Assembly: GCF_003675325.1 (NCBI RefSeq)
Contig: NZ_CP033073.1
Coordinates: 2,790,001 to 2,854,000 of the forward strand
From: Streptomyces dangxiongensis
GTDB lineage: Bacteria; Actinomycetota; Actinomycetes; Streptomycetales; Streptomycetaceae
DNA length: 64,000 nt
Direction: 5' to 3'
The first letter of the stretch is position 1; each line of letters begins with the position of its first letter. Of the stretch, positions 1 to 64,000 are shown piece by piece. The translations under genes and the position numbers were made by a program. The notes below the pieces were generated by a model. The model made no database searches and was not told where the DNA came from. It was given only the letters and a program-made list of their open reading frames with translations.

Positions 1-772
1 CGCGCAGGGGCCCGGGCGGGACGTCGAGTTCGTGGAGGGCACCGCCGTACCCGGCCACGCGCGCCAGGACGGCGGCGGCATCTCTCAGGCGGACGGCACG
101 GCCGGAGCCGATGTTGATCACGCCCTGCGCGGCGGAGAGCGAGGCGGCGTGCACGGCCCGGGCGACGTCGCGGACGTCGATGAAGTCGCGTTGCGCGCCG
201 AGGCCGCCGAGTTTGAGTTCGCCGTCGCCGGACTGCATGGCCCGGCGCATCGCCTCGGCGAGCCGGCCGAGCGGGGAACCGGCCGGGGTGCCGGGGCCGG
301 CCGGTGAGAAGACGCGCAGGACGACGGCGTCCAGACCGGAGCCGAGGACCAGTTCGGTCGCGGCGAGTTTGCTGACGCCGTACGGGCCGCCGGGGCGCGG
401 TACGGCGTCCTCGGCCGTGGAGGAGCCGTGCTGGCTCGGGCCGTACTCCGAACCGCACCCGATCTGCACCAGCCGGGCGCCGCAGCCGCTGCGGCGCAGG
501 GCCTCGCAGACGGTGGCCACGGCGACGGTGTTGTGCCGGGTGAGTTCGCGGGCGCCGCCGCGGGTGGCGCCCGCGCAGTTGACGACGACGCCGGGGTGGA
601 CCGCGTCCAGGAAGCGGGTGAGGGCCCCCGGACTGCCGGTGGCGAGGTCGAAGCGGACGTCGGCGTCGTCGCCACGGCCGAGCGCGGTGAGCTGGACGGC
701 CGGGTCGGCGAGGAGGCGGTCGGCGACGAAGCGGCCGATGAATCCGTTGGCGCCGATCAGCAGGATCCTCAT
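1..772 (-). CDS. NAD-dependent epimerase/dehydratase (extended SDR), 3' end cut by window edge
   Basis: This open frame has no stop because it runs off the left edge; about 257 residues are visible. The N-terminus MRILLIGANGFIGR is a Rossmann dinucleotide-binding glycine motif (GxxGFIG). A YGVSK segment near residue 130 supplies the YxxxK catalytic pair of extended short-chain dehydrogenases. The family typically epimerises or dehydrates nucleotide sugars in the cytosol; the substrate cannot be told. Its ATG overlaps the stop of a 34-codon ORF by ATGA, and a membrane protein and a GT4-type glycosyltransferase lie upstream on the same strand, so a role in sugar-precursor supply for a polymer is inferred. 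Confidence 0.85.
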   Translation of the reverse strand, partial: MRILLIGANGFIGRFVADRLLADPAVQLTALGRGDDADVRFDLATGSPGALTRFLDAVHPGVVVNCAGATRGGARELTRHNTVAVATVCEALRRSGCGARLVQIGCGSEYGPSQHGSSTAEDAVPRPGGPYGVSKLAATELVLGSGLDAVVLRVFSPAGPGTPAGSPLGRLAEAMRRAMQSGDGELKLGGLGAQRDFIDVRDVARAVHAASLSAAQGVINIGSGRAVRLRDAAAVLARVAGYGGALHELDVPPGPLR

Positions 773-873
773 CGGGCGGCTCCCGGGGTGTGCGCGCCGG
801 TGGTACCGGCTGTCTCGAGGGTTCCTGCGGCTGCTCCGGCCGCTCCGGATGCTCCGGGTCGGGAGGTGGTCAT
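769..873 (-). CDS. Possible 34-aa ORF translationally coupled to the epimerase
   Basis: A well-spaced ribosome-binding site (AAGGAGAA) precedes an ATG that opens a 34-codon Ala/Gly/Thr-rich frame. It ends in a TGA sharing ATGA with the epimerase start. The arrangement looks like a coupling leader: ribosomes that end here would re-initiate at the epimerase. The peptide has no recognisable domain and low complexity. It could instead be the remnant of a longer N-terminus, but it is in a different frame from the epimerase. Whether the peptide itself matters is unknown. Confidence 0.45.
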   Translation of the reverse strand: MTTSRPGASGAAGAAAGTLETAGTTGAHTPGAAR

Positions 874-941
874 CTGGTGTTCTCCTTCAAAGGGGTGATG
901 CGGGTGCCTCCGGCTGTGGGTCGGACCGGTGGGCGAAAGAG

Positions 942-2021
942 TCACTCGGCTGCTCCCGTGGGCGCGTGGGCCGAGGCCTGGGTGAGGGTGCGGCCGGCGT
1001 GCAGCAGCAGGGCCAGGGCCGCGGTGCCGCAGGCGAGGGCCGGTACGGCGGCCTCCCCCGCGGCGCCGACGAGGGTCCGCACGGGGACCGCGAGAAAGGC
1101 GCAGCCGGGCAGCCGGCCGGCCAGCGGCAGTGCCAGGGCCGCCGCTTCCGTCGCCGCCGCGGCGCCGAGCGCGAGCACGGGGGCGTGCCGGTGGCGGTGC
1201 GTGGTGAGCAGGCGGGCCAGCAGGAGCAGGGCGCCCAGGGTGAGGGCCTGCGGGCGGGCCGCGGGTGCGTGCAGGACCGTGGCACATAGCTGGAGCAGAC
1301 CGGCGAGGGCGCCGAGGAACAGGGCCAGCGTGCCGAGCAGCAGCGGCTTGGCGGCGGCCGTGAAGTCTCCGAGACCACGGCTGCCGGCCAGTCTGCGGCG
1401 GGCGACGGCGGTGAGGAGGTGGGCGCACCAGGCGGCGGGGGCGCAGGCCAGCAGCAGGGCGAGGACGGGGGCGCCGGCCGTTGGCCAGGGGCCGTCTCCG
1501 GTGAGGGTGGGCGGGGCGTCGGGGCCGCCCGTCATGACGTTGTGGAGGAGGCCGTCGCCGACGAGGGCGTACGCGAGCAGCCACACGGTCCATGCCCGCG
1601 CGGCGTACGTGGGACGCCACGCGCGCGTGCCGGGCGGACCGGCGAGGGGCCCGTGGCGCAGCGCCGCGCGCGTGGCGAGGGCTATGGCCAGGAGGCCGCC
1701 AAGGGCCACCAGTGGGCGGGGGTGTCCGTGGGCGAGGCCCAGCGCGATCACGGTGGCCGCGCCGAGCGTCCCGGGCAGGAGGCTGAGCAGTGCCCAGCTC
1801 GCACGGGCGCGGGGCACCGGCAGGCAGGTGGGCGCCGGGTGCGGTTCGCCGGTACGTGGCACGCGCGCGTACATCTCCTCTGCGAGCGAGAAGACGTCAC
1901 GGTGGTGGAGGCGGGCGGCGGTCCGTCCGGTCACCCCGTGCGCCTCCAGCCCGGCAGCGATCTCCAACGGGTCCACGGCCTGCTCACACAGCTCACGGTG
2001 CCGGTGCAGCAGGACTTTCAC
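942..2021 (-). CDS. Multi-pass integral membrane protein, function unknown
   Basis: The protein of about 359 residues begins with a conserved-looking cytosolic segment (about residues 1-50, containing HRHRELCEQAVDPLEIAAGL). Many hydrophobic Ala/Leu segments follow, consistent with roughly eight to ten membrane spans. I prefer the GTG at 2021 because the recognisable N-terminal segment begins there; upstream sequence is low-complexity and has an in-frame TGA at 2352-2354. An ATG at 2516, overlapping the glycosyltransferase stop by ATGA, is in the same frame, so the ancestral start may have been there. Position between a glycosyltransferase and an epimerase suggests a part in polymer export or anchoring, as an inference only. 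Confidence 0.65.
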   Translation of the reverse strand: MKVLLHRHRELCEQAVDPLEIAAGLEAHGVTGRTAARLHHRDVFSLAEEMYARVPRTGEPHPAPTCLPVPRARASWALLSLLPGTLGAATVIALGLAHGHPRPLVALGGLLAIALATRAALRHGPLAGPPGTRAWRPTYAARAWTVWLLAYALVGDGLLHNVMTGGPDAPPTLTGDGPWPTAGAPVLALLLACAPAAWCAHLLTAVARRRLAGSRGLGDFTAAAKPLLLGTLALFLGALAGLLQLCATVLHAPAARPQALTLGALLLLARLLTTHRHRHAPVLALGAAAATEAAALALPLAGRLPGCAFLAVPVRTLVGAAGEAAVPALACGTAALALLLHAGRTLTQASAHAPTGAAE

Positions 2022-2512
2022 CGGGTCGACCGGCCCCTGGCGAGTCTTAGGCGTATGGCTCCCGTTCGACGCCGGGTCCGTCAGGCCGGGCAGCTCGTTC
2101 GCCGGCCACTCCCCCGACCGCGCGTCCCTCGGATCGGCTCCGCCGGGCATACCCGGGCGGTCCGCCCCGGTCCGCACCCCCTCCGCTCCGGGCATCCTCC
2201 ACAACGGCCCCGCGCACAGCGGCGGAACCCGGCCCGCCCCACTCGCCCGCCCGCCCACCCACCGAACCGGAGCCCGAACCGCCGGCCCCGCCCGCCGAGG
2301 AACCCGATCCCAACCCCTCAAGTGCGTCCACCGAACCGGAGCCCAAGCCCCTCAGCCCGGCCGCCGAACCGCAGCCCACCCCTCCGAGCCCGGCCGCCGA
2401 ACCGGCCCCCCAGCCCCCCGTCGTACCCAGGGCCCCGTCGCTCGGCACAGCAAGCTGTTGCGTGGTGCTGGGAGAGTTGGGCCGGTGCCCGGTGGCCGGC
2501 TGTGCACGTCGC
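2022..2512 (-). other. Low-complexity, repeat-rich spacer or degraded N-terminal coding region
   Basis: About 490 bp between the glycosyltransferase and the membrane protein. It contains repeated blocks such as CCGAACCGGAGCCCAA and CCCGGCCGCCGAACCG (2260-2420, plus strand). The minus strand reads as a Gly/Ser/Ala-rich repeat in one frame (stop at 2047). In the frame of the membrane protein it reads from ATG 2516 to an interrupting TGA at 2352. No recognisable domain is present. It may be a slippage-prone linker that has lost its frame, or non-coding. Confidence 0.4.
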
Positions 2513-4210
2513 TCATCGCGCTCCCCCCGGGGCCACCGGTGAGGTGGCCCGTACGGGGGCGGTCGTGGCCCAGCCGGGCAGGGCGCGGGGTGCGGGGCCG
2601 GTCCAGTGGCCGGGGACGCGGGACTCGGCGGGCGTGGCGAACGGCAGAGGGGCGCCGGCCGCGTCGAGGACGACCCGGCGGACCGGGCTGTGCGAGACGA
2701 TCTCCAGGTAGATGCCGTGAAACGCCGCGACGTTCTGCTCGACGGTGAACAGTTCGAGTGCGCGGGCGCGCGCCGCGGCACCGAGGCGCGCACGGCGCTC
2801 GGGGTCGCGCAGCAGCCCCACGCATGCCTCGGCGAGCGCCCTGGGATTGCGCGGGGGCACGACGAGTCCCGTGCCCCCGATGACCTCCACGACCGCGCCC
2901 ACGTCCGTGGACACCGTGGCCCGGCCGCACAGCATGGCCTCCACGAGGCTGATCGGGAAGCCCTCCACGACGCTGGAGAGGATGACGACCGCGCCGGCGG
3001 CGTACGCGTCGGCCAGGGTGGGTGCCTCGGGGCCGCCGATCTCCTCGAAGGAGACGGGGTTGTCGCCGACGGCGTGCACACCGTCGGCCTCGTCCGGGAA
3101 GAGCTGTGCGGCGAGCACCCGGCAGTGTCCGAGGTAGGCCGCCCCCTGAGCGCCCAGGGGCGCGCCGACGATACGCAGGCGGGCCTCCGGTCTCTCCTTG
3201 CGGATCTCGGCGAAGGCGTGCAGCAGTGAGACGAGGTCCTTGGCGGGTTCGACGCCCCCGACCCAGACCAGGGTGTGCGGGCCGGCGCGGTCCGGGGACT
3301 CGCCGGCCTCGGCGAAGCGGGTGGCGTCCATGCCCGGGTACACCGTGCGGATGCGGGCGCGGTCGGCGCCGCACCGTTCCTGCCAGCGGCGGGCGTGCGC
3401 GTTGCCCGGGGTGAGGAGGGCCGCCGCGCGGTACACCTCGGCGGCGAGCCGGCCGTGGAAGGCGGCGAGCAGGGCGCGTACGGCGGGGGTGGCGGTGCCG
3501 GGGCCGGCGCCCAGGTAGTGCGAGCGCAGTCGGACGCCGTACTCGGTGACGAGGAGCGGTACGCCGCAGAAGTGCCGGGCGAGCAGCCCGGCGAGGGCGG
3601 CGGGGCCGCCGGTGGTGGCGTGGCAGAGGTCGGCCGCGCCGAGACCGTCGTCGTCGTACCAGTCGAGGGAGAGGGGGCGCAGGGCGCGTTCGAGGTGTGC
3701 GGCGACGGCGAGCAGCTCGGGTACGCGCGCCTCGCGCGCCGTGCGCAGGGCGCCGGGCGCTCGGCAGGCGCGTTCGAGGGCGCTCACGGCGGTGTCGGAA
3801 CGCAGCGCGCCGACGAGTCCGCCGTCCTCGCGGGCGAGTTCGGCGAGCCCGTACAGCGCGCTGCGGAAACGGTCCGCCTGCTCATCGGACGTGCTGTCGG
3901 CGTCGGTGCCGAGGGTCCCGGCGGAGACCGCCAGCGCCAGTTCGCCGTAGCGCTCGGTGAAGCGCCGGCGCGCGCGCCGTCCGTACGCGACCCCGTCGGC
4001 CTCGGCCGCCCGCGGCGGTGCGGTACGCACCCGGTTGACCTGCGGGGGCAGCGCAACGGGGTGCTCGCCCTCCTCCGGGCACGGGCCGCAGCCGAGCGCG
4101 TAGAGATCGAACTCGTGCTGTCCGAGCCCACGCACGAGCCGGTCGCACCAGAGCGCGGCGTCACCGCCCACATACGGATAGCCACCCTCCGTAAGCAGTC
4201 CTACGCGCAC
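2513..4210 (-). CDS. GT4-family glycosyltransferase with DUF3492 N-terminal domain (PelF-like)
   Basis: The 565-residue protein starts MRVGLLTEGGYPY, the opening of DUF3492/PelF-type glycosyltransferases. The C-terminal half is a GT-B group 1 domain: VWVGGVEPAKDL near residue 305 opens the donor-binding lobe, and VVEGFPISLVEAM near residue 440 is the E-x7-E-type nucleotide-sugar region. The family transfers sugars from NDP donors onto growing exopolysaccharide in the cytosol. No signal peptide is seen. The stop overlaps a downstream ATG (2516) by ATGA. It begins after a strong terminator of the upstream ABC operon, so it probably has its own promoter in the 80 bp upstream of its start. Confidence 0.88.
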   Translation of the reverse strand: MRVGLLTEGGYPYVGGDAALWCDRLVRGLGQHEFDLYALGCGPCPEEGEHPVALPPQVNRVRTAPPRAAEADGVAYGRRARRRFTERYGELALAVSAGTLGTDADSTSDEQADRFRSALYGLAELAREDGGLVGALRSDTAVSALERACRAPGALRTAREARVPELLAVAAHLERALRPLSLDWYDDDGLGAADLCHATTGGPAALAGLLARHFCGVPLLVTEYGVRLRSHYLGAGPGTATPAVRALLAAFHGRLAAEVYRAAALLTPGNAHARRWQERCGADRARIRTVYPGMDATRFAEAGESPDRAGPHTLVWVGGVEPAKDLVSLLHAFAEIRKERPEARLRIVGAPLGAQGAAYLGHCRVLAAQLFPDEADGVHAVGDNPVSFEEIGGPEAPTLADAYAAGAVVILSSVVEGFPISLVEAMLCGRATVSTDVGAVVEVIGGTGLVVPPRNPRALAEACVGLLRDPERRARLGAAARARALELFTVEQNVAAFHGIYLEIVSHSPVRRVVLDAAGAPLPFATPAESRVPGHWTGPAPRALPGWATTAPVRATSPVAPGGAR

Positions 4211-4290
4211 GTGTGCACCCCCGATCTCCCCTCTGGGGAGCCGCCGTTGTCCCGGCGGCTCGCGGCGGGACGAACGTAAGCGGACAAGGC

Positions 4291-4324
4291 GGTGGTGCGA
4301 CGGACGGTTGTCCGTCGCACCACC
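4291..4324 (-). terminator. Terminator of the ABC importer operon
   Basis: A perfect 15-bp inverted repeat (GGTGGTGCGACGGAC at 4291-4305, complement at 4310-4324) encloses a GGTT tetraloop. It lies about 140 bp past the ATPase stop and 80 bp before the glycosyltransferase start. No U-tract follows, as is usual in this genus. Confidence 0.8.
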
Positions 4325-4464
4325 AGAAGGGGTGAACGGTCGTGACTTTCGCGTGCGGATCGCGTTACGTCGCGCTAAGGAAGCGGGCGGTGATCACCGA
4401 GCGGTCGCCCGATGATCCGGAACCCGGCCGCCCCGCATCCCGCATCCCGCCGAGCGCGTCGGCG

Positions 4465-6093
4465 CTACGCAGCCGCCGGTTCGCACCGGGCCGCGCGGCG
4501 CCGGGCCGCCAGTTCGGGGTCGAGCACGGGTACGGCGGCCAGGAGCTGCCTGGTGTACGGGTCGCGCGGGGTGTCGTACACCTCGTCGGCGGGCCCGTAC
4601 TCGACGAGCCGGCCGCGTCGCATCACCGCGACCCGGTCGCTGACCTGGCGGACCACGGCGAGGTCGTGCGCGATGAAGACCAGGGCGAGGCCCAGTTCCC
4701 GCTGGAGTTCGCCCAGGAGGGCGACCACCTGGGCCTGCGTGGTGACGTCCAGCGCGGAGACCGGCTCGTCGCAGACGATGACGCGCGGCTCGGCGGCGAG
4801 CGCCCGGGCGATGCCGATGCGCTGGCGCTGTCCGCCGCTGAACTCGTGCGGGTAGCGGTCGTAATGCGCCCCTTCGAGCCCCACGCGCTCCAGCAGTTCC
4901 GTCACGCGCCCCCGGATGCGGGCCTCGTCCCCGCCCCACGCCCGGCCCCGCTCGCGCGAGAGTCCCCCCGTCCCGCGCGCGCGGAGCGGATCGGCGATGG
5001 ACTCGCCCACGCTGCGGCGGGGGTTGAGGGAGGAGACGGGGTCCTGGAAGACCATCTGGACGGACGGGTTCACGCCGGTGTGCGGGCGACCTTCGTAGCG
5101 GATCGCGCCGGCCGTCGGCTCCAGCAGCCCGACGAGCATGCGGCCGAGCGTGGTCTTGCCGCTGCCGCTCTCCCCGACGACGCCGAGGGTCTCCCCGCGA
5201 CGCACCGTCAGCGAGACGTCGTCGACGGCCGCGACCGCGTTCCTGCCGCGCCCGAACTCGCGGCGCACGCCGGTGGCCTCCAGCACGACCTCGTCGGTGG
5301 CCGGGGAGCCGGTCCGGCGGGCGTCCACGCGCGGGACGGCGTCGAGGAGTGCGCGGGTGTACGCCTCGGCGGGCGCCGCGAGGACCGCGCCGACCGGTCC
5401 GTGCTCGACGGCCCTGCCGTGCCGCATGACGAGGACGTCGTCCACGCTTTCGGCGGCGACGCCGACGTCGTGGGTGACGAGCAGCAGGCCCATGCCGGTC
5501 TCCTCGCGCAGCGTGTGCAGCAGGTCGAGGATCTGGGCCTGGACGGTGACGTCGAGCGCGGTGGTCGGCTCGTCGGCGATGAGCAGGCTCGGTTCGCAGG
5601 CGAGGGCCATGGCGATGAGGGCGCGCTGGCGCATGCCTCCGCTGAACTCGTGCGGGCGGGACCGCGACCGGCGTGCCGCGTCCGCGATGCCCACCCGGTC
5701 CAGTACCTCGACGGCACGCGCCCGTGCGGCTCGGCGCGGCACGCGCGCGTGGACGCGGTACACCTCGGCGATCTGGTCGCCGACGGCGTAGTACGGGTCG
5801 AGCGAGGACAGCGGGTCCTGGAAGACCATGGCGGCCTTGGCGCCGCGCAGCCGCCGCAGCTCCTCGTCGGAAGTGGCCTGTACGTCGGTGCCGGCCACCC
5901 GGACGGAACCGCCGACGCGGGCCCCGGTGCCCCGGTGCAGGCCCAGCAGGGCGCCGGCGACCGTGGACTTGCCGGAGCCGGACTCGCCGACGAGGGCCAG
6001 GGCGGCGCCCTCGGCCAGGCTGAAGGAGAGCCCGTCGACGGCTCGCAGGGAGCCGAAGTCCACGGTCAGGTCCCTGACGTCCACCAGGCTCAT
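4465..6093 (-). CDS. Dual-nucleotide-binding-domain ABC ATPase of a peptide/nickel-type importer
   Basis: One 542-residue chain carries two complete ABC cassettes, like a DppD-DppF fusion. The first has Walker [10 protein letters not shown] near residue 37, signature FSGGMRQR and Walker [13 protein letters not shown]. The second has [17 protein letters not shown] and [12 protein letters not shown]. It would energise the two permeases encoded just upstream, on the cytoplasmic membrane face. The start at 6093 is chosen because it shares ATGA with the permease stop and opens directly on MSLVDVRDL, the normal beginning of an ABC cassette. A C-terminal oligopeptide-transporter extension is present. 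Confidence 0.93.
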
Positions 6094-7088
6094 GCGAGCA
6101 CCACCCGTCGGTCGGCCACCGCGTACAGCACGTCCGCGACGGCATTGGCGAGGATCACGAAGAAGCCGGTGACCAGCACCATGCCGACGACCACCGGCAG
6201 GTCGACGACCTTCACCGCGTGCACCAGCTCCTGGCCGATGCCCGGCAGACCGAAGAGCGTCTCGGTGAGGACGGCGCCGCCGACGGCGGAGCCGAAGGTG
6301 ACCGCGTTGAGCGCGATGACGGATGCCGTCGCCCCGCGCAGGGCGTGCCGGGCGATGACCGCGCGCTCGCTGACGCCGTAGGCGCGGAACGTGCGGATGT
6401 GGTCCTCGGCCAGCGTCTCCAGCATCGACGCCCGGGTCAGCCGGGCGAAGTTGGCCGCCTCGACGAGGGCGAGGGAGAACCAGGGCAGCAGCAGGTTCCA
6501 GGCCCACTGCTCGGGGTCGTCGGTGAAGTGCACGTACTGCGGGAAGGGCAGCAGTTGCAGCTCGCCGCAGACGACGATCATCAGGACGAGGCCGATGACG
6601 AAGACGGGGGTGGCCGTGCCCGCCAGGGTGAGCGCGGTCAGGACGCGCTCGGAGAGCCGGCCGCGCCGCCAGGCGGACAGCACGCCGGTGCCGATGCCGA
6701 GGAACAGCCAGATCACCATCGCGCCGGACACGAGCGAGAGGCTCACGGGCAGCTTGGTCAGGATGATGTCGGTGACCTGCTGGTCGGTCTGGTACGACTG
6801 GCCCAGGCAGGGTGCCGGGCAGTGCTCCACGGAGGTGCCCGTCGAGAAGTCCTGGCCCGCGAGGAGTCCTTGCAGGAAGTGCCAGTAGCGCACGTACAGC
6901 GGGTCGTCGAGGTGGAGTTGCTCGGCGACCTGGTGGACCTGGGCCGGGGAGCAGCGCGGGCCGCAGGTGATCTGGGCGACGTTGCCGGGGGTGACGTAGA
7001 AGACGACGTAGATGATCACCGAAAGTACGAACAGGGTGACCAGTGCGCCGACGGCCCGGCGCAGGACGAAGCCGGCGAAGCCGTTCAC
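6090..7088 (-). CDS. ABC importer permease, DppB/OppB type
   Basis: The 332-residue membrane protein has the N-terminal helix FVLRRAVGALVTLFVLSVI, typical of DppB/OppB-type permeases. A long periplasm-facing loop follows, then a BPD_transp_1 domain with about five more helices and the coupling-loop region EALAEDHIRTFRAYGVSERAV. The loop holds several cysteines (CGPRC, CPAPC). It forms the membrane channel together with the adjacent DppC-like subunit. It overlaps both neighbours by 4 bp, so the operon is translationally coupled. Confidence 0.92.
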   Translation of the reverse strand: MNGFAGFVLRRAVGALVTLFVLSVIIYVVFYVTPGNVAQITCGPRCSPAQVHQVAEQLHLDDPLYVRYWHFLQGLLAGQDFSTGTSVEHCPAPCLGQSYQTDQQVTDIILTKLPVSLSLVSGAMVIWLFLGIGTGVLSAWRRGRLSERVLTALTLAGTATPVFVIGLVLMIVVCGELQLLPFPQYVHFTDDPEQWAWNLLLPWFSLALVEAANFARLTRASMLETLAEDHIRTFRAYGVSERAVIARHALRGATASVIALNAVTFGSAVGGAVLTETLFGLPGIGQELVHAVKVVDLPVVVGMVLVTGFFVILANAVADVLYAVADRRVVLA

Positions 7089-8149
7089 GCGCGCTCCTCC
7101 TCCTTCGGTGCGGGAGCCGGTACGGCGTCCGGAGCGGGGCCCGGTGCGGCCGTCTCCGCGCGGGCCTCCCGCTTGCGGCCGGTGCCGACGCGCAGGCGTG
7201 AGGCCGCGCGCGGGTCGAGGGCCACGCGGACGCCGTCGCCGAGGACGGTCATCGCGAACACGGTGACGAACAGGGCGAGGGCCGGCAGCAGCAGGTACTG
7301 GGGGGCCGCCTGGTACCAGACGTCGGCGGAGGTGAGCATCTGCCCCCAGGACGGCGTGGGCGGCTTCACGCCGACGCCGAGGAAGGACAGGGCCGCCTCG
7401 GCGCTGATGTTCTGCGGGATCAGCAGCGCGGCGTACGTGATGACCGGTGCGGCCAGGCCCGGGAGCAGCTCGCGTACGGCGGTGCGCCCGATGCTCCAGC
7501 CGCTGAGCCGGGACGCGGCGACGTAGTCGAGGTTCTTCAGGGTGAGCGTCTGCGCGCGCACCATCTTGGCCGTGGTGCTCCAGCCGGAGACCAGGGCGAT
7601 GATCACGGCGACGAGGACGGGCCGCGGGAAACCGCTGGGCACGATGGCCAGCAGCGCGAGCGCCATGACCATCAGCGGAAGTGAGACGAAGATGTCGGTG
7701 ACGCGGCTCAGGACCGCGTCGACCCAGCGGTTGCCGAGCCCGGATGCCACGCCCACGGCGACCCCGAGGGCCACCTGCACCACCGTGGCGCCCAGCGACA
7801 CGCCGAGCGACACCCGCGCCCCGTACACGAGCCGGGCGAACATGTCGCGTCCGGTCTGCGGTTCGACGCCCAGCCAGTGGTCGGCGCCGACGCCGCCGAA
7901 GGAGCCGATGGGCACGCCTCCGCGTGCGGAGTCGATCAGCGAGGGGTGGTAGGTGGTGGGGTCCTGGCCCTCCAGGGCGGTGAGCAGGGGCGCGGCGAGC
8001 GCCACCAGGACGAGCAGCGCGACGACGGCCGCGGCGACCAGGGCGGCGCGCTGCGCCCGCAGCCGCCGCCAGAACTGATGTGCCCCCGGGGCCGCCGGGA
8101 CGGAGGTGTCCGTCCCGGCGGCCCCGACGGCGGCAAGTGCCTCGCTCAC
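7085..8149 (-). CDS. ABC importer permease, DppC/OppC type
   Basis: The 354-residue membrane protein begins with a short cytosolic tail and the helix RAALVAAAVVALLVLVALAA, as in DppC-type permeases. A PsG-rich extracytoplasmic loop and a BPD_transp_1 core follow, with VRAQTLTLKNLDYVAASRLS as the ATPase-coupling region. The C-terminal 45 residues are a charged, Ala/Pro-rich tail. It starts with GTG 4 bp after the lipoprotein stop and overlaps the next permease by 4 bp. Confidence 0.92.
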   Translation of the reverse strand: MSEALAAVGAAGTDTSVPAAPGAHQFWRRLRAQRAALVAAAVVALLVLVALAAPLLTALEGQDPTTYHPSLIDSARGGVPIGSFGGVGADHWLGVEPQTGRDMFARLVYGARVSLGVSLGATVVQVALGVAVGVASGLGNRWVDAVLSRVTDIFVSLPLMVMALALLAIVPSGFPRPVLVAVIIALVSGWSTTAKMVRAQTLTLKNLDYVAASRLSGWSIGRTAVRELLPGLAAPVITYAALLIPQNISAEAALSFLGVGVKPPTPSWGQMLTSADVWYQAAPQYLLLPALALFVTVFAMTVLGDGVRVALDPRAASRLRVGTGRKREARAETAAPGPAPDAVPAPAPKEEERA

Positions 8150-8153
8150 GGTG

Positions 8154-9872
8154 CTACTTCACCGCGACCTGGGAGATGTCCAGGACGCCGGTCCAGTCGC
8201 TGATGACGATGTTCTTGACGTCCGAGCCGTACAGACGCTTGTAGACCGGGTGGAACAGCGGCACGACGAGGGCCTTCTCGCCGATCTTCTTGTCGAGGGC
8301 GCCCCACCGCTGGGCGGCGGCGGCGAGGTCGGTCAGCTTGTTGATCCGGTCGATCTCGTCATTGACCGACTTGTCGTCGAGCAGGCCCGTGTTGAAGTTC
8401 GCGCCGTCCTTGACGATCTGCCGGCCGTCGAAGATCGGGGCGAGGAAGGGGCCGCCGGAGGGCCAGTCGGCACCCCAGTGGGCGAGGAAGAAGCCGGGCT
8501 CGGCCCGCACGCTGTGGATCTTGTCCCGGTAGTCGTTGTCCTCCAGGCCCTGCAACCTGACCGTGATGCCGGCCTTCTTGAGCGCGTCCTGGAGGGCGGT
8601 GGCGATCTCCGGGCTGGTCTCGAAGTCCTTGTCGTTGGAGTGGGTCAGCGTGACGGTGAGCCCGTTCTTGTGACCCGCCTGCGCGAGCAGTTCCCTGGCC
8701 TTGGCCGGGTTGCCGGTCTCACCGGCCGGGAACGGGTCGTACGGCGTGTAGCCGAAGGACTTCTGGTTCGGCAGGAAGGTGGTGGCGGGCTCGGCGAGGG
8801 CGCTGCCGCCGGCCGCGTTGACCACCGACGACCGGTCGATGGCGTACGAGATCGCCTGGCGCACCTTGGGGTCGTCGAACGGCTTGACCTTCGGGTTGAA
8901 CGCGATGTAGTCGGTGTAGCCGAAGTGGCCGGTGCCCACGCGCGCGGCCAGCTTCTTGTCACCGGTCACCTTGGCGAGTTCGGCCGGGCCGAGGTTGGTG
9001 TCGGTGGTGACTGCGGTGGAGTCCGCTCCCTGGGACGCGGACAGCCGCTGGTTGATCACCGAGGAGTCGAGTCCGGAGCGGACGTCGATCCTGTCCGGGT
9101 AGGCCTTGCGCTCGGGGTCCGTCGCCGCCGACCAGTTCGTGTTGCGCTGCAGGACGAGGTGCTCGCCGTCGTTCTCGTTGCGGACCACCTTGTAGGGGCC
9201 GGAGGAGACGGGGTGCGCCTCATACTTGGTGCCCGTGTCCTTGCCCTTGGGCACCGGGGTGAACTGCGTCTGGGTGGCGAGGAACGGGAACTCGCCCTCG
9301 GGCTTGTTCAGATGGAAGACGATGGTCCGGGCGTCCGGCGTCCCGATCGCGGACAGGCCCTTCTTGTCCTTGTACGGGCCCTGGTAGTCGGCGGCGCCGA
9401 CCAGCCAGTCCCGCAGATAGGGGGCTCCGCCGGAGAGTTCGGGGGCGAAGGAACGTTCGACGCCGTACTTGATGTCGGCCGAGGTGATCGGCGTGCCGTC
9501 CTCGTAGCGCAGGCCCTTCTTCAGGGTGTACGTCCACACGGTCGCGTCCTTGTTGGGGCGCCCGGTGTCGGTGGCGAGGTCCGGGACGACCTTGGCGCCG
9601 GCCGCGCCGTTCTCCCGGTTGCGCGTGGTCAGCGTGCGGAAGACGAGCGAGGGGACGTTGCCGCCGCCGGAGGTGTAGAGGCGCGCGGGGTCGAAGTCGC
9701 TCTGCGGCTGGGAGTTCAGAACCGTGAGCGTGCCGCCCTTGTGGGGCGTGGAGTCGCCACCGGAGCCCTTGGCATCGCTGTCCTTCGGTCCGCAGGCGGC
9801 GGCGCCCGCTGCCACGACCAGGCTGACGGATGCCGCTGCCACGCGGCGCGCTATGACGGACGGTTGATGCAT
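8154..9872 (-). CDS. Solute-binding lipoprotein (SBP_bac_5) of a peptide/nickel-type ABC importer
   Basis: The 572-residue precursor has a lipoprotein signal peptide ending in the lipobox AAAC near residue 23. A family 5 extracellular solute-binding domain follows, with LNSQPQSDFDPARLYTS at its start and a central segment on the pattern RQAISYAIDRSSVVNAA. Family 5 proteins capture oligopeptides, dipeptides, nickel chelates or similar ligands; the ligand cannot be fixed here. The ATG at 9872 is preferred over one at 9926 because GAGAGG lies about 11 nt upstream and the signal peptide then begins MHQPSVIARR. The gene follows a 275-nt leader with its own small ORF and hairpin. Confidence 0.92.
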   Translation of the reverse strand: MHQPSVIARRVAAASVSLVVAAGAAACGPKDSDAKGSGGDSTPHKGGTLTVLNSQPQSDFDPARLYTSGGGNVPSLVFRTLTTRNRENGAAGAKVVPDLATDTGRPNKDATVWTYTLKKGLRYEDGTPITSADIKYGVERSFAPELSGGAPYLRDWLVGAADYQGPYKDKKGLSAIGTPDARTIVFHLNKPEGEFPFLATQTQFTPVPKGKDTGTKYEAHPVSSGPYKVVRNENDGEHLVLQRNTNWSAATDPERKAYPDRIDVRSGLDSSVINQRLSASQGADSTAVTTDTNLGPAELAKVTGDKKLAARVGTGHFGYTDYIAFNPKVKPFDDPKVRQAISYAIDRSSVVNAAGGSALAEPATTFLPNQKSFGYTPYDPFPAGETGNPAKARELLAQAGHKNGLTVTLTHSNDKDFETSPEIATALQDALKKAGITVRLQGLEDNDYRDKIHSVRAEPGFFLAHWGADWPSGGPFLAPIFDGRQIVKDGANFNTGLLDDKSVNDEIDRINKLTDLAAAAQRWGALDKKIGEKALVVPLFHPVYKRLYGSDVKNIVISDWTGVLDISQVAVK

Positions 9873-9985
9873 CGGAATGACGACCTCTCGGGGAACTGAT
9901 CGAGGGATTCTCGAAGAGTGAGACATGCGGACGAGGAGTGAGACGACTGTGGGCAGACGTCAGCCCCGGCGCCGGGTCGTCGAAA

Positions 9986-10008
9986 CGTCCGTGACACGGT
10001 CACGGACG
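9986..10008 (-). terminator. 23-bp perfect palindromic hairpin in the importer leader
   Basis: CGTCCGTGAC and its exact complement are separated by ACG. It lies within the 5' leader of the solute-binding protein, between the leader ORF stop (10052) and the lipoprotein start (9872). It may be an attenuator, or the terminator of the DUF3152 gene that ends at 10204. No terminal U-run is seen. Confidence 0.55.
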
Positions 10009-10051
10009 AGAGGGAGAGAAAGGTCGCGACGCGAACGCCAGGGAGGCGGCG

Positions 10052-10147
10052 TCAGCGACAGTCGATGTCGGCCACGCAGAGCGCGGTCACGCCGATCAGC
10101 GCCAGCTCGATGGCTGCGCTGTGAGAGACGGCGTGACTGGACCACAT
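10052..10147 (-). CDS. Leaderless 31-aa putative leader peptide with late cysteines
   Basis: The frame starts at an ATG lying 7 nt after a -10 hexamer CATATT, so the predicted transcript begins at the start codon itself. It encodes 31 residues beginning MWSSHAVSHS and ending CVADIDCR, with cysteine codons at positions 24 and 30. Actinobacterial genes for sulfur metabolism and uptake are often preceded by short ORFs with C-terminal cysteines that act as attenuators. This one resembles that arrangement, upstream of the ABC importer operon. The peptide is too short for domain assignment. Function as a cysteine sensor is inference. Confidence 0.6.
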   Translation of the reverse strand: MWSSHAVSHSAAIELALIGVTALCVADIDCR

Positions 10148-10154
10148 GGGCAGA

Positions 10155-10191
10155 AATATGAACGAACTTGCGACTCATGTCAATGTGACAT
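10155..10191 (-). promoter_or_regulatory. Consensus promoter with overlapping operator-like dyad
   Basis: Reading the minus strand, -35 TTGACA (10183-10178) and -10 CATATT (10160-10155) are separated by exactly 17 nt. The dyad ATGTCA-ATG-TGACAT (10177-10191) covers the -35 box, a natural position for a repressor. The stretch is clearly more AT-rich than its surroundings. Confidence 0.75.
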
Positions 10192-10203
10192 AAGTGAGTG
10201 CCG

Positions 10204-11919
10204 TCAACTCCTGGGGTAGGGCCACGGGTTGGGCCGGCAGTGGATCCCGTCGTGGTCGAGGAACTTGGTCTGCTGCTGCATGACCGGCGCCAACTCGTTG
10301 TCCTTCTGGCAGGTCACGTGCCCGTGCCCGAGCCGGTGGCCGACCTCGTGGTTGATCAGCATCTGCCGGTACGCGTGGATGGCGCTGCCGTACGTCCGGC
10401 TTCCCTGGGCCCACCGGTACGCGTTGATCATCACTCGTTCGGTGGCGGCCGAGTCGCAGGAGACGTTGTCCTCCGTGGTGTCCAGGCCGGACTTGGCACA
10501 CCATGTGGCGGTGGTGCCGGGGCTGGCCAGCGTGATCACGAAGTCGGGCTCGCCGGAGGACACGCGCTCGAAGGTGCGGGCGCCGTCGTGGGCCCAGCTC
10601 CGGTCGTCGTTCAGCGTCTTCTGCACGGCCTCGGCGAACAGCTCACCGTCCAGCCCCAGTCCCCGCTCCACGTCCACGCGGTAGCGGTACTTCCGGCCGG
10701 CACCGGGCGCCTCGGCGGAACCGGGCACGGCGTCGAACTTCCCGGGGCCCTTCAGCGTGGCGCCGAGCGGGTACGTCCGGTTCATCTTCTGGTCGTAGGA
10801 CAGCGCCACCCCGCCCGGCGCGGTGGACGGCGCCGGTGCGCCGGAGGCGTTCGCCTCGGCGGTCCGCCCGGCGGACGGGGACTTCGCGTCGTCGTCCCGT
10901 CCCTTCGTCACCTGCCCGGCGACGACGACGGCGAGCACGGTGGTGACGGCAGCCGCCGCGATGCCGGTGAGGGCCCGTCCCCTGCTCCCGCCGCGCTGGG
11001 CGGGCAGCACGACGCCGTCGGCCGCCGAGGCGTCCGCCCGCGGCTCGCCGGCCGGCCGCTGCGGCCCCGTGCGACGGGTCCGCCCGGCGCGCACGCCGGA
11101 GACGCCGTCGCCCTCGGCGTCCTCGGAGGCGTCGGCGGGTCCCTCGAAGGCTCGGAGGTACTCCGGCCGGGGCCCGGGACCGCGTCCCGGCCCGTCCGGC
11201 CCCGCCTGCCGCTGCCGCGGCAGCACCACGCCGGCCCCGTCGGCGCCGGCCGGCCGGCTCCCGAATCCGCCCCAGCCACCCCCGGCTTCCCGCTGCTCAG
11301 GATGCCCACCCCGCGCGGACGCACCGTCCGGCAAGGGGGGCGCACCGCGCGCGGGGGTGCCTTCGGCGGACCGCGGCCCGCCGCGCGCCTCACCACCGCC
11401 CGCGCGTCCCGGCACGCCCCGGCCGGAAGCGGCGTCCGGGTGCCGGGGCACACCGCGCGCGGGGATGCCGTCGGGGAGACGGGACGCATCCCGCGCGGGC
11501 GTCGCGGCCCGGGGGCGTGGCGCGTCGCCCCGGCGGCCGTCGGGGTGCGCGTTCCGGCGGCCGTCGGTCCGCGCGTCCCGACGGTCGTCCTGGTGCACGT
11601 CCGGGTGTGCGTCGCTGCGGTTGTCGCTGCGTACGTCGCTGCGGTCGTCCGGGTGTACGTCCCTGCGGCCGTCGAAACCCGGGGCCCTGCGGTCGTCCTG
11701 GTGTACGTCCCTACGGCCGTCCGGGTGTGCGTCCCTGCGGCCGTCGGAACCTGAGGCCCGACGGTCCTCCTGGTGTACGTCCCTGCGGTCGTCCGGGTGT
11801 GCGTCCCCGTGGTCGTCGGAGTCTCGGTCCCGGCCTTCGTTCCGCTCGGGCCCTGGCCTGGCGGCTATGTCCGCGGAGTCGCTCTTCGGGGCCGGTCCGC
11901 GGCGGCTGTGGCGTCCCAC
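10204..11919 (-). CDS. DUF3152 protein: disordered repeat N-terminus, one membrane helix, extracellular zinc-protease-like domain
   Basis: About 571 residues. Residues 1-150 are an Asp/Arg/His-rich repeat (RRDVHxDDRR units) and residues 150-330 are Gly/Pro/Arg-rich. A single helix follows (LTGIAAAAVTTVLAVVVAGQ), then the DUF3152 domain. The domain ends with MLINHEVGHRLGHGHVTC, which fits the HExGHxxGxxH-type zinc site of metzincin-like proteases with a Val in place of one residue. Residues after the helix probably face outside. The GTG at 11919 is chosen because GAGGGG lies 7 nt upstream and it begins 8 bp after the upstream hydrolase gene. Peptidase activity is unproven for this family. Confidence 0.8.
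   Translation of the reverse strand: MGRHSRRGPAPKSDSADIAARPGPERNEGRDRDSDDHGDAHPDDRRDVHQEDRRASGSDGRRDAHPDGRRDVHQDDRRAPGFDGRRDVHPDDRSDVRSDNRSDAHPDVHQDDRRDARTDGRRNAHPDGRRGDAPRPRAATPARDASRLPDGIPARGVPRHPDAASGRGVPGRAGGGEARGGPRSAEGTPARGAPPLPDGASARGGHPEQREAGGGWGGFGSRPAGADGAGVVLPRQRQAGPDGPGRGPGPRPEYLRAFEGPADASEDAEGDGVSGVRAGRTRRTGPQRPAGEPRADASAADGVVLPAQRGGSRGRALTGIAAAAVTTVLAVVVAGQVTKGRDDDAKSPSAGRTAEANASGAPAPSTAPGGVALSYDQKMNRTYPLGATLKGPGKFDAVPGSAEAPGAGRKYRYRVDVERGLGLDGELFAEAVQKTLNDDRSWAHDGARTFERVSSGEPDFVITLASPGTTATWCAKSGLDTTEDNVSCDSAATERVMINAYRWAQGSRTYGSAIHAYRQMLINHEVGHRLGHGHVTCQKDNELAPVMQQQTKFLDHDGIHCRPNPWPYPRS
11588..11840 (-). repeat. Degenerate coding tandem repeat, 72-bp higher-order period
   Basis: Within the DUF3152 gene, the blocks starting at TGGTGTACGTCCCT (11699 and 11771) are 72 bp apart, equal to 24 codons of a RRDVHQDDRR...DGRRDVHPD unit. 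A weaker related copy begins at 11591. Spacing remains a multiple of three, so the repeat changes length without breaking the frame. Confidence 0.7.
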
Positions 11920-11927
11920 CCTGCCCC

Positions 11928-12983
11928 TCAGCTCCTCGCGTCCACAACGGCGGCACTGCCGCCGCCGGTGTTGCCGGTGTCGCCCGCGTCGCCGCGCGGG
12001 GCCGCGGCCTCGGCGGACGCGCCCGTGTCCGTGCCCGTGTGGGCCAGGAGGTCCCGGAACGCTCCGGCGACGATGTCCGGGTACTCCATCATCGCGACAT
12101 GGCCGGCGTCGGGCAGGGTCAGCAGGCGGGAGTCGCGGAAGGCGCGGGCGGCCTTGCGGGCCATGCGGAAGCCGACCAGTTGGTCCCGTGCGCCGTAGAC
12201 CAGCAGGGTGGGGGCGAGCACCCGCTCGGCCTGGCGCCACAGCCCGTGCTGTCCGCCGAGCGTGTAGGCGTTGACGATCCCGCGCGCGGAGCGGGCCATC
12301 GCGTCCCAGAAGTACGGCAGCCGCTGCCGCCGCTCCAGTTCCTCGACGGCCTGCTGGAACGCCTCGGGCGAGACCCGCCCGGGGTCGCCGTAGCAGAGCG
12401 CCATGACCCCGCGCACCCGCTGCTCGGCCGTCCACTCCTGGGTGAGCCGGGTGAAGAGGGCGGCGACGCCGGGCACGCCGAGGAGTCCCGTCGGCACCGC
12501 CGAGCGCTGCACGCGCAACTCGGGCAGGGCGGGCGAGACGAGGGTGAGTGTGCGGACCAGGTCGGGCCGTACGGCGGCCACGCGCGTGGCGACCGCGCCG
12601 CCGAGCGAGTTGCCGAAGAGGTGGACCGGACCGCGGCCGGCCGCGTCGAGATGGCGGATCACCGCGCGCGCGTGCCCGGTGACGGAGTAGTCACCGTCGT
12701 CCGGGGGCGGGGAGTCGCCGAAGCCCGGCAGGTCCACCGCCTCGCCGTCGACGACACCGTCCAGCTCGGCCATGAGGAGCGACCAGTTCTGCGAGGAGCC
12801 GCCGAGCCCGTGGACGTACAGCGCGGGCGCCAGCCCCTCGCGCGTGGCGGGCCGGGAACGGACCGTCAGGGTGACGCCGGGCAGACACACGGACCGCAGT
12901 CGCTCGCCCTCGCCGAGCCGGACGGGCGCCACCCTGGGAAGCACACTGGCGGCCGGCACGGACGGCGACTCGGTCGAAGACAT
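11928..12983 (-). CDS. Alpha/beta-fold hydrolase
   Basis: The 351-residue protein has the oxyanion motif YVHGLGGSSQNW near residue 53, the nucleophile elbow FGNSLGGA near residue 120, a later acid in YGARDQLVG and the histidine in DAGHVAMMEY. Those are the Ser-Asp-His elements of an esterase/lipase-type alpha/beta hydrolase. No signal peptide is visible, so it is probably cytosolic. The substrate is unknown. It lies 8 bp upstream of the DUF3152 gene, so the two are probably co-transcribed. A -10-like TAACAT lies 6 nt before the ATG with no Shine-Dalgarno sequence, suggesting a leaderless mRNA. Confidence 0.87.
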   Translation of the reverse strand: MSSTESPSVPAASVLPRVAPVRLGEGERLRSVCLPGVTLTVRSRPATREGLAPALYVHGLGGSSQNWSLLMAELDGVVDGEAVDLPGFGDSPPPDDGDYSVTGHARAVIRHLDAAGRGPVHLFGNSLGGAVATRVAAVRPDLVRTLTLVSPALPELRVQRSAVPTGLLGVPGVAALFTRLTQEWTAEQRVRGVMALCYGDPGRVSPEAFQQAVEELERRQRLPYFWDAMARSARGIVNAYTLGGQHGLWRQAERVLAPTLLVYGARDQLVGFRMARKAARAFRDSRLLTLPDAGHVAMMEYPDIVAGAFRDLLAHTGTDTGASAEAAAPRGDAGDTGNTGGGSAAVVDARS

Positions 12984-13181
12984 GCGGCAATGTTACGAGG
13001 TGATCACGTCGGGGTCCGTGTGTTCGCCGTCACAGCGTGAACCGGAGGCGGCCGGAGAACCGGACAGCGGGCCGGCCTGATGGCATGGCGTCCCCATCAG
13101 GTGTCTCCTAGGCTCGTACAGAGGGCACCCTCGTGTGGCCCCTGCTGTCATCAGGGACGTTCGTAGGAAGGGAGCCCAGCA

Positions 13182-13406
13182 ATGGCCTATGACCCCACCG
13201 AACCCGACGCGGTCGAGGACCTCGAAGCCGAAGCGGGGCCGGAGATCGACGTGGAGGCGCCCGACGCGGACGCCGTCGAGCAGCACGCCCCCGTCAGGCC
13301 GGACCGCGACGACCCGCTGACGGCGCTCGACCCGGACCGCGCGAACGAGGCCGATCTGGTCGAACAGGCGCGCGTGGTCTCGCTCGACGAGGACGACTAC
13401 CGCTGA
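13182..13406 (+). CDS. Small acidic protein of unknown function (74 aa)
   Basis: The 74-residue protein is very acidic (Asp/Glu-rich throughout, ending LDEDDYR) and lacks hydrophobic segments, so it should be soluble and probably partly disordered. GGAAGGGAG lies 7-8 nt before the ATG. The codon pattern and clear ribosome-binding site support a real gene. It precedes the TetR gene on the same strand by about 150 bp. I do not recognise a named domain. Similar acidic small proteins are common in this genus, from memory. Confidence 0.75.
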   Translation: MAYDPTEPDAVEDLEAEAGPEIDVEAPDADAVEQHAPVRPDRDDPLTALDPDRANEADLVEQARVVSLDEDDYR

Positions 13407-13562
13407 CCTCGCGGGACCCGCCGGGCCGCACCGGGGGCGCCGCACGGCTTTCGCCGTCGTCCGGTACGTGAAATTCTGCGCTCGCACCGCGCACACCAGG
13501 GTTACCGAAAAGTACGATGGCCGCGCGGCCGACACCGCATGTGGACGACTTTGGGAGGCGGC

Positions 13563-14204
13563 GTGACAGCCATCGAGCAAACTGAGGCGGTACGCCCGCG
13601 TGGCACCCGTCTGCCGCGCCGCGCCCGGCGGAACCAGTTGCTGGGCGCCGCCCAGGAGGTTTTCGTCGCGCAGGGCTACCACGCTGCGGCGATGGACGAC
13701 ATCGCCGAGCGGGCCGGCGTGAGCAAGCCGGTGCTCTACCAGCACTTTCCCGGCAAGCTGGATCTGTACCTCGCCCTGCTGGACCAGCACTGCGAGTCGC
13801 TGATCCAGTCCGTGCGCAGCGCACTGGCGTCGACGAGCGACAACAAGCAGCGCGTACGGGCGACGATGGACGCCTACTTCGCGTACGTGGAGGACGACGG
13901 CGGCGCGTTCCGGCTGGTCTTCGAGTCGGACCTGACGAACGAGCCCGCGGTGCGCGAGCGCGTCGACAAGGTCACCACCGAGTGCGCCGAGGCCATCTGC
14001 GAGGTCATCGCCGAGGACACGGGCCTCTCGCGCGCCGAGTCGATGCTGCTCGCCTCCGGCCTCGGCGGGCTCGCTCAGGTGGTGGCCCGGTCCTGGCTGC
14101 ACAGCGACCGCAGCGTCCCGCGCGACCAGGCGGTGCAGTTGCTGACCTCGCTGGCCTGGCGGGGCATCGCCGGTTTCCCGCTGCACGGCATCGATCATCA
14201 CTGA
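13563..14204 (+). CDS. TetR-family transcriptional regulator
   Basis: A 213-residue protein. After about 25 charged residues comes a typical TetR N-terminal DNA-binding domain: LLGAAQEVFVAQGYHAAAMDDI is helix 1 into the turn, and ERAGVSKPVLYQHFPGK is the recognition helix region. The rest is an all-helical ligand-binding and dimer domain. I chose the GTG at 13563 because GGGAGG lies just upstream; an ATG at 13539 has no ribosome-binding site. No adjacent divergent target gene is obvious. The effector is unknown. Confidence 0.92.
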   Translation: MTAIEQTEAVRPRGTRLPRRARRNQLLGAAQEVFVAQGYHAAAMDDIAERAGVSKPVLYQHFPGKLDLYLALLDQHCESLIQSVRSALASTSDNKQRVRATMDAYFAYVEDDGGAFRLVFESDLTNEPAVRERVDKVTTECAEAICEVIAEDTGLSRAESMLLASGLGGLAQVVARSWLHSDRSVPRDQAVQLLTSLAWRGIAGFPLHGIDHH

Positions 14205-14353
14205 CACCACTACCCCGCTGACGCCGGTCTGTTCCCGCGCGGTGTTCGCTCCTGGCGTTCGGGCCCGCAGCGTGTCCGTCCCCTCACCGGGCTAATGTGT
14301 GCTGGTACGGCGCGGGAGATCGCGCAATCACTGACCGTCGGAGGGACATAGCC

Positions 14354-14581
14354 GTGGAGGTCAAGATCGGCGTGCAGCACGCGCCCCGCGAGATCGTTCT
14401 GGAGAGCGGTCAGAGCGTCGAGGAGGTCGAGCGCCTTGTGAGTGAGGCGCTGTCCGGGAAGACGCAGTTGCTGAGCCTCCAGGACGAGAAGGGCCGCAAG
14501 GTCCTGGTGCCGACGGACCGTCTGGCGTACGTGGAGATCGGCGAGCCCACCGTGCGCAAGGTGGGGTTCGGCACGCTGTAG
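14354..14581 (+). CDS. DUF3107 family protein (75 aa)
   Basis: The 75-residue protein begins VEVKIGVQHAPREIVLES and has the ubiquitin-like alternation of short strands and one amphipathic helix (SVEEVERLVSEALSG) of DUF3107, an actinobacteria-specific family of unknown role. GGAGGG precedes the GTG by 8 nt. A strong terminator follows 12 bp after the stop, so it is a monocistronic unit or the end of one with the TetR gene. Confidence 0.88.
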   Translation: MEVKIGVQHAPREIVLESGQSVEEVERLVSEALSGKTQLLSLQDEKGRKVLVPTDRLAYVEIGEPTVRKVGFGTL

Positions 14582-14592
14582 GCCGAAGTCGT

Positions 14593-14631
14593 GAGAAGGG
14601 CCCGGCGGCCGTGTGCCGCCGGGCCCTTCTC
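14593..14631 (+). terminator. Strong stem-loop terminator after the DUF3107 gene
   Basis: A 17-bp perfect stem (14593-14609 pairing with 14615-14631) with a 5-nt CGTGT loop. No U-tract follows, as is typical for Streptomyces. Confidence 0.88.
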
Positions 14632-14751
14632 CGTGGGATGCGCCCCCAGAGGGAGCACACGTCCGCCCCAGCCGATGATTGCCATCCGCAGGTCACGGGT
14701 ATGACGGGCTAGGACCGTCGAGCCAGACCAGCCGTGGGAGGGACCCCCGAC

Positions 14752-15021
14752 ATGATCCTGGAAGCACTGGGCTCCGCCGCACTCGGTCTGATCCTCGCCT
14801 GGGCGGCGGCGCACCGCCTCGGACACCGGCTGCCGACCCGCCCGCTGGTGTACTCGACGGGCGTCGCGGGCGCCCTCTTCGGCGACTTCGTCACCCACAC
14901 CGCCCTGGGCCCGGGCGCCGGCCTGCTCAGCCTCCTGGGCGCCGCGATCATCGCGGTGGCGTCGCTGTCCCTGCTGCTGCGCCCCGCGGGCCGCCTCCAC
15001 CGGCGATCAGCGACGGCCTGA
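14752..15021 (+). CDS. Small integral membrane protein (89 aa)
   Basis: The 89-residue protein starts MILEALGSAALGLILAWAAA and contains about three hydrophobic segments separated by short Arg/His-containing loops. It ends in a basic tail. GGGAGGGA lies 9 nt before the ATG. No domain is recognised, and its neighbours do not suggest a role. The size and segment layout recall small membrane proteins such as the GlsB/YeaQ group, but the characteristic glycines of that family are not convincing. Confidence 0.68.
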   Translation: MILEALGSAALGLILAWAAAHRLGHRLPTRPLVYSTGVAGALFGDFVTHTALGPGAGLLSLLGAAIIAVASLSLLLRPAGRLHRRSATA

Positions 15022-15154
15022 GGGGGCCGGCGCGGCGACGGCGCAGCCGGGCGCCGTCGGGCGGGGAGCCGGGCGAGCAACCACGACGCTCGCGCAGCCC
15101 CGGGACGACGCAGGACGACGGGCCCCCACAGTCTGCTGACCCTCACAGGGTGTG

Positions 15155-15901
15155 CTACGCGGCCAGGCCCAAGGCGGCCATCCGCTTCGTGTGCGCCTCC
15201 GTGATCCGCGAGAACATCCGCCCGACCTCGGCGAGATCGAACCCGTCGGCCACCCCGCCCACGAGCATCGTGGACAGCGCGTCCCGGTCGGCGACGACCC
15301 GCTGGGACTGCGACAGCGCCTCCCCCATCAGCCGCCGCGCCCACAGCGCCAGCCGCCCCCCGACGCGCGGGTCGGCGTCGATGGCGGCGCGCACCTTCTC
15401 CACCGCGAACTCGGCGTGCCCGGTGTCGTCGAGGACGGCGAGCACCAGCTCACGCGTGTCGGAGTCGAGCCGGGCCGCGACCTCCCGATAGAAGTCACTC
15501 GCGATCGAGTCGCCGACATAGGCCTTGACCAGGCCTTCCAGCCAGTCCGACGGCGCGGTCTGCCGGTGGAAGCCGTCCAGTGCGGCGACGAACGGGTCCA
15601 TCGCGGCCGTCGGCTCCTCGCCGACCTCGGTCAGCCGGTCGCGCAGCCGCTCGAAGTGGTGGAACTCGGCCGAGGCCATCTTCGCCAACTCCGCCTTGTC
15701 CCCGAGGGTCGGCGCCAGCTTGGCGTCCTCAGCGAGGCGTTCGAACGCCGCCAGCTCCCCGTACGCGAGGGCGCCGAGCAGGTCCACGACCGCGGCGCGG
15801 TACTGCGGGTCGGCGGACGCCTGCGCCCAGTCCTGGGCGGCGACACCGGTGGGTCCGGCGGGTGCGGCGGACGCGTTCTCAGGCTTGTCAGAGCTAGTCA
15901 T
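15155..15901 (-). CDS. Ferritin-fold protein of the MiaE-like family
   Basis: The 248-residue, largely alpha-helical protein has E-x-x-x-E/EFHHF patterns: AYGELAAFERLAEDA near residue 47, ASAEFHHFERLRDRL near residue 80 and TGHAEFAVEKVRAA near residue 165. These fit the carboxylate/histidine ligands of a ferritin-like four-helix di-iron domain. It resembles the tRNA-(ms2io6A)-hydroxylase-like (MiaE_2) proteins of actinobacteria, whose substrate is not established. The ATG at 15901 is preferred: a -10-like TATTGT lies 7 nt upstream. A GTG at 15910 is the alternative. Confidence 0.82.
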   Translation of the reverse strand: MTSSDKPENASAAPAGPTGVAAQDWAQASADPQYRAAVVDLLGALAYGELAAFERLAEDAKLAPTLGDKAELAKMASAEFHHFERLRDRLTEVGEEPTAAMDPFVAALDGFHRQTAPSDWLEGLVKAYVGDSIASDFYREVAARLDSDTRELVLAVLDDTGHAEFAVEKVRAAIDADPRVGGRLALWARRLMGEALSQSQRVVADRDALSTMLVGGVADGFDLAEVGRMFSRITEAHTKRMAALGLAA

Positions 15902-15910
15902 GAGGCGCAC

Positions 15911-16262
15911 AATAGCCCGCTCGTCGCGCCGTTCGAGCCCTGGTCAACCACCGTGACCACAACCAAGTGACCGAATCGGCCATCACATGTGCGGGAATCC
16001 GGGGTATGGTGGTAATGCGCCTGCTGAGCGCGTCGACGGTGCTCGACGTGTCCCGACAGGCCGCACGCATGAGGATGCCCGGTCGGTGGCCCGATCGGCT
16101 CCGACCCGACAGCCCTCCCTGACCGTACGGCAGTGATCGTACGACGACAGGAGGGACACCCTCAGCGGTACGAGCGCTAGAGCGTCGGCAGAGGTCCCGT
16201 GTCTTACGGCTTGCCCGAGTGGGTCGCCCGTACGGCGGCCGACGTCCCCGGCACGGTCAGAC
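15911..16262 (+). other. Long region upstream of the DEAD-box helicase
   Basis: 352 bp without a firmly supported gene. It contains a TATGGT -10-like box at 16005-16010, a 35-codon ORF just after it, a CGTACG...CGTACG pair near 16124-16144, and an orphan AGGAGGG (16150) with no start codon at normal distance. The layout suggests a long regulated 5' leader, as is common for cold-induced RNA helicases. Confidence 0.45.
16015..16122 (+). CDS. Possible 35-aa upstream ORF in the helicase leader
   Basis: An ATG 4 nt beyond a TATGGT hexamer opens 35 codons beginning MRLLSASTVL and ending in SPP before TGA. It has no Shine-Dalgarno sequence and would need leaderless or near-leaderless initiation. 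No homology is recognised. It might be a leader peptide or chance. Confidence 0.25.
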   Translation: MRLLSASTVLDVSRQAARMRMPGRWPDRLRPDSPP

Positions 16263-19037
16263 ATGACCCCCGCGCTCGCCTCGCACCGCGCACACAGAAG
16301 AGGCATAGCCCTGACTACGACCTTCCGAGATCTCGGAATCCTTCCCGAGACCGCCGAGGCCCTCGAAGCCGTCGGTATCATCACCCCCTTCCCCATCCAG
16401 GAGATGACGCTCCCCGTAGCCCTGACCGGCACGGACGTCATCGGCCAGGCCAAGACGGGCACCGGCAAGACGCTGGGCTTCGGTCTGCCGCTCCTGGAGC
16501 GCGTCACCGTCCCCGCCGACGTGGAGGCCGGACGCGCCGCCCCCGGCGCCCTCACCGACGCTCCCCAGGCCCTCGTCGTCGTCCCCACGCGCGAGCTGTG
16601 CACGCAGGTCACCAACGACCTGCTGACGGCCGGCAAGGTCCGCAACGTGCGCGTCCTGGCGATCTACGGCGGCCGGGCCTACGAGCCCCAGGTCGAGGCC
16701 CTCAAGAAGGGCGTCGACGTCATCGTCGGCACCCCCGGCCGGCTGCTGGACCTCGCGGGCCAGAAGAAGCTGGACCTGAGCCACATCAAGAGCCTGGTCC
16801 TCGACGAGGCCGACGAGATGCTCGACCTGGGCTTCCTGCCCGACGTCGAGAAGATCATCAAGCTGCTGCCGGCCAAGCGCCAGACCATGCTGTTCTCCGC
16901 GACCATGCCCGGCGCGGTCATCGGCCTCGCGCGCCGGTACATGACGCAGCCCACGCACATCCGCGCCACCGCGCCGGACGACGAGGGCATGACGGTCGCG
17001 AACATCAAGCAGCACATCTACCGCGCGCACTCCATGGACAAGCCGGAGATGATCGCCCGCATCCTCCAGGCCGACGGCCGCGGACTGGTGATGATCTTCT
17101 GCCGTACGAAGCGCACGGCCGCCGACATCGCCGAGCAGCTCCAGCGCCGCGGGTTCGCCTCCGGCGCGGTCCACGGCGACCTCGGCCAGGGCGCGCGGGA
17201 GCAGGCCCTGCGCGCCTTCCGCAACGGCAAGGTCGACGTCCTCGTCTGCACCGACGTCGCCGCGCGCGGCATCGACGTCGAGGGCGTGACCCACGTCATC
17301 AACTACCAGTCTCCCGAGGACGAGAAGACGTACCTGCACCGCGTCGGCCGCACCGGCCGCGCGGGCGCCAAGGGTACGGCGATCACGTTCGTCGACTGGG
17401 ACGACATCCCGCGCTGGCAGCTCATCAACAAGGCGCTGGAGCTGGACTTCAACGACCCGGTCGAGACGTACTCCAGCTCCCCGCACCTGTTCTCCGACCT
17501 CGGTATCCCCACAGGCACGAAGGGCACCCTGCCGCGCTCGGAGCGGACCCGCGCCGGCCTGGAGGCGGAGGTCCTGGAGGACCTCGGCGAGACCGGCGGC
17601 AGGAACGCGCGCGGCCGAGGCCGCACCGACCGCGGAGACCGTTCCGACCGCGGAGACCGTTCCGACCGCGGAGACCGTTCCGACCGCGGAGACCGCGGCG
17701 GCCGTGCCGAGCAGGCCCCGGCCGAGCGCGAGCGTCCGGCCCGTACGCCGCGCCGTCGTCGCCGCACGCGCAACGGCGCACCGCTGGACACCGCCCCGGG
17801 CGCCCAGAGCACCCCGGTGACCGAGTCCACGGCCACGTCCTCGGCCGCGCCCACGGAGGAGATCCCGGCGGGGGACCGTACCCCGCGCCGCCGTCGCCGT
17901 ACCCGCGGTGGAGCGGTCGCGGAGGCGGCGCCGGCCACCGTGGCTTCCGCGTCGACCGCCGAGACCGCAGACGTCGCCGATGTCGCCGATGTCGCCGCCG
18001 GGACGGTGGCCACGGCGGAGGGCCCCGCCGTCCTGGACGCCCCCACGACCTCGGACAAGCCGCGTCGCCGCCGCACCCGCAAGCCGGCGACGGTGGAAGC
18101 GGTGACGACCGAGGCGGCGCCGACGACCGAGGCCGTGAGCGCGCCCGCACCCGTGACCGAGCCCGTGGTCGCGGACAGCCCGGTGGCCGAGCTGACGTCC
18201 GAGGCCGCTCCGGCCGTGGAGACCAAGCCGCGCCGCCGCACCCGCAAGACGGCCGAGCCGGCCGTCGAGGCGGAGCCGACGCAGATCACCGCGGAGCCCA
18301 CCGAGGCGAAGCCCCGGCGCACCCGCAAGACCGCGGCCGCCACCGAGGCGCCCGCCGAGACGGCCGTCGACACCACCGAGGCCAAGCCGCGCCGCCGTAC
18401 CCGTAAGGCGGCGGAGCCGGTCACGGCGGAGGCCCCCGAGGCCGCGGTCGCTGCTCCCAAGGCCCGGCGCACCCGCAAGACCGCGGCTGCCACCGAGACG
18501 GCCGTCGACACCGCCGAAGCCCCCGAGGCCAAGCCGCGCCGCACCCGCAAGACCGCGGCCACTGCCGTCGACGCGACCGACACGGCCGAAGCCACCACCC
18601 CCAAGGCCCGGCGCACCCGCAGGACCGCCGCAGCCGCACCGGAGGCCCCCCAGGCCGAAACCGAGGCCGAGGCCAAGCCGCGCCGCACCCGCAAGACCGC
18701 AGCCACTGCCGTCGACGCGACCGACACGGCCGAAGCCACCGCCCCCAAGGCCCGGCGCACCCGCAGGACCGCCGCAGCCGCACCGGAGGCCCCCCAGGCC
18801 GAAACCGAGGCCGAGGCCAAGCCGCGCCGCACCCGCAAGACCGCGGCCGCCACCGAGACGGCCGCTCCGGATACGGGGATTCCGGCGCAGGCCACCGAGG
18901 AGCCGGTAGTCAAGCCGCGTCGGACCCGCAAGACCGCGGCGTCCGCCGCCGAGGCGGCCGGTGAGAGTGCCGGGACGACGCCCAAGCCGCGCCGGACCCG
19001 CAAGGCCACGGCGGCCGTGGAGGCCCCCGAGGCCTGA
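16263..19037 (+). CDS. DEAD-box ATP-dependent RNA helicase with long basic repetitive C-terminal tail
   Basis: All helicase motifs are visible: Q motif PFPIQ, motif I AKTGTGKT, Ia PTREL, DEAD near residue 180, SAT, ARGIDV and HRVGRTGR. The core (residues 1-430) unwinds RNA in ribosome assembly or mRNA turnover. Residues 450-480 carry four DRGDRS units, and 490-924 is a low-complexity Ala/Thr/Lys/Arg tail with many KPRRTRKTAA units, probably a nucleic-acid-binding, disordered region. The ATG at 16263 has no ribosome-binding site. A CTG at 16311, with GAAGAGG 7 nt upstream, opens on TTTFRDLGILPE, where homologues usually begin, and may be the true start. Confidence 0.9.
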   Translation: MTPALASHRAHRRGIALTTTFRDLGILPETAEALEAVGIITPFPIQEMTLPVALTGTDVIGQAKTGTGKTLGFGLPLLERVTVPADVEAGRAAPGALTDAPQALVVVPTRELCTQVTNDLLTAGKVRNVRVLAIYGGRAYEPQVEALKKGVDVIVGTPGRLLDLAGQKKLDLSHIKSLVLDEADEMLDLGFLPDVEKIIKLLPAKRQTMLFSATMPGAVIGLARRYMTQPTHIRATAPDDEGMTVANIKQHIYRAHSMDKPEMIARILQADGRGLVMIFCRTKRTAADIAEQLQRRGFASGAVHGDLGQGAREQALRAFRNGKVDVLVCTDVAARGIDVEGVTHVINYQSPEDEKTYLHRVGRTGRAGAKGTAITFVDWDDIPRWQLINKALELDFNDPVETYSSSPHLFSDLGIPTGTKGTLPRSERTRAGLEAEVLEDLGETGGRNARGRGRTDRGDRSDRGDRSDRGDRSDRGDRGGRAEQAPAERERPARTPRRRRRTRNGAPLDTAPGAQSTPVTESTATSSAAPTEEIPAGDRTPRRRRRTRGGAVAEAAPATVASASTAETADVADVADVAAGTVATAEGPAVLDAPTTSDKPRRRRTRKPATVEAVTTEAAPTTEAVSAPAPVTEPVVADSPVAELTSEAAPAVETKPRRRTRKTAEPAVEAEPTQITAEPTEAKPRRTRKTAAATEAPAETAVDTTEAKPRRRTRKAAEPVTAEAPEAAVAAPKARRTRKTAAATETAVDTAEAPEAKPRRTRKTAATAVDATDTAEATTPKARRTRRTAAAAPEAPQAETEAEAKPRRTRKTAATAVDATDTAEATAPKARRTRRTAAAAPEAPQAETEAEAKPRRTRKTAAATETAAPDTGIPAQATEEPVVKPRRTRKTAASAAEAAGESAGTTPKPRRTRKATAAVEAPEA
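18541..18828 (+). repeat. Two tandem 144-bp near-identical coding repeats in the helicase tail
   Basis: GCACCCGCAAGACCGC recurs at 18541, 18685 and 18829, exactly 144 bp (48 codons) apart. The two full copies differ at only a few bases. Each encodes two basic KxRRTRK/R blocks and an acidic EAEAK linker, so copy changes keep the frame. Confidence 0.85.
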
Positions 19038-19079
19038 CCCGGGCGCCGCGTGCCCCGCGGCAGCGTCAGCCGGTCCGAT

Positions 19080-19107
19080 GGCCGGGTTCACCAAGGTGGA
19101 CCCGGCC
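19080..19107 (+). terminator. Terminator after the helicase
   Basis: GGCCGGGTTCACC pairs with GGTGGACCCGGCC with one G-T wobble around a short A-rich turn. It lies 42 bp after the helicase stop. Confidence 0.75.
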
Positions 19108-19149
19108 ATCGGCGTTCCCCCCTGCGCCGGGACTCGCCGGTGTCCCAGG

Positions 19150-19412
19150 ATTCCCGCTCAGCCCACTGCCAGGTCACCCCCCACAAACGCCGCCACACAC
19201 ACGCCGTCACCCCACCCCACCGCCGTTCCACGCCCTCCCCGCGCCCCCGCGCCCCCGCGTGCCCCACTGCCGGAACAGCCCGCCCTCCCCCACCCGCTGC
19301 CCGCCCCAGAGGCCCGCCCCCGCGTCGCTACCGCCCGGCCGCTGCCTCTCCCCCGGTGCCGCACCCTCCCCCACCGCCGCCATCTCCCCTCCCTGGCCCG
19401 CCCGGATAACCT
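19150..19412 (+). other. C-rich, strand-asymmetric intergenic tract
   Basis: About 260 bp in which the plus strand is dominated by C runs (many CCCC, CCCCC and CACACAC stretches) with few G runs, so the minus strand is G-rich. No gene is supported on either strand. It ends at TAACCT, the probable -10 box of the next gene. Confidence 0.5.
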
Positions 19413-19418
19413 CTCCCC

Positions 19419-20309
19419 ATGAGCAGGCCTCCCTCCTTCGTCCCGCCTCGTGGGGCGCGCGCGTACTCGCTTCGTACGGCTCGTGGTGACTTCGCCGTGG
19501 TGGACGCTCCCGCGGCCGGTGGGGTGGAGCCCAGGGGCGTGGCGTTGCTGCTGCCGGGGTTCACCGGCAGCAAGGAGGACTTCAATCCGCTGCACGTGCC
19601 GCTCGCCGAGCGCGGGTACCGGACCGTCGCCGTGGACGGGCGGGGCCAGTTCGAGTCGGACGGCCCCGAGACGGACGAGTCCGCCTACGCGCAGGAGGAG
19701 TTGGCGCGGGACGTGCTGGCGCAGGTGGAGGCGGTCGGCGGCCCGGTGCATCTGCTGGGGCATTCTCTCGGCGGCCAGATCGCGCGCGCGGCCGTGCTGC
19801 TCGACCGCACGCCCTTCCTGTCGCTCACCCTGATGGCCTCCGGACCGGCACAGATCTCGACTGCCCAGCAGGAGCGCGTGAAGCTGCTGCGGGACGCGCT
19901 GGCCGTGCTGGGCATGCCGGAGGTGTGGCAGGCGATGCAGGGGATGGAGCCGCCGGAGGAGACCGGGACGCACGCGCTCGACGGCGGGCTGGACGACCGG
20001 GACGACCTGCGGCGCCGCTGGCTGGGCACCAAGCCGGCGCAGTTGCTCGCCACCGGCCGCCAGTTGTGCACGGAGCCGGACCGGGTCGCGGAACTCGCGG
20101 CCGTCGGGCTGCCGTTCCACGTCCTGTCGGGTTCCCGGGACGACACCTGGCCGCTGCCGTTGCTCGACGACATGGCGGTGCGGCTGGGGGCCCGGCGCAC
20201 CGTCGTCGAGGACGCAGAGCACTCCCCCAACACCGACCGTCCGCTGGAGACGGCCCGCGCGCTCGCCGGTTTCTGGGACGGCGCCGCGAGGGCGCGCAGG
20301 CGGCCGTAG
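19419..20309 (+). CDS. Alpha/beta-fold hydrolase
   Basis: The 296-residue protein shows LLPGFTGSKEDF (oxyanion region, near residue 47), the nucleophile elbow LLGHSLGGQIA near residue 112, an acid in LSGSRDDTWPL and a histidine in EDAEHSPNTDRP. This is a full Ser-Asp-His set of an alpha/beta hydrolase. It lacks a signal peptide. The substrate is unknown. TAACCT lies 6 nt before the ATG and no ribosome-binding site is present, so the transcript is probably leaderless. A convergent terminator follows immediately. Confidence 0.88.
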   Translation: MSRPPSFVPPRGARAYSLRTARGDFAVVDAPAAGGVEPRGVALLLPGFTGSKEDFNPLHVPLAERGYRTVAVDGRGQFESDGPETDESAYAQEELARDVLAQVEAVGGPVHLLGHSLGGQIARAAVLLDRTPFLSLTLMASGPAQISTAQQERVKLLRDALAVLGMPEVWQAMQGMEPPEETGTHALDGGLDDRDDLRRRWLGTKPAQLLATGRQLCTEPDRVAELAAVGLPFHVLSGSRDDTWPLPLLDDMAVRLGARRTVVEDAEHSPNTDRPLETARALAGFWDGAARARRRP

Positions 20310-20310
20310 G

Positions 20311-20346
20311 CCCCGCGCGGACCGGCGGCGGTACGGCCGCGCGGGG
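20311..20346. terminator. Convergent stem-loop between hydrolase and NYN gene
   Basis: CCCCGCGCGG (20311-20320) pairs perfectly with CCGCGCGGGG (20337-20346), filling the entire 37-bp gap between the two converging genes. It can act for both strands. Confidence 0.75.
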
Positions 20347-21252
20347 TCAGTACTGTCCCTGGAGGTGGTCCCAGAACCCGTCCCGCAGGGCGCGGCGGAG
20401 GTCGGCCTGGCCGCGCAGGGAGTACTGGAGCAGTGCCTCGGCCTCGACCAGCAGGTCCTGGTCGACGGAGCCCGGCAGATAGGGATGGCCGGGGAACAGT
20501 TCGACCAGTGCCTCACGGCCCCGGGAGACGAGCCACTTCGCCGCGATCTGGGCGCCGACGAAGCGGACGTCCTCGCGGGTGGGGCGGGTGCCGGCGGTGG
20601 CGTCGTAGGCGGCGGCCGTGCGCCGGGAGACGTACGGCTTGAAGAACTCCAGGTCGAACGTGCGCTGGCTGTCGACCTCCCAGAGCAGCGGCTCGGCCTG
20701 GTTGCGTCCCTCGGGGGCCTCGATGCCCCACAGATGCACGCGGGCGCCGTAGCCCTGGGCCGCCTCGACCGCCGAGACCAGGTCCTCGTCGCCGCCGAGG
20801 AGGGCCGCGTCGCTGATGGCGCGGTGCCGCGCCAGTGACTCCAGGTCCGTGCGGATCAGGGAGTCGACGCCCTTCTGCTGGTTGTTGGCGTTGAGGTTGC
20901 CGAGCCGGACCTTGACGTCGGGCAGCTCGGCGATGGTCTGCTGTTCGGCGGTGTGGATGCGGCGGCGGGCGCCGTCGTACCAGTACACGCGCAGCAGCCG
21001 GCTGTCCGCGAAGATCGTGCGGGCCTTGTCGATGAGCGCGTCGATCAGGCCCTCGGCGTCCACGTCGAAGGCCCGGCGGTCCTCGGTCCCGGCGACCAGC
21101 CGGCCGGCGGCCGCGTACAGATAGCCGGCGTCCACGAAGATCGCGTGGGTGGAGGGCGTCTTCGCCACCTCGGCGAGCATGCGTTCCAGCAGCTCGTTCG
21201 TGCGGTTGATGTGGGCGCCGAGGGCCGCCAGGTCGTCGTTCATCGCCCCCAT
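20347..21252 (-). CDS. NYN (PIN-like) domain putative ribonuclease
   Basis: About 301 residues. IFVDAGYLYAAAGR near residue 35, RTDLESLARHRAIS near residue 130 and LLGGDEDLVSAVEAAQGYG near residue 145 are the acidic motifs of the NYN/LabA-like PIN fold, which binds Mg2+ for RNA cleavage. A C-terminal region of about 100 residues (QIAAKWLVSRGREALVEL) is helical and probably an accessory domain. ATG 21252 (MGAMNDDL) or 21243 is the start; neither has a strong ribosome-binding site. The RNA target is unknown. Confidence 0.85.
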   Translation of the reverse strand: MGAMNDDLAALGAHINRTNELLERMLAEVAKTPSTHAIFVDAGYLYAAAGRLVAGTEDRRAFDVDAEGLIDALIDKARTIFADSRLLRVYWYDGARRRIHTAEQQTIAELPDVKVRLGNLNANNQQKGVDSLIRTDLESLARHRAISDAALLGGDEDLVSAVEAAQGYGARVHLWGIEAPEGRNQAEPLLWEVDSQRTFDLEFFKPYVSRRTAAAYDATAGTRPTREDVRFVGAQIAAKWLVSRGREALVELFPGHPYLPGSVDQDLLVEAEALLQYSLRGQADLRRALRDGFWDHLQGQY

Positions 21253-21310
21253 TGTCCCGGTGGTCACGCTGCGAACACAACTGGTCCCGGTCGGTCCCAC
21301 GAGTGCCGCT

Positions 21311-21460
21311 TACCGGTCAGTAATTAGTTGTTCGAAGAATTTCTTTAGCGTAGGGAATGTTTGTTACACGCAGCATGTTGACTGAGCACGAGACCGGATA
21401 CACATCCGGTGCTCTCGAGTAGTTCTCCGCAGGAGGATGACCAGACGAAGGGAGAAGCCC
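21311..21460 (+). promoter_or_regulatory. AT-rich promoter region with a perfect dyad ahead of a 50-aa gene
   Basis: The stretch is strikingly AT-rich for this genome. It contains TTGACT (21378-21383) as a possible -35 element and the dyad ACCGGAT-ACAC-ATCCGGT (21393-21410) at the expected -10/+1 position, fitting an operator or an initial mRNA hairpin. Spacing to a convincing -10 hexamer is poor. Confidence 0.5.
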
Positions 21461-21613
21461 ATGCGCTTCGAAATCAGGCGTCTCGACGAGGTTGACGGCA
21501 CCACCGTGGACAGCACCGTCGTGGACGCCGCCTCCGTCAACCGGATCGTGCAGCAGGCCGCCGCCATCGGACAGCGCCTGTGGATCCGTCCGGCCGACAC
21601 CCAGGCCTCGTAA
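21461..21613 (+). CDS. Conserved-looking small protein (50 aa)
   Basis: A 50-codon frame starting MRFEIRRLDEVDGTTVDS and ending in IRPADTQAS, preceded by GGGAGA at good spacing. It begins with two beta-like stretches and an amphipathic segment (ASVNRIVQQAAAIGQRLWI). Charged and hydrophobic residues alternate as in a folded small domain. No family is recognised. Similar 50-residue proteins occur in other Streptomyces as far as I recall. The dedicated AT-rich promoter region and ribosome-binding site argue that it is expressed. Confidence 0.7.
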   Translation: MRFEIRRLDEVDGTTVDSTVVDAASVNRIVQQAAAIGQRLWIRPADTQAS

Positions 21614-21689
21614 CGCGCACGCCGGCGTTCGCCAGGGTTCACGGGTGTTCGCCACTCAAGCTTTCCGGGGGAGCTGAGCCGACGACGGC

Positions 21690-22295
21690 TCAGCTCCCCC
21701 GGATCACCTGAGTGACCCCGTTGATGATCTGCTGCACGGCGATCGCGGACAGCATCATGCCGGCGAGCCGCGTCACGAGGACGACACCGCCGTCCTTGAT
21801 GACCCGGATGATCAGCAGCGAGTAGCGCATCACCAGCCACAGCACGAAGTGGATCGCGAGGATCGCGGACCACACCGAGATCTGCGTGGTCACACTGCCG
21901 GCCTTCTGCACGGCCAGGATCACGGACACGATGGCACCGGGCCCCGCCAGCAGCGGCATGCCCAGCGGTACGAGCGCGACGTTCACGTCCTTGGTCTGCT
22001 TCGGCTCGTCGGTCTTGCCGGTGAGCAGGTCCAGCGCGATCAGCAGGAGCAGCAGTCCGCCCGCGATCATCAGTGCCGGGACGGAGACGTGCAGGTAGTC
22101 CAGGATCTGATGGCCGAGGACGCCGAAGACGGCGATGACCCCGCCCGCCACGCAGACGGCCTGGAAGGCCATCCGCTTCTGCACCTTGGCCGGCCGGCCG
22201 GCGGTCAGGGCGAGGAAGATCGGGGTGATCCCGGGGGGATCCATGATGACGAAAAGGGTCAGGAACAGGGAGCCGAAGACGGCGACGTCGAACAT
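21690..22295 (-). CDS. MarC-family integral membrane protein
   Basis: The 201-residue protein has six hydrophobic segments, with the family hallmark FVIMDPPGITPIFLAL near residue 17 and PLLAGPGAIVSVIL near residue 112. MarC/UPF0056 proteins reside in the cytoplasmic membrane; their transport substrate is unknown, and the early link to multiple antibiotic resistance is not supported. It is followed on the same strand, upstream, by the PHP gene, with 70 bp between them. Confidence 0.9.
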   Translation of the reverse strand: MFDVAVFGSLFLTLFVIMDPPGITPIFLALTAGRPAKVQKRMAFQAVCVAGGVIAVFGVLGHQILDYLHVSVPALMIAGGLLLLLIALDLLTGKTDEPKQTKDVNVALVPLGMPLLAGPGAIVSVILAVQKAGSVTTQISVWSAILAIHFVLWLVMRYSLLIIRVIKDGGVVLVTRLAGMMLSAIAVQQIINGVTQVIRGS

Positions 22296-22365
22296 GGGGG
22301 AAGTACAGGCCTTGCGGGAAGAGGGAGTACGGGCGTGAGGTGGTGCGGGCGGGCCCTTGGGGCCG

Positions 22366-23223
22366 TCAGGCTCCGCCGGTGCCCGGCACCGGGAAGGCGC
22401 CCGTCGCCCGCCGCGTGATCTCCCCGTACACCTCGGGGTCGGTCGTGTACGCGCCGAGCGTCACGGTCTTGCGGCTGCCGTGGTAGTCCGAGGAGCCCGT
22501 GACCAGCAGTCCGAGGTCCTTGGCGAGGTCCCGCAGCCGGGTCCGGGCGTCCTGGTCGTGGTCCATGTGGTCGACCTCGACGCCGTCCAGACCGGCCTCG
22601 GCCAGCTCCGCGATGCGGGCCTCCGGCACGGTACGGCCGCGCTTGGCGGCGGCGGGGTGCGCGAACACGCAGACTCCGCCCGCGGCCTTGACCAGTTGGA
22701 TCGCCTCGAACGGGTCGGTCTCGTGCTTCGCCACGAACGCCCGTCCGCCGTCGGCCAGCCATTCTTCGGTGAACGCGTCGCTCACCGTCGGCACGACTCC
22801 CAGCTCGACCAGTGCGGACGCCACGTGCGGACGGCCCACCGAGCCGCCGGCGGCGATCCGCTCGACCTGTTCCCAGGTGACCGGCACGCCCAGCGCGTTC
22901 AGCTTGGCGACCATGCCCTGGGCCCGCGGCACCCGGTCGTCCCGGACCAGTTCGCGCTCGGCGAGCAGGGCGGGCTCCTCGGGGTCGAAGAGGTAGGCCA
23001 GCAGGTGCATCGAGACGCCGTCGATCCGGCAGGACAGCTCGGCGCCGGTGACCAGGGTGAGCCCCTCGGGCAGCGCGGCGATCGCCTCGCCGTACCCACG
23101 GGTGGTGTCGTGATCGGTCAGTGCGACGACGTCCAGTCCGGCCGCGGCGGCGGCCCGCACCAGCTCGGCCGGCGTGTCCGTACCGTCGGAGGCCGTGGAG
23201 TGACAGTGCAGATCGATGCGCAC
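22366..23223 (-). CDS. PHP-domain metal-dependent phosphoesterase
   Basis: A 285-residue protein. VRIDLHCHSTASDGT at the very start, VALTDHDTTRG near residue 37, VTGAELSC near residue 60, VFAHPAAAKRG near residue 190 and TGSSDYHGSRK near residue 245 are the histidine/aspartate metal-binding motifs of a PHP domain. Relatives include 5'-3' exonucleases, AMP phosphatases and 3',5'-bisphosphate nucleotidases, so the substrate is a nucleotide or phosphorylated metabolite. The GTG at 23223 is chosen because TGGAG lies 5 nt upstream and the metal motif begins at once. Confidence 0.92.
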   Translation of the reverse strand: MRIDLHCHSTASDGTDTPAELVRAAAAAGLDVVALTDHDTTRGYGEAIAALPEGLTLVTGAELSCRIDGVSMHLLAYLFDPEEPALLAERELVRDDRVPRAQGMVAKLNALGVPVTWEQVERIAAGGSVGRPHVASALVELGVVPTVSDAFTEEWLADGGRAFVAKHETDPFEAIQLVKAAGGVCVFAHPAAAKRGRTVPEARIAELAEAGLDGVEVDHMDHDQDARTRLRDLAKDLGLLVTGSSDYHGSRKTVTLGAYTTDPEVYGEITRRATGAFPVPGTGGA

Positions 23224-23344
23224 GACGACTCCAGGCGGGTGACGGAAGGGAACGGGACGCCTAAGGATAGCCGGGTTTCCGGACCTGCCTGTCACACCCG
23301 CAGGCCCCCAGCGCCCCCTACGCCGCCCTCCTGAGGGACACCAC

Positions 23345-23450
23345 GCCAACTCCCCGAGGGGCGCGGAGAACCGCGCGACCGGCCCACCACGGCCCGCAGT
23401 CGCCCCACGGACGGAGATCCCTCACCGTGGACCCGCAGCCGCCCTCGAAC
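23345..23450 (-). repeat. Streptomyces-type dispersed GC-rich palindromic repeat
   Basis: GAGGGGCGCGGAGAACCGCGCGACC, followed by GGCCCACCACGGCCCGCAG, matches from memory a repeat family scattered between Streptomyces genes. Its core is the hairpin GCGCGG-AGAA-CCGCGC (23361-23376). It sits just past the stop of the zinc-ribbon gene, where it may work as a terminator. The rest of 23224-23463 shows no gene. Confidence 0.6.
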
Positions 23451-23463
23451 GGAGACCGGGCCG

Positions 23464-24105
23464 CTACGGCCGGAGCAAGCGCGGCGACAACGCCCCGCAC
23501 GGCACCAGGTCGATCTCCGCGCCCGCGTCCCGCAGATCGGTCAGCACCAGCTCGTCGTACATGAGCAGACCCGACTGCTCCGGCCACATCACCGCCCACA
23601 GCCACATGCCGAGCGCCTCGCCGGCGAAGACGGCACGATCGTCGGGGGTGCGGAAGACGTGCCAGAGGGGGGTGGGGCGGCCCGCTGCCAGGACCTTGGC
23701 CTGTGGCGGCTTCTCCACGTTCATGTACGACCCCGGGTCCGGGCCGTCGATGCCGGCGTAGCGCGCGCCGAGGCCGACACCGAGTTCCTCGGCGATCAGG
23801 ATCATCTCGCCCGGCCCGCCGAGCGGACCGGGACCCGAGCAGGCCACGGCGGTCGCACGGCCGCCGCTGCGGTCGTCCCCGGCATACGTGACGCCGGTGA
23901 ACAGCCATCCGACCGGCAGCGGCCACGGCATCCAGACCGGCACCTGCGTGCGGTGCACGACGACGTTGAGCGCCTCGACGCTGGGCGGGATCACGGGCTG
24001 TAGCGGATGGACCGTGCCGTGCACGGAGCACTGCCACGAATCGGCGAAGAGGCCGGGAGCCCTGACCCGGCCACCACACCTCGGGCAACTGGGTTCGCCC
24101 CTCAT
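23464..24105 (-). CDS. Zinc-ribbon protein of unknown function (DUF6758-like)
   Basis: The 213-residue protein opens with CPRCGGR (residues 7-13) and a second CSVHGTVHPL element near residue 26, forming a degenerate zinc ribbon. The rest is a mixed alpha/beta domain with ARYAGIDGPDPGSY near the middle. It lacks a signal peptide and membrane helices. The role is unknown. GGAG at 6 nt supports the ATG. It is the most upstream member of a three-gene same-strand set with the PHP and MarC genes, though 240 bp separate it from the PHP gene. Confidence 0.75.
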   Translation of the reverse strand: MRGEPSCPRCGGRVRAPGLFADSWQCSVHGTVHPLQPVIPPSVEALNVVVHRTQVPVWMPWPLPVGWLFTGVTYAGDDRSGGRATAVACSGPGPLGGPGEMILIAEELGVGLGARYAGIDGPDPGSYMNVEKPPQAKVLAAGRPTPLWHVFRTPDDRAVFAGEALGMWLWAVMWPEQSGLLMYDELVLTDLRDAGAEIDLVPCGALSPRLLRP

Positions 24106-24201
24106 AGGGCTCCACGGTCCTACCCCTGCCCGCCCGCGTCAAGGACGATCACCCGTCCGGGCGGAAGAGCCGGCCGCGGACCGGCCGGAAGCTTATAGAT
24201 G

Positions 24202-24217
24202 TAATTTGCATTAATTA
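24202..24217. promoter_or_regulatory. AT-rich dyad, probable relic operator of the MFS gene
   Basis: TAATT-TGCATT-AATTA lies in an unusually AT-rich 60-bp patch directly upstream of the MFS remnant. It resembles operators of MarR/TetR-type drug-efflux regulators, but no regulator gene is present nearby. Confidence 0.4.
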
Positions 24218-24274
24218 GCCGCCCTAACTTACCGCGTGCATATACCAACCATCTGCCGAGGACGGGAGAAGCAC

Positions 24275-24408
24275 ATGGACCCCTTCGACGCGGGAGCCGG
24301 TGACCTCCTGCGGCAGCCCAAGGCGGTGTGGGCATCGGCCTCGTCGACCCGATCCTGCCCTCCATCGCGCAGGGCCTGCACGCCACCGCCGGCCAGGTGT
24401 CCCTGCTC
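24275..24408 (+). pseudogene. Remnant of an MFS efflux transporter gene
   Basis: After GGGAGAA and an ATG, the frame reads MDPFDAGAGDLLRQPKAVWA. The next frame immediately continues GIGLVDPILPSIAQGLHATA and GQVSLL, which is the first transmembrane region and loop of a drug:H+ antiporter of the major facilitator superfamily. The join at TGGGC (about 24328-24333) lacks the segment expected between these pieces and shifts the frame. After residue position 24408, similarity stops entirely. About 45 of 400 or more residues remain, so the gene is dead. Confidence 0.75.
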
Positions 24409-24487
24409 CGCCGCCGAGGACGGCGTCGCCGTCTTCGCCGACCGACCGGATCCCGCCCTCGCGCCGGCGGGACCGGCGCGCGCGGCG

Positions 24488-25072
24488 TCAGTCGAGCGGG
24501 ACGGACCGGCGGGCGGGATCCCTCAGGTCCGTCCCGTGCGCGAGCCAGCGTTCCTGGAGGGCCTGGGCGCCGTGCACCCGCTTCCAGGCGGCCTCGTTCG
24601 GGGTCATCGGCAGCAGCGGCAGGAACCGTACGGGATCCATCGGGGCATCCAGCTCCAGGTCCTCGACCAGCCCGCCGGACTCGCCCACCAGCACCGAGGT
24701 GAAGGGGGCGCCGGGCCACAGCGGCCCGCCCACGTCCAGCGAGGCACCCGGCGCCACCACCAGACCCTCCACCTGGGGGGAGGCGGCCAGCACGGCGAGC
24801 GGGCGGAGCGCCTTGTCGGTGTCGGCGCGGCCCGCGCGGACGGACAGGACCAGTTCGGCGCGGGGCCCCGCGACCGGGTCGGCGAGCATCGCCGTGGGAT
24901 CGGTCATGGGGTGTGCGGACATGCCACAGGTGGCGTACCGGACGACGTCCCCCTCGTGGAAGCGGAGCACCTCGATGCGGTCGGTGCCGAGGAAGGTGAC
25001 CGCGGCCCGGGCGTCCGGCTCGCCCAGCGCGCTGCTCAACCGGGCCTCGACCAAGGGGAGAACATCAGCCAT
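24488..25072 (-). CDS. Suppressor-of-fused (SUFU)-like domain protein
   Basis: The 194-residue protein (ADVLPLVEARLSSAL at the start, VVRYATCGMSAHPM near residue 45, ELVLSVRAGRADTD near residue 70 and FLPLLPMTPNEAAWKRVHG near residue 145) has the layout of bacterial SUFU-domain proteins, common in toxin-immunity and unknown contexts. TATGCT lies 6 nt before the ATG with no ribosome-binding site, implying leaderless transcription; a longer frame from 25105 is possible. No toxin gene is seen next to it. Confidence 0.72.
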   Translation of the reverse strand: MADVLPLVEARLSSALGEPDARAAVTFLGTDRIEVLRFHEGDVVRYATCGMSAHPMTDPTAMLADPVAGPRAELVLSVRAGRADTDKALRPLAVLAASPQVEGLVVAPGASLDVGGPLWPGAPFTSVLVGESGGLVEDLELDAPMDPVRFLPLLPMTPNEAAWKRVHGAQALQERWLAHGTDLRDPARRSVPLD

Positions 25073-25114
25073 GCGCCGAGCATAGAACTCGTCAGCCGCG
25101 GGCAAAGCGGCGCC

Positions 25115-25270
25115 TTGACAGTACGGGCGGCTGGTACTCTGAGCCGGTGGTTCGGGGCAGCACGCCGTCAGGGGTGCCCCAGGCCCTCCAGGCGCCGGCG
25201 GACTCGCTGTCGAGTCCCGGCGCCGTTGAGACTCCCTTACGAGGGACCGGCCGGAGGAGGTGGGGCTGTC
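25115..25270 (+). promoter_or_regulatory. Structured leader RNA region upstream of corA
   Basis: It starts with TTGACA (25115-25120) and TGGTACTCT (25132-25140). Three stem-loops follow: GGGGCA...TGCCCC (25154-25180), a strong GGCGCCGG-GACTCG stem with its complement (25191-25224), and CCCT-TACG-AGGG (25234-25245). A strong ribosome-binding site GGAGGAGG then leads a 15-codon ORF. The known M-box magnesium riboswitch consensus is not recognisable. A second, overlapping leaderless-type frame (GTG 25147 to TGA 25323, 58 aa) includes a TTA codon at 25237. The region 25319-25561 shows no further gene. Confidence 0.5.
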
Positions 25271-25318
25271 ATGGATCGAAGTCGACCGTGCAGTACCACT
25301 CGCTCTTCCGGCTGCTGA
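25271..25318 (+). CDS. Possible 15-aa leader peptide before corA
   Basis: GGAGGAGG lies 10 nt before ATG, opening MDRSRPCSTTRSSGC then TGA. It has one of the best ribosome-binding sites of the window yet only 15 codons, rich in Arg/Ser with two cysteines. A regulatory leader role for corA, 243 nt downstream, is inferred from position only. Confidence 0.45.
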   Translation: MDRSRPCSTTRSSGC

Positions 25319-25561
25319 TCTGAATTACCGGCTGGCCGTCGCCTTCCCTTTCGCGTCGTCGTTCGGAAGAGCACTTCGTCTCGCTTTGCCTGATCTGTCT
25401 GACCTGAATCAGTTCTGCATCAGTAGCGAAGCCGCCACCGCGACGGTGCGGTGCTCCCCGCTTTGTGGACGTGCCAAACATCCGCAGTCAGGACGTCCCC
25501 ATTCCGGGCAGTTCCACCCGTCGCCGCGCGCTTTCGCTCCCGCCCGCGAAGGAGCCCGCCC

Positions 25562-26686
25562 ATGTCGATGATCCGCGACCTGCGCGCCGTGGTCCGCCCG
25601 TCGTCCCGTGTCTCGCTGCGCAAGGACGCGAGCACCTCGTACGACACCACACGCGACCCGGGCACGCCCTCGGCCGTCGTCGACTGCGCGGTCTACCGCG
25701 ACGGCGCCCGGGTGCCGACCCCCACGCCGCTGACCCCGCACGAGGCGATGCGGCTGGTGCGCCGTGACGGCGGCTTCGTCTGGATCGGTCTGCACGAGCC
25801 GACCGAGGCCGAATTCGCCGGTATCGCGGGCGAGTTCGGGCTGCACCCGCTGGCCGTCGAGGACGCCGTGCAGGCCCACCAGCGGCCCAAGCTCGAGCGG
25901 TACGACGACTCGCTGTTCACCGTCTTCAAGACCATCCACTACGTCGAGCACGACCGGCTCACCGCCAACAGCGAGGTCGTCGAGACCGGTGAGGTCATGT
26001 GCTTCACCGGCCGGGACTTCTTCATCACCGTCCGGCACGGCGGCCAGGGCTCCCTGCGGGCCCTGCGGCACCGGCTCCAGGACGACCCGGAGCTGCTCGC
26101 CAAGGGCCCGTCGGCCGTGCTGCACGCCATCGCCGACCATGTCGTGGACGGTTACATCGCCGTCGCCGACGCGGTGCAGGACGACATCGACGAGGTCGAG
26201 ACCGAGGTCTTCTCACCGGGTCGCAAGGGCGGCGTCTCCCGCGGTGTGGACTCGGCGCGGATCTACCAACTCAAGCGCGAGGTGCTGGAGTTCAAGCGTG
26301 CGGTGGCACCACTGCTGCGGCCGATGCAACTGCTGAGCGAGCGGCCCATGCGGCTGATCGACCCCGACATCCAGAAGTACTTCCGGGACGTCGCCGACCA
26401 CCTGGCCCGGGTGCAGGAGCAGGTCATGGGCTTCGACGAACTCCTCAACTCCATCCTCCAGGCCAACCTCGCCCAGGCGTCCGTCGCGCAGAACGAGGAC
26501 ATGCGCAAGATCACCGCGTGGGCGGCCATCATCGCCGTACCGACGATGGTCTGCGGCGTCTACGGCATGAACTTCGACCACATGCCCGAGCTGCACTGGA
26601 AGTACGGGTACCCGGCGATCATGGGAGTCACGGTCGTCCTGTGTCTGGGCATCCACCGCACGCTGAAGCGCAACGGCTGGCTGTGA
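25562..26686 (+). CDS. corA: CorA magnesium/cobalt channel
   Basis: The 374-residue protein has the long soluble N-terminal domain of CorA, a long helix (residues 200-310) and two C-terminal transmembrane helices with the signature YGMNF (near residue 333), the pore-mouth GMN motif. It is a homopentameric Mg2+ (also Co2+/Ni2+) channel in the cytoplasmic membrane. The N-terminal 40 residues (RDLRAVVRPSSRVSLRK) are a basic extension. The ATG at 25562 has GAAGGAG at 9 nt. A PRC/MgtE_N/CBS protein and DUF1003 gene 2 kb downstream suggest a shared link to metal homeostasis. Confidence 0.95.
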   Translation: MSMIRDLRAVVRPSSRVSLRKDASTSYDTTRDPGTPSAVVDCAVYRDGARVPTPTPLTPHEAMRLVRRDGGFVWIGLHEPTEAEFAGIAGEFGLHPLAVEDAVQAHQRPKLERYDDSLFTVFKTIHYVEHDRLTANSEVVETGEVMCFTGRDFFITVRHGGQGSLRALRHRLQDDPELLAKGPSAVLHAIADHVVDGYIAVADAVQDDIDEVETEVFSPGRKGGVSRGVDSARIYQLKREVLEFKRAVAPLLRPMQLLSERPMRLIDPDIQKYFRDVADHLARVQEQVMGFDELLNSILQANLAQASVAQNEDMRKITAWAAIIAVPTMVCGVYGMNFDHMPELHWKYGYPAIMGVTVVLCLGIHRTLKRNGWL

Positions 26687-26719
26687 GCGGGCCTGGGCGG
26701 CCTGGATAGGCTGGGGCGC

Positions 26720-27235
26720 ATGACTAGTGAGCTGCTCGACCGGGCCCTCATCGAGGAGGCCGCGAAGAAGTCCGGCCTCGTCTGGGTCAGGGGCGCCGGT
26801 GCGCCGGCCGCGCGTGCGCTGTGGCACGTGTGGCACGAGGGCGCCGTGTGCCTGGTCGGCGACGGGCCCGGTGAGCAGCCGCTGGAGGCGCTGGCCGACG
26901 GGGGCTCCGCCGAGGTGACCGTGCGCAGCAAGGACAAGGGCGGCCGGCTGGTGACGTTCCCGGTGACCGTGACCGAGCTGGCGTCCGGGTCCCCGGAGTG
27001 GGAGGCGGCCGTCGCCGAGCTGAAGGGCAAGCGGCTCAACGCCTCCGACGGCGAGCGGATGCCGGCCCGCTGGGCCCGTGAATGCCGGGTGCTGCGTCTG
27101 GCGCCGGCGGGGGCCGGGCAGCCGTTGCCCTCCGGCAGTCTGGCGGAACGTCCGGTCCCGACGCCGGCGACGACCCGCAGACCGGTCCCGGCGGCCCTGC
27201 CGAAGCTGCTGCTCAAGCGGCGGAAGAGGAAGTGA
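26720..27235 (+). CDS. Conserved hypothetical protein, possible split-barrel fold
   Basis: A 171-residue protein with an N-terminal part resembling small flavin split-barrel-like proteins (LVWVRGAGAPAARALWHVWH, then GAVCLVGDGPGEQ) and a basic, Pro/Arg-rich tail (PKLLLKRRKRK). No cofactor motif can be assigned. TAGGCT lies 7 nt before ATG and no Shine-Dalgarno sequence is present, so a leaderless mRNA is likely. It follows corA by 33 bp but has its own promoter. Confidence 0.7.
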   Translation: MTSELLDRALIEEAAKKSGLVWVRGAGAPAARALWHVWHEGAVCLVGDGPGEQPLEALADGGSAEVTVRSKDKGGRLVTFPVTVTELASGSPEWEAAVAELKGKRLNASDGERMPARWARECRVLRLAPAGAGQPLPSGSLAERPVPTPATTRRPVPAALPKLLLKRRKRK

Positions 27236-27508
27236 GGCGCGGGCGACGGCCCGTGCGCACCGCGAACCGCGTCCGGGACCGCGGGACCGCTCGGCCGGCG
27301 CCGCGTGCGGGGCCTTCGGCCGGACCGGGCCGGGTCCGGTCGCCGCGCTCGCGATCCCGCGAGGATCCGGACGGCCGGTCCCGGGTGCGCTGCTGCCCGG
27401 TCCGGGCCGCCCGGGTGGGACGGCCGGCCGCCGGGCGCCGCAGGGCGTCGGTGGTCACCGGTGCCGCGGGGCCCCGCCCGGACCGGCCATGAGTCCGCCT
27501 CCGGCCGC
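27236..27508. other. GC-rich intergenic region between convergent genes
   Basis: 273 bp of very high GC with no supported gene. The stem CCGGACC-GGGCCG-GGTCCGG (27320-27339) and other short GC palindromes could end transcription from both sides. Confidence 0.5.
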
Positions 27509-28261
27509 TCAGGACGCCGGTAGCTGCTTGCCGTAGTCCACCGTGTCCGACGCGGACGGCTTCGTGAGGGCGAAGTTCTCGCCCCAGTCGGAGAAGCGGA
27601 GTGTGCCCGCGCCGCCGGCGCGGACCAGGCGCAGCGGGTACGGCGTGCCCTGGAGGGACACGTCGAGCGTGCCGCCGGAGCCCTTGTCGCCGGTGATGCG
27701 GATCGTGGGGGTGCCCGCCTGGTCGTGGTGGCCTTCCGTCGCCAGCGTGCCGTGCAGCGTCAGCAGACCGTCGAGGAGGACGTCCTTGTCCGTGAAGCCG
27801 CTGAACTTCCTGTACGCGGGGTCCCCCTGCGGCACCTTCACGTACTTGCCGTCGAGCTTGCCGACCGCGCCGTCGCCGCCACCGTCGCCGTCGGCGTGGT
27901 CCCAGAAGTCCGGGCCGGCCTTCAGATACAGCTCCTGCCCGATGCGCAGCAGCCTGAAGGCCGCCCCCTGCGAGGTCACCGAGCCGGTCCCGCCGCCGGC
28001 CTTGAGCCGCATGTCCAGCCGGTACGTACGGCCGCTGGTCACCACGGTCCCCGACAGCCGTACCGCCGCCGCACCCTCCGCCGCCGCCCGCGTCCTGGAC
28101 TGGATCTTGCCGGCGGGCAGCTTGCCCACCCCGTTGGTCCCCGCGTCCGGATCGTCGCCGCCGCCGCACCCTGCCAGCACCATCGCCCCTGTCAGGGCCA
28201 GCGCGCAGGTCACGGTCACCAGCGCGGTGCGGCGGGTACGGCCCCGGGGAATCGCAGTCAC
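27509..28261 (-). CDS. LppX/LprG-like lipoprotein (LolA-fold)
   Basis: The 250-residue precursor has a signal peptide ending in lipobox LAGC near residue 32, followed by a Gly/Asp linker and a domain on the LppX/LprAFG pattern (QSRTRAAAEGAAAVRLSGTV, then GGGTGSVTSQGAAFRLLRIG, LYLKAGPDFWDH and a C-terminal PYPLRLVR...FSDWG). Such lipoproteins carry lipids or act in outer-face envelope assembly in actinobacteria; the Streptomyces ligand is unknown. GTG 28261 is chosen, with AGAAAGG upstream. The gene diverges from the PRC/MgtE_N gene. Confidence 0.82.
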   Translation of the reverse strand: MTAIPRGRTRRTALVTVTCALALTGAMVLAGCGGGDDPDAGTNGVGKLPAGKIQSRTRAAAEGAAAVRLSGTVVTSGRTYRLDMRLKAGGGTGSVTSQGAAFRLLRIGQELYLKAGPDFWDHADGDGGGDGAVGKLDGKYVKVPQGDPAYRKFSGFTDKDVLLDGLLTLHGTLATEGHHDQAGTPTIRITGDKGSGGTLDVSLQGTPYPLRLVRAGGAGTLRFSDWGENFALTKPSASDTVDYGKQLPAS

Positions 28262-28466
28262 AGGTGGAGCTGCCTTTCTGACGGTTCCTGAGCGGCGTAC
28301 CGCAGCGTACCGGTGCCCCGTCCACCCCATGGAGCCGGACCGTCCGGACCGCCCACCAGGGCGTATCCGACCGGTAGGAGCTAGCCTGAAGCGCACCCGA
28401 GCGGGTAGATCCGAGCAGATCACACACCCAGCAATCCCTCCTGTCCCAGGCAAAGGAAGCAGAGCC

Positions 28467-29756
28467 ATGGCAGCCGGCGCCCCCCGGATCTTCGTCTCGC
28501 ACATCGCCGGGGTCCCCGTCTTCGATCCGGCAGGCGACCAGGTGGGCCGCGTCCGCGACCTGGTCGTCATGCTGCGTGTGGGCAGACGGCCCCCGCGCGT
28601 CCTCGGGCTGGTCGTCGAGCTGTCCACCCGGCGCCGGATCTTCCTGCCCATGACCCGGATCACCGGCATCGAGTCCGGCCAGGTCATCACCACCGGCGTG
28701 CTCAACGTCCGCCGTTTCGAGCAGCGGCCCACCGAGCGGCTGGTCTTCGGCGAACTGCTGGACCGGCGCGTGACCCTGGTGGAGACCGGTGAGGAGGTCA
28801 GCGTCCTCGACGTGTCCGTGCAGCAGTTGCCCGCCCGCCGGGACTGGGAGGTCGACCGGGTCTTCCTGCGCAAGGGACGCAAGGCCGGGGCGTTCCGGCG
28901 GGCCAAGGGCGAGACGCTGACCGCCGAGTGGTCGGCCGTCACCGGGTTCTCCCTGGAGGAGCACGGGCAGGGCGCCGAGAGCCTGCTCGCCACCTTCGAG
29001 CAGTTGCGCCCCGCCGACCTCGCCAACGTCCTGCACCACCTCTCCGCCAAGCGGCGCGCCGAGGTCGCCGCCGCCCTGGACGACGACCGGCTCGCGGACG
29101 TCCTGGAGGAGCTGCCCGAGGATGACCAGATCGAGATCCTCGGCAAGCTGAAGGAGGAGCGCGCGGCGGACGTGCTGGAGGCGATGGACCCCGACGACGC
29201 GGCCGACCTGCTCTCGGAGCTGCCCGAGGAGGACAAGGAGCGGCTGCTGAGCCTGATGAAGCCCGCCGACGCGGCCGACGTGCGGCGCCTGATGTCGTAC
29301 GAGGAGCACACGGCCGGCGGTCTGATGACCACCGAACCGATCGTGCTGCGCCCGGACGCCACCGTCGCCGACGCGCTCGCCCGGGTCCGCAACCCGGACC
29401 TGTCCCCCGCCCTCGCCGCCCAGGTCTACGTCTGCCGCCCGCCGGACGAGACCCCGACCGGCAAGTACCTGGGCACGGTGCACTTCCAGCGGCTGCTGCG
29501 CGACCCCCCGTACACGCTGGTCAGCTCGCTGGTCGACGACGACCTCCAGCCGCTGGCCCCGGGCGCCGCGCTGCCGGTCATCGCCGGGTTCTTCGCCACG
29601 TACGACATGGTGGCGGCGCCCGTCGTCGACGAGTCCGGGTCGCTGCTCGGCGCGGTGACCGTGGACGACGTACTGGACCACATGCTGCCCGACGACTGGC
29701 GGGAGACGGAGTTCCACCTGGACGAGGGAAAGGAGGCGCCCACGCATGGCTCCTGA
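28467..29756 (+). CDS. PRC-barrel / MgtE N-domain / CBS-pair protein without the MgtE channel
   Basis: The 429-residue soluble protein has a PRC-barrel-like start (IFVSHIAGVPVFDPAGD, residues 8-24) repeated in the next 100 residues. An MgtE N-terminal superhelical domain follows (DLANVLHHLSAKRRAEV and DQIEILGKLKEERAADVLEA), then two CBS motifs (GGLMTTEPIVLRPDATVADA and ATYDMVAAPVVDESG). MgtE uses these domains to sense Mg2+ and ATP, but the transmembrane pore domain is absent. A regulatory or sensor role, perhaps for the neighbouring DUF1003 protein, is inferred. ATG with AAGGAAG; it overlaps the DUF1003 gene by 11 bp. Confidence 0.9.
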   Translation: MAAGAPRIFVSHIAGVPVFDPAGDQVGRVRDLVVMLRVGRRPPRVLGLVVELSTRRRIFLPMTRITGIESGQVITTGVLNVRRFEQRPTERLVFGELLDRRVTLVETGEEVSVLDVSVQQLPARRDWEVDRVFLRKGRKAGAFRRAKGETLTAEWSAVTGFSLEEHGQGAESLLATFEQLRPADLANVLHHLSAKRRAEVAAALDDDRLADVLEELPEDDQIEILGKLKEERAADVLEAMDPDDAADLLSELPEEDKERLLSLMKPADAADVRRLMSYEEHTAGGLMTTEPIVLRPDATVADALARVRNPDLSPALAAQVYVCRPPDETPTGKYLGTVHFQRLLRDPPYTLVSSLVDDDLQPLAPGAALPVIAGFFATYDMVAAPVVDESGSLLGAVTVDDVLDHMLPDDWRETEFHLDEGKEAPTHGS

Positions 29757-30351
29757 GCGCGAGACCGGGACCCGGGAGCGTCATCCGGCGGGCGCCACGG
29801 CCGCCGGCCGGCCCCGCGGTGCCCGGCTGGACCAGCCCCGCACGCCGCGCCACCGGATGCTGCCCGAGTGGGACCCGGAGGCCTTCGGCCGGCTGTCGGA
29901 GCGGATCGCCCGGTTCCTGGGCACGGGACGCTTCATCGTCTGGATGACGATCGTCATCATCGCCTGGGTGGTGTGGAACATCGCCGCGCCCGCCCATCTG
30001 CGGTTCGACAACTACCCGTTCATCTTCCTGACGCTGATGCTGTCGCTCCAGGCGTCCTACGCGGCCCCGCTGATCCTGCTGGCGCAGAACCGGCAGGACG
30101 ACCGCGACCGGGTCAACCTGGAGCAGGACCGCAAGCAGAACGAGCGGTCCATCGCCGATACCGAGTACCTGACCCGGGAGGTGGCCGCGCTGCGCATGGG
30201 CCTCGGCGAGGTCGCCACCCGTGACTGGATCCGCTCGGAGCTTCAGGACGTGGTGAAGGAGCTGGAGGAGCGCAGACGCCACGACGGTCACGTCGTATTC
30301 CCGGCAGAGCGGGCGGAACGGTCACCGGGACGTGACGCAGACGACCGCTGA
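29746..30351 (+). CDS. DUF1003 membrane protein
   Basis: The 201-residue protein has a basic N-terminus, then two transmembrane helices (FIVWMTIVIIAWVVWNIA and FIFLTLMLSLQASYAAPLIL) separated by the DUF1003 signature NYPFIFL. A charged helical tail (QNRQDDRDRVNLEQDRKQN) follows. The family is often annotated with cyclic-nucleotide or magnesium-transporter genes but has no assigned activity. Coupled by an 11-bp overlap to the PRC/MgtE_N/CBS gene, so the pair likely works together. Confidence 0.88.
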   Translation: MAPERETGTRERHPAGATAAGRPRGARLDQPRTPRHRMLPEWDPEAFGRLSERIARFLGTGRFIVWMTIVIIAWVVWNIAAPAHLRFDNYPFIFLTLMLSLQASYAAPLILLAQNRQDDRDRVNLEQDRKQNERSIADTEYLTREVAALRMGLGEVATRDWIRSELQDVVKELEERRRHDGHVVFPAERAERSPGRDADDR

Positions 30352-30394
30352 GGGGCTACCCGCGGGCCCCTCGGCGCGCCGTACCATCGTCCTT

Positions 30395-31528
30395 ATGGCT
30401 ACGGAAGACGCGGTGCGCGAGGCACTGGCGACGGTGAACGACCCCGAGATCAACCGCCCGATCACCGAACTGGGGATGGTCAAGTCGGTGGAGATCGGCG
30501 CGGACGGAGCGGTCGCGGTCACCGTGTACCTGACCGTGTCCGGCTGCCCGATGCGCGAGACCATCACGCAGCGCGTCACCGACGCGGTCTCGCGGGTCGA
30601 GGGCGTCACCCGTGTCGACGTCACCCTCGACGTGATGAGCGACGAGCAGCGCAAGGAGCTTGCGAACGCCCTGCGCGGCGGCCAGACCGAGCGCGAGGTG
30701 CCCTTCGCCAAGCCGGGCAGCCTCACCCGGGTCTACGCGGTCGCCTCCGGCAAGGGTGGCGTCGGCAAGTCCTCCGTGACGGTCAACCTGGCCGCGGCGA
30801 TGGCGGCCGACGGCCTCAAGGTGGGCGTGGTCGACGCCGACATCTACGGCCACAGCGTGCCGCGCATGCTGGGCGCCGACGGTCGTCCCACCCAGGTCGA
30901 GAACATGATCATGCCGCCGTCCGCGCACGGCGTGAAGGTCATCTCGATCGGCATGTTCACCCCGGGCAACGCCCCCGTCGTCTGGCGCGGCCCGATGCTG
31001 CACCGCGCGCTCCAGCAGTTCCTCGCGGACGTCTACTGGGGCGATCTCGACGTGCTCCTGCTCGACCTCCCGCCGGGCACCGGTGACATCGCGATCTCGG
31101 TGGCCCAGCTCGTCCCGAACGCCGAGATCCTGGTGGTGACGACCCCGCAGCAGGCGGCGGCCGAGGTGGCCGAGCGCGCGGGCTCCATCGCCGTGCAGAC
31201 CCACCAGAAGATCGTCGGCGTGGTCGAGAACATGTCCGGCCTGCCCTGCCCGCACTGCGGCGAGATGGTCGACGTCTTCGGCACGGGCGGCGGCCAGCGG
31301 GTCGCCGACGGCCTCACCCGGACGACGGGTACGACCGTCCCGGTCCTCGGCAGCATCCCGATCGACGTCCGCCTCCGCGAGGGCGGCGACGAGGGCAAGC
31401 CGGTGGTCCTGACCGACCCGGCCTCCCCGGCGGGCAGCGCGCTGCGGGCCATCGCCGGGAAGCTGGGCGGCAGGCAGCGGGGGCTGTCGGGTCTGTCCCT
31501 GGGGATCACACCGAAGAACAAGTTCTGA
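30395..31528 (+). CDS. mrp: Mrp/NBP35-family iron-sulfur carrier ATPase
   Basis: The 377-residue protein has an N-terminal MIP18/DUF59 domain (residues 1-80, SGCPMRETI), then a deviant P-loop SGKGGVGKSS near residue 117, VVDADIYGHS, LLLDLPPGTGD and the paired cysteines PCPHCGE near residue 285 that bind a bridging Fe-S cluster. It assembles or delivers [4Fe-4S] clusters in the cytosol. TACCAT lies 7 nt before ATG without a ribosome-binding site, suggesting a leaderless start. A GC stem-loop terminator follows. Confidence 0.95.
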   Translation: MATEDAVREALATVNDPEINRPITELGMVKSVEIGADGAVAVTVYLTVSGCPMRETITQRVTDAVSRVEGVTRVDVTLDVMSDEQRKELANALRGGQTEREVPFAKPGSLTRVYAVASGKGGVGKSSVTVNLAAAMAADGLKVGVVDADIYGHSVPRMLGADGRPTQVENMIMPPSAHGVKVISIGMFTPGNAPVVWRGPMLHRALQQFLADVYWGDLDVLLLDLPPGTGDIAISVAQLVPNAEILVVTTPQQAAAEVAERAGSIAVQTHQKIVGVVENMSGLPCPHCGEMVDVFGTGGGQRVADGLTRTTGTTVPVLGSIPIDVRLREGGDEGKPVVLTDPASPAGSALRAIAGKLGGRQRGLSGLSLGITPKNKF

Positions 31529-31540
31529 CGACCCCAGGAG

Positions 31541-31567
31541 GGCGCCGGGCTCCCTCGGGAGGGCGCC
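31541..31567 (+). terminator. Terminator after mrp
   Basis: GGCGCC pairs with GGCGCC (31541-31546/31562-31567) and the inner CTCCC-TC-GGGAG adds five pairs, 13 bp after the stop codon. Confidence 0.65.
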
Positions 31568-31597
31568 GCGCTCCTCGTCGGACGACGTCCCTTCGGC

Positions 31598-31671
31598 GGG
31601 CGGCGTCCCACCGACGGGCGGCCGGCTCCTCGACGGGCGGCGTCCCACCGACGGGCGGCCGACTCCCTCGC
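31598..31671. repeat. 37-bp intergenic tandem repeat
   Basis: GGGCGGCGTCCCACCGACGG begins at 31598 and 31635, so two copies of a 37-bp unit lie head to tail. Further decayed pieces occur to 31720. The whole space 31529-31788 holds no supported gene. Confidence 0.75.
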
Positions 31672-31788
31672 CGGACGGCAGTCCCTCGGCGGCGGGTGGC
31701 GGCGAGTCGCCCGCCGCATCGTCAAGTGCCCTGACCCGCACGTGTCCTGTGGTGCAGGGGGGCGCCGGTTGCGGTCGGCGCCCCTTCG

Positions 31789-32455
31789 TCATGCGTAGGC
31801 GCCGATGTCCTTCACCACGGCGAACCCGAGCCCGTACGCGCTCATCCCCCGCCCGTACGCGCCCAGATGCACGCCCGCCCCGGTCGTGCCGGCCAGCACC
31901 CAGCCGAACTCCGACTCCCGGTAACAGAACGAGGCCGCGACCCCGTCCACCGGCAGGGAGAGTCTGGACCACTCCGGTCCGTCGAGGTCGTCGGCCAGAG
32001 CCCACGCGGTCTCGGTCTGCTGGTCCAGCCAGTCGTCCCGCAGGCTGTGGTCCATCTGCCCGGGCCAGGTGAAGGACAGCAGCCCCACCCCGGGCCAGCC
32101 ACGCCGCCGAGGACACCGACGTCGCCTCCAGCAGCCCCGTACCGTCGGCGCTGCGCCGGGACGGCTGCGCGGCGACGGTCACCACGACCGCGAACTTCTC
32201 CCGCGGTTCACCGGCGGAACCGGAATCACCGCGCACGGACGGCTCGTCACCGTGCCCGATCGAACCGTGCTCGACGGCGCCGTCGGCCGCCGCGCCGACC
32301 TGCATCAGCCAGCGCGGCCCCGTGAACGCCTCGTCGAGGCCGTACCACGGGAAGGGCGCCCGCAGGTAACCGTCGACCGTACGCCGGGCGGAGGGGAGCT
32401 GCTGTCCACCCTCCGCGGCCGGCGGCTGCGCGCCCACCCGACTCGTCGTCTCCAT
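31789..32455 (-). pseudogene. Frameshifted hypothetical gene between tatB and mrp
   Basis: From ATG 32455 (GAGGAGG 10 nt upstream), a frame runs METTSRVGAQPPAAEGGQ to the segment SSAAWLA near 32095. The reading then continues without overlap in the next frame as VGLLSFTWPGQMDH through GLGFAVVKDIGAYA to the stop at 31789. One extra C in the run CCCGGGG (about 32088-32095) explains the shift. The joined product is about 221 residues of a conserved actinobacterial type without known function. Either a recent mutation or a sequence error; the rest is intact. Confidence 0.75.
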
Positions 32456-32600
32456 CTGCCCGGACGCCTCCTCGCTCTCGTCGGACCGGGGTCGCCCGCC
32501 CCCCTTCGGGCGTACGTGTCCGGTCCGCACAACAACTCGGCAGCATATCCACACCGCTGAGAGCGGCAGGGCAGGCGCCGGCTGCGTGGGTCACGCGAAC

Positions 32601-32614
32601 GGCCTGTTCAGGCC
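32601..32614 (-). terminator. Short stem-loop downstream of tatB
   Basis: GGCCTG-TT-CAGGCC is a perfect 6-bp palindrome about 85 bp past the tatB stop. A second dyad, GCGTT-ATGA-AACGC (32630-32643), lies beside it in an AT-richer patch. The remaining 32456-32696 shows no gene. Confidence 0.45.
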
Positions 32615-32696
32615 GAGTGAGACGGGTGTGCGTTATGAAACGCGTCACGTGCGCGGGATGCGCCCGCATGCGCGTGTCGGCGTGGGGCGGCGGTCG

Positions 32697-33146
32697 TCAG
32701 GTGGCGTCCGCGTCGAAGACCGGGCGTTCGTCCCCGCCGGGCGCCTCGGGCTTCTTGGTCATGTCGATGCGCCCACCGGACGAGGAGGCCGATGAGGACG
32801 ACGACGCGGCGGACGACTCGCCGTCGCGGCCGTTGACCGCGTCCGTGACCTCGGCCATCTCCTTCTTCAGGTCGAAGCCGTTGCGGATCTCCTTCAGCCC
32901 CAGGTCCTCGTTGTCCAGTTGCTTGCGGAGGTAGGTCTTGGGGTTGAGGTCCTCGAACTCGAAGTCCTTGAATTCGGGGCCCAGTTCCTGGCGGATGTCG
33001 TGCTTGGCGCTCTCCGAGAACTCGCGGATCTTCCGGATCGTGCGCGTCACGTCCTGGATCACCTTCGGGAGCTTGTCCGGACCGAAGACGAGCACGGCGA
33101 GCACGATGATCGTCACCAGCTCGAGTGGTCCTATGCCATTGAACAC
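32697..33146 (-). CDS. tatB: Twin-arginine translocase subunit TatB
   Basis: The 149-residue protein begins with one transmembrane helix (GPLELVTIIVLAVLVFGPDKL, residues 6-26), including the FGP hinge and an early glutamate characteristic of TatB. An amphipathic helix follows (PKVIQDVTRTIRKIRE), then a long charged cytoplasmic tail ending in a Ser-rich segment. TatB with TatC recognises twin-arginine signal peptides. The start is GTG with GGAG upstream. In many actinobacteria this gene follows a sigma/anti-sigma pair; here the pair is 120 bp upstream. Confidence 0.92.
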   Translation of the reverse strand: MFNGIGPLELVTIIVLAVLVFGPDKLPKVIQDVTRTIRKIREFSESAKHDIRQELGPEFKDFEFEDLNPKTYLRKQLDNEDLGLKEIRNGFDLKKEMAEVTDAVNGRDGESSAASSSSSASSSGGRIDMTKKPEAPGGDERPVFDADAT

Positions 33147-33267
33147 CTGACGCTCCTTGCGAGTCCTCGGTCGCTCAACGGTACCCGGCGTTCCTGTCCG
33201 ACCGGTACCGCTTCGAGGTGAGACTTCCGTCAGTTCCGTGCCGGCGCCGCCGGGGCGCGGAGGCCGG

Positions 33268-34317
33268 TCAGGGCGACGGGTGGGGCCCGACGGGGGAGGC
33301 GGAGGACGTGGTGGGGGCCGCGGGGGTGGCGTCGGTGTCGGCGGTGGACAGCAGACCGGAGCCGGTGGCCGCGAGGGGTGCGGTCCGGTCGACGAGCGGG
33401 AGGCCGGGGAAGGCCGTGGTCCGGTCCAGCGGGCGTATCAGCGGGGACACTGCGGCCACGCCGGCCAGCACCGGCGCCGTCAGGTCGCCCGCCGTGCCGG
33501 TCCGGGCCTGCGCCGCGCCGGCGGACGGCAGTCCGGGCAGCAGCGGAGCGGACAGGGAGGTCGGGGCCGCCGGGGCCGGAGCGAGCAGGGCACCGCCCTG
33601 GGCGAGCAGCGGTCCGACCGGGCGGCGGCGCTGGCTGTCCGGCGTGGCCTCGCCCGCACCCGCACCGGCGCTCGCCGGACGGGCCGGGGTCACGTTGCTG
33701 CCGGTGCCGGGGCCGCCGCGGGCGTCCGTGGCCAGGTCGCCGGGGATGGCGGTGGTCACGCCGCCGAGGGCGACGGCGGCCAGCGACACGGCGCCGGCGG
33801 CGGCGAACGCGAACCGCAGGCCGCGCGAGGCCGGGCGGCCGTCGTCGGGGCGGCCGACGGGATGGATGCGGAAGCCGCGGTCCCCGGGTGCTCCGGCACG
33901 GTCCTCGGGGGTGGGTGGCCAGCCGTGGGCGCCGGCGGGGACGTATCCGAACGGGAGGTGTCCGCCGCGCCTCACGCCGAAGGCGCCGCCGGTGGTGGCG
34001 TCGCGGCTTCCGCCGAGGAGTCCGCCCCGGGGGGACGGCGTGCCGCCGTCGTCCGGGTCACCTCCCCCGGGGAGGCCCTGGAGACGGGCCAGGAAGCTCG
34101 CCGAGGGCGGGGGCGGGGCCGCCTCCGCGAACACGTTCTTCAGGGCGCGCTGGGCGTCCGCCTCCGCCTTGCAGCGGGCGCAGGTGGCCAGGTGGGCGAG
34201 GACCCGTTCACGCGTCTCATGACCCAGCTCGCCGTCCACCAGGGCGGAGAGCCGGTCTCCCAGGTGCTGCTCTGCGAGGTGCGGCTCCTCGACAGGTTTC
34301 GGCCGAGATCCACTCAC
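33268..34317 (-). CDS. Zinc-binding anti-sigma factor, single-pass membrane protein
   Basis: The 349-residue protein contains, near residues 40-50, the ZAS motif HLATCARC (H-x3-C-x2-C) of zinc-binding anti-sigma domains. A Gly/Pro-rich linker and one transmembrane helix ([18 protein letters not shown], near residue 180) follow, with a long extracytoplasmic Ala/Pro/Thr-rich tail. It should bind the ECF sigma factor encoded just upstream and release it upon envelope stress. GTG shares four bases with the sigma stop (GTGA), so synthesis is coupled. The C-terminal tail is much longer than the M. tuberculosis RseA-type region and is low complexity. Confidence 0.88.
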
Positions 34318-35090
34318 GCGGTCGCGCCCCCTCCTCCCAGAGCGGGGACCCGGGCCCGGAAGGAGCGCCGCTCGGCCGCGCGGGCCTCCGGGGAGCGGTG
34401 CGCCAGGGCCTTGCGGAGCTGGGACCGGCCGCGGTGGATACGGGAGCGGACCGTGCCGAGCTTGACGCCCAGGGTGGCGGCGATCTCCTCGTAGGACAGC
34501 CCCTCGATGTCGCACAGGACGACGGCGGCCCGGAACTCGGGTGCGAGGGTGTCCAGGGCCTGCTGGACGTCGGCGTCGAAGTGGGCGTCGTTGAAGAGCT
34601 GCTGCGGGTTGGGCTCGCGGCTGGCCAGGCGCTCGGCCGCGTCCTCGCCGAGGGCGTCGAAGCGGATGCGCTGCTTGCGCCGCACCATGTCGAGGAACAG
34701 GTTCGTGGTGATGCGGTGCAGCCAGCCCTCGAAGGTGCCCGGCGAGTACGTCGACAGGGAGCGGAAGACGCGGACGAAGACCTCCTGGGTGAGGTCCTCG
34801 GCGTCGTGCTGATTGCCCGTCAGACGGTATGCCAGCCGGTAGACGCGGCCGCTGTGGGTGCTGACGATCTCGTCCCACGTGGGCGGGGTCCACGCCTGCC
34901 CGTCCGCGTCGGTGGCGAAGGTCGCGGTCTGGGTCCCGCCCGCAGAGGCGGCGGGGCTGTCAGCGGTGTCGGTCACGGGTCTCGGCCTGCCCGCCGACCC
35001 GAGGAAGCGCCGCAGCACTCCGCCCCGGTCCCCGGGTGTGGCCGCACCTCCCCTGTCGGCTCTGGTGGTGTCCAGTGGAGCCCCTACCAT
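34314..35090 (-). CDS. ECF RNA polymerase sigma factor
   Basis: A 258-residue protein. After a 60-residue variable N-terminus come sigma region 2 ([20 protein letters not shown] and [20 protein letters not shown]) and region 4 ([20 protein letters not shown] and [15 protein letters not shown]). It is similar in position and sequence pattern to SigE of Mycobacterium, which governs surface-stress genes; note that Streptomyces SigE is a different protein. ATG 35090 is selected because GAGGTGG lies 5 nt upstream. Its promoter lies in the 225-bp divergent gap before the methyltransferase. Confidence 0.93.
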
Positions 35091-35158
35091 AGCCACCTCG
35101 CCCGTTAGCTCCGGATAAGCGGTTTTACGAGAATTTGATACACGCTGATACGGCTCAT

Positions 35159-35175
35159 ACTGCTGCGTCAGCAGT
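35159..35175. promoter_or_regulatory. Perfect 7+7 dyad in the sigma/methyltransferase divergent region
   Basis: ACTGCTG-CGT-CAGCAGT lies about 70 bp upstream of the sigma gene and 142 bp upstream of the methyltransferase. A good operator candidate for either. Nearby sequence (35108-35160) is AT-richer than average. Confidence 0.4.
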
Positions 35176-35316
35176 TGCTGGGCCTCCTGTGCCACCTCTG
35201 CCCCCCGTCGTTTCCCCGACCACCGGTCCCTCCCTGTAAACGCCCGGTCCCATCTGCGGGTTCCCGACGCCAACGGATACAGTCACGCCCAGGCAACCAG
35301 GGGACAGGAGAGGGTC

Positions 35317-35949
35317 ATTACCGGCAACCGGCAGACGAGCTGGGCGTTCGCCGACGCCTTTGTCGCCGAGGACGAAGCGCTGCGCTGGGCCCGTGACCGG
35401 GCCCGCGAGGCAGGGCTGCGCTCGGTGTCGCCCGGCACGGGCGCCGCGCTCGGACTGCTCGCCGCCTCCGTGGACGCCAAGGCGGTCGCGGAGATCGGCA
35501 CGGGCTGCGGGGTGTCCGGGCTGCACCTGCTGCACGGGATGCGGCCGGACGGGGTGCTCACCACGGTGGACCCGGAGCCGGAGCACCAGCAGTTCGCGCG
35601 GCAGGCCTTCCGCATCTGCGGCTTCGCCAGCAACCGGGCCCGCTTCATCCCCGGGCCCGCCCTGGACGTCCTGCCGCGTCTCGCGGACGCCGGCTACGAC
35701 CTCGTCTTCTGCGACGGGGACCGGCTGGAGTACCTGGACTACCTCGCTGAATCGTTGCGTCTGCTGCGCCCCGGCGGTCTGGTGGTCTTCGAGGGCGTCT
35801 TCGCCAACGGCCGTACCGTCGACTCGGGGCCGCAGCCGACCGAGGTGCTGCGGCTGCGGGAGCTGCTGCGCGCGGTGCGGGAGAGCCCGGAGCTGATCCC
35901 CTCGCTGCTGCCGGTGGGCGACGGGCTGCTCTGCGCCGTCAAGCGGTGA
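35317..35949 (+). CDS. O-methyltransferase, AdoMet-dependent, probable ATT start
   Basis: The 210-residue protein carries VAEIGTGCGVSGLHLL near residue 60 (AdoMet motif I) and LVFCDGDRLEYLDYL near residue 130, the pattern of class I family 3 O-methyltransferases. The conserved N-terminal stretch SWAFADAFVAEDEAL is upstream of any ATG or GTG, and the only start with a ribosome-binding site at normal spacing (GGAG, 6 nt) is ATT at 35317. The next internal candidate, near 35425, would delete that region. The substrate is unknown. It diverges from the sigma gene, as in M. tuberculosis (Rv1220c/sigE). Confidence 0.88.
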   Translation: MTGNRQTSWAFADAFVAEDEALRWARDRAREAGLRSVSPGTGAALGLLAASVDAKAVAEIGTGCGVSGLHLLHGMRPDGVLTTVDPEPEHQQFARQAFRICGFASNRARFIPGPALDVLPRLADAGYDLVFCDGDRLEYLDYLAESLRLLRPGGLVVFEGVFANGRTVDSGPQPTEVLRLRELLRAVRESPELIPSLLPVGDGLLCAVKR

Positions 35950-36097
35950 GCGGCGCGGCCCGGCGCTCCGGGCCTCCCGCGGCGGGCGCCGCCGCAGCCG
36001 CCCCACACGGTGGATCCGCAGGCGGGAACCCCGGAACGCGGCTGCCCCGACACCGCGTACGATGCCGGGGCAGCCGGAAGGACTGATCGCTGGGACC

Positions 36098-36265
36098 TCA
36101 GACGACGACCTTCTTGAGGGCGTCGCCAAGCGCCTCGGCCTCGTCAGGGGTCAGCTCGACGACGAGTCGACCGCCGCCTTCGAGCGGAACGCGCATGACG
36201 ATGCCCCGCCCCTCCTTGGTCACCTCGAGCGGGCCATCACCCGTCCGCGGCTTCATGGCCGCCAT
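36098..36265 (-). CDS. DUF3117 family protein (55 aa)
   Basis: The 55-residue protein starts MAAMKPRTGDGPLEVTKEGR and ends DALKKVVV. This is the highly conserved actinobacterial DUF3117 sequence, with no known function. AGGAAGGGGA provides a strong ribosome-binding site 5-8 nt before ATG. It is predicted cytosolic, with one beta hairpin and a short helix (PDEAEALGDAL). Longer reading frames in the same phase begin further upstream but lack the conserved start. Confidence 0.9.
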   Translation of the reverse strand: MAAMKPRTGDGPLEVTKEGRGIVMRVPLEGGGRLVVELTPDEAEALGDALKKVVV

Positions 36266-36640
36266 GCTCGTTCCCCTTCCTGAAACCAGCTCATCGTCTG
36301 CCGGCACCTCCCGGAGGGAGGCACCCGCCGTCCGGAACGGACACGCGACACCGGCATCGAACACATTGCTTCCAGGCCATTATCCCGCATCGCAGGACCC
36401 GATGACCAACATCGGTCGGCATCGCTTGGGCAACGCGCGCGAGCAAAACCACTCAATTCGGCGATGTGACTGCGATACTGCGCCACCGCACGGACCTCCA
36501 CCGGCCGCCTCCACCGTGGTTTTCTTTGACGCAGGTCACACGTCCGGTCCGGCTCCCGGGTGGCGATCTCCGTCATGCTGTCCTCAGACGTGGGCGTACT
36601 GAGCGGTACGTCACCAGCCGCGACACCGGAGGGGACCCCC
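36266..36640. other. Divergent intergenic region with dyad
   Basis: 375 bp without a gene. CCGATG-ACCAA-CATCGG (36399-36415) is a perfect 6+6 dyad. TTGACG (36527-36532) is a possible -35 element for the enoyl-CoA hydratase. Composition is AT-richer at 36360-36460. Nothing else is visible. Confidence 0.4.
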
Positions 36641-37444
36641 ATGGCCGACACCGTGCTCTACGAGGTGAGCGACGGACTCGCGACGATCACGCTGAACCGC
36701 CCGGAGGCGATGAACGCGCTGAACATCGCGACGAAGACCGCCCTCAGGGAGGCGGCGGAATCCGCGGCCTCGGACACGGCCGTACGGGCGATCCTGCTGA
36801 CCGCCGCCGGGGACCGGGCGTTCTGCGTGGGCCAGGACCTCAAGGAGCACATCGGGCTGCTGGCCGGCGACCGGGAGACCGGGGCGGGGCAGACGATGAG
36901 CACGGTCAGGGAGCACTACAACCCGATCGTGCGGGCCCTGGCCGGGGCGCCGAAGCCGGTGGTCGCGGCGGTGAACGGCGTCGCCGCCGGCGCCGGGTTC
37001 GGTTTCGCGCTCGCCGCGGACCACCGGGTGGTGGCCGACACGGCCGCGTTCAACACGTCGTTCGCCGGCGTGGCGCTGACCGCCGACTCCGGGATCTCCT
37101 GGACCCTGCCCCGGGTGATCGGCCCGAGCCGCGCCGCCGACCTGCTGCTCTTCCCGCGCAGCATCAGCGCCCAGGAGGCGCTGGAGCTGGGCATCGCCAA
37201 CCGGGTCGTCCCCGCCGCCGAGCTGCGCGCCGAGGCGGAGCGGACGGCGCGGGCGCTGGCCGCGGGACCGACGGTGGCGTACGCGGCGATCAAGGAGGCG
37301 GTGGCGTACGGGCTGACGCACTCGCTGACCGAGACGCTGGAGAAGGAGGACGAGCTGCAGACCCGGGCCGGGCGCTCCGAGGACCACAGCATCGCCGTGC
37401 AGGCGTTCGTGGACAAGGAGCGCCCGAAGTACCTGGGCCGGTAG
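36641..37444 (+). CDS. Enoyl-CoA hydratase/isomerase family protein
   Basis: The 267-residue crotonase-fold protein shows AFCVGQDLKEH near residue 66 (oxyanion-hole region) and GVAAGAGFGFALAADHRV near residue 112, the crotonase signature, followed by DSGISWTLPRVIG near residue 147. This gene is most like PaaG/PaaB-type hydratases/isomerases of acyl-CoA metabolism. GGAGGGG lies before the ATG. Standing alone on the plus strand, it offers no pathway clue. Confidence 0.92.
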   Translation: MADTVLYEVSDGLATITLNRPEAMNALNIATKTALREAAESAASDTAVRAILLTAAGDRAFCVGQDLKEHIGLLAGDRETGAGQTMSTVREHYNPIVRALAGAPKPVVAAVNGVAAGAGFGFALAADHRVVADTAAFNTSFAGVALTADSGISWTLPRVIGPSRAADLLLFPRSISAQEALELGIANRVVPAAELRAEAERTARALAAGPTVAYAAIKEAVAYGLTHSLTETLEKEDELQTRAGRSEDHSIAVQAFVDKERPKYLGR

Positions 37445-37465
37445 CGGGAGGCGGTCCCGCGCCCC

Positions 37466-38053
37466 TCAGCGGGCGCTCCTGGCCACGCATGTCTCCAGGT
37501 GGTCGTCGACCAGGCCGCACGCCTGCATCAGGGCGTACGCCGTCGTCGGGCCGACGAACCGCAGGCCGCGCTTCTTCAGGGCCTTGGACAGGGCCGTGGA
37601 CTCTGGGGTGATCGCGGGGACGTCGGCGAGGGTCCTCGGGGCCGGGCGGTCCGCCGGGTCCGGGGCGTGGGACCAGACGAGGTCGTCCAGCTCGCCCTCC
37701 GGCCAGTCGGCGAGGACGCGCGCGTTGGCGAGGGTCGCGTCGACCTTGGCGCGGTTGCGGATGATGCCGGGGTCGGCCAGCAGCCGCGCGCGGTCCTCGT
37801 CGGTGAAGGCGGCGACCTTCTCGATGTGGAAGCCGGCGAAGGCCGCGCGGAAGCCCGGGCGGCGGCGCAGGATCGTGATCCAGGACAGGCCCGACTGGAA
37901 GGCCTCCAGGCTGATCCGCTCGAAGAGGGCGTCGTCGCCGTGGACCGGGCGGCCCCACTCCTCGTCGTGGTACGACACGTAGTCCTCGGTGGACAGGGCC
38001 CAGGGGCAGCGCAGCGCGCCGTCCGGCCCGGCCAGGGCGGCTCCGGCGGTCAT
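37466..38053 (-). CDS. tag: DNA-3-methyladenine glycosylase I
   Basis: A 195-residue protein. RCPWALSTEDYVSYHDEEWG near residue 15 and FERISLEAFQSGLSWITIL near residue 45 are the signature of the Tag family. VGPTTAYALMQACGLVDDHL near residue 165 leads the C-terminal zinc-binding end. It excises 3-methyladenine from alkylated DNA in base excision repair. Its ATG shares ATGA with the upstream DivIVA-like gene, forming an operon, and the same pairing is found in M. tuberculosis (Rv1209-tagA). Confidence 0.95.
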   Translation of the reverse strand: MTAGAALAGPDGALRCPWALSTEDYVSYHDEEWGRPVHGDDALFERISLEAFQSGLSWITILRRRPGFRAAFAGFHIEKVAAFTDEDRARLLADPGIIRNRAKVDATLANARVLADWPEGELDDLVWSHAPDPADRPAPRTLADVPAITPESTALSKALKKRGLRFVGPTTAYALMQACGLVDDHLETCVARSAR

Positions 38054-38406
38054 CGCTGCTCGTTCCCCTCGTCGCTCTTGTCGGTGCGGGCGTGCGCGGC
38101 GGCGGCTCTCGCGCCGGCCAGCGCGGACTCCAGGTCGGCGATGCGGGCGTCCCGCTCGGCCAGTTCGGCGGCGAGACGGCCGAGCGCGTCGTCGACGTCC
38201 GCCATGCGGTAGCCGCGCGGGGTGACCGGGAAGCGCAGGGTCTCCACGTCCGCGCGGCGCACCGGGCGGTCCGCGGGCAGCGGGTCCCGCAGCCGTTCCG
38301 GCGCCGCCTCGGGCAGCGGGCCGCTCTCTCCGCCGCCCACCACGGCCAGGGACACCGCGGCGACCACGACGGCCAGCGCGACGACCAGGAACAAGAACAT
38401 CACCAT
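38050..38406 (-). CDS. DivIVA-domain membrane-anchored protein (118 aa)
   Basis: The 118-residue protein begins with one N-terminal membrane helix (FLFLVVALAVVVAAVSLAVV). FPVTPRGYRMADVDDAL near residue 59 is a DivIVA/GpsB-type targeting motif, and a coiled coil of heptads (ALGRLAAELAERDARIADLE) follows, with a charged tail. Such proteins bind curved membrane and organise polar growth. Coupled with tag by 4 bp. The start is ATG 38406, with GGGGACC upstream. Confidence 0.82.
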   Translation of the reverse strand: MVMFLFLVVALAVVVAAVSLAVVGGGESGPLPEAAPERLRDPLPADRPVRRADVETLRFPVTPRGYRMADVDDALGRLAAELAERDARIADLESALAGARAAAAHARTDKSDEGNEQR

Positions 38407-38543
38407 CGCGAGGGGTCCCCACGCTCGTTACCGGACGCTGTGCCGGAAGCTGAATGTGTCAGGGTCCGATCGTGCCATGCGCGTCCGGCGGTTAGGGTCG
38501 CAGGCGGCCGTACTGCGGGACGTACTAGGAGAGGGCACAGCGG

Positions 38544-39404
38544 ATGCTCAGGCTGGGCAGGCGGGAATTCGGACCGCACGAGCCGGTGATCATGGCGATC
38601 GTGAACCGGACACCGGATTCCTTCTACGACCGGGGAGCGACCTTCCGCGACGAACCGGCCCTCGCGCGCGTGGAGCAGGCGGTGGCCGAGGGCGCCGCGA
38701 TCATCGACATCGGCGGGGTCAAGGCGGGGCCCGGCGAGGAGGTCACGGCCGAGGAGGAGGCGCGGCGCACGGTCGGTTTCGTCGGGGAGGTACGGCGCCG
38801 TTTCCCGGACGTGGTCATCAGCGTCGACACCTGGCGGGCCGAGGTCGGCGAGGCGGTGTGCGAGGCGGGCGCGGATCTGCTGAACGACGCGTGGGGCGGG
38901 GTCGACCCGGACCTCGCGCGGGTCGCGGCGCGGTACGGGGCCGGGCTGGTGTGCACGCACGCGGGCGGGGCGGAGCCGCGGACGCGTCCGCACCGGGTGA
39001 CCTATGACGACGTCGTGGCCGACATCCTGAGGGTGACGCTGGGGCTGGCCGAGCGGGCGGTGGCGCTGGGGGTGCCGCGGGAGTCCGTGCTGATCGATCC
39101 CGGGCACGACTTCGGCAAGAACACGCGGCACAGTCTGGAGGCGACGCGGCGGTTGGACGAGATGGTCGCCACGGGGTGGCCGGTGCTGGTGTCGCTGTCC
39201 AACAAGGACTTCGTCGGGGAGTCCCTGGACCGGCCGGTGAAGGAACGTCTGATCGGCACGCTGGCGACGACCGCGGTGTCCGCGTGGCTCGGGGCGCGGG
39301 TGTACCGGGTCCACGAGGTCGCCGAGACCCGTCAGGTACTGGACATGGTGGCGTCCATCGCCGGCCACCGGCCTCCCGCGGTGGCCCGCCGCGGCCTGGC
39401 CTAG
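38544..39404 (+). CDS. Dihydropteroate synthase paralogue (FolP2-like)
   Basis: The 286-residue TIM-barrel protein has the DHPS pattern: IMAIVNRTPDSFYDRG near residue 16, AAIIDIGGVKAGPGEE near residue 51, DLLNDAWGG near residue 110 and a late segment LARVYRVHEVAETRQ-like with RVYRVHEV. True DHPS has IDIGGxSTRPG at the second motif; here it is IDIGGVKAGPG, as in FolP2, which in mycobacteria is thought not to make dihydropteroate. AGGAGAGGG precedes ATG. Its neighbours match the mycobacterial folP2 locus. Confidence 0.88.
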   Translation: MLRLGRREFGPHEPVIMAIVNRTPDSFYDRGATFRDEPALARVEQAVAEGAAIIDIGGVKAGPGEEVTAEEEARRTVGFVGEVRRRFPDVVISVDTWRAEVGEAVCEAGADLLNDAWGGVDPDLARVAARYGAGLVCTHAGGAEPRTRPHRVTYDDVVADILRVTLGLAERAVALGVPRESVLIDPGHDFGKNTRHSLEATRRLDEMVATGWPVLVSLSNKDFVGESLDRPVKERLIGTLATTAVSAWLGARVYRVHEVAETRQVLDMVASIAGHRPPAVARRGLA

Positions 39405-39423
39405 GGCCGGGGACGCCGCGCCG

Positions 39424-39454
39424 CCCGGCCCCGCCGGGGAGGGCGGGGGCCGGG
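39424..39454. terminator. Convergent GC stem-loop between folP2-like and LOG genes
   Basis: CCCGGCCCCGCC (39424-39435) pairs with GGCGGGGGCCGGG (39442-39454) with one bulged G. It lies between two converging genes and may stop both. Confidence 0.6.
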
Positions 39455-39480
39455 GCGGGGCGCCGGACGGAGTTCCGCGC

Positions 39481-40239
39481 TCAGCGGCCCGCCTCCTTCG
39501 AGACGAGGGCCACCGCTTCCTCCACGTCGTCCGTCACGTGGAACAGCATCAGGTCCTTCTCCGCGGCCTTGCCCTGGGCGACCAGGGTGTTGTTCAGCCA
39601 GTCGAGCAGGCCGCCCCAGTACGCGCTGCCGAAGAGGACGATCGGGAAGCGGGTGACCTTCTGGGTCTGGACGAGGGTGAGGGCCTCGAAGAGTTCGTCG
39701 AGGGTGCCGAGGCCGCCGGGGAGGACCACGAAGCCCTGCGCGTACTTCACGAACATCATCTTGCGGACGAAGAAGTAGCGGAAGTTCAGGCCGATGTCGA
39801 CGTAGGGGTTCAGCCCCTGCTCGAAGGGCAGTTCGATGCCGAGGCCGACCGAGACGCCACCCGCCTCGCACGCGCCCTTGTTGGCGGCCTCCATCGCCCC
39901 CGGGCCGCCTCCGGTGATCACCGCCCAGCCGGCCTCCACCAGGCCCCTGCCGAGGCGCACCCCGGCGTCGTACTCCGGCGAGTCCACCGGCGTACGGGCG
40001 GAGCCGAAGACGCTGATGGCGGGCGGCAGTTCGGCCAGCGTGCCGAAGCCCTCGATGAACTCCGACTGGATGCGCAGCACCCGCCAGGGGTCGGTGTGCA
40101 CCCAGTCCGTCGGAGCGCGCTCGTCCAGCAGGCGCTGGTCGGTCGTGCTGGCCGTCACCTGTCCGCGCCGGCGGAGGACCGGTCCGAGCCGCTGCTCGTC
40201 CGGCGGCACCTTCTTCCCCTCGGGGTTACCGGTAGGCAT
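39481..40239 (-). CDS. LOG-family nucleoside 5'-monophosphate phosphoribohydrolase (TIGR00730)
   Basis: The 252-residue protein has the LOG-family motifs GGGPGAMEAANKGA near residue 100 and PGGLGTLDELFE near residue 160. The latter is the PGGxGTxxE phosphate/catalytic motif of proteins once called lysine decarboxylases. The family cleaves ribose phosphate from nucleotides such as cytokinin riboside monophosphate. ATG 40239, with GGAGGGAG, is chosen over an upstream ATG at 40323. Residues 1-50 are a charged extension. Confidence 0.9.
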   Translation of the reverse strand: MPTGNPEGKKVPPDEQRLGPVLRRRGQVTASTTDQRLLDERAPTDWVHTDPWRVLRIQSEFIEGFGTLAELPPAISVFGSARTPVDSPEYDAGVRLGRGLVEAGWAVITGGGPGAMEAANKGACEAGGVSVGLGIELPFEQGLNPYVDIGLNFRYFFVRKMMFVKYAQGFVVLPGGLGTLDELFEALTLVQTQKVTRFPIVLFGSAYWGGLLDWLNNTLVAQGKAAEKDLMLFHVTDDVEEAVALVSKEAGR

Positions 40240-40332
40240 GTGGGCTCCCTCCGCTTGCGGGTAGTTCGGTCCCAGCGTAGATCCACACCGGTTACGGCGG
40301 GGGGACATGCGTATGTCCGGCACGCGTGCCCG

Positions 40333-41412
40333 CTACGCGGTGAGCCAGTTCCGCAGCCGTTCCTCACCCGCGAGGATCTTGGCCGTCTCGACCCGCTCGT
40401 CCCGCTTGTGCGCCAAGTGGGGGTTTCCGGGGCCGTAGTTGACCGCCGGGATGCCGAGCGCGGAGAAGCGGGAGACATCGGTCCAGCCGTACTTGGGCTT
40501 CGGGGTGCCGCCCACCGCCTCGATGAAGGCCGCCGCGGCCGGGTGGGAGAGGCCGGGCAGCGCGGCGCCGCTGTGGTCGTCCACCACGAACTCCTCGACA
40601 CCGCAGTCCGCGAACACCTCGCGGACGTGGGCGATCGCCTCCTCCTCGGTGCGGTCGGGGGCGTAGCGGAAGTTGACGGTCACCACGCACTCGTCGGGGA
40701 TGACGTTGCCGGCCACTCCCCCGCCGATCCCCACGGCGTTCAGGCCCTCGCGGTACTCCAGGCCGTCGATCACCGGCCGGCGGGGCTCGTAGGACGCCAG
40801 CCGGGCCAGGATCGGGGCCGCCGCGTGGATGGCGTTGGAGCCCATCCAGCCGCGCGCGGAGTGCGCCCGCTCGCCCCGGGTCCTCAAGCGCACCCGCAGC
40901 GTGCCCTGGCAGCCGCCCTCGACCTCCCCGTCGGAGGGCTCCAGCAGGACCGCGAAGTCGCCCTCCAGCCACTCGGGTCGGGCCTCGGCGACGTGCTTGA
41001 GGCCGTTGAGGTCGGCGGCGACCTCCTCGTTGTCGTAGAAGACGAAGGTCAGGTCGCGGTTGGGGGCGGGGACGGTGGCCGCGATGCGGAGCTGGACCGC
41101 CACGCCCGACTTCATGTCGCAGGTGCCGCAGCCCCACAGCACGCCGTCCTCGTCGAGCCGCGAGGGCACGTTGCCGGCGATCGGGACGGTGTCGATGTGG
41201 CCGGCCAGGACGACTCGCTCGGCCCGGCCCAGGTCCGTACGGGCGATCACGTTGTTGCCGTGGCGGTCGACCGTCAGGTGCGGCAGCGCGCGCAGGGCGG
41301 CCTCGATCGCGTCCGCGAGCGGCTTCTCGGTGCCGCTCTCCGAGGGGAGGTCCACGAGCCGCGCGGTGAGCGCGGCGGCGTCCAGCGTGAGGTCAAGCGA
41401 GGTGTCGGCCAT
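40333..41412 (-). CDS. dapE: Succinyl-diaminopimelate desuccinylase
   Basis: The 359-residue M20-type metallohydrolase has VVLAGHIDTVP near residue 70 (metal His/Asp) and FVFYDNEEV near residue 122 with the catalytic Glu, then MGSNAIHAAAPIL near residue 205 of the dimerisation domain. It removes succinate from N-succinyl-LL-diaminopimelate in lysine and peptidoglycan synthesis. TAGGGT lies 7 nt before ATG with no ribosome-binding site, implying leaderless transcription. DapC, the preceding pathway step, lies 2 kb further on. Confidence 0.95.
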   Translation of the reverse strand: MADTSLDLTLDAAALTARLVDLPSESGTEKPLADAIEAALRALPHLTVDRHGNNVIARTDLGRAERVVLAGHIDTVPIAGNVPSRLDEDGVLWGCGTCDMKSGVAVQLRIAATVPAPNRDLTFVFYDNEEVAADLNGLKHVAEARPEWLEGDFAVLLEPSDGEVEGGCQGTLRVRLRTRGERAHSARGWMGSNAIHAAAPILARLASYEPRRPVIDGLEYREGLNAVGIGGGVAGNVIPDECVVTVNFRYAPDRTEEEAIAHVREVFADCGVEEFVVDDHSGAALPGLSHPAAAAFIEAVGGTPKPKYGWTDVSRFSALGIPAVNYGPGNPHLAHKRDERVETAKILAGEERLRNWLTA

Positions 41413-41507
41413 GGCGACGACCCTAGCGCGCCGGCCGCGGGGGCCGGACGGACCGCGCGGTGCGGACCACCGGTCGGGCCGGTCGCGGGCTCCAGTACCT
41501 TGTACGC
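41413..41507. promoter_or_regulatory. Compact divergent leaderless promoter region
   Basis: Only 95 bp separate dapE (minus) from the lysozyme-like gene (plus). Each has a -10-like hexamer (TAGGGT at 41425-41420; TACCTT at 41496-41501) 6-7 nt before its start, and neither has a Shine-Dalgarno sequence. Confidence 0.6.
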
Positions 41508-42500
41508 GTGTCAGAGCCGTCCCCCTCCCGTCCCCAGCGTCGCGGCCGCCTCCTGCGTGTCGTGGCGGCCCTGTCGGTCCTGTGCGGTGTCGTCGCGTAC
41601 CTCGTCGTGCAGTACGTCACCGGAGGCGGCGGGGCGCGCGGCTGCGAGGTGGTCCCGGCCGCGGGTGACGGGGCGTCGTACGAGTTCACGCCGGAGCAGG
41701 CGGTGAACGCGGCGACGATCGCGGCCGTCGGCACCGGGCGCGGGATGCCCGAGCGGGCCGTGACGATCGCGCTGGCGACCGCCCTCCAGGAGTCGGGGCT
41801 GCGGAACATCGGGCACGGTGACCGGGATTCGCTGGGCCTGTTCCAGCAGCGGCCCTCGCAGGGCTGGGGGACCGAGCGGCAGATCATGGACCCGGCGTAC
41901 GCGGCGGGCATCTTCTACGCGCACCTGGCGAAGGTGCCGGGCTACGCCGGCCTGCCGCTGACGGTGGCCGCGCAGCGGGTGCAGCGCAGCGGCTACCCGG
42001 AGGCGTACGCCAAGCACGAGCCGGACGCCGCGCTGCTGGCGGCGGCCCTGACCGGGCGGGCGGCGGCCACGCTGACCTGTGACGGGCGCCCGGAGCGCAC
42101 GGCCTCGGCGACCGGGCCCGACGCGGTACGGGCGGCGCTGGTACGGGACTTCGGGCGGGACGCGCTCCAGGAGACCGGGGCGGAGGTGGGCGGGACACCC
42201 GTGCCGTCGCCGTCCCCCTCGCCGAGCGTGACGGCGAGCGCGCACGGGCGGACGGTGACCGTTCCGGTGCCGCAGGGCGCGAAGCGGGACGCGGGCGGGC
42301 GCGGCGAGCTGGCGCGGGGCTGGCAACTGGCGCAGTGGGCGGTCGCCAACTCCTCGGCGCTGCACATCCGGCGGGTGTCGTACGCGGGGCGGGTGTGGAC
42401 CGCGGGGAGCGGCGGCGACGGGTGGGGCAGGGCCCGTTCGGACGGGGTCGGCGGCGCGGAGCGGTCCGTGGGGGCCGTGCGGATCGAGACCGGACAGTAG
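41508..42500 (+). CDS. Exported single-pass protein with lysozyme-like domain
   Basis: The 330-residue protein has a basic start, one N-terminal membrane anchor (LLRVVAALSVLCGVVAYLVV, residues 12-31) and then a lysozyme-like region (GMPERAVTIALATALQESGL with HGDRDSLGLFQQRPSQGWG) near residue 80. The Glu in ALQESGL sits where catalytic glutamates lie in lytic transglycosylase-type folds. Streptomyces members are often labelled 'heavy metal transporter', which has no sequence basis. The C-terminal third is Pro/Ser and Gly-rich. GTG start; TACCTT lies 6 nt upstream. Confidence 0.78.
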   Translation: MSEPSPSRPQRRGRLLRVVAALSVLCGVVAYLVVQYVTGGGGARGCEVVPAAGDGASYEFTPEQAVNAATIAAVGTGRGMPERAVTIALATALQESGLRNIGHGDRDSLGLFQQRPSQGWGTERQIMDPAYAAGIFYAHLAKVPGYAGLPLTVAAQRVQRSGYPEAYAKHEPDAALLAAALTGRAAATLTCDGRPERTASATGPDAVRAALVRDFGRDALQETGAEVGGTPVPSPSPSPSVTASAHGRTVTVPVPQGAKRDAGGRGELARGWQLAQWAVANSSALHIRRVSYAGRVWTAGSGGDGWGRARSDGVGGAERSVGAVRIETGQ

Positions 42501-42641
42501 TACGGCGGGTCACTCCGGCGGGTTGTGCGGCGCCGGGCCGCCCGGTGGGCCGACCAGGGGGTGTGCGTGGCCGGGGAGCCCTTGGGACGCAAGGGGCGGA
42601 AGGATTCTGCGGGCCGCGCGACCCACGCTGTTTGCCCGTTT

Positions 42642-42672
42642 TTATCCACACCTGATAATGCGATGCGTTATC
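42642..42672. promoter_or_regulatory. AT-rich patch with DnaA-box match and inverted repeat
   Basis: TTATCCACA (42642-42650) equals the E. coli DnaA-box consensus. GATAATGCGATGCGTTATC (42654-42672) is an imperfect dyad just after it. They lie in an AT-rich island upstream of the secreted protein gene; the rest of 42501-42787 holds no gene. Confidence 0.4.
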
Positions 42673-42787
42673 CATTCTTTACCCGGGCCGTCCGCAACCT
42701 TCGCGGCCCTCAAGCGGTAGTCACGGCGTCCGGACCCGGGCACATCCGTCCCGGACACACCGTTTTCCTCCCGTCGAATGGAGCATC

Positions 42788-43339
42788 ATGTCCCTCCCCC
42801 TGACCCGCCGGATCGCCCGTGCCGCGCTGCTCGTCGCAGCGGGAGCGGCTGCCGGGGTCGGTGCGGCCGGCTCCGCCGGTGCGGCCACGGACCTGCCGGC
42901 CACCCCGCACCTGGGCGGCCTGACCGCCCTGGACGGGGCGCACGTCGGCAAGACCGTCGACAGTGCCGCACAGGGCACCACCTCGCTCGTGGGCCGGACC
43001 GACACAAAGGCCGCCGGGCAGGCGGTGCCGGCCGCGGGCCTGACCGGCGGCGGTGCCGTGACGAAGGCGGCGCCCGCGGTGCAGCAGGCCGCGGGGGACG
43101 TGACCGGGAGCGCGGGCGGTGTCCTCGGGAACGCCGCGGCCGGCGCGACGAAGGGCGGGCTGCCGGCGGACTCGCTCGCCAAGGGCGGCATGCCGACGTC
43201 GTCCCTCACCCAGGGCGGGCTGCCGACCGGGTCCCTCGCCAAGGGCGGGCTGCCGACCTCGTCCCTCGCCAAGGGCGGGCTGCCGACCTCGTCCCTGCCG
43301 GCGTCGGCCCTGCCGGCCAAGGGCCTGCCGCTCGGCTGA
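42788..43339 (+). CDS. Secreted repeat protein
   Basis: The 183-residue precursor has a Sec signal peptide (RRIARAALLVAAGAAAGVGA, cleavage near residue 33 after AGA). The mature part is Ala/Gly/Thr-rich, then has five 10-residue repeats on the pattern KGGLPTSSLA (residues 122-171). No catalytic motif is visible. It resembles small surface-associated Streptomyces proteins of unknown role. An upstream ATG with RBS-like CGTCGAATGGAGC spacing is weak. A strong convergent terminator follows. Confidence 0.72.
   Translation: MSLPLTRRIARAALLVAAGAAAGVGAAGSAGAATDLPATPHLGGLTALDGAHVGKTVDSAAQGTTSLVGRTDTKAAGQAVPAAGLTGGGAVTKAAPAVQQAAGDVTGSAGGVLGNAAAGATKGGLPADSLAKGGMPTSSLTQGGLPTGSLAKGGLPTSSLAKGGLPTSSLPASALPAKGLPLG
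43151..43300 (+). repeat. 30-bp coding tandem repeat (five copies)
   Basis: AAGGGCGGGCTGCCG-type units start at 43151, 43181, 43211, 43241 and 43271, exactly 30 bp apart, each encoding a KGGLPTSSLA decapeptide. Confidence 0.85.
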
Positions 43340-43355
43340 GCGGTCCCGCTCCGGC

Positions 43356-43393
43356 ACCGAAGGGGTCCAGGGTTCCTCCTGGGCCCCTTCGGT
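43356..43393. terminator. Strong convergent terminator
   Basis: ACCGAAGGGGTCCAGG pairs with CCTGGGCCCCTTCGGT over 16 bp with one G-T wobble and a 6-nt loop. It lies between the secreted protein gene and dapC, which point toward each other. Confidence 0.88.
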
Positions 43394-43428
43394 CCGTGCG
43401 GTGGCCGGGAAGGGCGTGGCCGCGGCGG

Positions 43429-44526
43429 CTATGCCGTCAGGCGGGCCACCGCCGCCCGGACGCGTTCGTCCGTCGCCGTCAGGGCCACGCGGACGAAGTT
43501 CTCGCCCGCCGTGCCGTAGAAGTCGCCCGGGGCCACCAGGATGCCCAGGTCGGCCAGGTGGGACACCGTGGTCCAGCAGGACTCGTCCCGGGTGGCCCAG
43601 AGGTAGAGGCTCGCCTCGCTGTGTTCGATGCGGAAGCCGTGGGACAGCAGGGCCGCCCGGAGGACCTCGCGGCGGGCCGCGTAGCGCTCGCGCTGCTCCT
43701 GGACGTGGGCGTCGTCACCGAGGGCGGCCACGACCGCCGCCTGCGTCGGCGCGGAGGTCATCAGGCCGCCGTGCTTGCGGATCTCCAGCAGCGGGCCGAG
43801 CACGGCCGGGTCGCCGGCGACGAACGCCGCCCGGTAGCCGGCGAGGTTGGAGCGCTTGGACAGGGAGTGGACGGCGAGGATGCCGTCGTAGGAGCCGCCG
43901 TTGACGTCGGGGTGCAGCACCGAGACCGGGTCGGCCTCCCAGCCCAGTTCCAGGTAGCACTCGTCCGCGACCAGCAGGACACCGTGCTCGCGGGCCCAGG
44001 CGACGATCCGGGTCAGCTCCTGCCGGGGGATGACCTTGCCGGTCGGGTTGGACGGGGAGTTGAGCCACAGCAGCCGCAGCCGCGACGGGTCCAGCTCGGT
44101 GGGGTCGTCGTAGACCTCGTGGTCCGCGCGGGCCAGGCGGGCGCCGACCTCGTAGGTCGGGTAGGCCAGGCGCGGGTGGGCGACCGTGTCGCCGGGGCCG
44201 AGCCCGAGCTGGGTGGGCAGCCAGGCGACCAGTTCCTTGGAGCCGACGACCGGCAGCACATGGCGGTGGGTGAGGTCACGGGCGCCCAGGCGGCGCTCCA
44301 GCCAGCCGGTGATCGCGTCGCGCAGCGCGGGGGTGCCCCAGACCGTCGGATAGCCCGGGGAGTCGGCCGCGTCGACGAGGGCCTTGCGGATCAGCTCGGG
44401 GACCGGGTCGACGGGGGTGCCGACGGAGAGGTCGACGATGCCGTCCGGATGGGCCGCGGCCGTCTGCTTGTACGGGGCCAGCCGGTCCCACGGGAAGGCG
44501 GGGAGGCGGTCGGTGACTGCGGACAC
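43429..44526 (-). CDS. dapC: Succinyldiaminopimelate aminotransferase (DapC-type)
   Basis: The 365-residue fold-type I aminotransferase has DLSVGTPVDPVPELI near residue 32, LNSPSNPTGKVIP near residue 155, VADECYLELGW near residue 185 and the PLP lysine in VHSLSKRSNLAGYR near residue 220. It converts N-succinyl-2-amino-6-ketopimelate with glutamate to N-succinyl-LL-diaminopimelate. The pairing with ferredoxin, as in Rv1177/Rv1178, supports DapC over other class I transaminases. Start is GTG. Confidence 0.9.
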   Translation of the reverse strand: MSAVTDRLPAFPWDRLAPYKQTAAAHPDGIVDLSVGTPVDPVPELIRKALVDAADSPGYPTVWGTPALRDAITGWLERRLGARDLTHRHVLPVVGSKELVAWLPTQLGLGPGDTVAHPRLAYPTYEVGARLARADHEVYDDPTELDPSRLRLLWLNSPSNPTGKVIPRQELTRIVAWAREHGVLLVADECYLELGWEADPVSVLHPDVNGGSYDGILAVHSLSKRSNLAGYRAAFVAGDPAVLGPLLEIRKHGGLMTSAPTQAAVVAALGDDAHVQEQRERYAARREVLRAALLSHGFRIEHSEASLYLWATRDESCWTTVSHLADLGILVAPGDFYGTAGENFVRVALTATDERVRAAVARLTA

Positions 44527-44560
44527 GATGGGTGGCTCACTTTCGTCGGGGCGGCCGAAC

Positions 44561-44615
44561 GCCTCGGTCCCGTGCGGCGGCGATCGGGACGATCGGGGCC
44601 GTACGGGACCGAGGC
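44561..44615 (-). terminator. 13-bp perfect stem between ferredoxin and dapC
   Basis: GCCTCGGTCCCGT (44561-44573) is exactly complementary to ACGGGACCGAGGC (44603-44615), with a 29-nt loop. It lies after the ferredoxin stop and before the dapC start on the same strand, so it may be a terminator or a partial (attenuating) one. Confidence 0.65.
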
Positions 44616-44677
44616 GGCGCCGGAGGTCTCCCCGGTCCGGGCGGGGGCCGGGGGACGGCCGCTAGGCGCTCAGACGG

Positions 44678-44998
44678 TCACTCGCCCTGCGGCGGCAGCG
44701 CGGCGACGAAGGGGTGGTCGCGCTCGATCAGCCCCAGCTTGCTGGCACCGCCCGGCGAGCCCAGGTCGTCGAAGAACTCGACGTTCGCCTTGTAGTAGTC
44801 CTTCCACTCCTCCGGAGTGTCGTCCTCGTAGAAGATCGCCTCGACCGGGCAGACCGGCTCACAGGCACCACAGTCGACGCATTCGTCCGGGTGGATGTAC
44901 AAGGACCGTTGGCCCTCGTAGATGCAGTCGACCGGGCACTCCTCGATGCACGCCTTGTCCTTGACGTCGACACAAGGCTGCGCGATGACGTAGGTCAC
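44678..44998 (-). CDS. fdxA: 7Fe ferredoxin
   Basis: The 106-residue protein has C-x7-C-x3-CP in CVDVKDKACIEECP (residues 9-22) for the [3Fe-4S]/[4Fe-4S] side and CVDCGACEPVCP near residue 40 for the second cluster, as in actinobacterial 7Fe ferredoxins. It carries electrons in the cytosol, for example to cytochromes P450. GTG start with GGAGGA 9 nt upstream. It diverges from the GNAT gene and lies upstream of dapC. Confidence 0.95.
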   Translation of the reverse strand: MTYVIAQPCVDVKDKACIEECPVDCIYEGQRSLYIHPDECVDCGACEPVCPVEAIFYEDDTPEEWKDYYKANVEFFDDLGSPGGASKLGLIERDHPFVAALPPQGE

Positions 44999-45138
44999 GC
45001 TGTCGTTCCTCCTCGATAGGGCGCCGGCGGGCCTCCTCAGGCTCCGCCGCCTGGCGCGCGGGAGCGCGGCGTCGTCGATGCCCGCCCCTAGTATCTCCGT
45101 TCCGGAGCATGATCCGAACAGGAGGGGTGAACTGACCA

Positions 45139-46260
45139 GTGGAAATCTCGGCGAGTGGACGCCTCGAAGTCCGTATCACCCCAGATGACGTGGGAAAACG
45201 AGTTTCCGTCAGGCGCCTGGGCGAGCCCGGTGCGGCGCCTGAGAAGTTCACCGACACGGTCGGTGTTCTCACATCATGGGACAATGGCGTGCTCATGATC
45301 ACACGGCGCGACGGGGAACGGGTCCGAATCCCGCAATCCGCGCTGGTGGCCGGGAAGGTCGTACCGGCCGCACCGGCGCGCCGCCGGGGACCCGCCGCCT
45401 CCTACCGGGAGCTGGCGCACGTCGCCGCGCGCGCGTGGCGGCCGGTGGAGAGCGAGCGGCTCGGCGAGTGGGAGCTGCGGGCGGCGGTCGACGACGTGCC
45501 GCGCGGACCGGGCCGGCCGGGCCCGGCGCCCGGTCCGCGGACCGGCTTCACCCGGCGGGCCAACAGCGTGCTGCCGCTCGGCGACCCCGGCCTCCCGCTC
45601 GACGCCGCCCTGGACGCCGTACGACGCTGGTACGGCGAGCGCGGCCTGCCCGCCTACGTGCAGACCGCGACCGGCGCCGAAGGCACGCAGGAGCTGCTCG
45701 GCGCGGAGCTGGAGCGGCGCGGCTGGACGCGGGAGGTCACCGCCGAGCTGTGGACCGCCGCCCTGGCGCCGGTCGCGGACCGGGCCGGGGGCGCGGATGT
45801 GGCGCTGTCCCGGACGGTGGACGAGGCGTGGCTCGCGCGGTACCGGCGCACGGGGGTGGGCGAGGTGGCCCTCCGGGTGCTCGGGTCGAGGTCCCCCCGC
45901 ACGAGCGGAGCCGAGAGTGAGGGAGGGCCGTCGGTGTGGTTCGCGTCCGTGCCGGGTACGACGGCCGGTGAGCCTTTGGCGGCGATCGGGCGGTGTGCCG
46001 TGGACGGGCGGTGGGCCGGGTTCGCGGCGGTCGAGGTGGACCCCGGCCGGCGGCGGCAGGGGCTGGCCACCGAGGTGATGGCCGCGCTGGCCCGGCGCGC
46101 GCTGGACGAGGGCGCGTCGGCGGCCTGGCTCCAGGTCGAGACGGACAACGAGGCCGCGCGGGCGCTGTACGCCGCGCTCGGCTTCACCCCGCACCACGCG
46201 TACCACCACTACCGCGCGCCGTCCGAGCCGGAGACGCCCTCCGGTCCCGGACGGCCGTAG
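45139..46260 (+). CDS. GNAT acetyltransferase with N-terminal SH3-like domain
   Basis: The 373-residue protein has an N-terminal SH3-like barrel (residues 5-75, DVGKRVSVRRLGE and VLTSWDNGVLMITR). The C-terminal GNAT domain has FAAVEVDPGRRRQGLATEVM near residue 300, where RRRQGLA binds CoA pyrophosphate, and AWLQVETDNEAARALYAALG near residue 335. It is like the M. tuberculosis Rv0428c group, once studied as a possible histone-like acetyltransferase. An in-frame insert at 45889-45927 is derived from a dispersed repeat. GTG start; GGAGGGG lies 13-18 nt upstream. Confidence 0.9.
   Translation: MEISASGRLEVRITPDDVGKRVSVRRLGEPGAAPEKFTDTVGVLTSWDNGVLMITRRDGERVRIPQSALVAGKVVPAAPARRRGPAASYRELAHVAARAWRPVESERLGEWELRAAVDDVPRGPGRPGPAPGPRTGFTRRANSVLPLGDPGLPLDAALDAVRRWYGERGLPAYVQTATGAEGTQELLGAELERRGWTREVTAELWTAALAPVADRAGGADVALSRTVDEAWLARYRRTGVGEVALRVLGSRSPRTSGAESEGGPSVWFASVPGTTAGEPLAAIGRCAVDGRWAGFAAVEVDPGRRRQGLATEVMAALARRALDEGASAAWLQVETDNEAARALYAALGFTPHHAYHHYRAPSEPETPSGPGRP
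45889..45927 (+). repeat. Streptomyces-type dispersed palindrome inside the GNAT gene
   Basis: GAGGTCCCCCCGCACGAGCG followed by GAGCCGAGAGTGAGGGAGGG resembles the short palindromic units scattered in this genus. It inserts about 13 residues (SRSPRTSGAESEG) in frame between two conserved GNAT segments. A related unit occurs at 54314. Confidence 0.6.
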
Positions 46261-46324
46261 AACCGCCGTGGAAGGACGGTCGTGGAACTGCCGTGGGACG
46301 ACGGTCGTAGAACCGCCGTGGGAA
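46250..46324. repeat. Three tandem copies of a 25-bp repeat
   Basis: Units start at 46250, 46275 and 46300 (GACGGCCGTAGAACCGCCGT, then GACGGTCGTGGAACTGCCGT, then GACGGTCGTAGAACCGCCGT), exactly 25 bp apart. The first overlaps the GNAT stop codon and the last ends just before the next gene's ribosome-binding region. Confidence 0.85.
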
Positions 46325-46339
46325 GGGCATGAGCCTGCC

Positions 46340-47206
46340 ATGCATCACCCGTATCTGCCGCCCCCGTATCCCCCGCCGCCGGAACGCTCCGCCGCACTGC
46401 GGCAGCGGTTCGCCGAGGAGGCACGGTCCGAGCGGCCGGACCTGTCCGCCCTGTGCCTGCTGATCGGCGCGGAGGCGGACGGCTCGCTGGACGAGGCCGG
46501 CATCGACGCCGCGCAGGCGGAACTGGACCGGCTGGCGGGCGAGCTGCCGTACCGGCCGGGCGGCCCGCGGGCGTGGGCGGAGGCCGTGCGGCGGCTGCTC
46601 GGTGCCCGTTACGGGTTCCGTGGCACGCCCGGCGACTACCAGCGGCTGGAGTCCTCCCTGCTGCACGAGGTGCTGCGGCGGCGGCGCGGGCTGCCGATCC
46701 TGCTGTCGGTGGTGTGGCTGGAGGTCGCGCGCCGGGCCGGGGCCCCGGTGTACGGCGTCGCGCTGCCGGGGCACTTCGTGGTCGGGTTCGGGGCGGCGGG
46801 GGAACAGGTGCTGGCCGATCCGTTCGACGAGGGCCGGGTGCTGACCGGGGCGGACGCGGAGCTGCTGGTGGCGGGCGCCGCGGGGGCGTCGCTGCAACCG
46901 TCCATGCTGGAACCGGCCGCGCCCCTGGAGGTCGTCCAGCGCATCCTGAACAACATCCGGGCGTGGGCGGCGGCCCGGCCGGAACGCTCGGACGTCGCCC
47001 TGCGGGCCGTGGAACTGGGGCTGCTCATCCCCGCGCATCCGGCGCGGCTGCGCTACGAACGCGGCCAGCTCCTGGTACAGCGCGGTCAGTTCACCGCGGG
47101 CGCGGATGAACTGGACACGTACGCCGGTCTGATCGAGGTGGTCGACGAGCCGGCCGCCGAGAAGGTGCGGCAGGAGGCACGCATCGCGCGGTCCAAGCTC
47201 AACTGA
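46340..47206 (+). CDS. SirB1-family transglutaminase-like/TPR protein
   Basis: A 288-residue protein. The region GDYQRLESSLLHEVLRRRRG to PILLSVVWLEVARRAG and GVALPGHFVVGF near residue 145 is the SirB1 (transglutaminase-like_9) signature. The C-terminus (NIRAWAAARPERSDVALRAV) contains a TPR-like helical stretch. No catalytic cysteine of true transglutaminases is obvious in that signature. The function is unknown. A Pro/Tyr-rich start precedes it. GAAGGG lies 13 nt before ATG, a weak spacing. Confidence 0.8.
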   Translation: MHHPYLPPPYPPPPERSAALRQRFAEEARSERPDLSALCLLIGAEADGSLDEAGIDAAQAELDRLAGELPYRPGGPRAWAEAVRRLLGARYGFRGTPGDYQRLESSLLHEVLRRRRGLPILLSVVWLEVARRAGAPVYGVALPGHFVVGFGAAGEQVLADPFDEGRVLTGADAELLVAGAAGASLQPSMLEPAAPLEVVQRILNNIRAWAAARPERSDVALRAVELGLLIPAHPARLRYERGQLLVQRGQFTAGADELDTYAGLIEVVDEPAAEKVRQEARIARSKLN

Positions 47207-47241
47207 GGCCTGCCCGCGCCGCCGTCACGCGGCGGGCGCCC

Positions 47242-47856
47242 TCACAGCCAGCCCTTCTCCCGGGCGATCCGCACGGCCTCCGCGCGGTTGCGCACCGCCA
47301 GCTTCTGTATGGCGGTGGACAGGTAGTTGCGGACGGTGCCCTGGGACAGGTGCAGGGCCTGCGCCAGTTCGGCGTTGGTGGAGCCGTCGGCCGCCGCGCG
47401 CAGCACCTCGCGTTCCCGCTCGGTGAGCGGGTTGGCGCCCTCGGCGAGCGCGGCGGCGGCCAGGGTCGGGTCGATCACCCGTTCCCCGGCCAGTACCCGG
47501 CGGACCGCCTCGGCGAGCTGGGCGGCCGGGGCGTCCTTGACGAGGAAGGCGTCGGCGCCCGCCTCCATGGCGCTGCGCAGATAGCCGGGCCGCCCGAAGG
47601 TGGTGAGGACAACCAGTTTGACCTGCGGAAACGTGCGGTGGACCTGGGCGGCGGCCTCGATGCCGGTGCAGCCGGGCATCTCGATGTCGAGCAGGGCGAC
47701 GTCCACGCCGCTCGCGCCGACGGCCGCGAGCACCTCGTCACCGCGCGCGACCTGGGCGACGACCTCGATGTCGTCCTCCAGGCCGAGCAGTGCCGCCAGC
47801 GCCTCGCGGACCATCGACTGATCCTCGGCCAGCAGGACTCTGATCATGCTCGTCAT
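47242..47856 (-). CDS. LuxR-type response regulator (DesR-like)
   Basis: A 204-residue protein. A receiver domain (IRVLLAEDQSMVREALAALL at residue 5, phospho-acceptor in VDVALLDIEMPG near residue 57, and LVKDAPAAQL with the conserved Lys near residue 107) is followed by a LuxR-type HTH (LTEREREVLRAAADGSTNAE to GTVRNYLSTAIQKL). It should activate the adjacent ABC-2 exporter genes when phosphorylated by the kinase encoded 4 bp upstream. ATGA is shared with the kinase stop. Confidence 0.94.
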   Translation of the reverse strand: MTSMIRVLLAEDQSMVREALAALLGLEDDIEVVAQVARGDEVLAAVGASGVDVALLDIEMPGCTGIEAAAQVHRTFPQVKLVVLTTFGRPGYLRSAMEAGADAFLVKDAPAAQLAEAVRRVLAGERVIDPTLAAAALAEGANPLTEREREVLRAAADGSTNAELAQALHLSQGTVRNYLSTAIQKLAVRNRAEAVRIAREKGWL

Positions 47857-49037
47857 GCCCCGGATCCTACGTCCGCCGCGGCGGCCGTGGGCACGCGGGC
47901 GATCAGCCGGAACCCGTGCCTGACCCGGCCCGCCTCCAGGCTGCCGCCGACCTTCTCCAGACGCTCGGTCAGTCCGGTCAGGCCGTTGCCGGGGCCCCCA
48001 CCGGGACCGCCCTTCCCGTTGTCCTCGACGGAGAGTTCGAGCACCGGCCCGTCCAGGGTCTGGCGGCGCAGCAGCCGGACGGCGCAGCGGTCGGCGCCGC
48101 TGTGCCGGACCACGTTGGTGACCGCCTCGCGCAGCGCCCAGGCCAGCGCGGACTCGGCCTCCTCGGCGACTGCGGTCAGGTCGGGTTCGGCGGGCAGGTC
48201 GGCGGCGACTCCGGCCGTGGTCAGGGCGACCTGGACGCCGGCGAGTTCGGCGGCGATCCGGGGCCGCCGGTAGCCGGTGACGGCCTCCCGGACGTCGACC
48301 AGGGCCTGCCGGCTGACCTGTTCGATGTCGGCGACCTGCTGGGCGGCCTGGTCGGGCCGGCCGGGCAGCATGCGGCCTGCCAGCTCGCTCTTCAGCGTGA
48401 TCAGCGACAGCGAGTGGCCGAGCAGGTCGTGCAGGTCGCGGGCGAGGCGGAGGCGCTCCTCGTTGGCGGCGAGCTGGGCGACGGTCGCCCGCGCCTTGCG
48501 CAACTCGACCGTGGTGCGCACCAACTGGCCGACGCCGGTCATCGCGAACCCGATGAGCAGCACCAGCAGGAGCAGCCCCCGCGCCTCGTTCTCGTCGGTG
48601 CGCAGGCCGATCAGGTACATCACCAGAGCGGAGGCCGGGATGGCCCAGTAGGCCGCCCGCAGCGGCAGGGTGGCCCCCCAGGCGACCGACAGGTAGACGA
48701 AGAGCCCCAGCCAGGCGCTGCCGAGCGTGAGGGCCAGCACGGGGGCGAGGACACCGAGGACCCCGCCCAGCGTGAGCACGACGCGCGGGGCGAACGGGCG
48801 GCCGATGTTGCGGAAGACCAGCGTCAGATAGACCCCCACGAACGCGGTGAGGCCCAGGGCCCCGGCCACGGTGGCGCCGGTGGTGTGGCCGCCCTGGACC
48901 AGGTCGCCGACCGGGGAGCTGAGGAAGATCAGCCAGACCCCGATCCAGAGCGTCTTGACCAGCATCTCGCGCAGGTTGCGGGGCGGCCATCCCACGGGTG
49001 CGGGCCGCACGTCTTCTGCCTGCCGGTCTTCCGTCAT
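47853..49037 (-). CDS. DesK-type sensor histidine kinase
   Basis: A 394-residue protein. Five to six membrane segments (residues 30-165) precede a HisKA_3 domain with ERLRLARDLHDLLGHSLSLI near residue 200, His as phospho-acceptor. ALREAVTNVVRHSGA near residue 305 is the N box and DNGKGGPGGGPGNGLTGL near residue 340 the G box. This fits membrane-fluidity or cell-envelope sensors of the DesK group. It is followed by its response regulator with a 4-bp overlap and lies 5 bp after the ABC-2 permease gene. Confidence 0.93.
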   Translation of the reverse strand: MTEDRQAEDVRPAPVGWPPRNLREMLVKTLWIGVWLIFLSSPVGDLVQGGHTTGATVAGALGLTAFVGVYLTLVFRNIGRPFAPRVVLTLGGVLGVLAPVLALTLGSAWLGLFVYLSVAWGATLPLRAAYWAIPASALVMYLIGLRTDENEARGLLLLVLLIGFAMTGVGQLVRTTVELRKARATVAQLAANEERLRLARDLHDLLGHSLSLITLKSELAGRMLPGRPDQAAQQVADIEQVSRQALVDVREAVTGYRRPRIAAELAGVQVALTTAGVAADLPAEPDLTAVAEEAESALAWALREAVTNVVRHSGADRCAVRLLRRQTLDGPVLELSVEDNGKGGPGGGPGNGLTGLTERLEKVGGSLEAGRVRHGFRLIARVPTAAAADVGSGA

Positions 49038-49042
49038 GGCGC

Positions 49043-49783
49043 TCACGCCTTCAGCGTGTCCTTCCGGTACAGCCAGGCCGCGCCACCCGCGAAGACTGCG
49101 AAGGAAACGGCGAGGACGGCGATGTCGCGGGTGTGCGGGGCCTGGCTCTGTTCGATCGCCCGCCCGAGGGAAGCGTACGCGTGCGTGGGCAGCCACTCGG
49201 CGATGTCCTGGAGCCACTGCGGGAAGGTGGTGGTCGGCATCCAGAGGCCGCCCAGCATGGACAGCCCGAAGTAGGTGATCATGGTGATCGGGCGGACCGC
49301 GTCCCCGCTGGCGAGGTAGCCGAGGGCGACGCCGAGCGCGGCGAAGACCAGGCTGCCGGCCCAGATCGCGCCGCTCAGGGCCAGCCACTGCCAGGCGTCC
49401 AGGCGTACGTCCTTCACCGCCGCGGCGACCACGAACACGATCACGATGGACGGCAGGCTGACCACGGCCGCGCCGGCGGTCTTGGCGAAGACGTACCCGC
49501 GCCCGGGCAGGGTGGTCAGCCGAAGCTGCCGTACCCAGCCGTTCTCGCGCTCCTTGGCGATGCGCTCGCTGTTGCCCATCAGGACGGCCGTCAGCGCGCC
49601 GAAGGAGGCCATGGAGACCATCATGTACGTCGGCAGGGTCAGGCCCGTGCCGTCGATCCTGGTGTGGCTGTCGGCGTTGCCCGCGATCAGCAGGAACAGG
49701 CCCGAGGGGTAGATCACGGAGAAGAACAGGAACTTGCGGTTGCGCAGGGCGCGGGTGAGTTCCAGTCTGATCAGGCTGTTCAC
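49043..49783 (-). CDS. ABC-2 type exporter permease
   Basis: The 246-residue protein starts VNSLIRLELTRALRNRKFLF and has about six hydrophobic segments, matching the ABC2_membrane permease family. It forms the channel for the ATPase encoded just upstream, with which it overlaps by 4 bp. Exporters of this kind extrude antibiotics, lipids or peptides. Arrangement with a DesK/DesR pair downstream suggests regulation by that system. Confidence 0.9.
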   Translation of the reverse strand: MNSLIRLELTRALRNRKFLFFSVIYPSGLFLLIAGNADSHTRIDGTGLTLPTYMMVSMASFGALTAVLMGNSERIAKERENGWVRQLRLTTLPGRGYVFAKTAGAAVVSLPSIVIVFVVAAAVKDVRLDAWQWLALSGAIWAGSLVFAALGVALGYLASGDAVRPITMITYFGLSMLGGLWMPTTTFPQWLQDIAEWLPTHAYASLGRAIEQSQAPHTRDIAVLAVSFAVFAGGAAWLYRKDTLKA

Positions 49784-50709
49784 GACTGCTTCGCCTCCTC
49801 GGCGGCGGTGATGGCGACGAAGGCCTGCTCCAGGCCGAGGCCGGCGACCTCCAGGTTGCGGGGGTAGAGGCCGAGGCCGTACAGGGCGTGGACGGTCGCG
49901 TCGGCGTCGGCGGACTGGATGCGGACGGTCTGCCCCGACACGTCCAGGGACGTGAGGTGCGGCAGGGCGCGCAGGGCGCTCTCGTCGATCTCGCCCGTCA
50001 GGTCGAAGGAGATCCGCCGCGCACCGGCCCTGGCCTTGATCTCGGCGGCGGTCCCGTCGGCGAGGAGCCGGCCCCGGTGCAGCACCAGCACCCGGTCGGC
50101 GATGGCGTCGGCCTCTTCCAGGTAGTGGGTGGCGAAGAGGACCGTACGGCCCTGGTCGGCCTGTTCCCGCATGGTGGCCCAGAACGCCTGCCGGGCGGAG
50201 ACGTCCATGCCGGTGGTCGGTTCGTCCAGCACGATGAGGTCGCTGTCACCGGCGGTGGCGAGGGCGAAGCGGACGCGCTGGGCCTGGCCGCCGGAGAGCT
50301 TGTCGACCTTGCGGCCGGCGATCTGCGTGACGCCCGCGCGGGCGAGCACGTCGGCCACCGGGTACGGCCTCGGGTGCAGCGAGCAGGCCAGCTTCACCAG
50401 CTCGGCGACGGTGACCTCGTCCATCAGCCCGCCGCTCTGGAGCATGGCCCCGACCCGTCCCGCGACGATCGCCTCGCGCGGGCTGGTGCCGAACAGGCGC
50501 ACCGCGCCGCTGTCGGCCTGCTTGAGGCCGAGGAGCAGGTCCAGGGTGGTGGACTTGCCGGCTCCGTTCGGGCCGAGGAGGGCGACGGTCTCGCCCGGAT
50601 AGAGCTGGAGCGAGAGGCCGTCGACGGCCCGCACACTCCCGTACGTCTTGGTCACCTGGTCGAACCCGACCACCGGGGTGGTGGTGGCCGGTGCCGCTGT
50701 TGTCGTCAT
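49780..50709 (-). CDS. ABC-2 exporter ATPase (drug-resistance type)
   Basis: The 309-residue protein has Walker A GPNGAGKST near residue 49, signature KLSGGQAQR near residue 145 and Walker B LIVLDEPTTGMD near residue 170, then a C-terminal DUF4162-like tail (LPHLTSLDVSGQTVRIQSAD). It energises the permease encoded downstream. ATG 50709 is preferred; an ATG at 50718 is possible. Its own promoter must lie upstream of 50760, since a terminator and an IS element precede it. Confidence 0.93.
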   Translation of the reverse strand: MTTTAAPATTTPVVGFDQVTKTYGSVRAVDGLSLQLYPGETVALLGPNGAGKSTTLDLLLGLKQADSGAVRLFGTSPREAIVAGRVGAMLQSGGLMDEVTVAELVKLACSLHPRPYPVADVLARAGVTQIAGRKVDKLSGGQAQRVRFALATAGDSDLIVLDEPTTGMDVSARQAFWATMREQADQGRTVLFATHYLEEADAIADRVLVLHRGRLLADGTAAEIKARAGARRISFDLTGEIDESALRALPHLTSLDVSGQTVRIQSADADATVHALYGLGLYPRNLEVAGLGLEQAFVAITAAEEAKQS

Positions 50710-50805
50710 GCCGTCCATGCTGGCGGAGAGGGAACCGGACCCGGCAGTGCCGGCGGTCCTGTGTGCCGGATGACAGATGTCATGCGCACGGGGTGACACG
50801 TCCCC

Positions 50806-50828
50806 CGGGGCGCCCGGGAGGGGCGCCC
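50806..50828 (-). terminator. Terminator now separated from its gene by the IS
   Basis: GGGGCGCC-CGGGAGG-GGCGCCCC forms an 8-bp stem. It lies just left of the IS, facing the gene whose stop codon is at 51759. Removing the 912-bp element would place it about 15 bp from that stop. Confidence 0.65.
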
Positions 50829-50846
50829 CGCGGTGACGGCGGCTAG

Positions 50847-51758
50847 GGCCTGTCTCTTTGGTCAGCGTCGGCTCCAGATGAGGATGCCCGCGAGGTGGAG
50901 TGCGGCCTGGTAGGCGATCGCGAGCTTGTCGGTTCGTGTGGCCAGGCCGCGCCACTGCTTGAGGCGGTTGATGCACCGCTCGACACTGTTGCGCTGCTTG
51001 TATGCCTCGCTGTCGAAGCCGGGCGGACGGCCACCGAGTCGGCCTCGCCGTAGACGGTGGCCGACTTGGTCGGACGGCTGCGGGATGACAGCACGGATGC
51101 CCCGGCGCCGCAGGTGGGCGCGGATGGCGCGTGAGGAGTACGCGCGGTCGGCCAGGACGGCCAGGGGCCGGGTCCTGGGCCTTCCCGGGCCGGGACGAGG
51201 TACGCGGATGCGGGACATCACCGTCTCGAAGGCGGGTGCGTCACCTGCTTGGCCTGCGGTGACGGTGAAGGCCAGGGGTCGTGCGTGGCCGTCTGCGGCC
51301 AGGTGGACCTTGGTGCTCAGCCCGCCGCGCGAGCGTCCCAGCCCGTGATCGGCGGGCTCTCCCGGGCGCGTCGCCCCCTTTTGCGTGCTCCGGCAGCGTG
51401 CTGGTGGGCCCGCACGACCGTGGAGTCCACCGACACCGTCCAGTCGAGGTCGTCATCGGCGTCCGCTGCCGCCAGGACAGCGGCGAGGATCATCTCCCAG
51501 GTGCCGTCGACGGCCCATCTGATCAGCCGTTTGTGAGCGGTCTGGAATGAGCCGAGCTCGTCGGGAAGGTCTCGCCAGGGCGAGTTGGTGCGGTACTTCC
51601 ACGCGATGGCCTCGAGCGTTCGGCGGTGATCGGCCCAACGCCGCCCGCGGACCGGATCGGCCGGCAGCAGCGGCTCGATCCGGTCCCACATCGCATCGGT
51701 GATCACTAATCGGACAGACACATCCGATCAACTGACCAATCCATCAAAGAGACACGCT
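50847..51758 (-). mobile_element. IS5-like insertion sequence with CTAG target duplications
   Basis: The 912-bp element is bounded by 14-bp imperfect inverted repeats (GGCCTGTCTCTTTG at the left, AGCGTGTCTCTTTG read from the right; 12/14 match). It is flanked by the direct repeat CTAG (50843-50846 and 51759-51762), the YTAR-type target duplication of IS5-group elements. It encodes one transposase in two overlapping frames. Ends and transposase look intact, so it may still be active. Confidence 0.92.
50862..51721 (-). CDS. IS5-family transposase, two frames joined by -1 frameshifting
   Basis: ORF A (51317-51721) starts with the helix-turn-helix-like DUF4096 region (ITDAMWDRIEPLLPAD) and reaches VSVDSTVVRAHQHA. 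ORF B (ending 50862) continues GGLSTKVHLAADGHARPLAF and LADRAYSSRAIRAHLRRRGI, ending RNSVERCINRLKQWRGLATR, the DDE catalytic segment with its late Glu. A run of A4G5 on the coding strand (51374-51382) allows a -1 slip between the frames. Programmed frameshifting is known in this family; the exact slip site is inferred. Confidence 0.88.
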
Positions 51759-54257
51759 CTAGCTGGGGTTGGTGTCGATCACCGCGACCCGGTTGCTCTT
51801 GCTCATCAGGGCCTGCCGCAGGGCGGCGTAGACGTCCTCGGGGGTGACGGCCGTCTTCTTGCCGTTGCCGCGGGTGATGAGCACCCCGTCGAAGGCCTGC
51901 CCGTAGAGCTGCTTGAGGGCGGCCAGGTCGGGCTTGTCGACCAGCTTGCCGTCGACGGCGGTGACCCTGAGGAACTTCCACAGCGAGTTCTGCGGGCTCA
52001 TCGGGACCACGTGGGCCGCGTCCGTCTGCACGGTCACGTTCCCGGACATCGCCGGCTTCGCGAAGTCCTTCATCATCCGGTCGACCTCGGCGTTCGAGAC
52101 CGTCGGCTCCTTGGTGGTCGTCGGCACGCCGACCGACGACGCGGTGCCCGTCTCCACCAGGGTGCGGTAGGCCTGTTCGGCCGCCTGGGTCGACCGGGCT
52201 GCGTCGATGGCCTTGCCCGGCTTGCCGTAGACGGCGACCGCCCGGCCGTGGTCGAACCTGATGGTGCCGTCGGTGACCGAGCCGGAGCCGCCGCCGGCCT
52301 GCTGGAGGGCGGCCTGGAGCTTCTCCTCGTCCACCGGCATGGCCGGCTGGACGACGCGCTTCTGCCCGAACAGCGAGCCGACCACGTGGACCGGGTTGTA
52401 GTCGCTCTTGGCGGCCTCGCTCACCGTGGCCTGGTAGTCGAACTGGAGTCCGGCGTTCTCCGGGGTGAGGGTGACCGTCCGGCCGCCCACCGCCAGCTTC
52501 AGCGGCTTGTTCACCCGGCTGCCGAAGGCGTCGTCCAGCTTCTTGACGGCCTCGTCGCGGGTGCCGCCGCCGATGTCGACACCGAGCACGGTGGTGCCCT
52601 TGGGCACATCGGTGTGGTTCATCAGCAGTCCGGCGCCGTAGGCACCGCCCGCGACGACGACCACGCCGACGGCGAGCAGCACCAGCTTGCTGCGGCCCTT
52701 CTTCTTCGGCCTGGCCGCCGCCTTGGGCGCGGGGGCCGGCTCCGGCCGGGGCGCGGCGGGCGCCGCGGGGGCGCCGTCGGTGTGGGTGCCGAACGGGGAC
52801 TTCCCGGTGCTGGGCACGACCGGGATGCCGCTGGTGACGGTGTGTCCGGAGACGTTGTCGGCGGCCGGGGAACGGTAGCCGGGCGTGCCCGGTTCCGGGG
52901 CCGGCTTCTGCGGGGTGAGGATCGCGGTGTCGTCGCTGAGCCCACCGGGCCCGCGCCCGGCGGGACCGCCACCGGGGGTGGCCCGCGGGCCGCCGGGGCC
53001 GCCCGGACCGGTGGGCCCGGCCGGGCCGGCGAGGGCGCTGCGGGCGGGCGGGGTGCCCTGACCGCCCGGCGTGCCGTAACCGGCGGGGCCGCCGGGGGCG
53101 TCGAAGGGCTCGCCGGCCGGCGGCACGAGGGGGCCGTCACCGGTGGCCGGGCCGCTGGTGGGGCCGGCCGGGCCCTGCGGGCCACCGGGGCCGCCGTGCC
53201 CGCCGGGACCGCTGAAGCCGCTGGGACCGCCGGGACCGCCCGCACCGCCCGCACCCGGGGTCCCGCCGAAGCCGTCCCGCCCGGCCGCGCCCGCGGTGCC
53301 GGCGCCGAAGCCGCCCTGACCGGCCGCACCGGCCGCACCGGCGCCGGCGTAGCCGTCGCGACCGCTCGCGCCGCCCGTGCCCGGCGTACCGGCGCCGAGG
53401 CCGTCCTGGCCGCCCGTGCCCGCCGTACCGCCGCCGTAGCCGTCCTGGGTGCCGTTCTCCGAGAAGTACGGCAGGGCGTCGCGGCGGGGCTCGCCGGGGC
53501 CGGAGGGGCCGGAGGGGCCGGAGGGGCGGGGGCGGGGGCCGCCGCCGGGCTGGCCCCCGGTCAGCGCCTCGGTGACGTCGAAGGAGCCGGTGCCACCGCC
53601 GTGGCCGGGGGCGACGGGGCCGCCGGTGGCGCCGCCGGGCAGGCCCTTGCCGTTGGTGCCGCCGGAGCGGGCGCCCGGCACGCTCATGGAGCCGACCACA
53701 CCGCCGGGACGGCCGCCACCGGCACGTGCGCCGGTGCTACCGGCCGCGCCGGACGCTCCCGGGCCACCTGTACGAGCCCCCGGTACGCCGGGGGTGGCGG
53801 GGGTGGCGGCGGAACCGCCGGGCATCCCGGCGCCGTTCGTGCCGCCGCCGCCCGGAGCGCCCTTGCCGGGCGAGGACTTGCGGGGCGCGAACCAGTCGCT
53901 GGGCTTGTCGTCACCGGGGGCCGCCGGGTCGGCGGGGGCCTCGGCGGGACCGGCGGGGGCTCGCTCGGCCGCGGGGACGGGCTCGGCGGCGGGCTGCTCC
54001 TCGCCGGCGCTCTCGGCGTCCCCGACGGGCTTGCGCATGACGACCGGTGGGATGGGCCGCGATCCGGGGATGTTGATCCGGATCCGGGTCGTCAGCGTGG
54101 TCTCGGTCTTCTTCTCCTCCGGCCGCGTGCCCGAACGGCCCGCGCCCGTAGCGTCGTCGGAAGCCAAGGGGGTCCCGTACGGCGGCGTGCCGGAGGGGTA
54201 TGCGGCTCCGCCGCGCCCGCTGGGCCCGGAGGACGGAGTGTCAGTTTCACGACTCAA
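51759..54257 (-). CDS. Large collagen-like/Gly-Pro-rich membrane protein with PG-binding (PF12229-type) domains
   Basis: An 832-residue protein. Residues 1-540 are low-complexity and rich in Gly, Pro and Ala, including GPxGPxG collagen-like stretches. One membrane helix (KLVLLAVGVVVVAGGAYGAGL) follows at about 550. The C-terminal 270 residues hold two copies of a VanW/YoaR-type peptidoglycan-binding_4 fold (GTTVLGVDIGGGTRDEAVKK and GNVTVQTDAAHVVPMSPQNS). The N-terminal part is cytoplasmic and the C-terminal part outside. TTG 54257 is used as start with GGGAGAA upstream. The stop TAG lies inside the IS target duplication. Confidence 0.8.
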   Translation of the reverse strand: MSRETDTPSSGPSGRGGAAYPSGTPPYGTPLASDDATGAGRSGTRPEEKKTETTLTTRIRINIPGSRPIPPVVMRKPVGDAESAGEEQPAAEPVPAAERAPAGPAEAPADPAAPGDDKPSDWFAPRKSSPGKGAPGGGGTNGAGMPGGSAATPATPGVPGARTGGPGASGAAGSTGARAGGGRPGGVVGSMSVPGARSGGTNGKGLPGGATGGPVAPGHGGGTGSFDVTEALTGGQPGGGPRPRPSGPSGPSGPGEPRRDALPYFSENGTQDGYGGGTAGTGGQDGLGAGTPGTGGASGRDGYAGAGAAGAAGQGGFGAGTAGAAGRDGFGGTPGAGGAGGPGGPSGFSGPGGHGGPGGPQGPAGPTSGPATGDGPLVPPAGEPFDAPGGPAGYGTPGGQGTPPARSALAGPAGPTGPGGPGGPRATPGGGPAGRGPGGLSDDTAILTPQKPAPEPGTPGYRSPAADNVSGHTVTSGIPVVPSTGKSPFGTHTDGAPAAPAAPRPEPAPAPKAAARPKKKGRSKLVLLAVGVVVVAGGAYGAGLLMNHTDVPKGTTVLGVDIGGGTRDEAVKKLDDAFGSRVNKPLKLAVGGRTVTLTPENAGLQFDYQATVSEAAKSDYNPVHVVGSLFGQKRVVQPAMPVDEEKLQAALQQAGGGSGSVTDGTIRFDHGRAVAVYGKPGKAIDAARSTQAAEQAYRTLVETGTASSVGVPTTTKEPTVSNAEVDRMMKDFAKPAMSGNVTVQTDAAHVVPMSPQNSLWKFLRVTAVDGKLVDKPDLAALKQLYGQAFDGVLITRGNGKKTAVTPEDVYAALRQALMSKSNRVAVIDTNPS

Positions 54258-54313
54258 GGCAGGTTCTCCCGGTTGGCTCCGCCGCCCGTTACGACCTCAC
54301 TGCGCGGTGAGGG

Positions 54314-54348
54314 TCCCCCGGCCCGAACGAAGTCGAGCGCTTGGGGGA
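54314..54348. repeat. Dispersed palindromic repeat unit
   Basis: TCCCCCGGCCCGAACGAAGT followed by CGAGCGCTTGGGGGA has 6-bp terminal arms and is the same repeat type as the GNAT insert at 45889. It lies upstream of the large membrane protein. Confidence 0.6.
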
Positions 54349-54455
54349 GGCTCGGCGGCGCGCACCACCATACTGGCCACTTCTGGCGCGTATCCCATGA
54401 CCGCTGACTAAACCCCCACCGGACCCGCACCCGCGGCGCACGGCGAAGCGGTACG

Positions 54456-54872
54456 TCACTTGTCAAGTCGGGCGGAGCCGCCGCCGGGTTGCCGTCCGAC
54501 GCCGACGGTGGCACAGATCACAGCGAGTGCCATGCCGCCGAGCAGGAAGAGGTAGGAGCCGACGCCGGCGCCGAACAGGAAGTCGCCCTCGGGGCGCGAG
54601 GTGGTGAGCAGGATGACGGCGACCATCCAGCCGGCCGCCGGCGCGACCGCCCCGCCCCGGCCGCCGGTGGCGTGCGCCCCGCCGAGGAAGAGTCCGCCGG
54701 CACCCGCGAGGGCGAGCAGCAGTCCGCCGGGGAACCAGCCGGCCTGGACGAGGGCGCCGGCGAGGCCCACGACCGCGCCGAGCAGGAAGAGGCCGGCGTG
54801 GGCGGCGGCCCGCCCGGCGGACGGCGGGCGCAGCGGCTGGGCGAGCAGGGAGCCCGGTCCGGTGCCGCTCAT
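54456..54872 (-). CDS. Small integral membrane protein next to mshB
   Basis: The 138-residue protein has about four membrane segments ([20 protein letters not shown] and [20 protein letters not shown] among them) with a Gly-rich C-terminus. Start ATG 54872 shares ATGA with the mshB stop. It resembles DUF6113-like proteins found beside mshB in Streptomyces, from memory. Function unknown; coupling suggests co-expression with mycothiol synthesis. Confidence 0.78.
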
Positions 54873-55723
54873 GCCGCCTCCTCGACGCCGGCGAACAGGT
54901 CGGTCTCGCCGCGCTGCCCGGTTCCGCGTACCAACTCGTAGTACTCGGTGGTGAACAGGGGCTGGGCGAGTGCGTTGGAGAGCGCGAAGTACGGCTCGGC
55001 CACCTCGATCTGGGTGGCGTGGGCACGCATCGCGGCGGCCTTGGCGGCGGCGTGCGCGGTGCCGTCGACCGTGGTGGTGATCCGCTCGTCGTCCACGACG
55101 CCGGGTACGTCGCCCACGGACGCGCCCTCGTCGAACGGGAGGACGGGCAGCTCGCCCCGGAGGCGGGCGAAGGCGGCCTCGGCGACGGAGCGGGGGACGC
55201 GGTTCCAGTACACCTTCGCCACCCGGTGTCCTCGCTCGTCCGCCAGTTCGACGGCGCGCATGGCGACACGGTGGGCCTGGATGTGGTCCGGGTGGCCGTA
55301 GCCGCCGTTGTCGTCGTAGGTGACGAGGACCTGCGGGCGGACCTCCAGGATCACCTCGGCGAGGTGACCGGCGGCCTCGTCCACGTCGGCCTGCCAGAAG
55401 CAGTCGGGGTCGTCGTTGTCGGCGGTGCCCATCATCCCGGAGTCGCCGTAGCGCCCGGCGCCGCCGAGCAGCCGGGCGTCCGTGACCCCGAGCGCACGCA
55501 GGGCGGCGGTCAGCTCGCCGCGCCGGTGCGCGCCCAGCGCGGGACCCGTTAGCTGCCGCAGCTCCGGCGGGATGACCTCGCCGCGCTCCCCGAGGGTGCA
55601 TGTGACCAGAGTCACGCGGGCACCCTCGGCGGCGTACCGGGCCATGGTCGCGCCGTTGTTGATCGACTCGTCGTCCGGGTGCGCGTGCACCAGCAGCAGA
55701 CGCCGCGCTGGCAGTTCCGTCAT
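54869..55723 (-). CDS. mshB: MshB deacetylase of mycothiol biosynthesis
   Basis: The 284-residue protein has AHPDDES at residues 14-20 (His15 and Asp18 bind zinc) and [14 protein letters not shown] near residue 150 with the other ligand and a catalytic residue, the LmbE/PIG-L pattern of MshB. It removes acetate from N-acetyl-glucosaminyl-inositol in mycothiol synthesis. A TAGGGT hexamer lies 6 nt before ATG with no Shine-Dalgarno sequence, suggesting leaderless transcription. Coupled to a small membrane protein downstream. Confidence 0.95.
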
Positions 55724-55769
55724 GGGACCACCCTACGAGGCTCCGCACCGGTGCCCGCGACAGCCGCCG

Positions 55770-55964
55770 TCAGAACTTGATACTGCCGATCATGCTGGCG
55801 ACGTTGGTGGTCAGCTCGCTGATCGTCGGCGCGATGGTCGAGGAGGCGAGATAGAAGCCGAGCAGGACACAGACGACCGCGTGGCCGCCCTTCAGCCCTG
55901 ACTTCTTGACCAGCAGGAAGACGATGATCGCCAGCAGCACCACCGCCGAAATCGAGAGTGCCAC
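55770..55964 (-). CDS. Small membrane protein (64 aa)
   Basis: A 64-residue protein with two hydrophobic segments (ISAVVLLAIIVFLLVKK and GHAVVCVLLGFYLASST), beginning with GTG and a very strong ribosome-binding site (GGAGGTGA). It ends ASMIGSIKF. No domain is recognised, but similar small proteins accompany mshB in other Streptomyces as far as I recall. A role is unknown. Confidence 0.78.
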   Translation of the reverse strand: MALSISAVVLLAIIVFLLVKKSGLKGGHAVVCVLLGFYLASSTIAPTISELTTNVASMIGSIKF

Positions 55965-56130
55965 GGCGGCTCACCTCCAAAGATCCCAGGGACGCGGGGG
56001 GTGTAGAGCAACTCCATGCAGACGCCAGCAGGTTCATACCCACACAGCGGTAGTGATCATAACTATCCGTACTCGCGCATCGCTCGGCGCACGGCCGCAC
56101 AAGGGGGCGCATGGCCAATATGGTCGGGGT

Positions 56131-58290
56131 ATGACGACCGAGGCTGACTCCTTCCCCCGTCGGCACGCCAGGACCCAGCGGTTCACGCTCGGCGCGCCGC
56201 GTGCCTTCAGCGTGGCGCCCGACGGTTCACGTGTCGCGTTCCTGCGCTCCGGCTCCGGCACCGACCGGGCCGGTTCCCTGTGGGTCCTGGATCTTCCGGA
56301 GGGCGCGGAGCGCCTCGCGGCCGACCCGCCCGCCCTCCTGCGCGGCGCGTCCGAGGAGCTGTCCGCCGAGGAGCGGGCCCGCCGCGAACGCAGCCGGGAG
56401 GGGGGCGCCGGCATCGTCGGGTACGCCACCGACGGCGCCCTGGAGTTGGCGTCTTTCACCTTGTCAGGGCGGCTTTTCACGGCCGGGCTGCGGACCGGTG
56501 GGACACGTGAACTGGTCGTTCCGGGACCGGTGATCGACCCCCGCCCCTCGCCCGACGGACGGCACATCGCGTACGTCGCCCGGGGCGCGCTGCGGGTGGT
56601 GGGCGCTCAGGGCGACGCCGACCGGGCGCTGGCCGAGCCGGAGTCGGAGGACGTCTCCTACGGCCTCGCGGAGTTCGTGGCGGCCGAGGAGATGACGCGC
56701 TCGCGGGGGTTCTGGTGGGCGCCGGGGTCGGACCGGCTGCTCGTGGCGCGCGTGGACGACACGCCGGTACGGCGGTGGTGGATCGCGGATCCGGCCCACC
56801 CGGAGCGTGAGCCACTACACGTCAGGTACCCGGCGGCGGGCACGGCCAACGCCGATGTGCGCCTGTTCGTGTACGGGCTGGACGGGGCCCGCACGGAGGT
56901 CGCCTGGGACCGGTCGCGCTATCCGTATCTGGCGCGTGTGCACTGGTCAGAGGCGGGTGCGCCGCTGTTGCTCGTGCAGGCGCGGGACCAGCGCAGCCAG
57001 CTCTATCTGGCGGTGGACCCGGACACGGGTGCCACGCGGATGGTGCACGCCGATGAAGATCCAAGTTGGCTGGAACTGTTCGCCGGAGTGCCCTGCTGGA
57101 GCCCGTCCGGGCATCTTGTCCGGATCGCCGACGAGGGCGGTGCGCGGGTGCTGGCGGTCGGCGAACGCCCGCTGACCAGCGGCCAGTTGCACATCCGTGC
57201 GGTACTGGACGTGGGTGCGGACGACGTACTGGTTTCCGCCTCTTCCGGTCCGGAGGCTCAGGCACCGGAAATTGGCGAAGTCCATGTGTACCGGGTGAAC
57301 GAACTCGGCGTGGAACGGCTGTCCCAGGAGTCCGGCGTGCACGGGGCGGTGCGCTCCGGGGGTGTGACCGTCCTGGTGTCCGCGGCGCTGGACCGGCCGG
57401 GCACCCGGGTCCAGGTGCTGGCTGACGGGAAACCGGCGGTGTCTGTCCGGTCGTACGCGGAAGATCCCGGTCTGTCCCCGCGGGTGTCCCTCACCGAGGG
57501 GGGCGCACGCCGAATTCCGTGCGCCGTGCTTATGCCACGGGACTACCACGGTGACACTCCCCTGCCGGTGCTCATGGACCCGTACGGCGGCCCGCACGGC
57601 CAGCGGGTCGTCGCCGCGCACAACGCCCACCTGACCTCCCAGTGGTTCGCCGACCAGGGTTTCGCGGTGGTCGTCGCCGACGGCCGGGGGACTCCGGGCC
57701 GCTCGCCGGCCTGGGAGAAGGCGGTCCGTGACGACCTGGCGGACGTGGTGCTCCAGGACCAGGTGGACGCGCTGCACGCCCTCGCCGAGCGGTACCCGCT
57801 GGACCTGGGCCGGGTGGCGATCCGGGGCTGGTCCTTCGGCGGCTATCTGGCGGCCCTCGCGGTGCTGCGCCGCCCGGACGTGTTCCACGCGGCGGTGGTC
57901 GGCGCCCCCGTCACCGACCTGCGGCTGTACGACACCCACTACCAGGAGCGCTACCTCGGCCACCCGGACGAGCAGCCGGAGGTCTACCGCCACAACTCGC
58001 TGATCGACGACGCGGGTCTGGTCGGGCCGGCCGAGCCGCACCGCCCGATGATGATCATCCACGGGCTGGCGGACGACAACGTGGTCGTCGCCCATTCCCT
58101 GCGCCTGTCCTCCGCGCTCCTGGCCGCGGGCCGCGCGCACGAGGTGCTTCCGCTGTCCGGCGTGACCCACATGACGCCGCAGGAGACGGTCGCGGAGAAC
58201 CTGCTCCGGCTCCAGCTCGACTTCCTGCGGCGCTCCCTCCCCGCAGCCGGGCCGGCCCTCGTGAACGGGGTTAACAAGAAGGCAACTTGA
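56131..58290 (+). CDS. Prolyl oligopeptidase-family (S9) serine peptidase
   Basis: The 719-residue protein combines an N-terminal seven-bladed beta-propeller (residues 20-460, DPP IV type with WWAPGSDRLLVARVDD) and a C-terminal alpha/beta hydrolase domain. The nucleophile lies in GWSFGGYLA near residue 567, the acid in LADDNVVV and the histidine in GVTHMTP. It cleaves X-Pro or similar dipeptides from peptides. No signal peptide is seen, so a cytosolic role in using imported peptides is natural next to the oligopeptide importer. TATGGT lies 6 nt before the ATG; leaderless. Confidence 0.93.
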   Translation: MTTEADSFPRRHARTQRFTLGAPRAFSVAPDGSRVAFLRSGSGTDRAGSLWVLDLPEGAERLAADPPALLRGASEELSAEERARRERSREGGAGIVGYATDGALELASFTLSGRLFTAGLRTGGTRELVVPGPVIDPRPSPDGRHIAYVARGALRVVGAQGDADRALAEPESEDVSYGLAEFVAAEEMTRSRGFWWAPGSDRLLVARVDDTPVRRWWIADPAHPEREPLHVRYPAAGTANADVRLFVYGLDGARTEVAWDRSRYPYLARVHWSEAGAPLLLVQARDQRSQLYLAVDPDTGATRMVHADEDPSWLELFAGVPCWSPSGHLVRIADEGGARVLAVGERPLTSGQLHIRAVLDVGADDVLVSASSGPEAQAPEIGEVHVYRVNELGVERLSQESGVHGAVRSGGVTVLVSAALDRPGTRVQVLADGKPAVSVRSYAEDPGLSPRVSLTEGGARRIPCAVLMPRDYHGDTPLPVLMDPYGGPHGQRVVAAHNAHLTSQWFADQGFAVVVADGRGTPGRSPAWEKAVRDDLADVVLQDQVDALHALAERYPLDLGRVAIRGWSFGGYLAALAVLRRPDVFHAAVVGAPVTDLRLYDTHYQERYLGHPDEQPEVYRHNSLIDDAGLVGPAEPHRPMMIIHGLADDNVVVAHSLRLSSALLAAGRAHEVLPLSGVTHMTPQETVAENLLRLQLDFLRRSLPAAGPALVNGVNKKAT

Positions 58291-58356
58291 CGGAAGCGGC
58301 ACCGATATACGGACACGGGAGGCTGAACAGCGTACGGCCGTGCGGGTGCCGTAAGC

Positions 58357-58386
58357 GGGCCGGGGTGCGCGATGTCACCCCGGCCC
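58357..58386. terminator. Convergent terminator overlapping the last codons of the ABC ATPase
   Basis: GGGCCGGGGTG (58357-58367) pairs perfectly with CACCCCGGCCC (58376-58386) around an 8-nt loop. It includes the ATPase stop codon and lies 67 bp after the peptidase stop, so one hairpin serves both strands. Confidence 0.85.
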
Positions 58387-59433
58387 GTCGCCGTTCGCCC
58401 CCGGCTCCACCACTCCCCCCGGCACGGCCTCCTCCGCGAAGTGGCACGCCGAGGCGTGGGCGGCGGCACCACGGACGTCCCGGAAGGCGGCGGGCACCGC
58501 GAGGACCGGGACCTCCCGCGCGCAGCGGTCCCGGGCCTTCCAGCAGCGGGTGCGGAAGCGGCAGCCGGAGGGGATGTCCGTCGGCGAGGGCACGTCACCG
58601 GTGAGGATGATCCGCGCCCGGTGCGCACGGGCCTCGGGGTCGGGCACGGGCACGGCGGACAGCAGGGCCTGGGTGTAGGGGTGGGTCGGATGGTCGTAGA
58701 TCTCGGTATCCCGTCCGGTCTCCACGATCCGGCCCAGATACATGACCCCGACCCGGTCCGAGATGTGCCGGACGATCGACAGGTCATGCGCGATGAAGAC
58801 GTAACTGAGGTCGAACTCCGACTGGAGCCGGTCCAGAAGATTGATCACCTGGGCCTGCACCGAGACGTCCAGCGCGGACACCGGCTCGTCGGCGACGATC
58901 ACCTCCGGACGCAGCGCCAGCCCGCGCGCGATGCCGATGCGCTGGCGCTGGCCGCCGGAGAACTGGTGCGGATAGCGGTTGGCGTAGTCCGGGTCGAGGC
59001 CGACCACGTCCAGCAGGTCCCGCACCCGGCGGCGCCGGTCGCCCTTGGGGGCCGCCTCGGGATGGATGTCGTAGGGCTCCCCGATGATGTCGCCCACCGT
59101 CATCCGGGGGTTGAGGGAGGTGTAGGGGTCCTGGAAGACCATCTGGATGTTGCGGCGGACCGCTTTCAGGGCCCTGCCGGACAGCCGGGTGATCTCCTCG
59201 CCCTTGAACCGGATCGACCCGGCCGTCGGCCGTTCGAGGTTGCAGAGCATCTTCGCCACCGTCGACTTGCCGCAGCCCGACTCCCCGACGATGCCCAGCG
59301 TCTCGCCCCTGCCGAGGGTGAAGTCGACACCGTCGACGGCCTTCACCGCGCCGACCTGCTTGTGGAACAGGACGCCCCGGGTGAGCGGGTAGTGCTTGAC
59401 GAGGCCGGCGACCTCCAGGATCGGCTCAGCCAT
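58375..59433 (-). CDS. Oligopeptide ABC importer ATPase (OppF/DppF type)
   Basis: A 352-residue protein. Walker [10 protein letters not shown] near residue 48, signature [12 protein letters not shown] near residue 160, Walker [13 protein letters not shown] near residue 184, and the oligopeptide-transporter C-terminal motif with clustered cysteines ([15 protein letters not shown]) near residue 300 are all visible. It pairs with the OppD-type ATPase encoded upstream (8-bp overlap) to drive peptide import. Confidence 0.94.
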
Positions 59434-60400
59434 GCAGGCACTCCCGCCAGAAATGGCACGCGCTGCCCCGCTCGTCGGACACCTCGTACAGCGGAGGCAC
59501 CTCGGTGCGGCACATGTCCCGCGCCATCGGACAGCGCGGATGGAAGGAGCAGCCCGACGGGATGCGCGTCAGGTTCGGCGGGAGGCCCTTGATGGCGTAC
59601 AGCTCCCGGCCCTTCTGGTCCAGGCGGGGCACGGAGTCCAGCAGGCCGCGGGTGTAGGGGTGGGCCGGGGCCTTGTACAGGTCGTGCACGGGCGCCGACT
59701 CGACGATCCGCCCGGCGTACATGACCGCGATCCGGTCGGCGACGTCCGCGACCACGCCCAGGTCGTGGGTGATCAGGATCAGCCCCATGCGGTACTCGCG
59801 CCGCAGCTCGGCCAGCAGGTCCATGATCTGGGCCTGGACGGTGACGTCCAGGGCGGTCGTCGGCTCGTCGGCGATGACGAGCGCCGGTTCCAGCGCCAGC
59901 GCCATGGCGATCATGACGCGCTGGCGCATCCCGCCGGAGAACTGGTGGGGGTAGTCCCGCGCGCGCTGGGCGGCGGCCGGGATCCGCACCCGGTCCATCA
60001 GCCCGACCGCCTTCGCCCGGGCGGCCTTCTTCGACATCCCGCGGTGGACGACGAACATCTCCCCGAGCTGGTCCCCCACCGTCATGACCGGGTTGAGGGC
60101 GGACAACGCGTCCTGGAAGATCATCGCCATCGCGCTGCCCCGGACCCTGCGCCGCTCCTCCCCCTTGAGCGTCAGCAGGTCCCGCCCCTGGAAGAGGATT
60201 TGCCCGCCGGTGATCCGCCCCGGCGGTGTGTCCAGGATGCCCATCACGGCCTGCGCGGTGACGGACTTGCCCGACCCGGACTCGCCGAGCACCGCGAGCG
60301 TCCGACCGGCGTCCACGTGGCAGCCGACGCCGTTGACGGCGTGGGCGACCCCGTCCCGGGTCCGGAACTCCACGTGCAGGTCCCGCACTTCGAGCAGCAC
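59426..60400 (-). CDS. Oligopeptide ABC importer ATPase (OppD/DppD type)
   Basis: A 324-residue protein. Walker [10 protein letters not shown] near residue 38, signature [12 protein letters not shown] near residue 152, Walker [13 protein letters not shown] near residue 175, and the C-terminal Fe-S-type cysteine motif [14 protein letters not shown] near residue 290 are seen. GTG start with GAGGTGA upstream. It is encoded between the OppC-type permease and the OppF-type ATPase. Confidence 0.94.
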
Positions 60401-60407
60401 GACGGCG

Positions 60408-61415
60408 TCACCTCAGCTTCGGGTCGAGGGCGTCGCGGACCGCGTCGCCGAGCATGATGAAGGCCAGCACCGTGACGGCGAGGGCGCCCGAGGGCCACAG
60501 CAGGGCGTGCGGGGCGTTGCGGATGTAGGGGGACGCGGCGGAGATGTCGATGCCCCAGGAGACGCTGGGCGGTTTGAGGCCGACGCCGAGGTAGGACAGG
60601 GTCGCCTCCAGGGAGATGTAGGTGCCGAGCGCGATGGTCGCGACGACGATGACCGGGGCCACCGCGTTGGGCGCGATGTGCCGGAGCAGGATGCGCGCGT
60701 CGGAGGCGCCGAGGGCGCGGGCGGCCTGGACGTAGTCGTGGTGCCGGGCGGTGAGGACCGAACCGCGCGCGATGCGGGAGATCTGCGGCCAGCCGAGCAG
60801 CACCATGAACCCGATGACCGGCCAGACCGTATTGCTGGTCACCACGGAGAGGAGGACGAGACCGCCGAGGACGACCGGGATGGCGAAGAAGACGTCGGTG
60901 ATCCGGGACAGTACCGCGTCCCATCTCCCGCCGAAGTAGCCCGCGAGTCCGCCGAGCACCGAGCCGAGCAGACAGACGCCGAGCGTGGCGCACACGCCGA
61001 CCGTGACGGACGTACGGGCGCCGTAGACGGTGCGCGTGTAGACGTCGCAGCCCTGGCCGTCGTAGCCGAAGGGATGGCCGGGCTGTGCGCCCTCCTGGGC
61101 CTTGGCGAGGTCGCACCGCAGGGGGTTGCCGGAGGTGATCGCCGAGGGCCACACGGAGATGACGACCAGGAAGACGATGACCAGGGCGGAGAGCAGGAAG
61201 ACGGGGTTGCGGCGCAGGTCGCGCCGCGCGTCGGACCACAGCGAGCGCGGCCGGCCGACCGGTCCGGCGCTGTCCGGGCCGCCGGGACCGCCGGGGGCGC
61301 CCGGGGCGCCCGGGGCCTTCTCCAGCGTGACGGCCTCGCTCGCGCCCAGGTCCATCGCGCCGCCCATGCCGGTGCCGGCGATGGCGCGCTCGGGCTCGTA
61401 CGGCTGCTCAGGCAT
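60408..61415 (-). CDS. Oligopeptide ABC importer permease (OppC/DppC type)
   Basis: The 335-residue protein has a 65-residue N-terminal cytosolic region rich in Gly/Pro, then NPVFLLSALVIVFLVVISVW as the first helix and a BPD_transp_1 domain with the coupling segment DYVQAARALGASDARIL. An extracytoplasmic loop has two cysteines (RCDL, GCDVYT). It partners the OppB-type subunit, overlapping its gene by 8 bp. Confidence 0.93.
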   Translation of the reverse strand: MPEQPYEPERAIAGTGMGGAMDLGASEAVTLEKAPGAPGAPGGPGGPDSAGPVGRPRSLWSDARRDLRRNPVFLLSALVIVFLVVISVWPSAITSGNPLRCDLAKAQEGAQPGHPFGYDGQGCDVYTRTVYGARTSVTVGVCATLGVCLLGSVLGGLAGYFGGRWDAVLSRITDVFFAIPVVLGGLVLLSVVTSNTVWPVIGFMVLLGWPQISRIARGSVLTARHHDYVQAARALGASDARILLRHIAPNAVAPVIVVATIALGTYISLEATLSYLGVGLKPPSVSWGIDISAASPYIRNAPHALLWPSGALAVTVLAFIMLGDAVRDALDPKLR

Positions 61416-62334
61416 AGCGGATCCTCGGGTCGAGTACGGCGTAGAGCAGGTCGACGAGGAGGTTGGCCACCAGGAAGATCAGGACGAGCACGGTCACGAA
61501 GCCGACGACCGTCTGGGTGTTCTGCCGCAGGATGCCCTGGTAGAGCTGGTAGCCGACGCCGTGGATGTTGAAGATCCGCTCGGTGACGATCGCCCCGCCC
61601 ATCAGCGCGCCGATGTCGAAGCCGATGAAGGTCACCACGGGGATCAGCGAGTTGCGCAGCAGGTGCCGGGTGATGACGCGGCGCCGGGGCAGTCCCTTGG
61701 CGACGGCGGTGCGGACGTAGTCGGAGCGCTTGTTCTCGGCGATGGAGGTGCGGGTCAGCCGGGTGACGTAGGCGAGCGAGACGGAGGCGAGGACCAGGCC
61801 GGGCACGAGCAGCTCGCCGAAGCCGGCGTCCGGGGAGACGGAGGGTCTGATCCAGCCCCACTTGACGCCGAGGAGCAGTTGGAGCACCAGACCGGTGACG
61901 AAGGTGGGGACGGAGATCACCACCAGGGTCAGCAGGAGTACGGCGGTGTCGACGGGCCGGCCGCGTCGCAGGCCGCTGAGCACGCCGAGGGTGATGCCGA
62001 CGACGATCTCGAGCAGGATGGCCACGACGGTGAGCCGGATGGTGACGGGGAACGCCGTCGCCATCAGCTCGGTGACCTTCTGCCCGTTGAACGCCGTACC
62101 GAAGTCGCCGGTGAAGACCCTGCCCATGTAGGCGAGGTACTGCTGCGGGAAGACCGGCTGGTCGAGCCCGAACTCCTGCTTCAGTCGGGCGGCCGTCGCC
62201 GGATCGCACTGCCGTTCGCCGCACAGTCCGGCGACGGGGTCGCCCATCACGTTCACCATGAGGAAGATCAGCAGGGTGGAGCCGACGAACACCGGGATCA
62301 TCTGGAGCAGTCGCCGGAGGACGTAGCGTCCCAT
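61408..62334 (-). CDS. Oligopeptide ABC importer permease (OppB/DppB type)
   Basis: The 308-residue protein has the N-terminal helix YVLRRLLQMIPVFVGSTLLI, a large loop with CGERQC, then BPD_transp_1 with ENKRSDYVRTAVAKGLPRRR as the coupling region. It starts 6 bp after the lipoprotein stop and overlaps the OppC gene by 8 bp. Confidence 0.93.
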   Translation of the reverse strand: MGRYVLRRLLQMIPVFVGSTLLIFLMVNVMGDPVAGLCGERQCDPATAARLKQEFGLDQPVFPQQYLAYMGRVFTGDFGTAFNGQKVTELMATAFPVTIRLTVVAILLEIVVGITLGVLSGLRRGRPVDTAVLLLTLVVISVPTFVTGLVLQLLLGVKWGWIRPSVSPDAGFGELLVPGLVLASVSLAYVTRLTRTSIAENKRSDYVRTAVAKGLPRRRVITRHLLRNSLIPVVTFIGFDIGALMGGAIVTERIFNIHGVGYQLYQGILRQNTQTVVGFVTVLVLIFLVANLLVDLLYAVLDPRIRYA

Positions 62335-62340
62335 GGCGGC

Positions 62341-63972
62341 TCAGCGGACCTTGATCTCGTTGTAGACGGGGACGCTGAAGGGGTTCAGCGCCACACCGGA
62401 CAGCCGCTCGGCGTAGCCGGCGCTGCCGTTCTGGTACCAGAGCGGGATGGCGGCCATGTGGTCCCGGACGACCTCCTCGGCCCGCTGGAACAACTGGACG
62501 GACCTGGCCTGGTCCGTCTCGGCGTTGGCCCGGTCGACGAGCTTGTCGAAGTCCCCGTCGGACCACTTGCCGTCGTTGGAGGGGGCGTCGGTGTAGTACA
62601 TCGGCTGCAGGAAGTCCTGGATCAGCGGGTAGTCCATCTGCCAGCCCGCGCGGAAGGGGCCGGTCATCTCGTGCCGGCCGATCCGGTTGCGGAAGTCGGC
62701 GAAGGTGCCGACCGGGTTGCCGACGCAGGCCCTGCCGTTGCCGAGGGCGTTGTTGATGGAGTTGCACACGGCGTCCACCCACTGCCTGTGCGAGCCCGTG
62801 TCCGCGTTGTAGGTGATCCGGACCTGGCCGCCGGGGATGCCACCGCCCTCCTTGACCAGCTTCCTGGCCTCGTCCGGGTGGTACTCGCAGGCCCTGCCGC
62901 ACAGCCCGGCCTTGTAGCCGCCGGCCGGGCCGAGCACCGGGGAGGTCCAGTCGGTGGCCGGGGTGCGGGTCCGGTTGAAGATCGTCTCGGTGATCTGCCG
63001 GCGGTCGATCGCCATGGACAGGCCCGTGCGGACCTTCTCCGTCCCCGGCCGGTTCCACGCCTTGTCGTAGTAGGGGAAGGACAGGGTCTGGATGATGCCG
63101 GCCGGGGTGTTGAGGTAGCGGTCGCCGAGGTCGCCGGCGACGTTCTTCAGCTGGGCGGCGGGCACGTCGTCCACGAGGTCGAGGTTGCCGGCCATCAGGT
63201 CGGTGTAGGCGGTGTTGTTGTCCGTGTACACCTTGAGGGTCACCCCGCCGTTGAGCGCCTTGTCGTCGCCGGGGTAGCCGTCCCACTTCCGCAGGAACAT
63301 CTGCGAGCCCTTCGTGTAGGACTCGACGGCGTAGGGGCCGTTGCCGACCGGCTTCGCCAGCCAGGCCGCGTGGTCGGTGAAGAAGGCGCGGGGCAGCGGG
63401 GCGAAGGCCGGGTAGCCGAAGGTGTCGGGGAAGGCGGAGAACTTCTGGTTGAGCCGGACGGTGAAGGTGCGCTCGTCCACGACCTTCAGGCCCGGCAGGG
63501 TGTCGGCGCTCTGCTTGCCGTGGGCGGGGTGGACCTTGTCGTACCCGTCGATGTAGGCGAAGAAGAAGGCGTTCTTCTGGCTGTTGCGCAGGCTCGCCCC
63601 GTAGTTCCAGGCGTCGACGAAGGAGCGGGCGGTCACCTTCTCGCCGTCGGAGAAGGTCCAGCCGTCCTTCACCCTGATGGTGAAGTTCCGCGAGTCGCTG
63701 GTGTCGATGGACTCGGCGAGCATGTCGGTGGCCCTGCCGGTCCTCGGGTCGTACTTCTTCAGGCCCCGGAAGATCATGTCGAGCACCTTGCCGCCCTGCA
63801 CCTCGTTGGTGTTGGCCGGCTCCAGCGGGTTCTGCGGGTCTCCCCAGGAGGAGCTGAGCACCGCACCGCCGGTGCCGCCGGCCGAGCCGCCGCCCCCGCA
63901 GCCCGCGGCGGCGAGCGCCACCACCGCCGCCACCGCACCGGCGGCCCGTCGGGTGTGGGCGGTTCCCCGCAT
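62341..63972 (-). CDS. Oligopeptide-binding lipoprotein (SBP_bac_5)
   Basis: The 543-residue precursor has a signal peptide with lipobox AAGC near residue 25, then a family 5 solute-binding domain (SSSWGDPQNPLEPANTNEVQ near the start, VRTGLSMAIDRRQITETIF mid-protein and VVRDHMAAIPLWYQNGSAGY near the end). It captures peptides at the outer membrane face and hands them to the permeases encoded downstream. GGAGGAGG precedes ATG. The window ends 28 bp upstream, so its promoter is not visible. Confidence 0.94.
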   Translation of the reverse strand: MRGTAHTRRAAGAVAAVVALAAAGCGGGGSAGGTGGAVLSSSWGDPQNPLEPANTNEVQGGKVLDMIFRGLKKYDPRTGRATDMLAESIDTSDSRNFTIRVKDGWTFSDGEKVTARSFVDAWNYGASLRNSQKNAFFFAYIDGYDKVHPAHGKQSADTLPGLKVVDERTFTVRLNQKFSAFPDTFGYPAFAPLPRAFFTDHAAWLAKPVGNGPYAVESYTKGSQMFLRKWDGYPGDDKALNGGVTLKVYTDNNTAYTDLMAGNLDLVDDVPAAQLKNVAGDLGDRYLNTPAGIIQTLSFPYYDKAWNRPGTEKVRTGLSMAIDRRQITETIFNRTRTPATDWTSPVLGPAGGYKAGLCGRACEYHPDEARKLVKEGGGIPGGQVRITYNADTGSHRQWVDAVCNSINNALGNGRACVGNPVGTFADFRNRIGRHEMTGPFRAGWQMDYPLIQDFLQPMYYTDAPSNDGKWSDGDFDKLVDRANAETDQARSVQLFQRAEEVVRDHMAAIPLWYQNGSAGYAERLSGVALNPFSVPVYNEIKVR

Positions 63973-64000
63973 GGGCGTGCCTCCTCCATGAACACCGATC

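Follow-up and report, generated by a model that had tools for sequence, protein, structure and literature searches.

Leaderless polycysteine attenuators, in which pausing of the ribosome frees the ribosome-binding site (RBS), were reportedly described for mycobacteria in Canestrari 2020. This mechanism is relayed in the available parts of PMC9031893 and PMC13236596. According to the parts at hand of PMC9031893 and PMC4633059 the mycobacterial Cys leaders are leaderless, and Cys-rich uORFs precede cysA2, Rv0485 and nirA (PMC4633059). In Streptomyces lividans, eight leader peptides are covered by the accessible portion of PMC8079986, where none is termed cysteine-dependent. The metL peptide of strain TK24, located before metNIQ and called methionine-dependent in that portion, has three Cys near its end and may be a cysteine leader. 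Part of PMC9094748 was an additional source, and four sought terms were absent from the main text of PMC4895711. A literature search found no paper on a Streptomyces leader of the Ms4533A type or on a sensor UGU, an earlier report in Canestrari 2020 being possible.

The window, i.e., the whole stretch of 64,000 nt of Streptomyces dangxiongensis DNA that was analysed, bears a 31-codon ORF on its minus strand (10052-10147), upstream of the genes of an ABC importer. We consider it likely that this ORF, a leader of the Ms4533A family, senses cysteine in cis and tunes an importer of the oligopeptide type. It reads MWSSHAVSHSAAIELALIGVTALCVADIDCR followed by TGA from 10147 to 10052; leader and importer share the minus strand, and leader position N corresponds to window coordinate 10148 - N. 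The promoter (10155-10183, minus) stands exactly as the first-pass annotation had read it, with -35 TTGACA at 10183-10178, a 17-nt spacer and -10 CATATT at 10160-10155. It was the single site in a promoter scan of 9700-10400 (shuffles, mean 0.0), and TTGAC lies 35-37 nt 5' of the leader ATG in 80/80 loci (best 80 of 215 relatives). An ATG placed 7 nt past the -10 box and opening the 31-codon frame was confirmed at 10147, and the lipoprotein ATG is located at 9872, the claimed 275 nt from 10147. The proposed leaderless start is compatible with the conserved promoter spacing, because of which we infer that transcription starts at or beside the leader ATG and yields a leaderless mRNA. The 6+6 dyad ATGTCA-CAT-TGACAT was also found across the -35 box, as annotated (10191-10177, minus), and is a possible operator for some regulator; it is perfect in just 33/80 relatives, with at least 4/6 matches in 65/80 (best 80 of 215), and so falls short of the promoter in conservation. 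Immediately upstream, a same-strand ORF (10204-12435, minus) carries INHEVGHRLGHGH close to its end, which in our view presumably resembles a zinc-protease motif.

In NCBIfam, the leader peptide hits NF042937 ("Ms4533A family Cys-rich leader peptide"), scoring 51.6 bits where the cut-off is 31. The match is full-length (peptide residues 2-31 on profile positions 1-30 of 30), and by this profile evidence the ORF is a member of the known family; since it falls in a named family, its kind of leader is already known. There was no match in Pfam, and an Rfam covariance-model search of 9500-10600 (E up to 1) returned 0 matches. From AAIELALIGVT through the C-terminus the peptide is nearly fixed over 80 loci (best 80 of 215 relatives), while its N-terminal third is variable, above all at residues 8-9. 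The profile match, together with the linkage described below, supports the earlier claim of a Cys leader ORF before the importer.

Linkage was followed from both sides. When 80 Streptomyces loci were fetched with the lipoprotein alone (the best 80 of 215 relatives, hence close ones), the leader ORF was present in 80/80, a strict peptide pattern catching it in 78 and the remaining two carrying a variant outside the pattern. The comparative search for the ORF upstream of orthologous importers that the first-pass annotation had put forward thus found the leader throughout this set. Among 61 genomes drawn from the genus, the own genome included, the peptide was matched in 39 (E up to 1); four of these had no E below 0.3 and were counted as misses, leaving 35 genomes with a credible leader. 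The importer orthologue adjoins the leader in all 30 fetched loci of these 35 and, by coordinates, in three further genomes (G035, G036, G060), G031 and G048 lying outside the test. The 26 remaining genomes of the draw have no credible leader (two of them, G001 and G050, are just 79 and 82% complete), and their best importer relative is at most 44% identical (26/26, as 22 + 4 genomes), by which the importer orthologue appears to be absent from all of them. Two leader patterns run against 30 loci around such distant importer relatives found nothing. In the genomes tested, leader and importer co-occur or are both absent.

Beyond the genus, a family-wide scan placed 64/200 genomes above the NF042937 cut-off and a phylum-wide scan 11/396, these being four of the own genus and seven of one other family, which the name of the leader family and the gene context suggest to be Mycobacteriaceae. 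Within the own family the leader adjoins an SBP_bac_5 orthologue in 60/61 distinct loci chosen by leader (59 by tblastn and one, L068, read by eye, with the own locus counted once). The linkage to the importer is therefore tight, at 80/80 by importer (best 80 of 215) and 60/61 by leader. At the exception (L031, genome G240) the leader is followed by part of an ATPase gene where the lipoprotein gene would be expected, which could be a deletion or an assembly fault. The stretch LALI-V...VAD-C is common to the leaders of the own family and of the presumed Mycobacteriaceae, and the gene downstream differs. In the own family it belongs to the SBP_bac_5 importer, whereas in the presumed Mycobacteriaceae it encodes a sulfate-type binding protein in 7/7 loci (three were scanned and pass TIGR00971; the other four were judged similar by eye).

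The importer of the window comprises, all on the minus strand, a substrate-binding lipoprotein (8154-9872; SBP_bac_5, PF00496, 255 bits against a gathering score of 32.4), permeases of the OppC (7085-8149) and OppB (6090-7088) types called from profile matches, and an ATPase with two ABC domains (4465-6093, the start near 6093 being inferred, as the listed ORF begins at 6507). Among solved structures, the one closest to the lipoprotein in sequence is 2wok (289 bits), an oligopeptide-binding protein, and none of the 13 NCBIfam families among the matches listed reaches its cut-off. A nickel-type importer was considered and rejected, since the NikA score of 59.6 bits is below the cut-off of 393 and the closest solved relative binds oligopeptides. 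Hence, of the "peptide/nickel-type" label given at first, the peptide half holds and the nickel half does not; judged by these matches, the importer is of the oligopeptide-binding type. The proposed link to sulfur found support, as the counterparts of the leader in the presumed Mycobacteriaceae precede a sulfate-type importer, and for this reason the importer probably feeds the sulfur supply. Reasoning from the leader, the sulfur source imported would most likely be, e.g., Cys-containing peptides or glutathione-like compounds.

The leader of the window contains two cysteines, Cys24 (UGC, 10076-10078, minus) and Cys30 (UGU, 10058-10060, minus), and no contiguous Cys run. The penultimate Cys is present in 80/80 loci (best 80 of 215), in 61/61 own-family rows (60 distinct loci, L068 not being parsed) and in 7/7 loci of the presumed Mycobacteriaceae. 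At the internal position the same 61 rows have 44 Cys, 13 Ser and 4 Ala. The internal Cys had been counted as part of the signature, and this has to be withdrawn, as the penultimate Cys alone is invariant. A second Cys directly follows the penultimate one in 11/80 loci (best 80 of 215). The codon of the penultimate Cys is likewise invariant, being TGT in 80/80 loci (best 80 of 215), in 61/61 own-family rows, a set that overlaps with the former, and in the seven loci of the presumed Mycobacteriaceae (7/7). It is TGC at the internal Cys in 76/80 loci (best 80 of 215) and in 80/80 lipoprotein-gene Cys codons of the relatives' loci. TGT is rare in the window, where it accounts for 15/115 Cys codons of 41 long ORFs. 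We also asked if UGU could be a by-product of the RNA helix A:B described below, and this was rejected: position 90 is U despite not pairing with position 124 in 11/81 leaders (best 80 of 215 plus the window), so A:B pairing alone cannot explain UGU.

The same contrast was met in another group of leaders. The own genome has seven NF042934 leaders above cut-off (L150-L156) and, with the NF042937 one, at least eight cysteine leaders. The genes downstream, read from the largest GC-rich reading frame after each NF042934 leader, include cysteine synthase (over cut-off), cysteine dioxygenase, two FMN monooxygenases (SfnG, the dimethylsulfone monooxygenase, over cut-off, and one of the DmoA type, below cut-off), a nitrite/sulfite reductase, a rhodanese and a GST-like protein, and from these assignments they would mostly belong to sulfur metabolism. 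A sample of 76 NF042934 loci (L150-L225; 36 from searches and 40 picked among the matches listed) gave 75 parsed leaders, in which the core Cys is TGT in 74/75, equal to 66/67 distinct sequences, and the other Cys codons are TGC in 74/80 (among the matches listed). In the sole exception (L224) it is the core Cys that uses TGC, one upstream Cys being TGT, and a leader outside the 75 parsed (L156) places its Cys, encoded by TGT, at another point of the motif. For NF042936, seven loci of the presumed Mycobacteriaceae (5/7 above the family cut-off) have mostly TGT (21/25) without positional contrast. Since the search for leaders used protein scores, the TGT preference is not built into the sampling; the codon counts come from related loci and are hence not independent. 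A codon rule for Streptomyces cysteine leaders, by which the sensing Cys is the rare UGU and neighbouring Cys are UGC whatever the peptide motif, seems to us an evenly balanced proposition. There is one tRNA-Cys, with anticodon GCA. If the rule is true, UGU would mark the sensor codon, and with a single tRNA-Cys its wobble decoding would have been chosen for maximal sensitivity of the pause to Cys-tRNA charging.

Eight helices were counted over 81 leaders (best 80 of 215 plus the window), with slid versions as controls; all eight were either derived from the consensus of these very leaders or hand-chosen from them, which favours them over the slid versions. Helix A:B joins arm A (10049-10059, minus; the last part of the Cys30 codon, then Arg31 and the stop) to arm B (10023-10032, minus), which has arm C as its alternative partner. 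A:B is paired in 93.3% of cells (slid, 14-58%) with one double-sided change. The hairpin P2 (9986-10008, minus) had been annotated as a perfect 23-bp hairpin, and it is in fact 23 nt long, with two 10-nt arms forming a 10-bp stem and a 3-nt loop. Its core is paired in 92.1% of cells (slid, 22-43%), with 16 further pair types and 17 double-sided cells; percent paired is the better measure here, because the slid versions reach 6-25 double-sided cells. Arm C, GACGACC (9975-9981, minus), is complementary to the ribosome-binding region (9879-9889, minus), where the Shine-Dalgarno GAGAGG (9889-9884) overlaps arm D, GGTCGTC (9885-9879). C:D is paired in 98.7% of cells (slid, 16-72%) and the candidate switch B:C in 98.8% (slid, 4-79%), neither with double-sided changes. 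A further helix, of UCUC (225-228) with the GAGA of the Shine-Dalgarno, was rejected as non-specific, as sliding it by 2 left 99.4% paired versus 99.1%. Anti-Shine-Dalgarno complementarity was weakly better than in shuffles (mean z -0.88) and the best of 61 in 8/80 loci (best 80 of 215). Inside the leader ORF a separate hairpin is also conserved (leader positions 11-62, window 10086-10137, minus), the core of which, 13-18 with 55-60, is 98.4% paired with six double-sided cells, the slid versions having none (best 80 of 215 plus the window).

A ribosome at Cys30 was modelled by folding the cut RNA from nt 102 on, over the same 81 leaders (best 80 of 215 plus the window). It does not raise the openness of the Shine-Dalgarno, the mean of which is 0.172 in the full leader and 0.159 in the cut RNA; openness increases in 4 of the 81 and decreases in 7, and in the window it goes from 0.037 to 0.003. 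B:C exceeds 0.5 in 20/81 loci for nt 102-175 versus 1/81 with A free, and in the longer RNAs (102-190, 102-218) in 16/81 versus 8-11, where the window stays at about 0.01. For the window, the prediction for A:B is 0.99 with nt 1-175, 0.18 with nt 1-190, 0.02 with nt 1-218 and 0.06 with nt 1-240; the helix is folded solely in short RNAs or in the whole leader.

The mechanism that we favour would run as follows. Transcription would begin at or next to the leader ATG and a ribosome would translate the leader, pausing at the penultimate rare UGU codon when charged Cys-tRNA is scarce. The pause at Cys30 is deduced from the invariance of the Cys and its codon and from the reported behaviour of the family in mycobacteria. 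It would sit on the 5' arm of A:B, the conserved helix at the stop codon, and would raise expression of the importer, which would then bring in the sulfur source. As the most likely output we propose, with somewhat less than even confidence, that the Shine-Dalgarno region is kept from C:D pairing, although equilibrium folding does not predict such an opening. Since thermodynamics fails to complete the model, we rate sensing at Cys30 as likely and leave the output between translation and termination. The second route, transcription attenuation, has the same sensing step: completion of the leader would lead to termination before the importer, at P2 as an intrinsic terminator or via Rho, and the pause at Cys30 would prevent it. 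P2 is conserved and is directly followed by a T run of at least 4 in 34/81 leaders, but by one of just 1-2 in 25/81 (best 80 of 215 plus the window), and a terminator scan of 9700-10400 called 0 intrinsic terminators, P2 included. In favour of Rho, the stretch of RNA that separates the leader ORF from the importer is rich in C (80 loci, best 80 of 215: mean C 0.39, mean G 0.25; in the window, its C minus G is at the 97th percentile among the window's 180-nt stretches), and Rho is weakly suggested for mycobacterial Cys leaders in the available part of PMC1262725. A non-systematic look found no conserved antiterminator of P2, and the conserved pairing extends to the Shine-Dalgarno region. Altogether termination as the output appears rather unlikely to us.

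Two readings depart from codon-level sensing altogether. The core IELALIGVT-LCVADI-C could act as an arrest peptide, stalling as a nascent chain under modulation by cysteine or another ligand instead of by codon hunger. Its near-invariance in 80 loci (best 80 of 215) beside a variable N-terminal third would suit such a peptide, as would the LALI-V...VAD-C stretch in the presumed mycobacterial leaders. The importer gene varies more at synonymous sites than the core does, but not significantly so (0.133 vs 0.091, p 0.11, 16 columns, 70 loci), so that extra synonymous-site constraint across the whole core was not significant and the conservation is not purely at the DNA level. Among close relatives, however, conservation of the core barely exceeds that of the importer protein (0.76 vs 0.73 of columns at 95% or more), and the invariant rare UGU is a codon-level signature that an arrest would not need; we judge the arrest peptide unlikely. 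A chance ORF, or a small protein with a function of its own apart from importer control, might be invoked as long as translation and regulation of the leader are predictions. Conservation beside the importer in 80/80 loci (best 80 of 215), joint absence with the importer and the match to the curated family NF042937 make it very improbable. Sensing of cysteine at Cys30 by an Ms4533A-family leader is thus our preferred reading, and it gives a testable substrate class to an importer that sequence alone leaves ambiguous. If the codon rule also holds, an orphan oligopeptide-type importer becomes assignable to sulfur supply via its leader, and UGU at the sensor would offer a simple codon signature for locating and testing sensing codons in cysteine leaders.

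Compared with the described systems, the leader agrees with NF042937 in its full-length profile match, as a short ORF before an uptake operon and with a Cys beside the stop codon, and one leader family is here attached to two kinds of importer, an SBP_bac_5 oligopeptide-type binding protein being encoded downstream in the window and a sulfate-type one in the presumed Mycobacteriaceae. With the leaderless polycysteine attenuators of mycobacteria it shares the short ORF, predicted to be leaderless here, and the Cys codons near its end. Those attenuators precede sulfur genes, as the window leader would if its oligopeptide-type importer feeds the sulfur supply. They have a contiguous Cys run, which the window leader lacks, and release of the RBS is not supported by folding for it. 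Leaderlessness, which the first-pass annotation took as distinguishing, sets nothing apart, because mycobacterial Cys leaders are leaderless too (PMC9031893 and PMC4633059, in the parts at hand). The Mycobacterium cys-operon leaders predicted in 2005 are alike in their Cys codons near the stop and in having no conserved terminator, and the cysteine section of that paper, as far as available, names Mycobacterium, Propionibacterium and Bifidobacterium and not Streptomyces (PMC1262725). The uORFC-8-2 leader of cysS in Rhodobacterales also has Cys codons in a uORF for which attenuation is proposed, but UGC dominates and an intrinsic terminator is present there, unlike in the window leader (PMC8632094, available part). 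The NF042934 cis_reg_atten leaders occur in the own genome too, with mostly sulfur genes downstream and UGU at the core Cys, although their peptide motif differs. While the kind of leader is known, what would be new here is its target, an importer of the oligopeptide and not the sulfate type, together with the strict preference for a rare codon at the presumed sensor.
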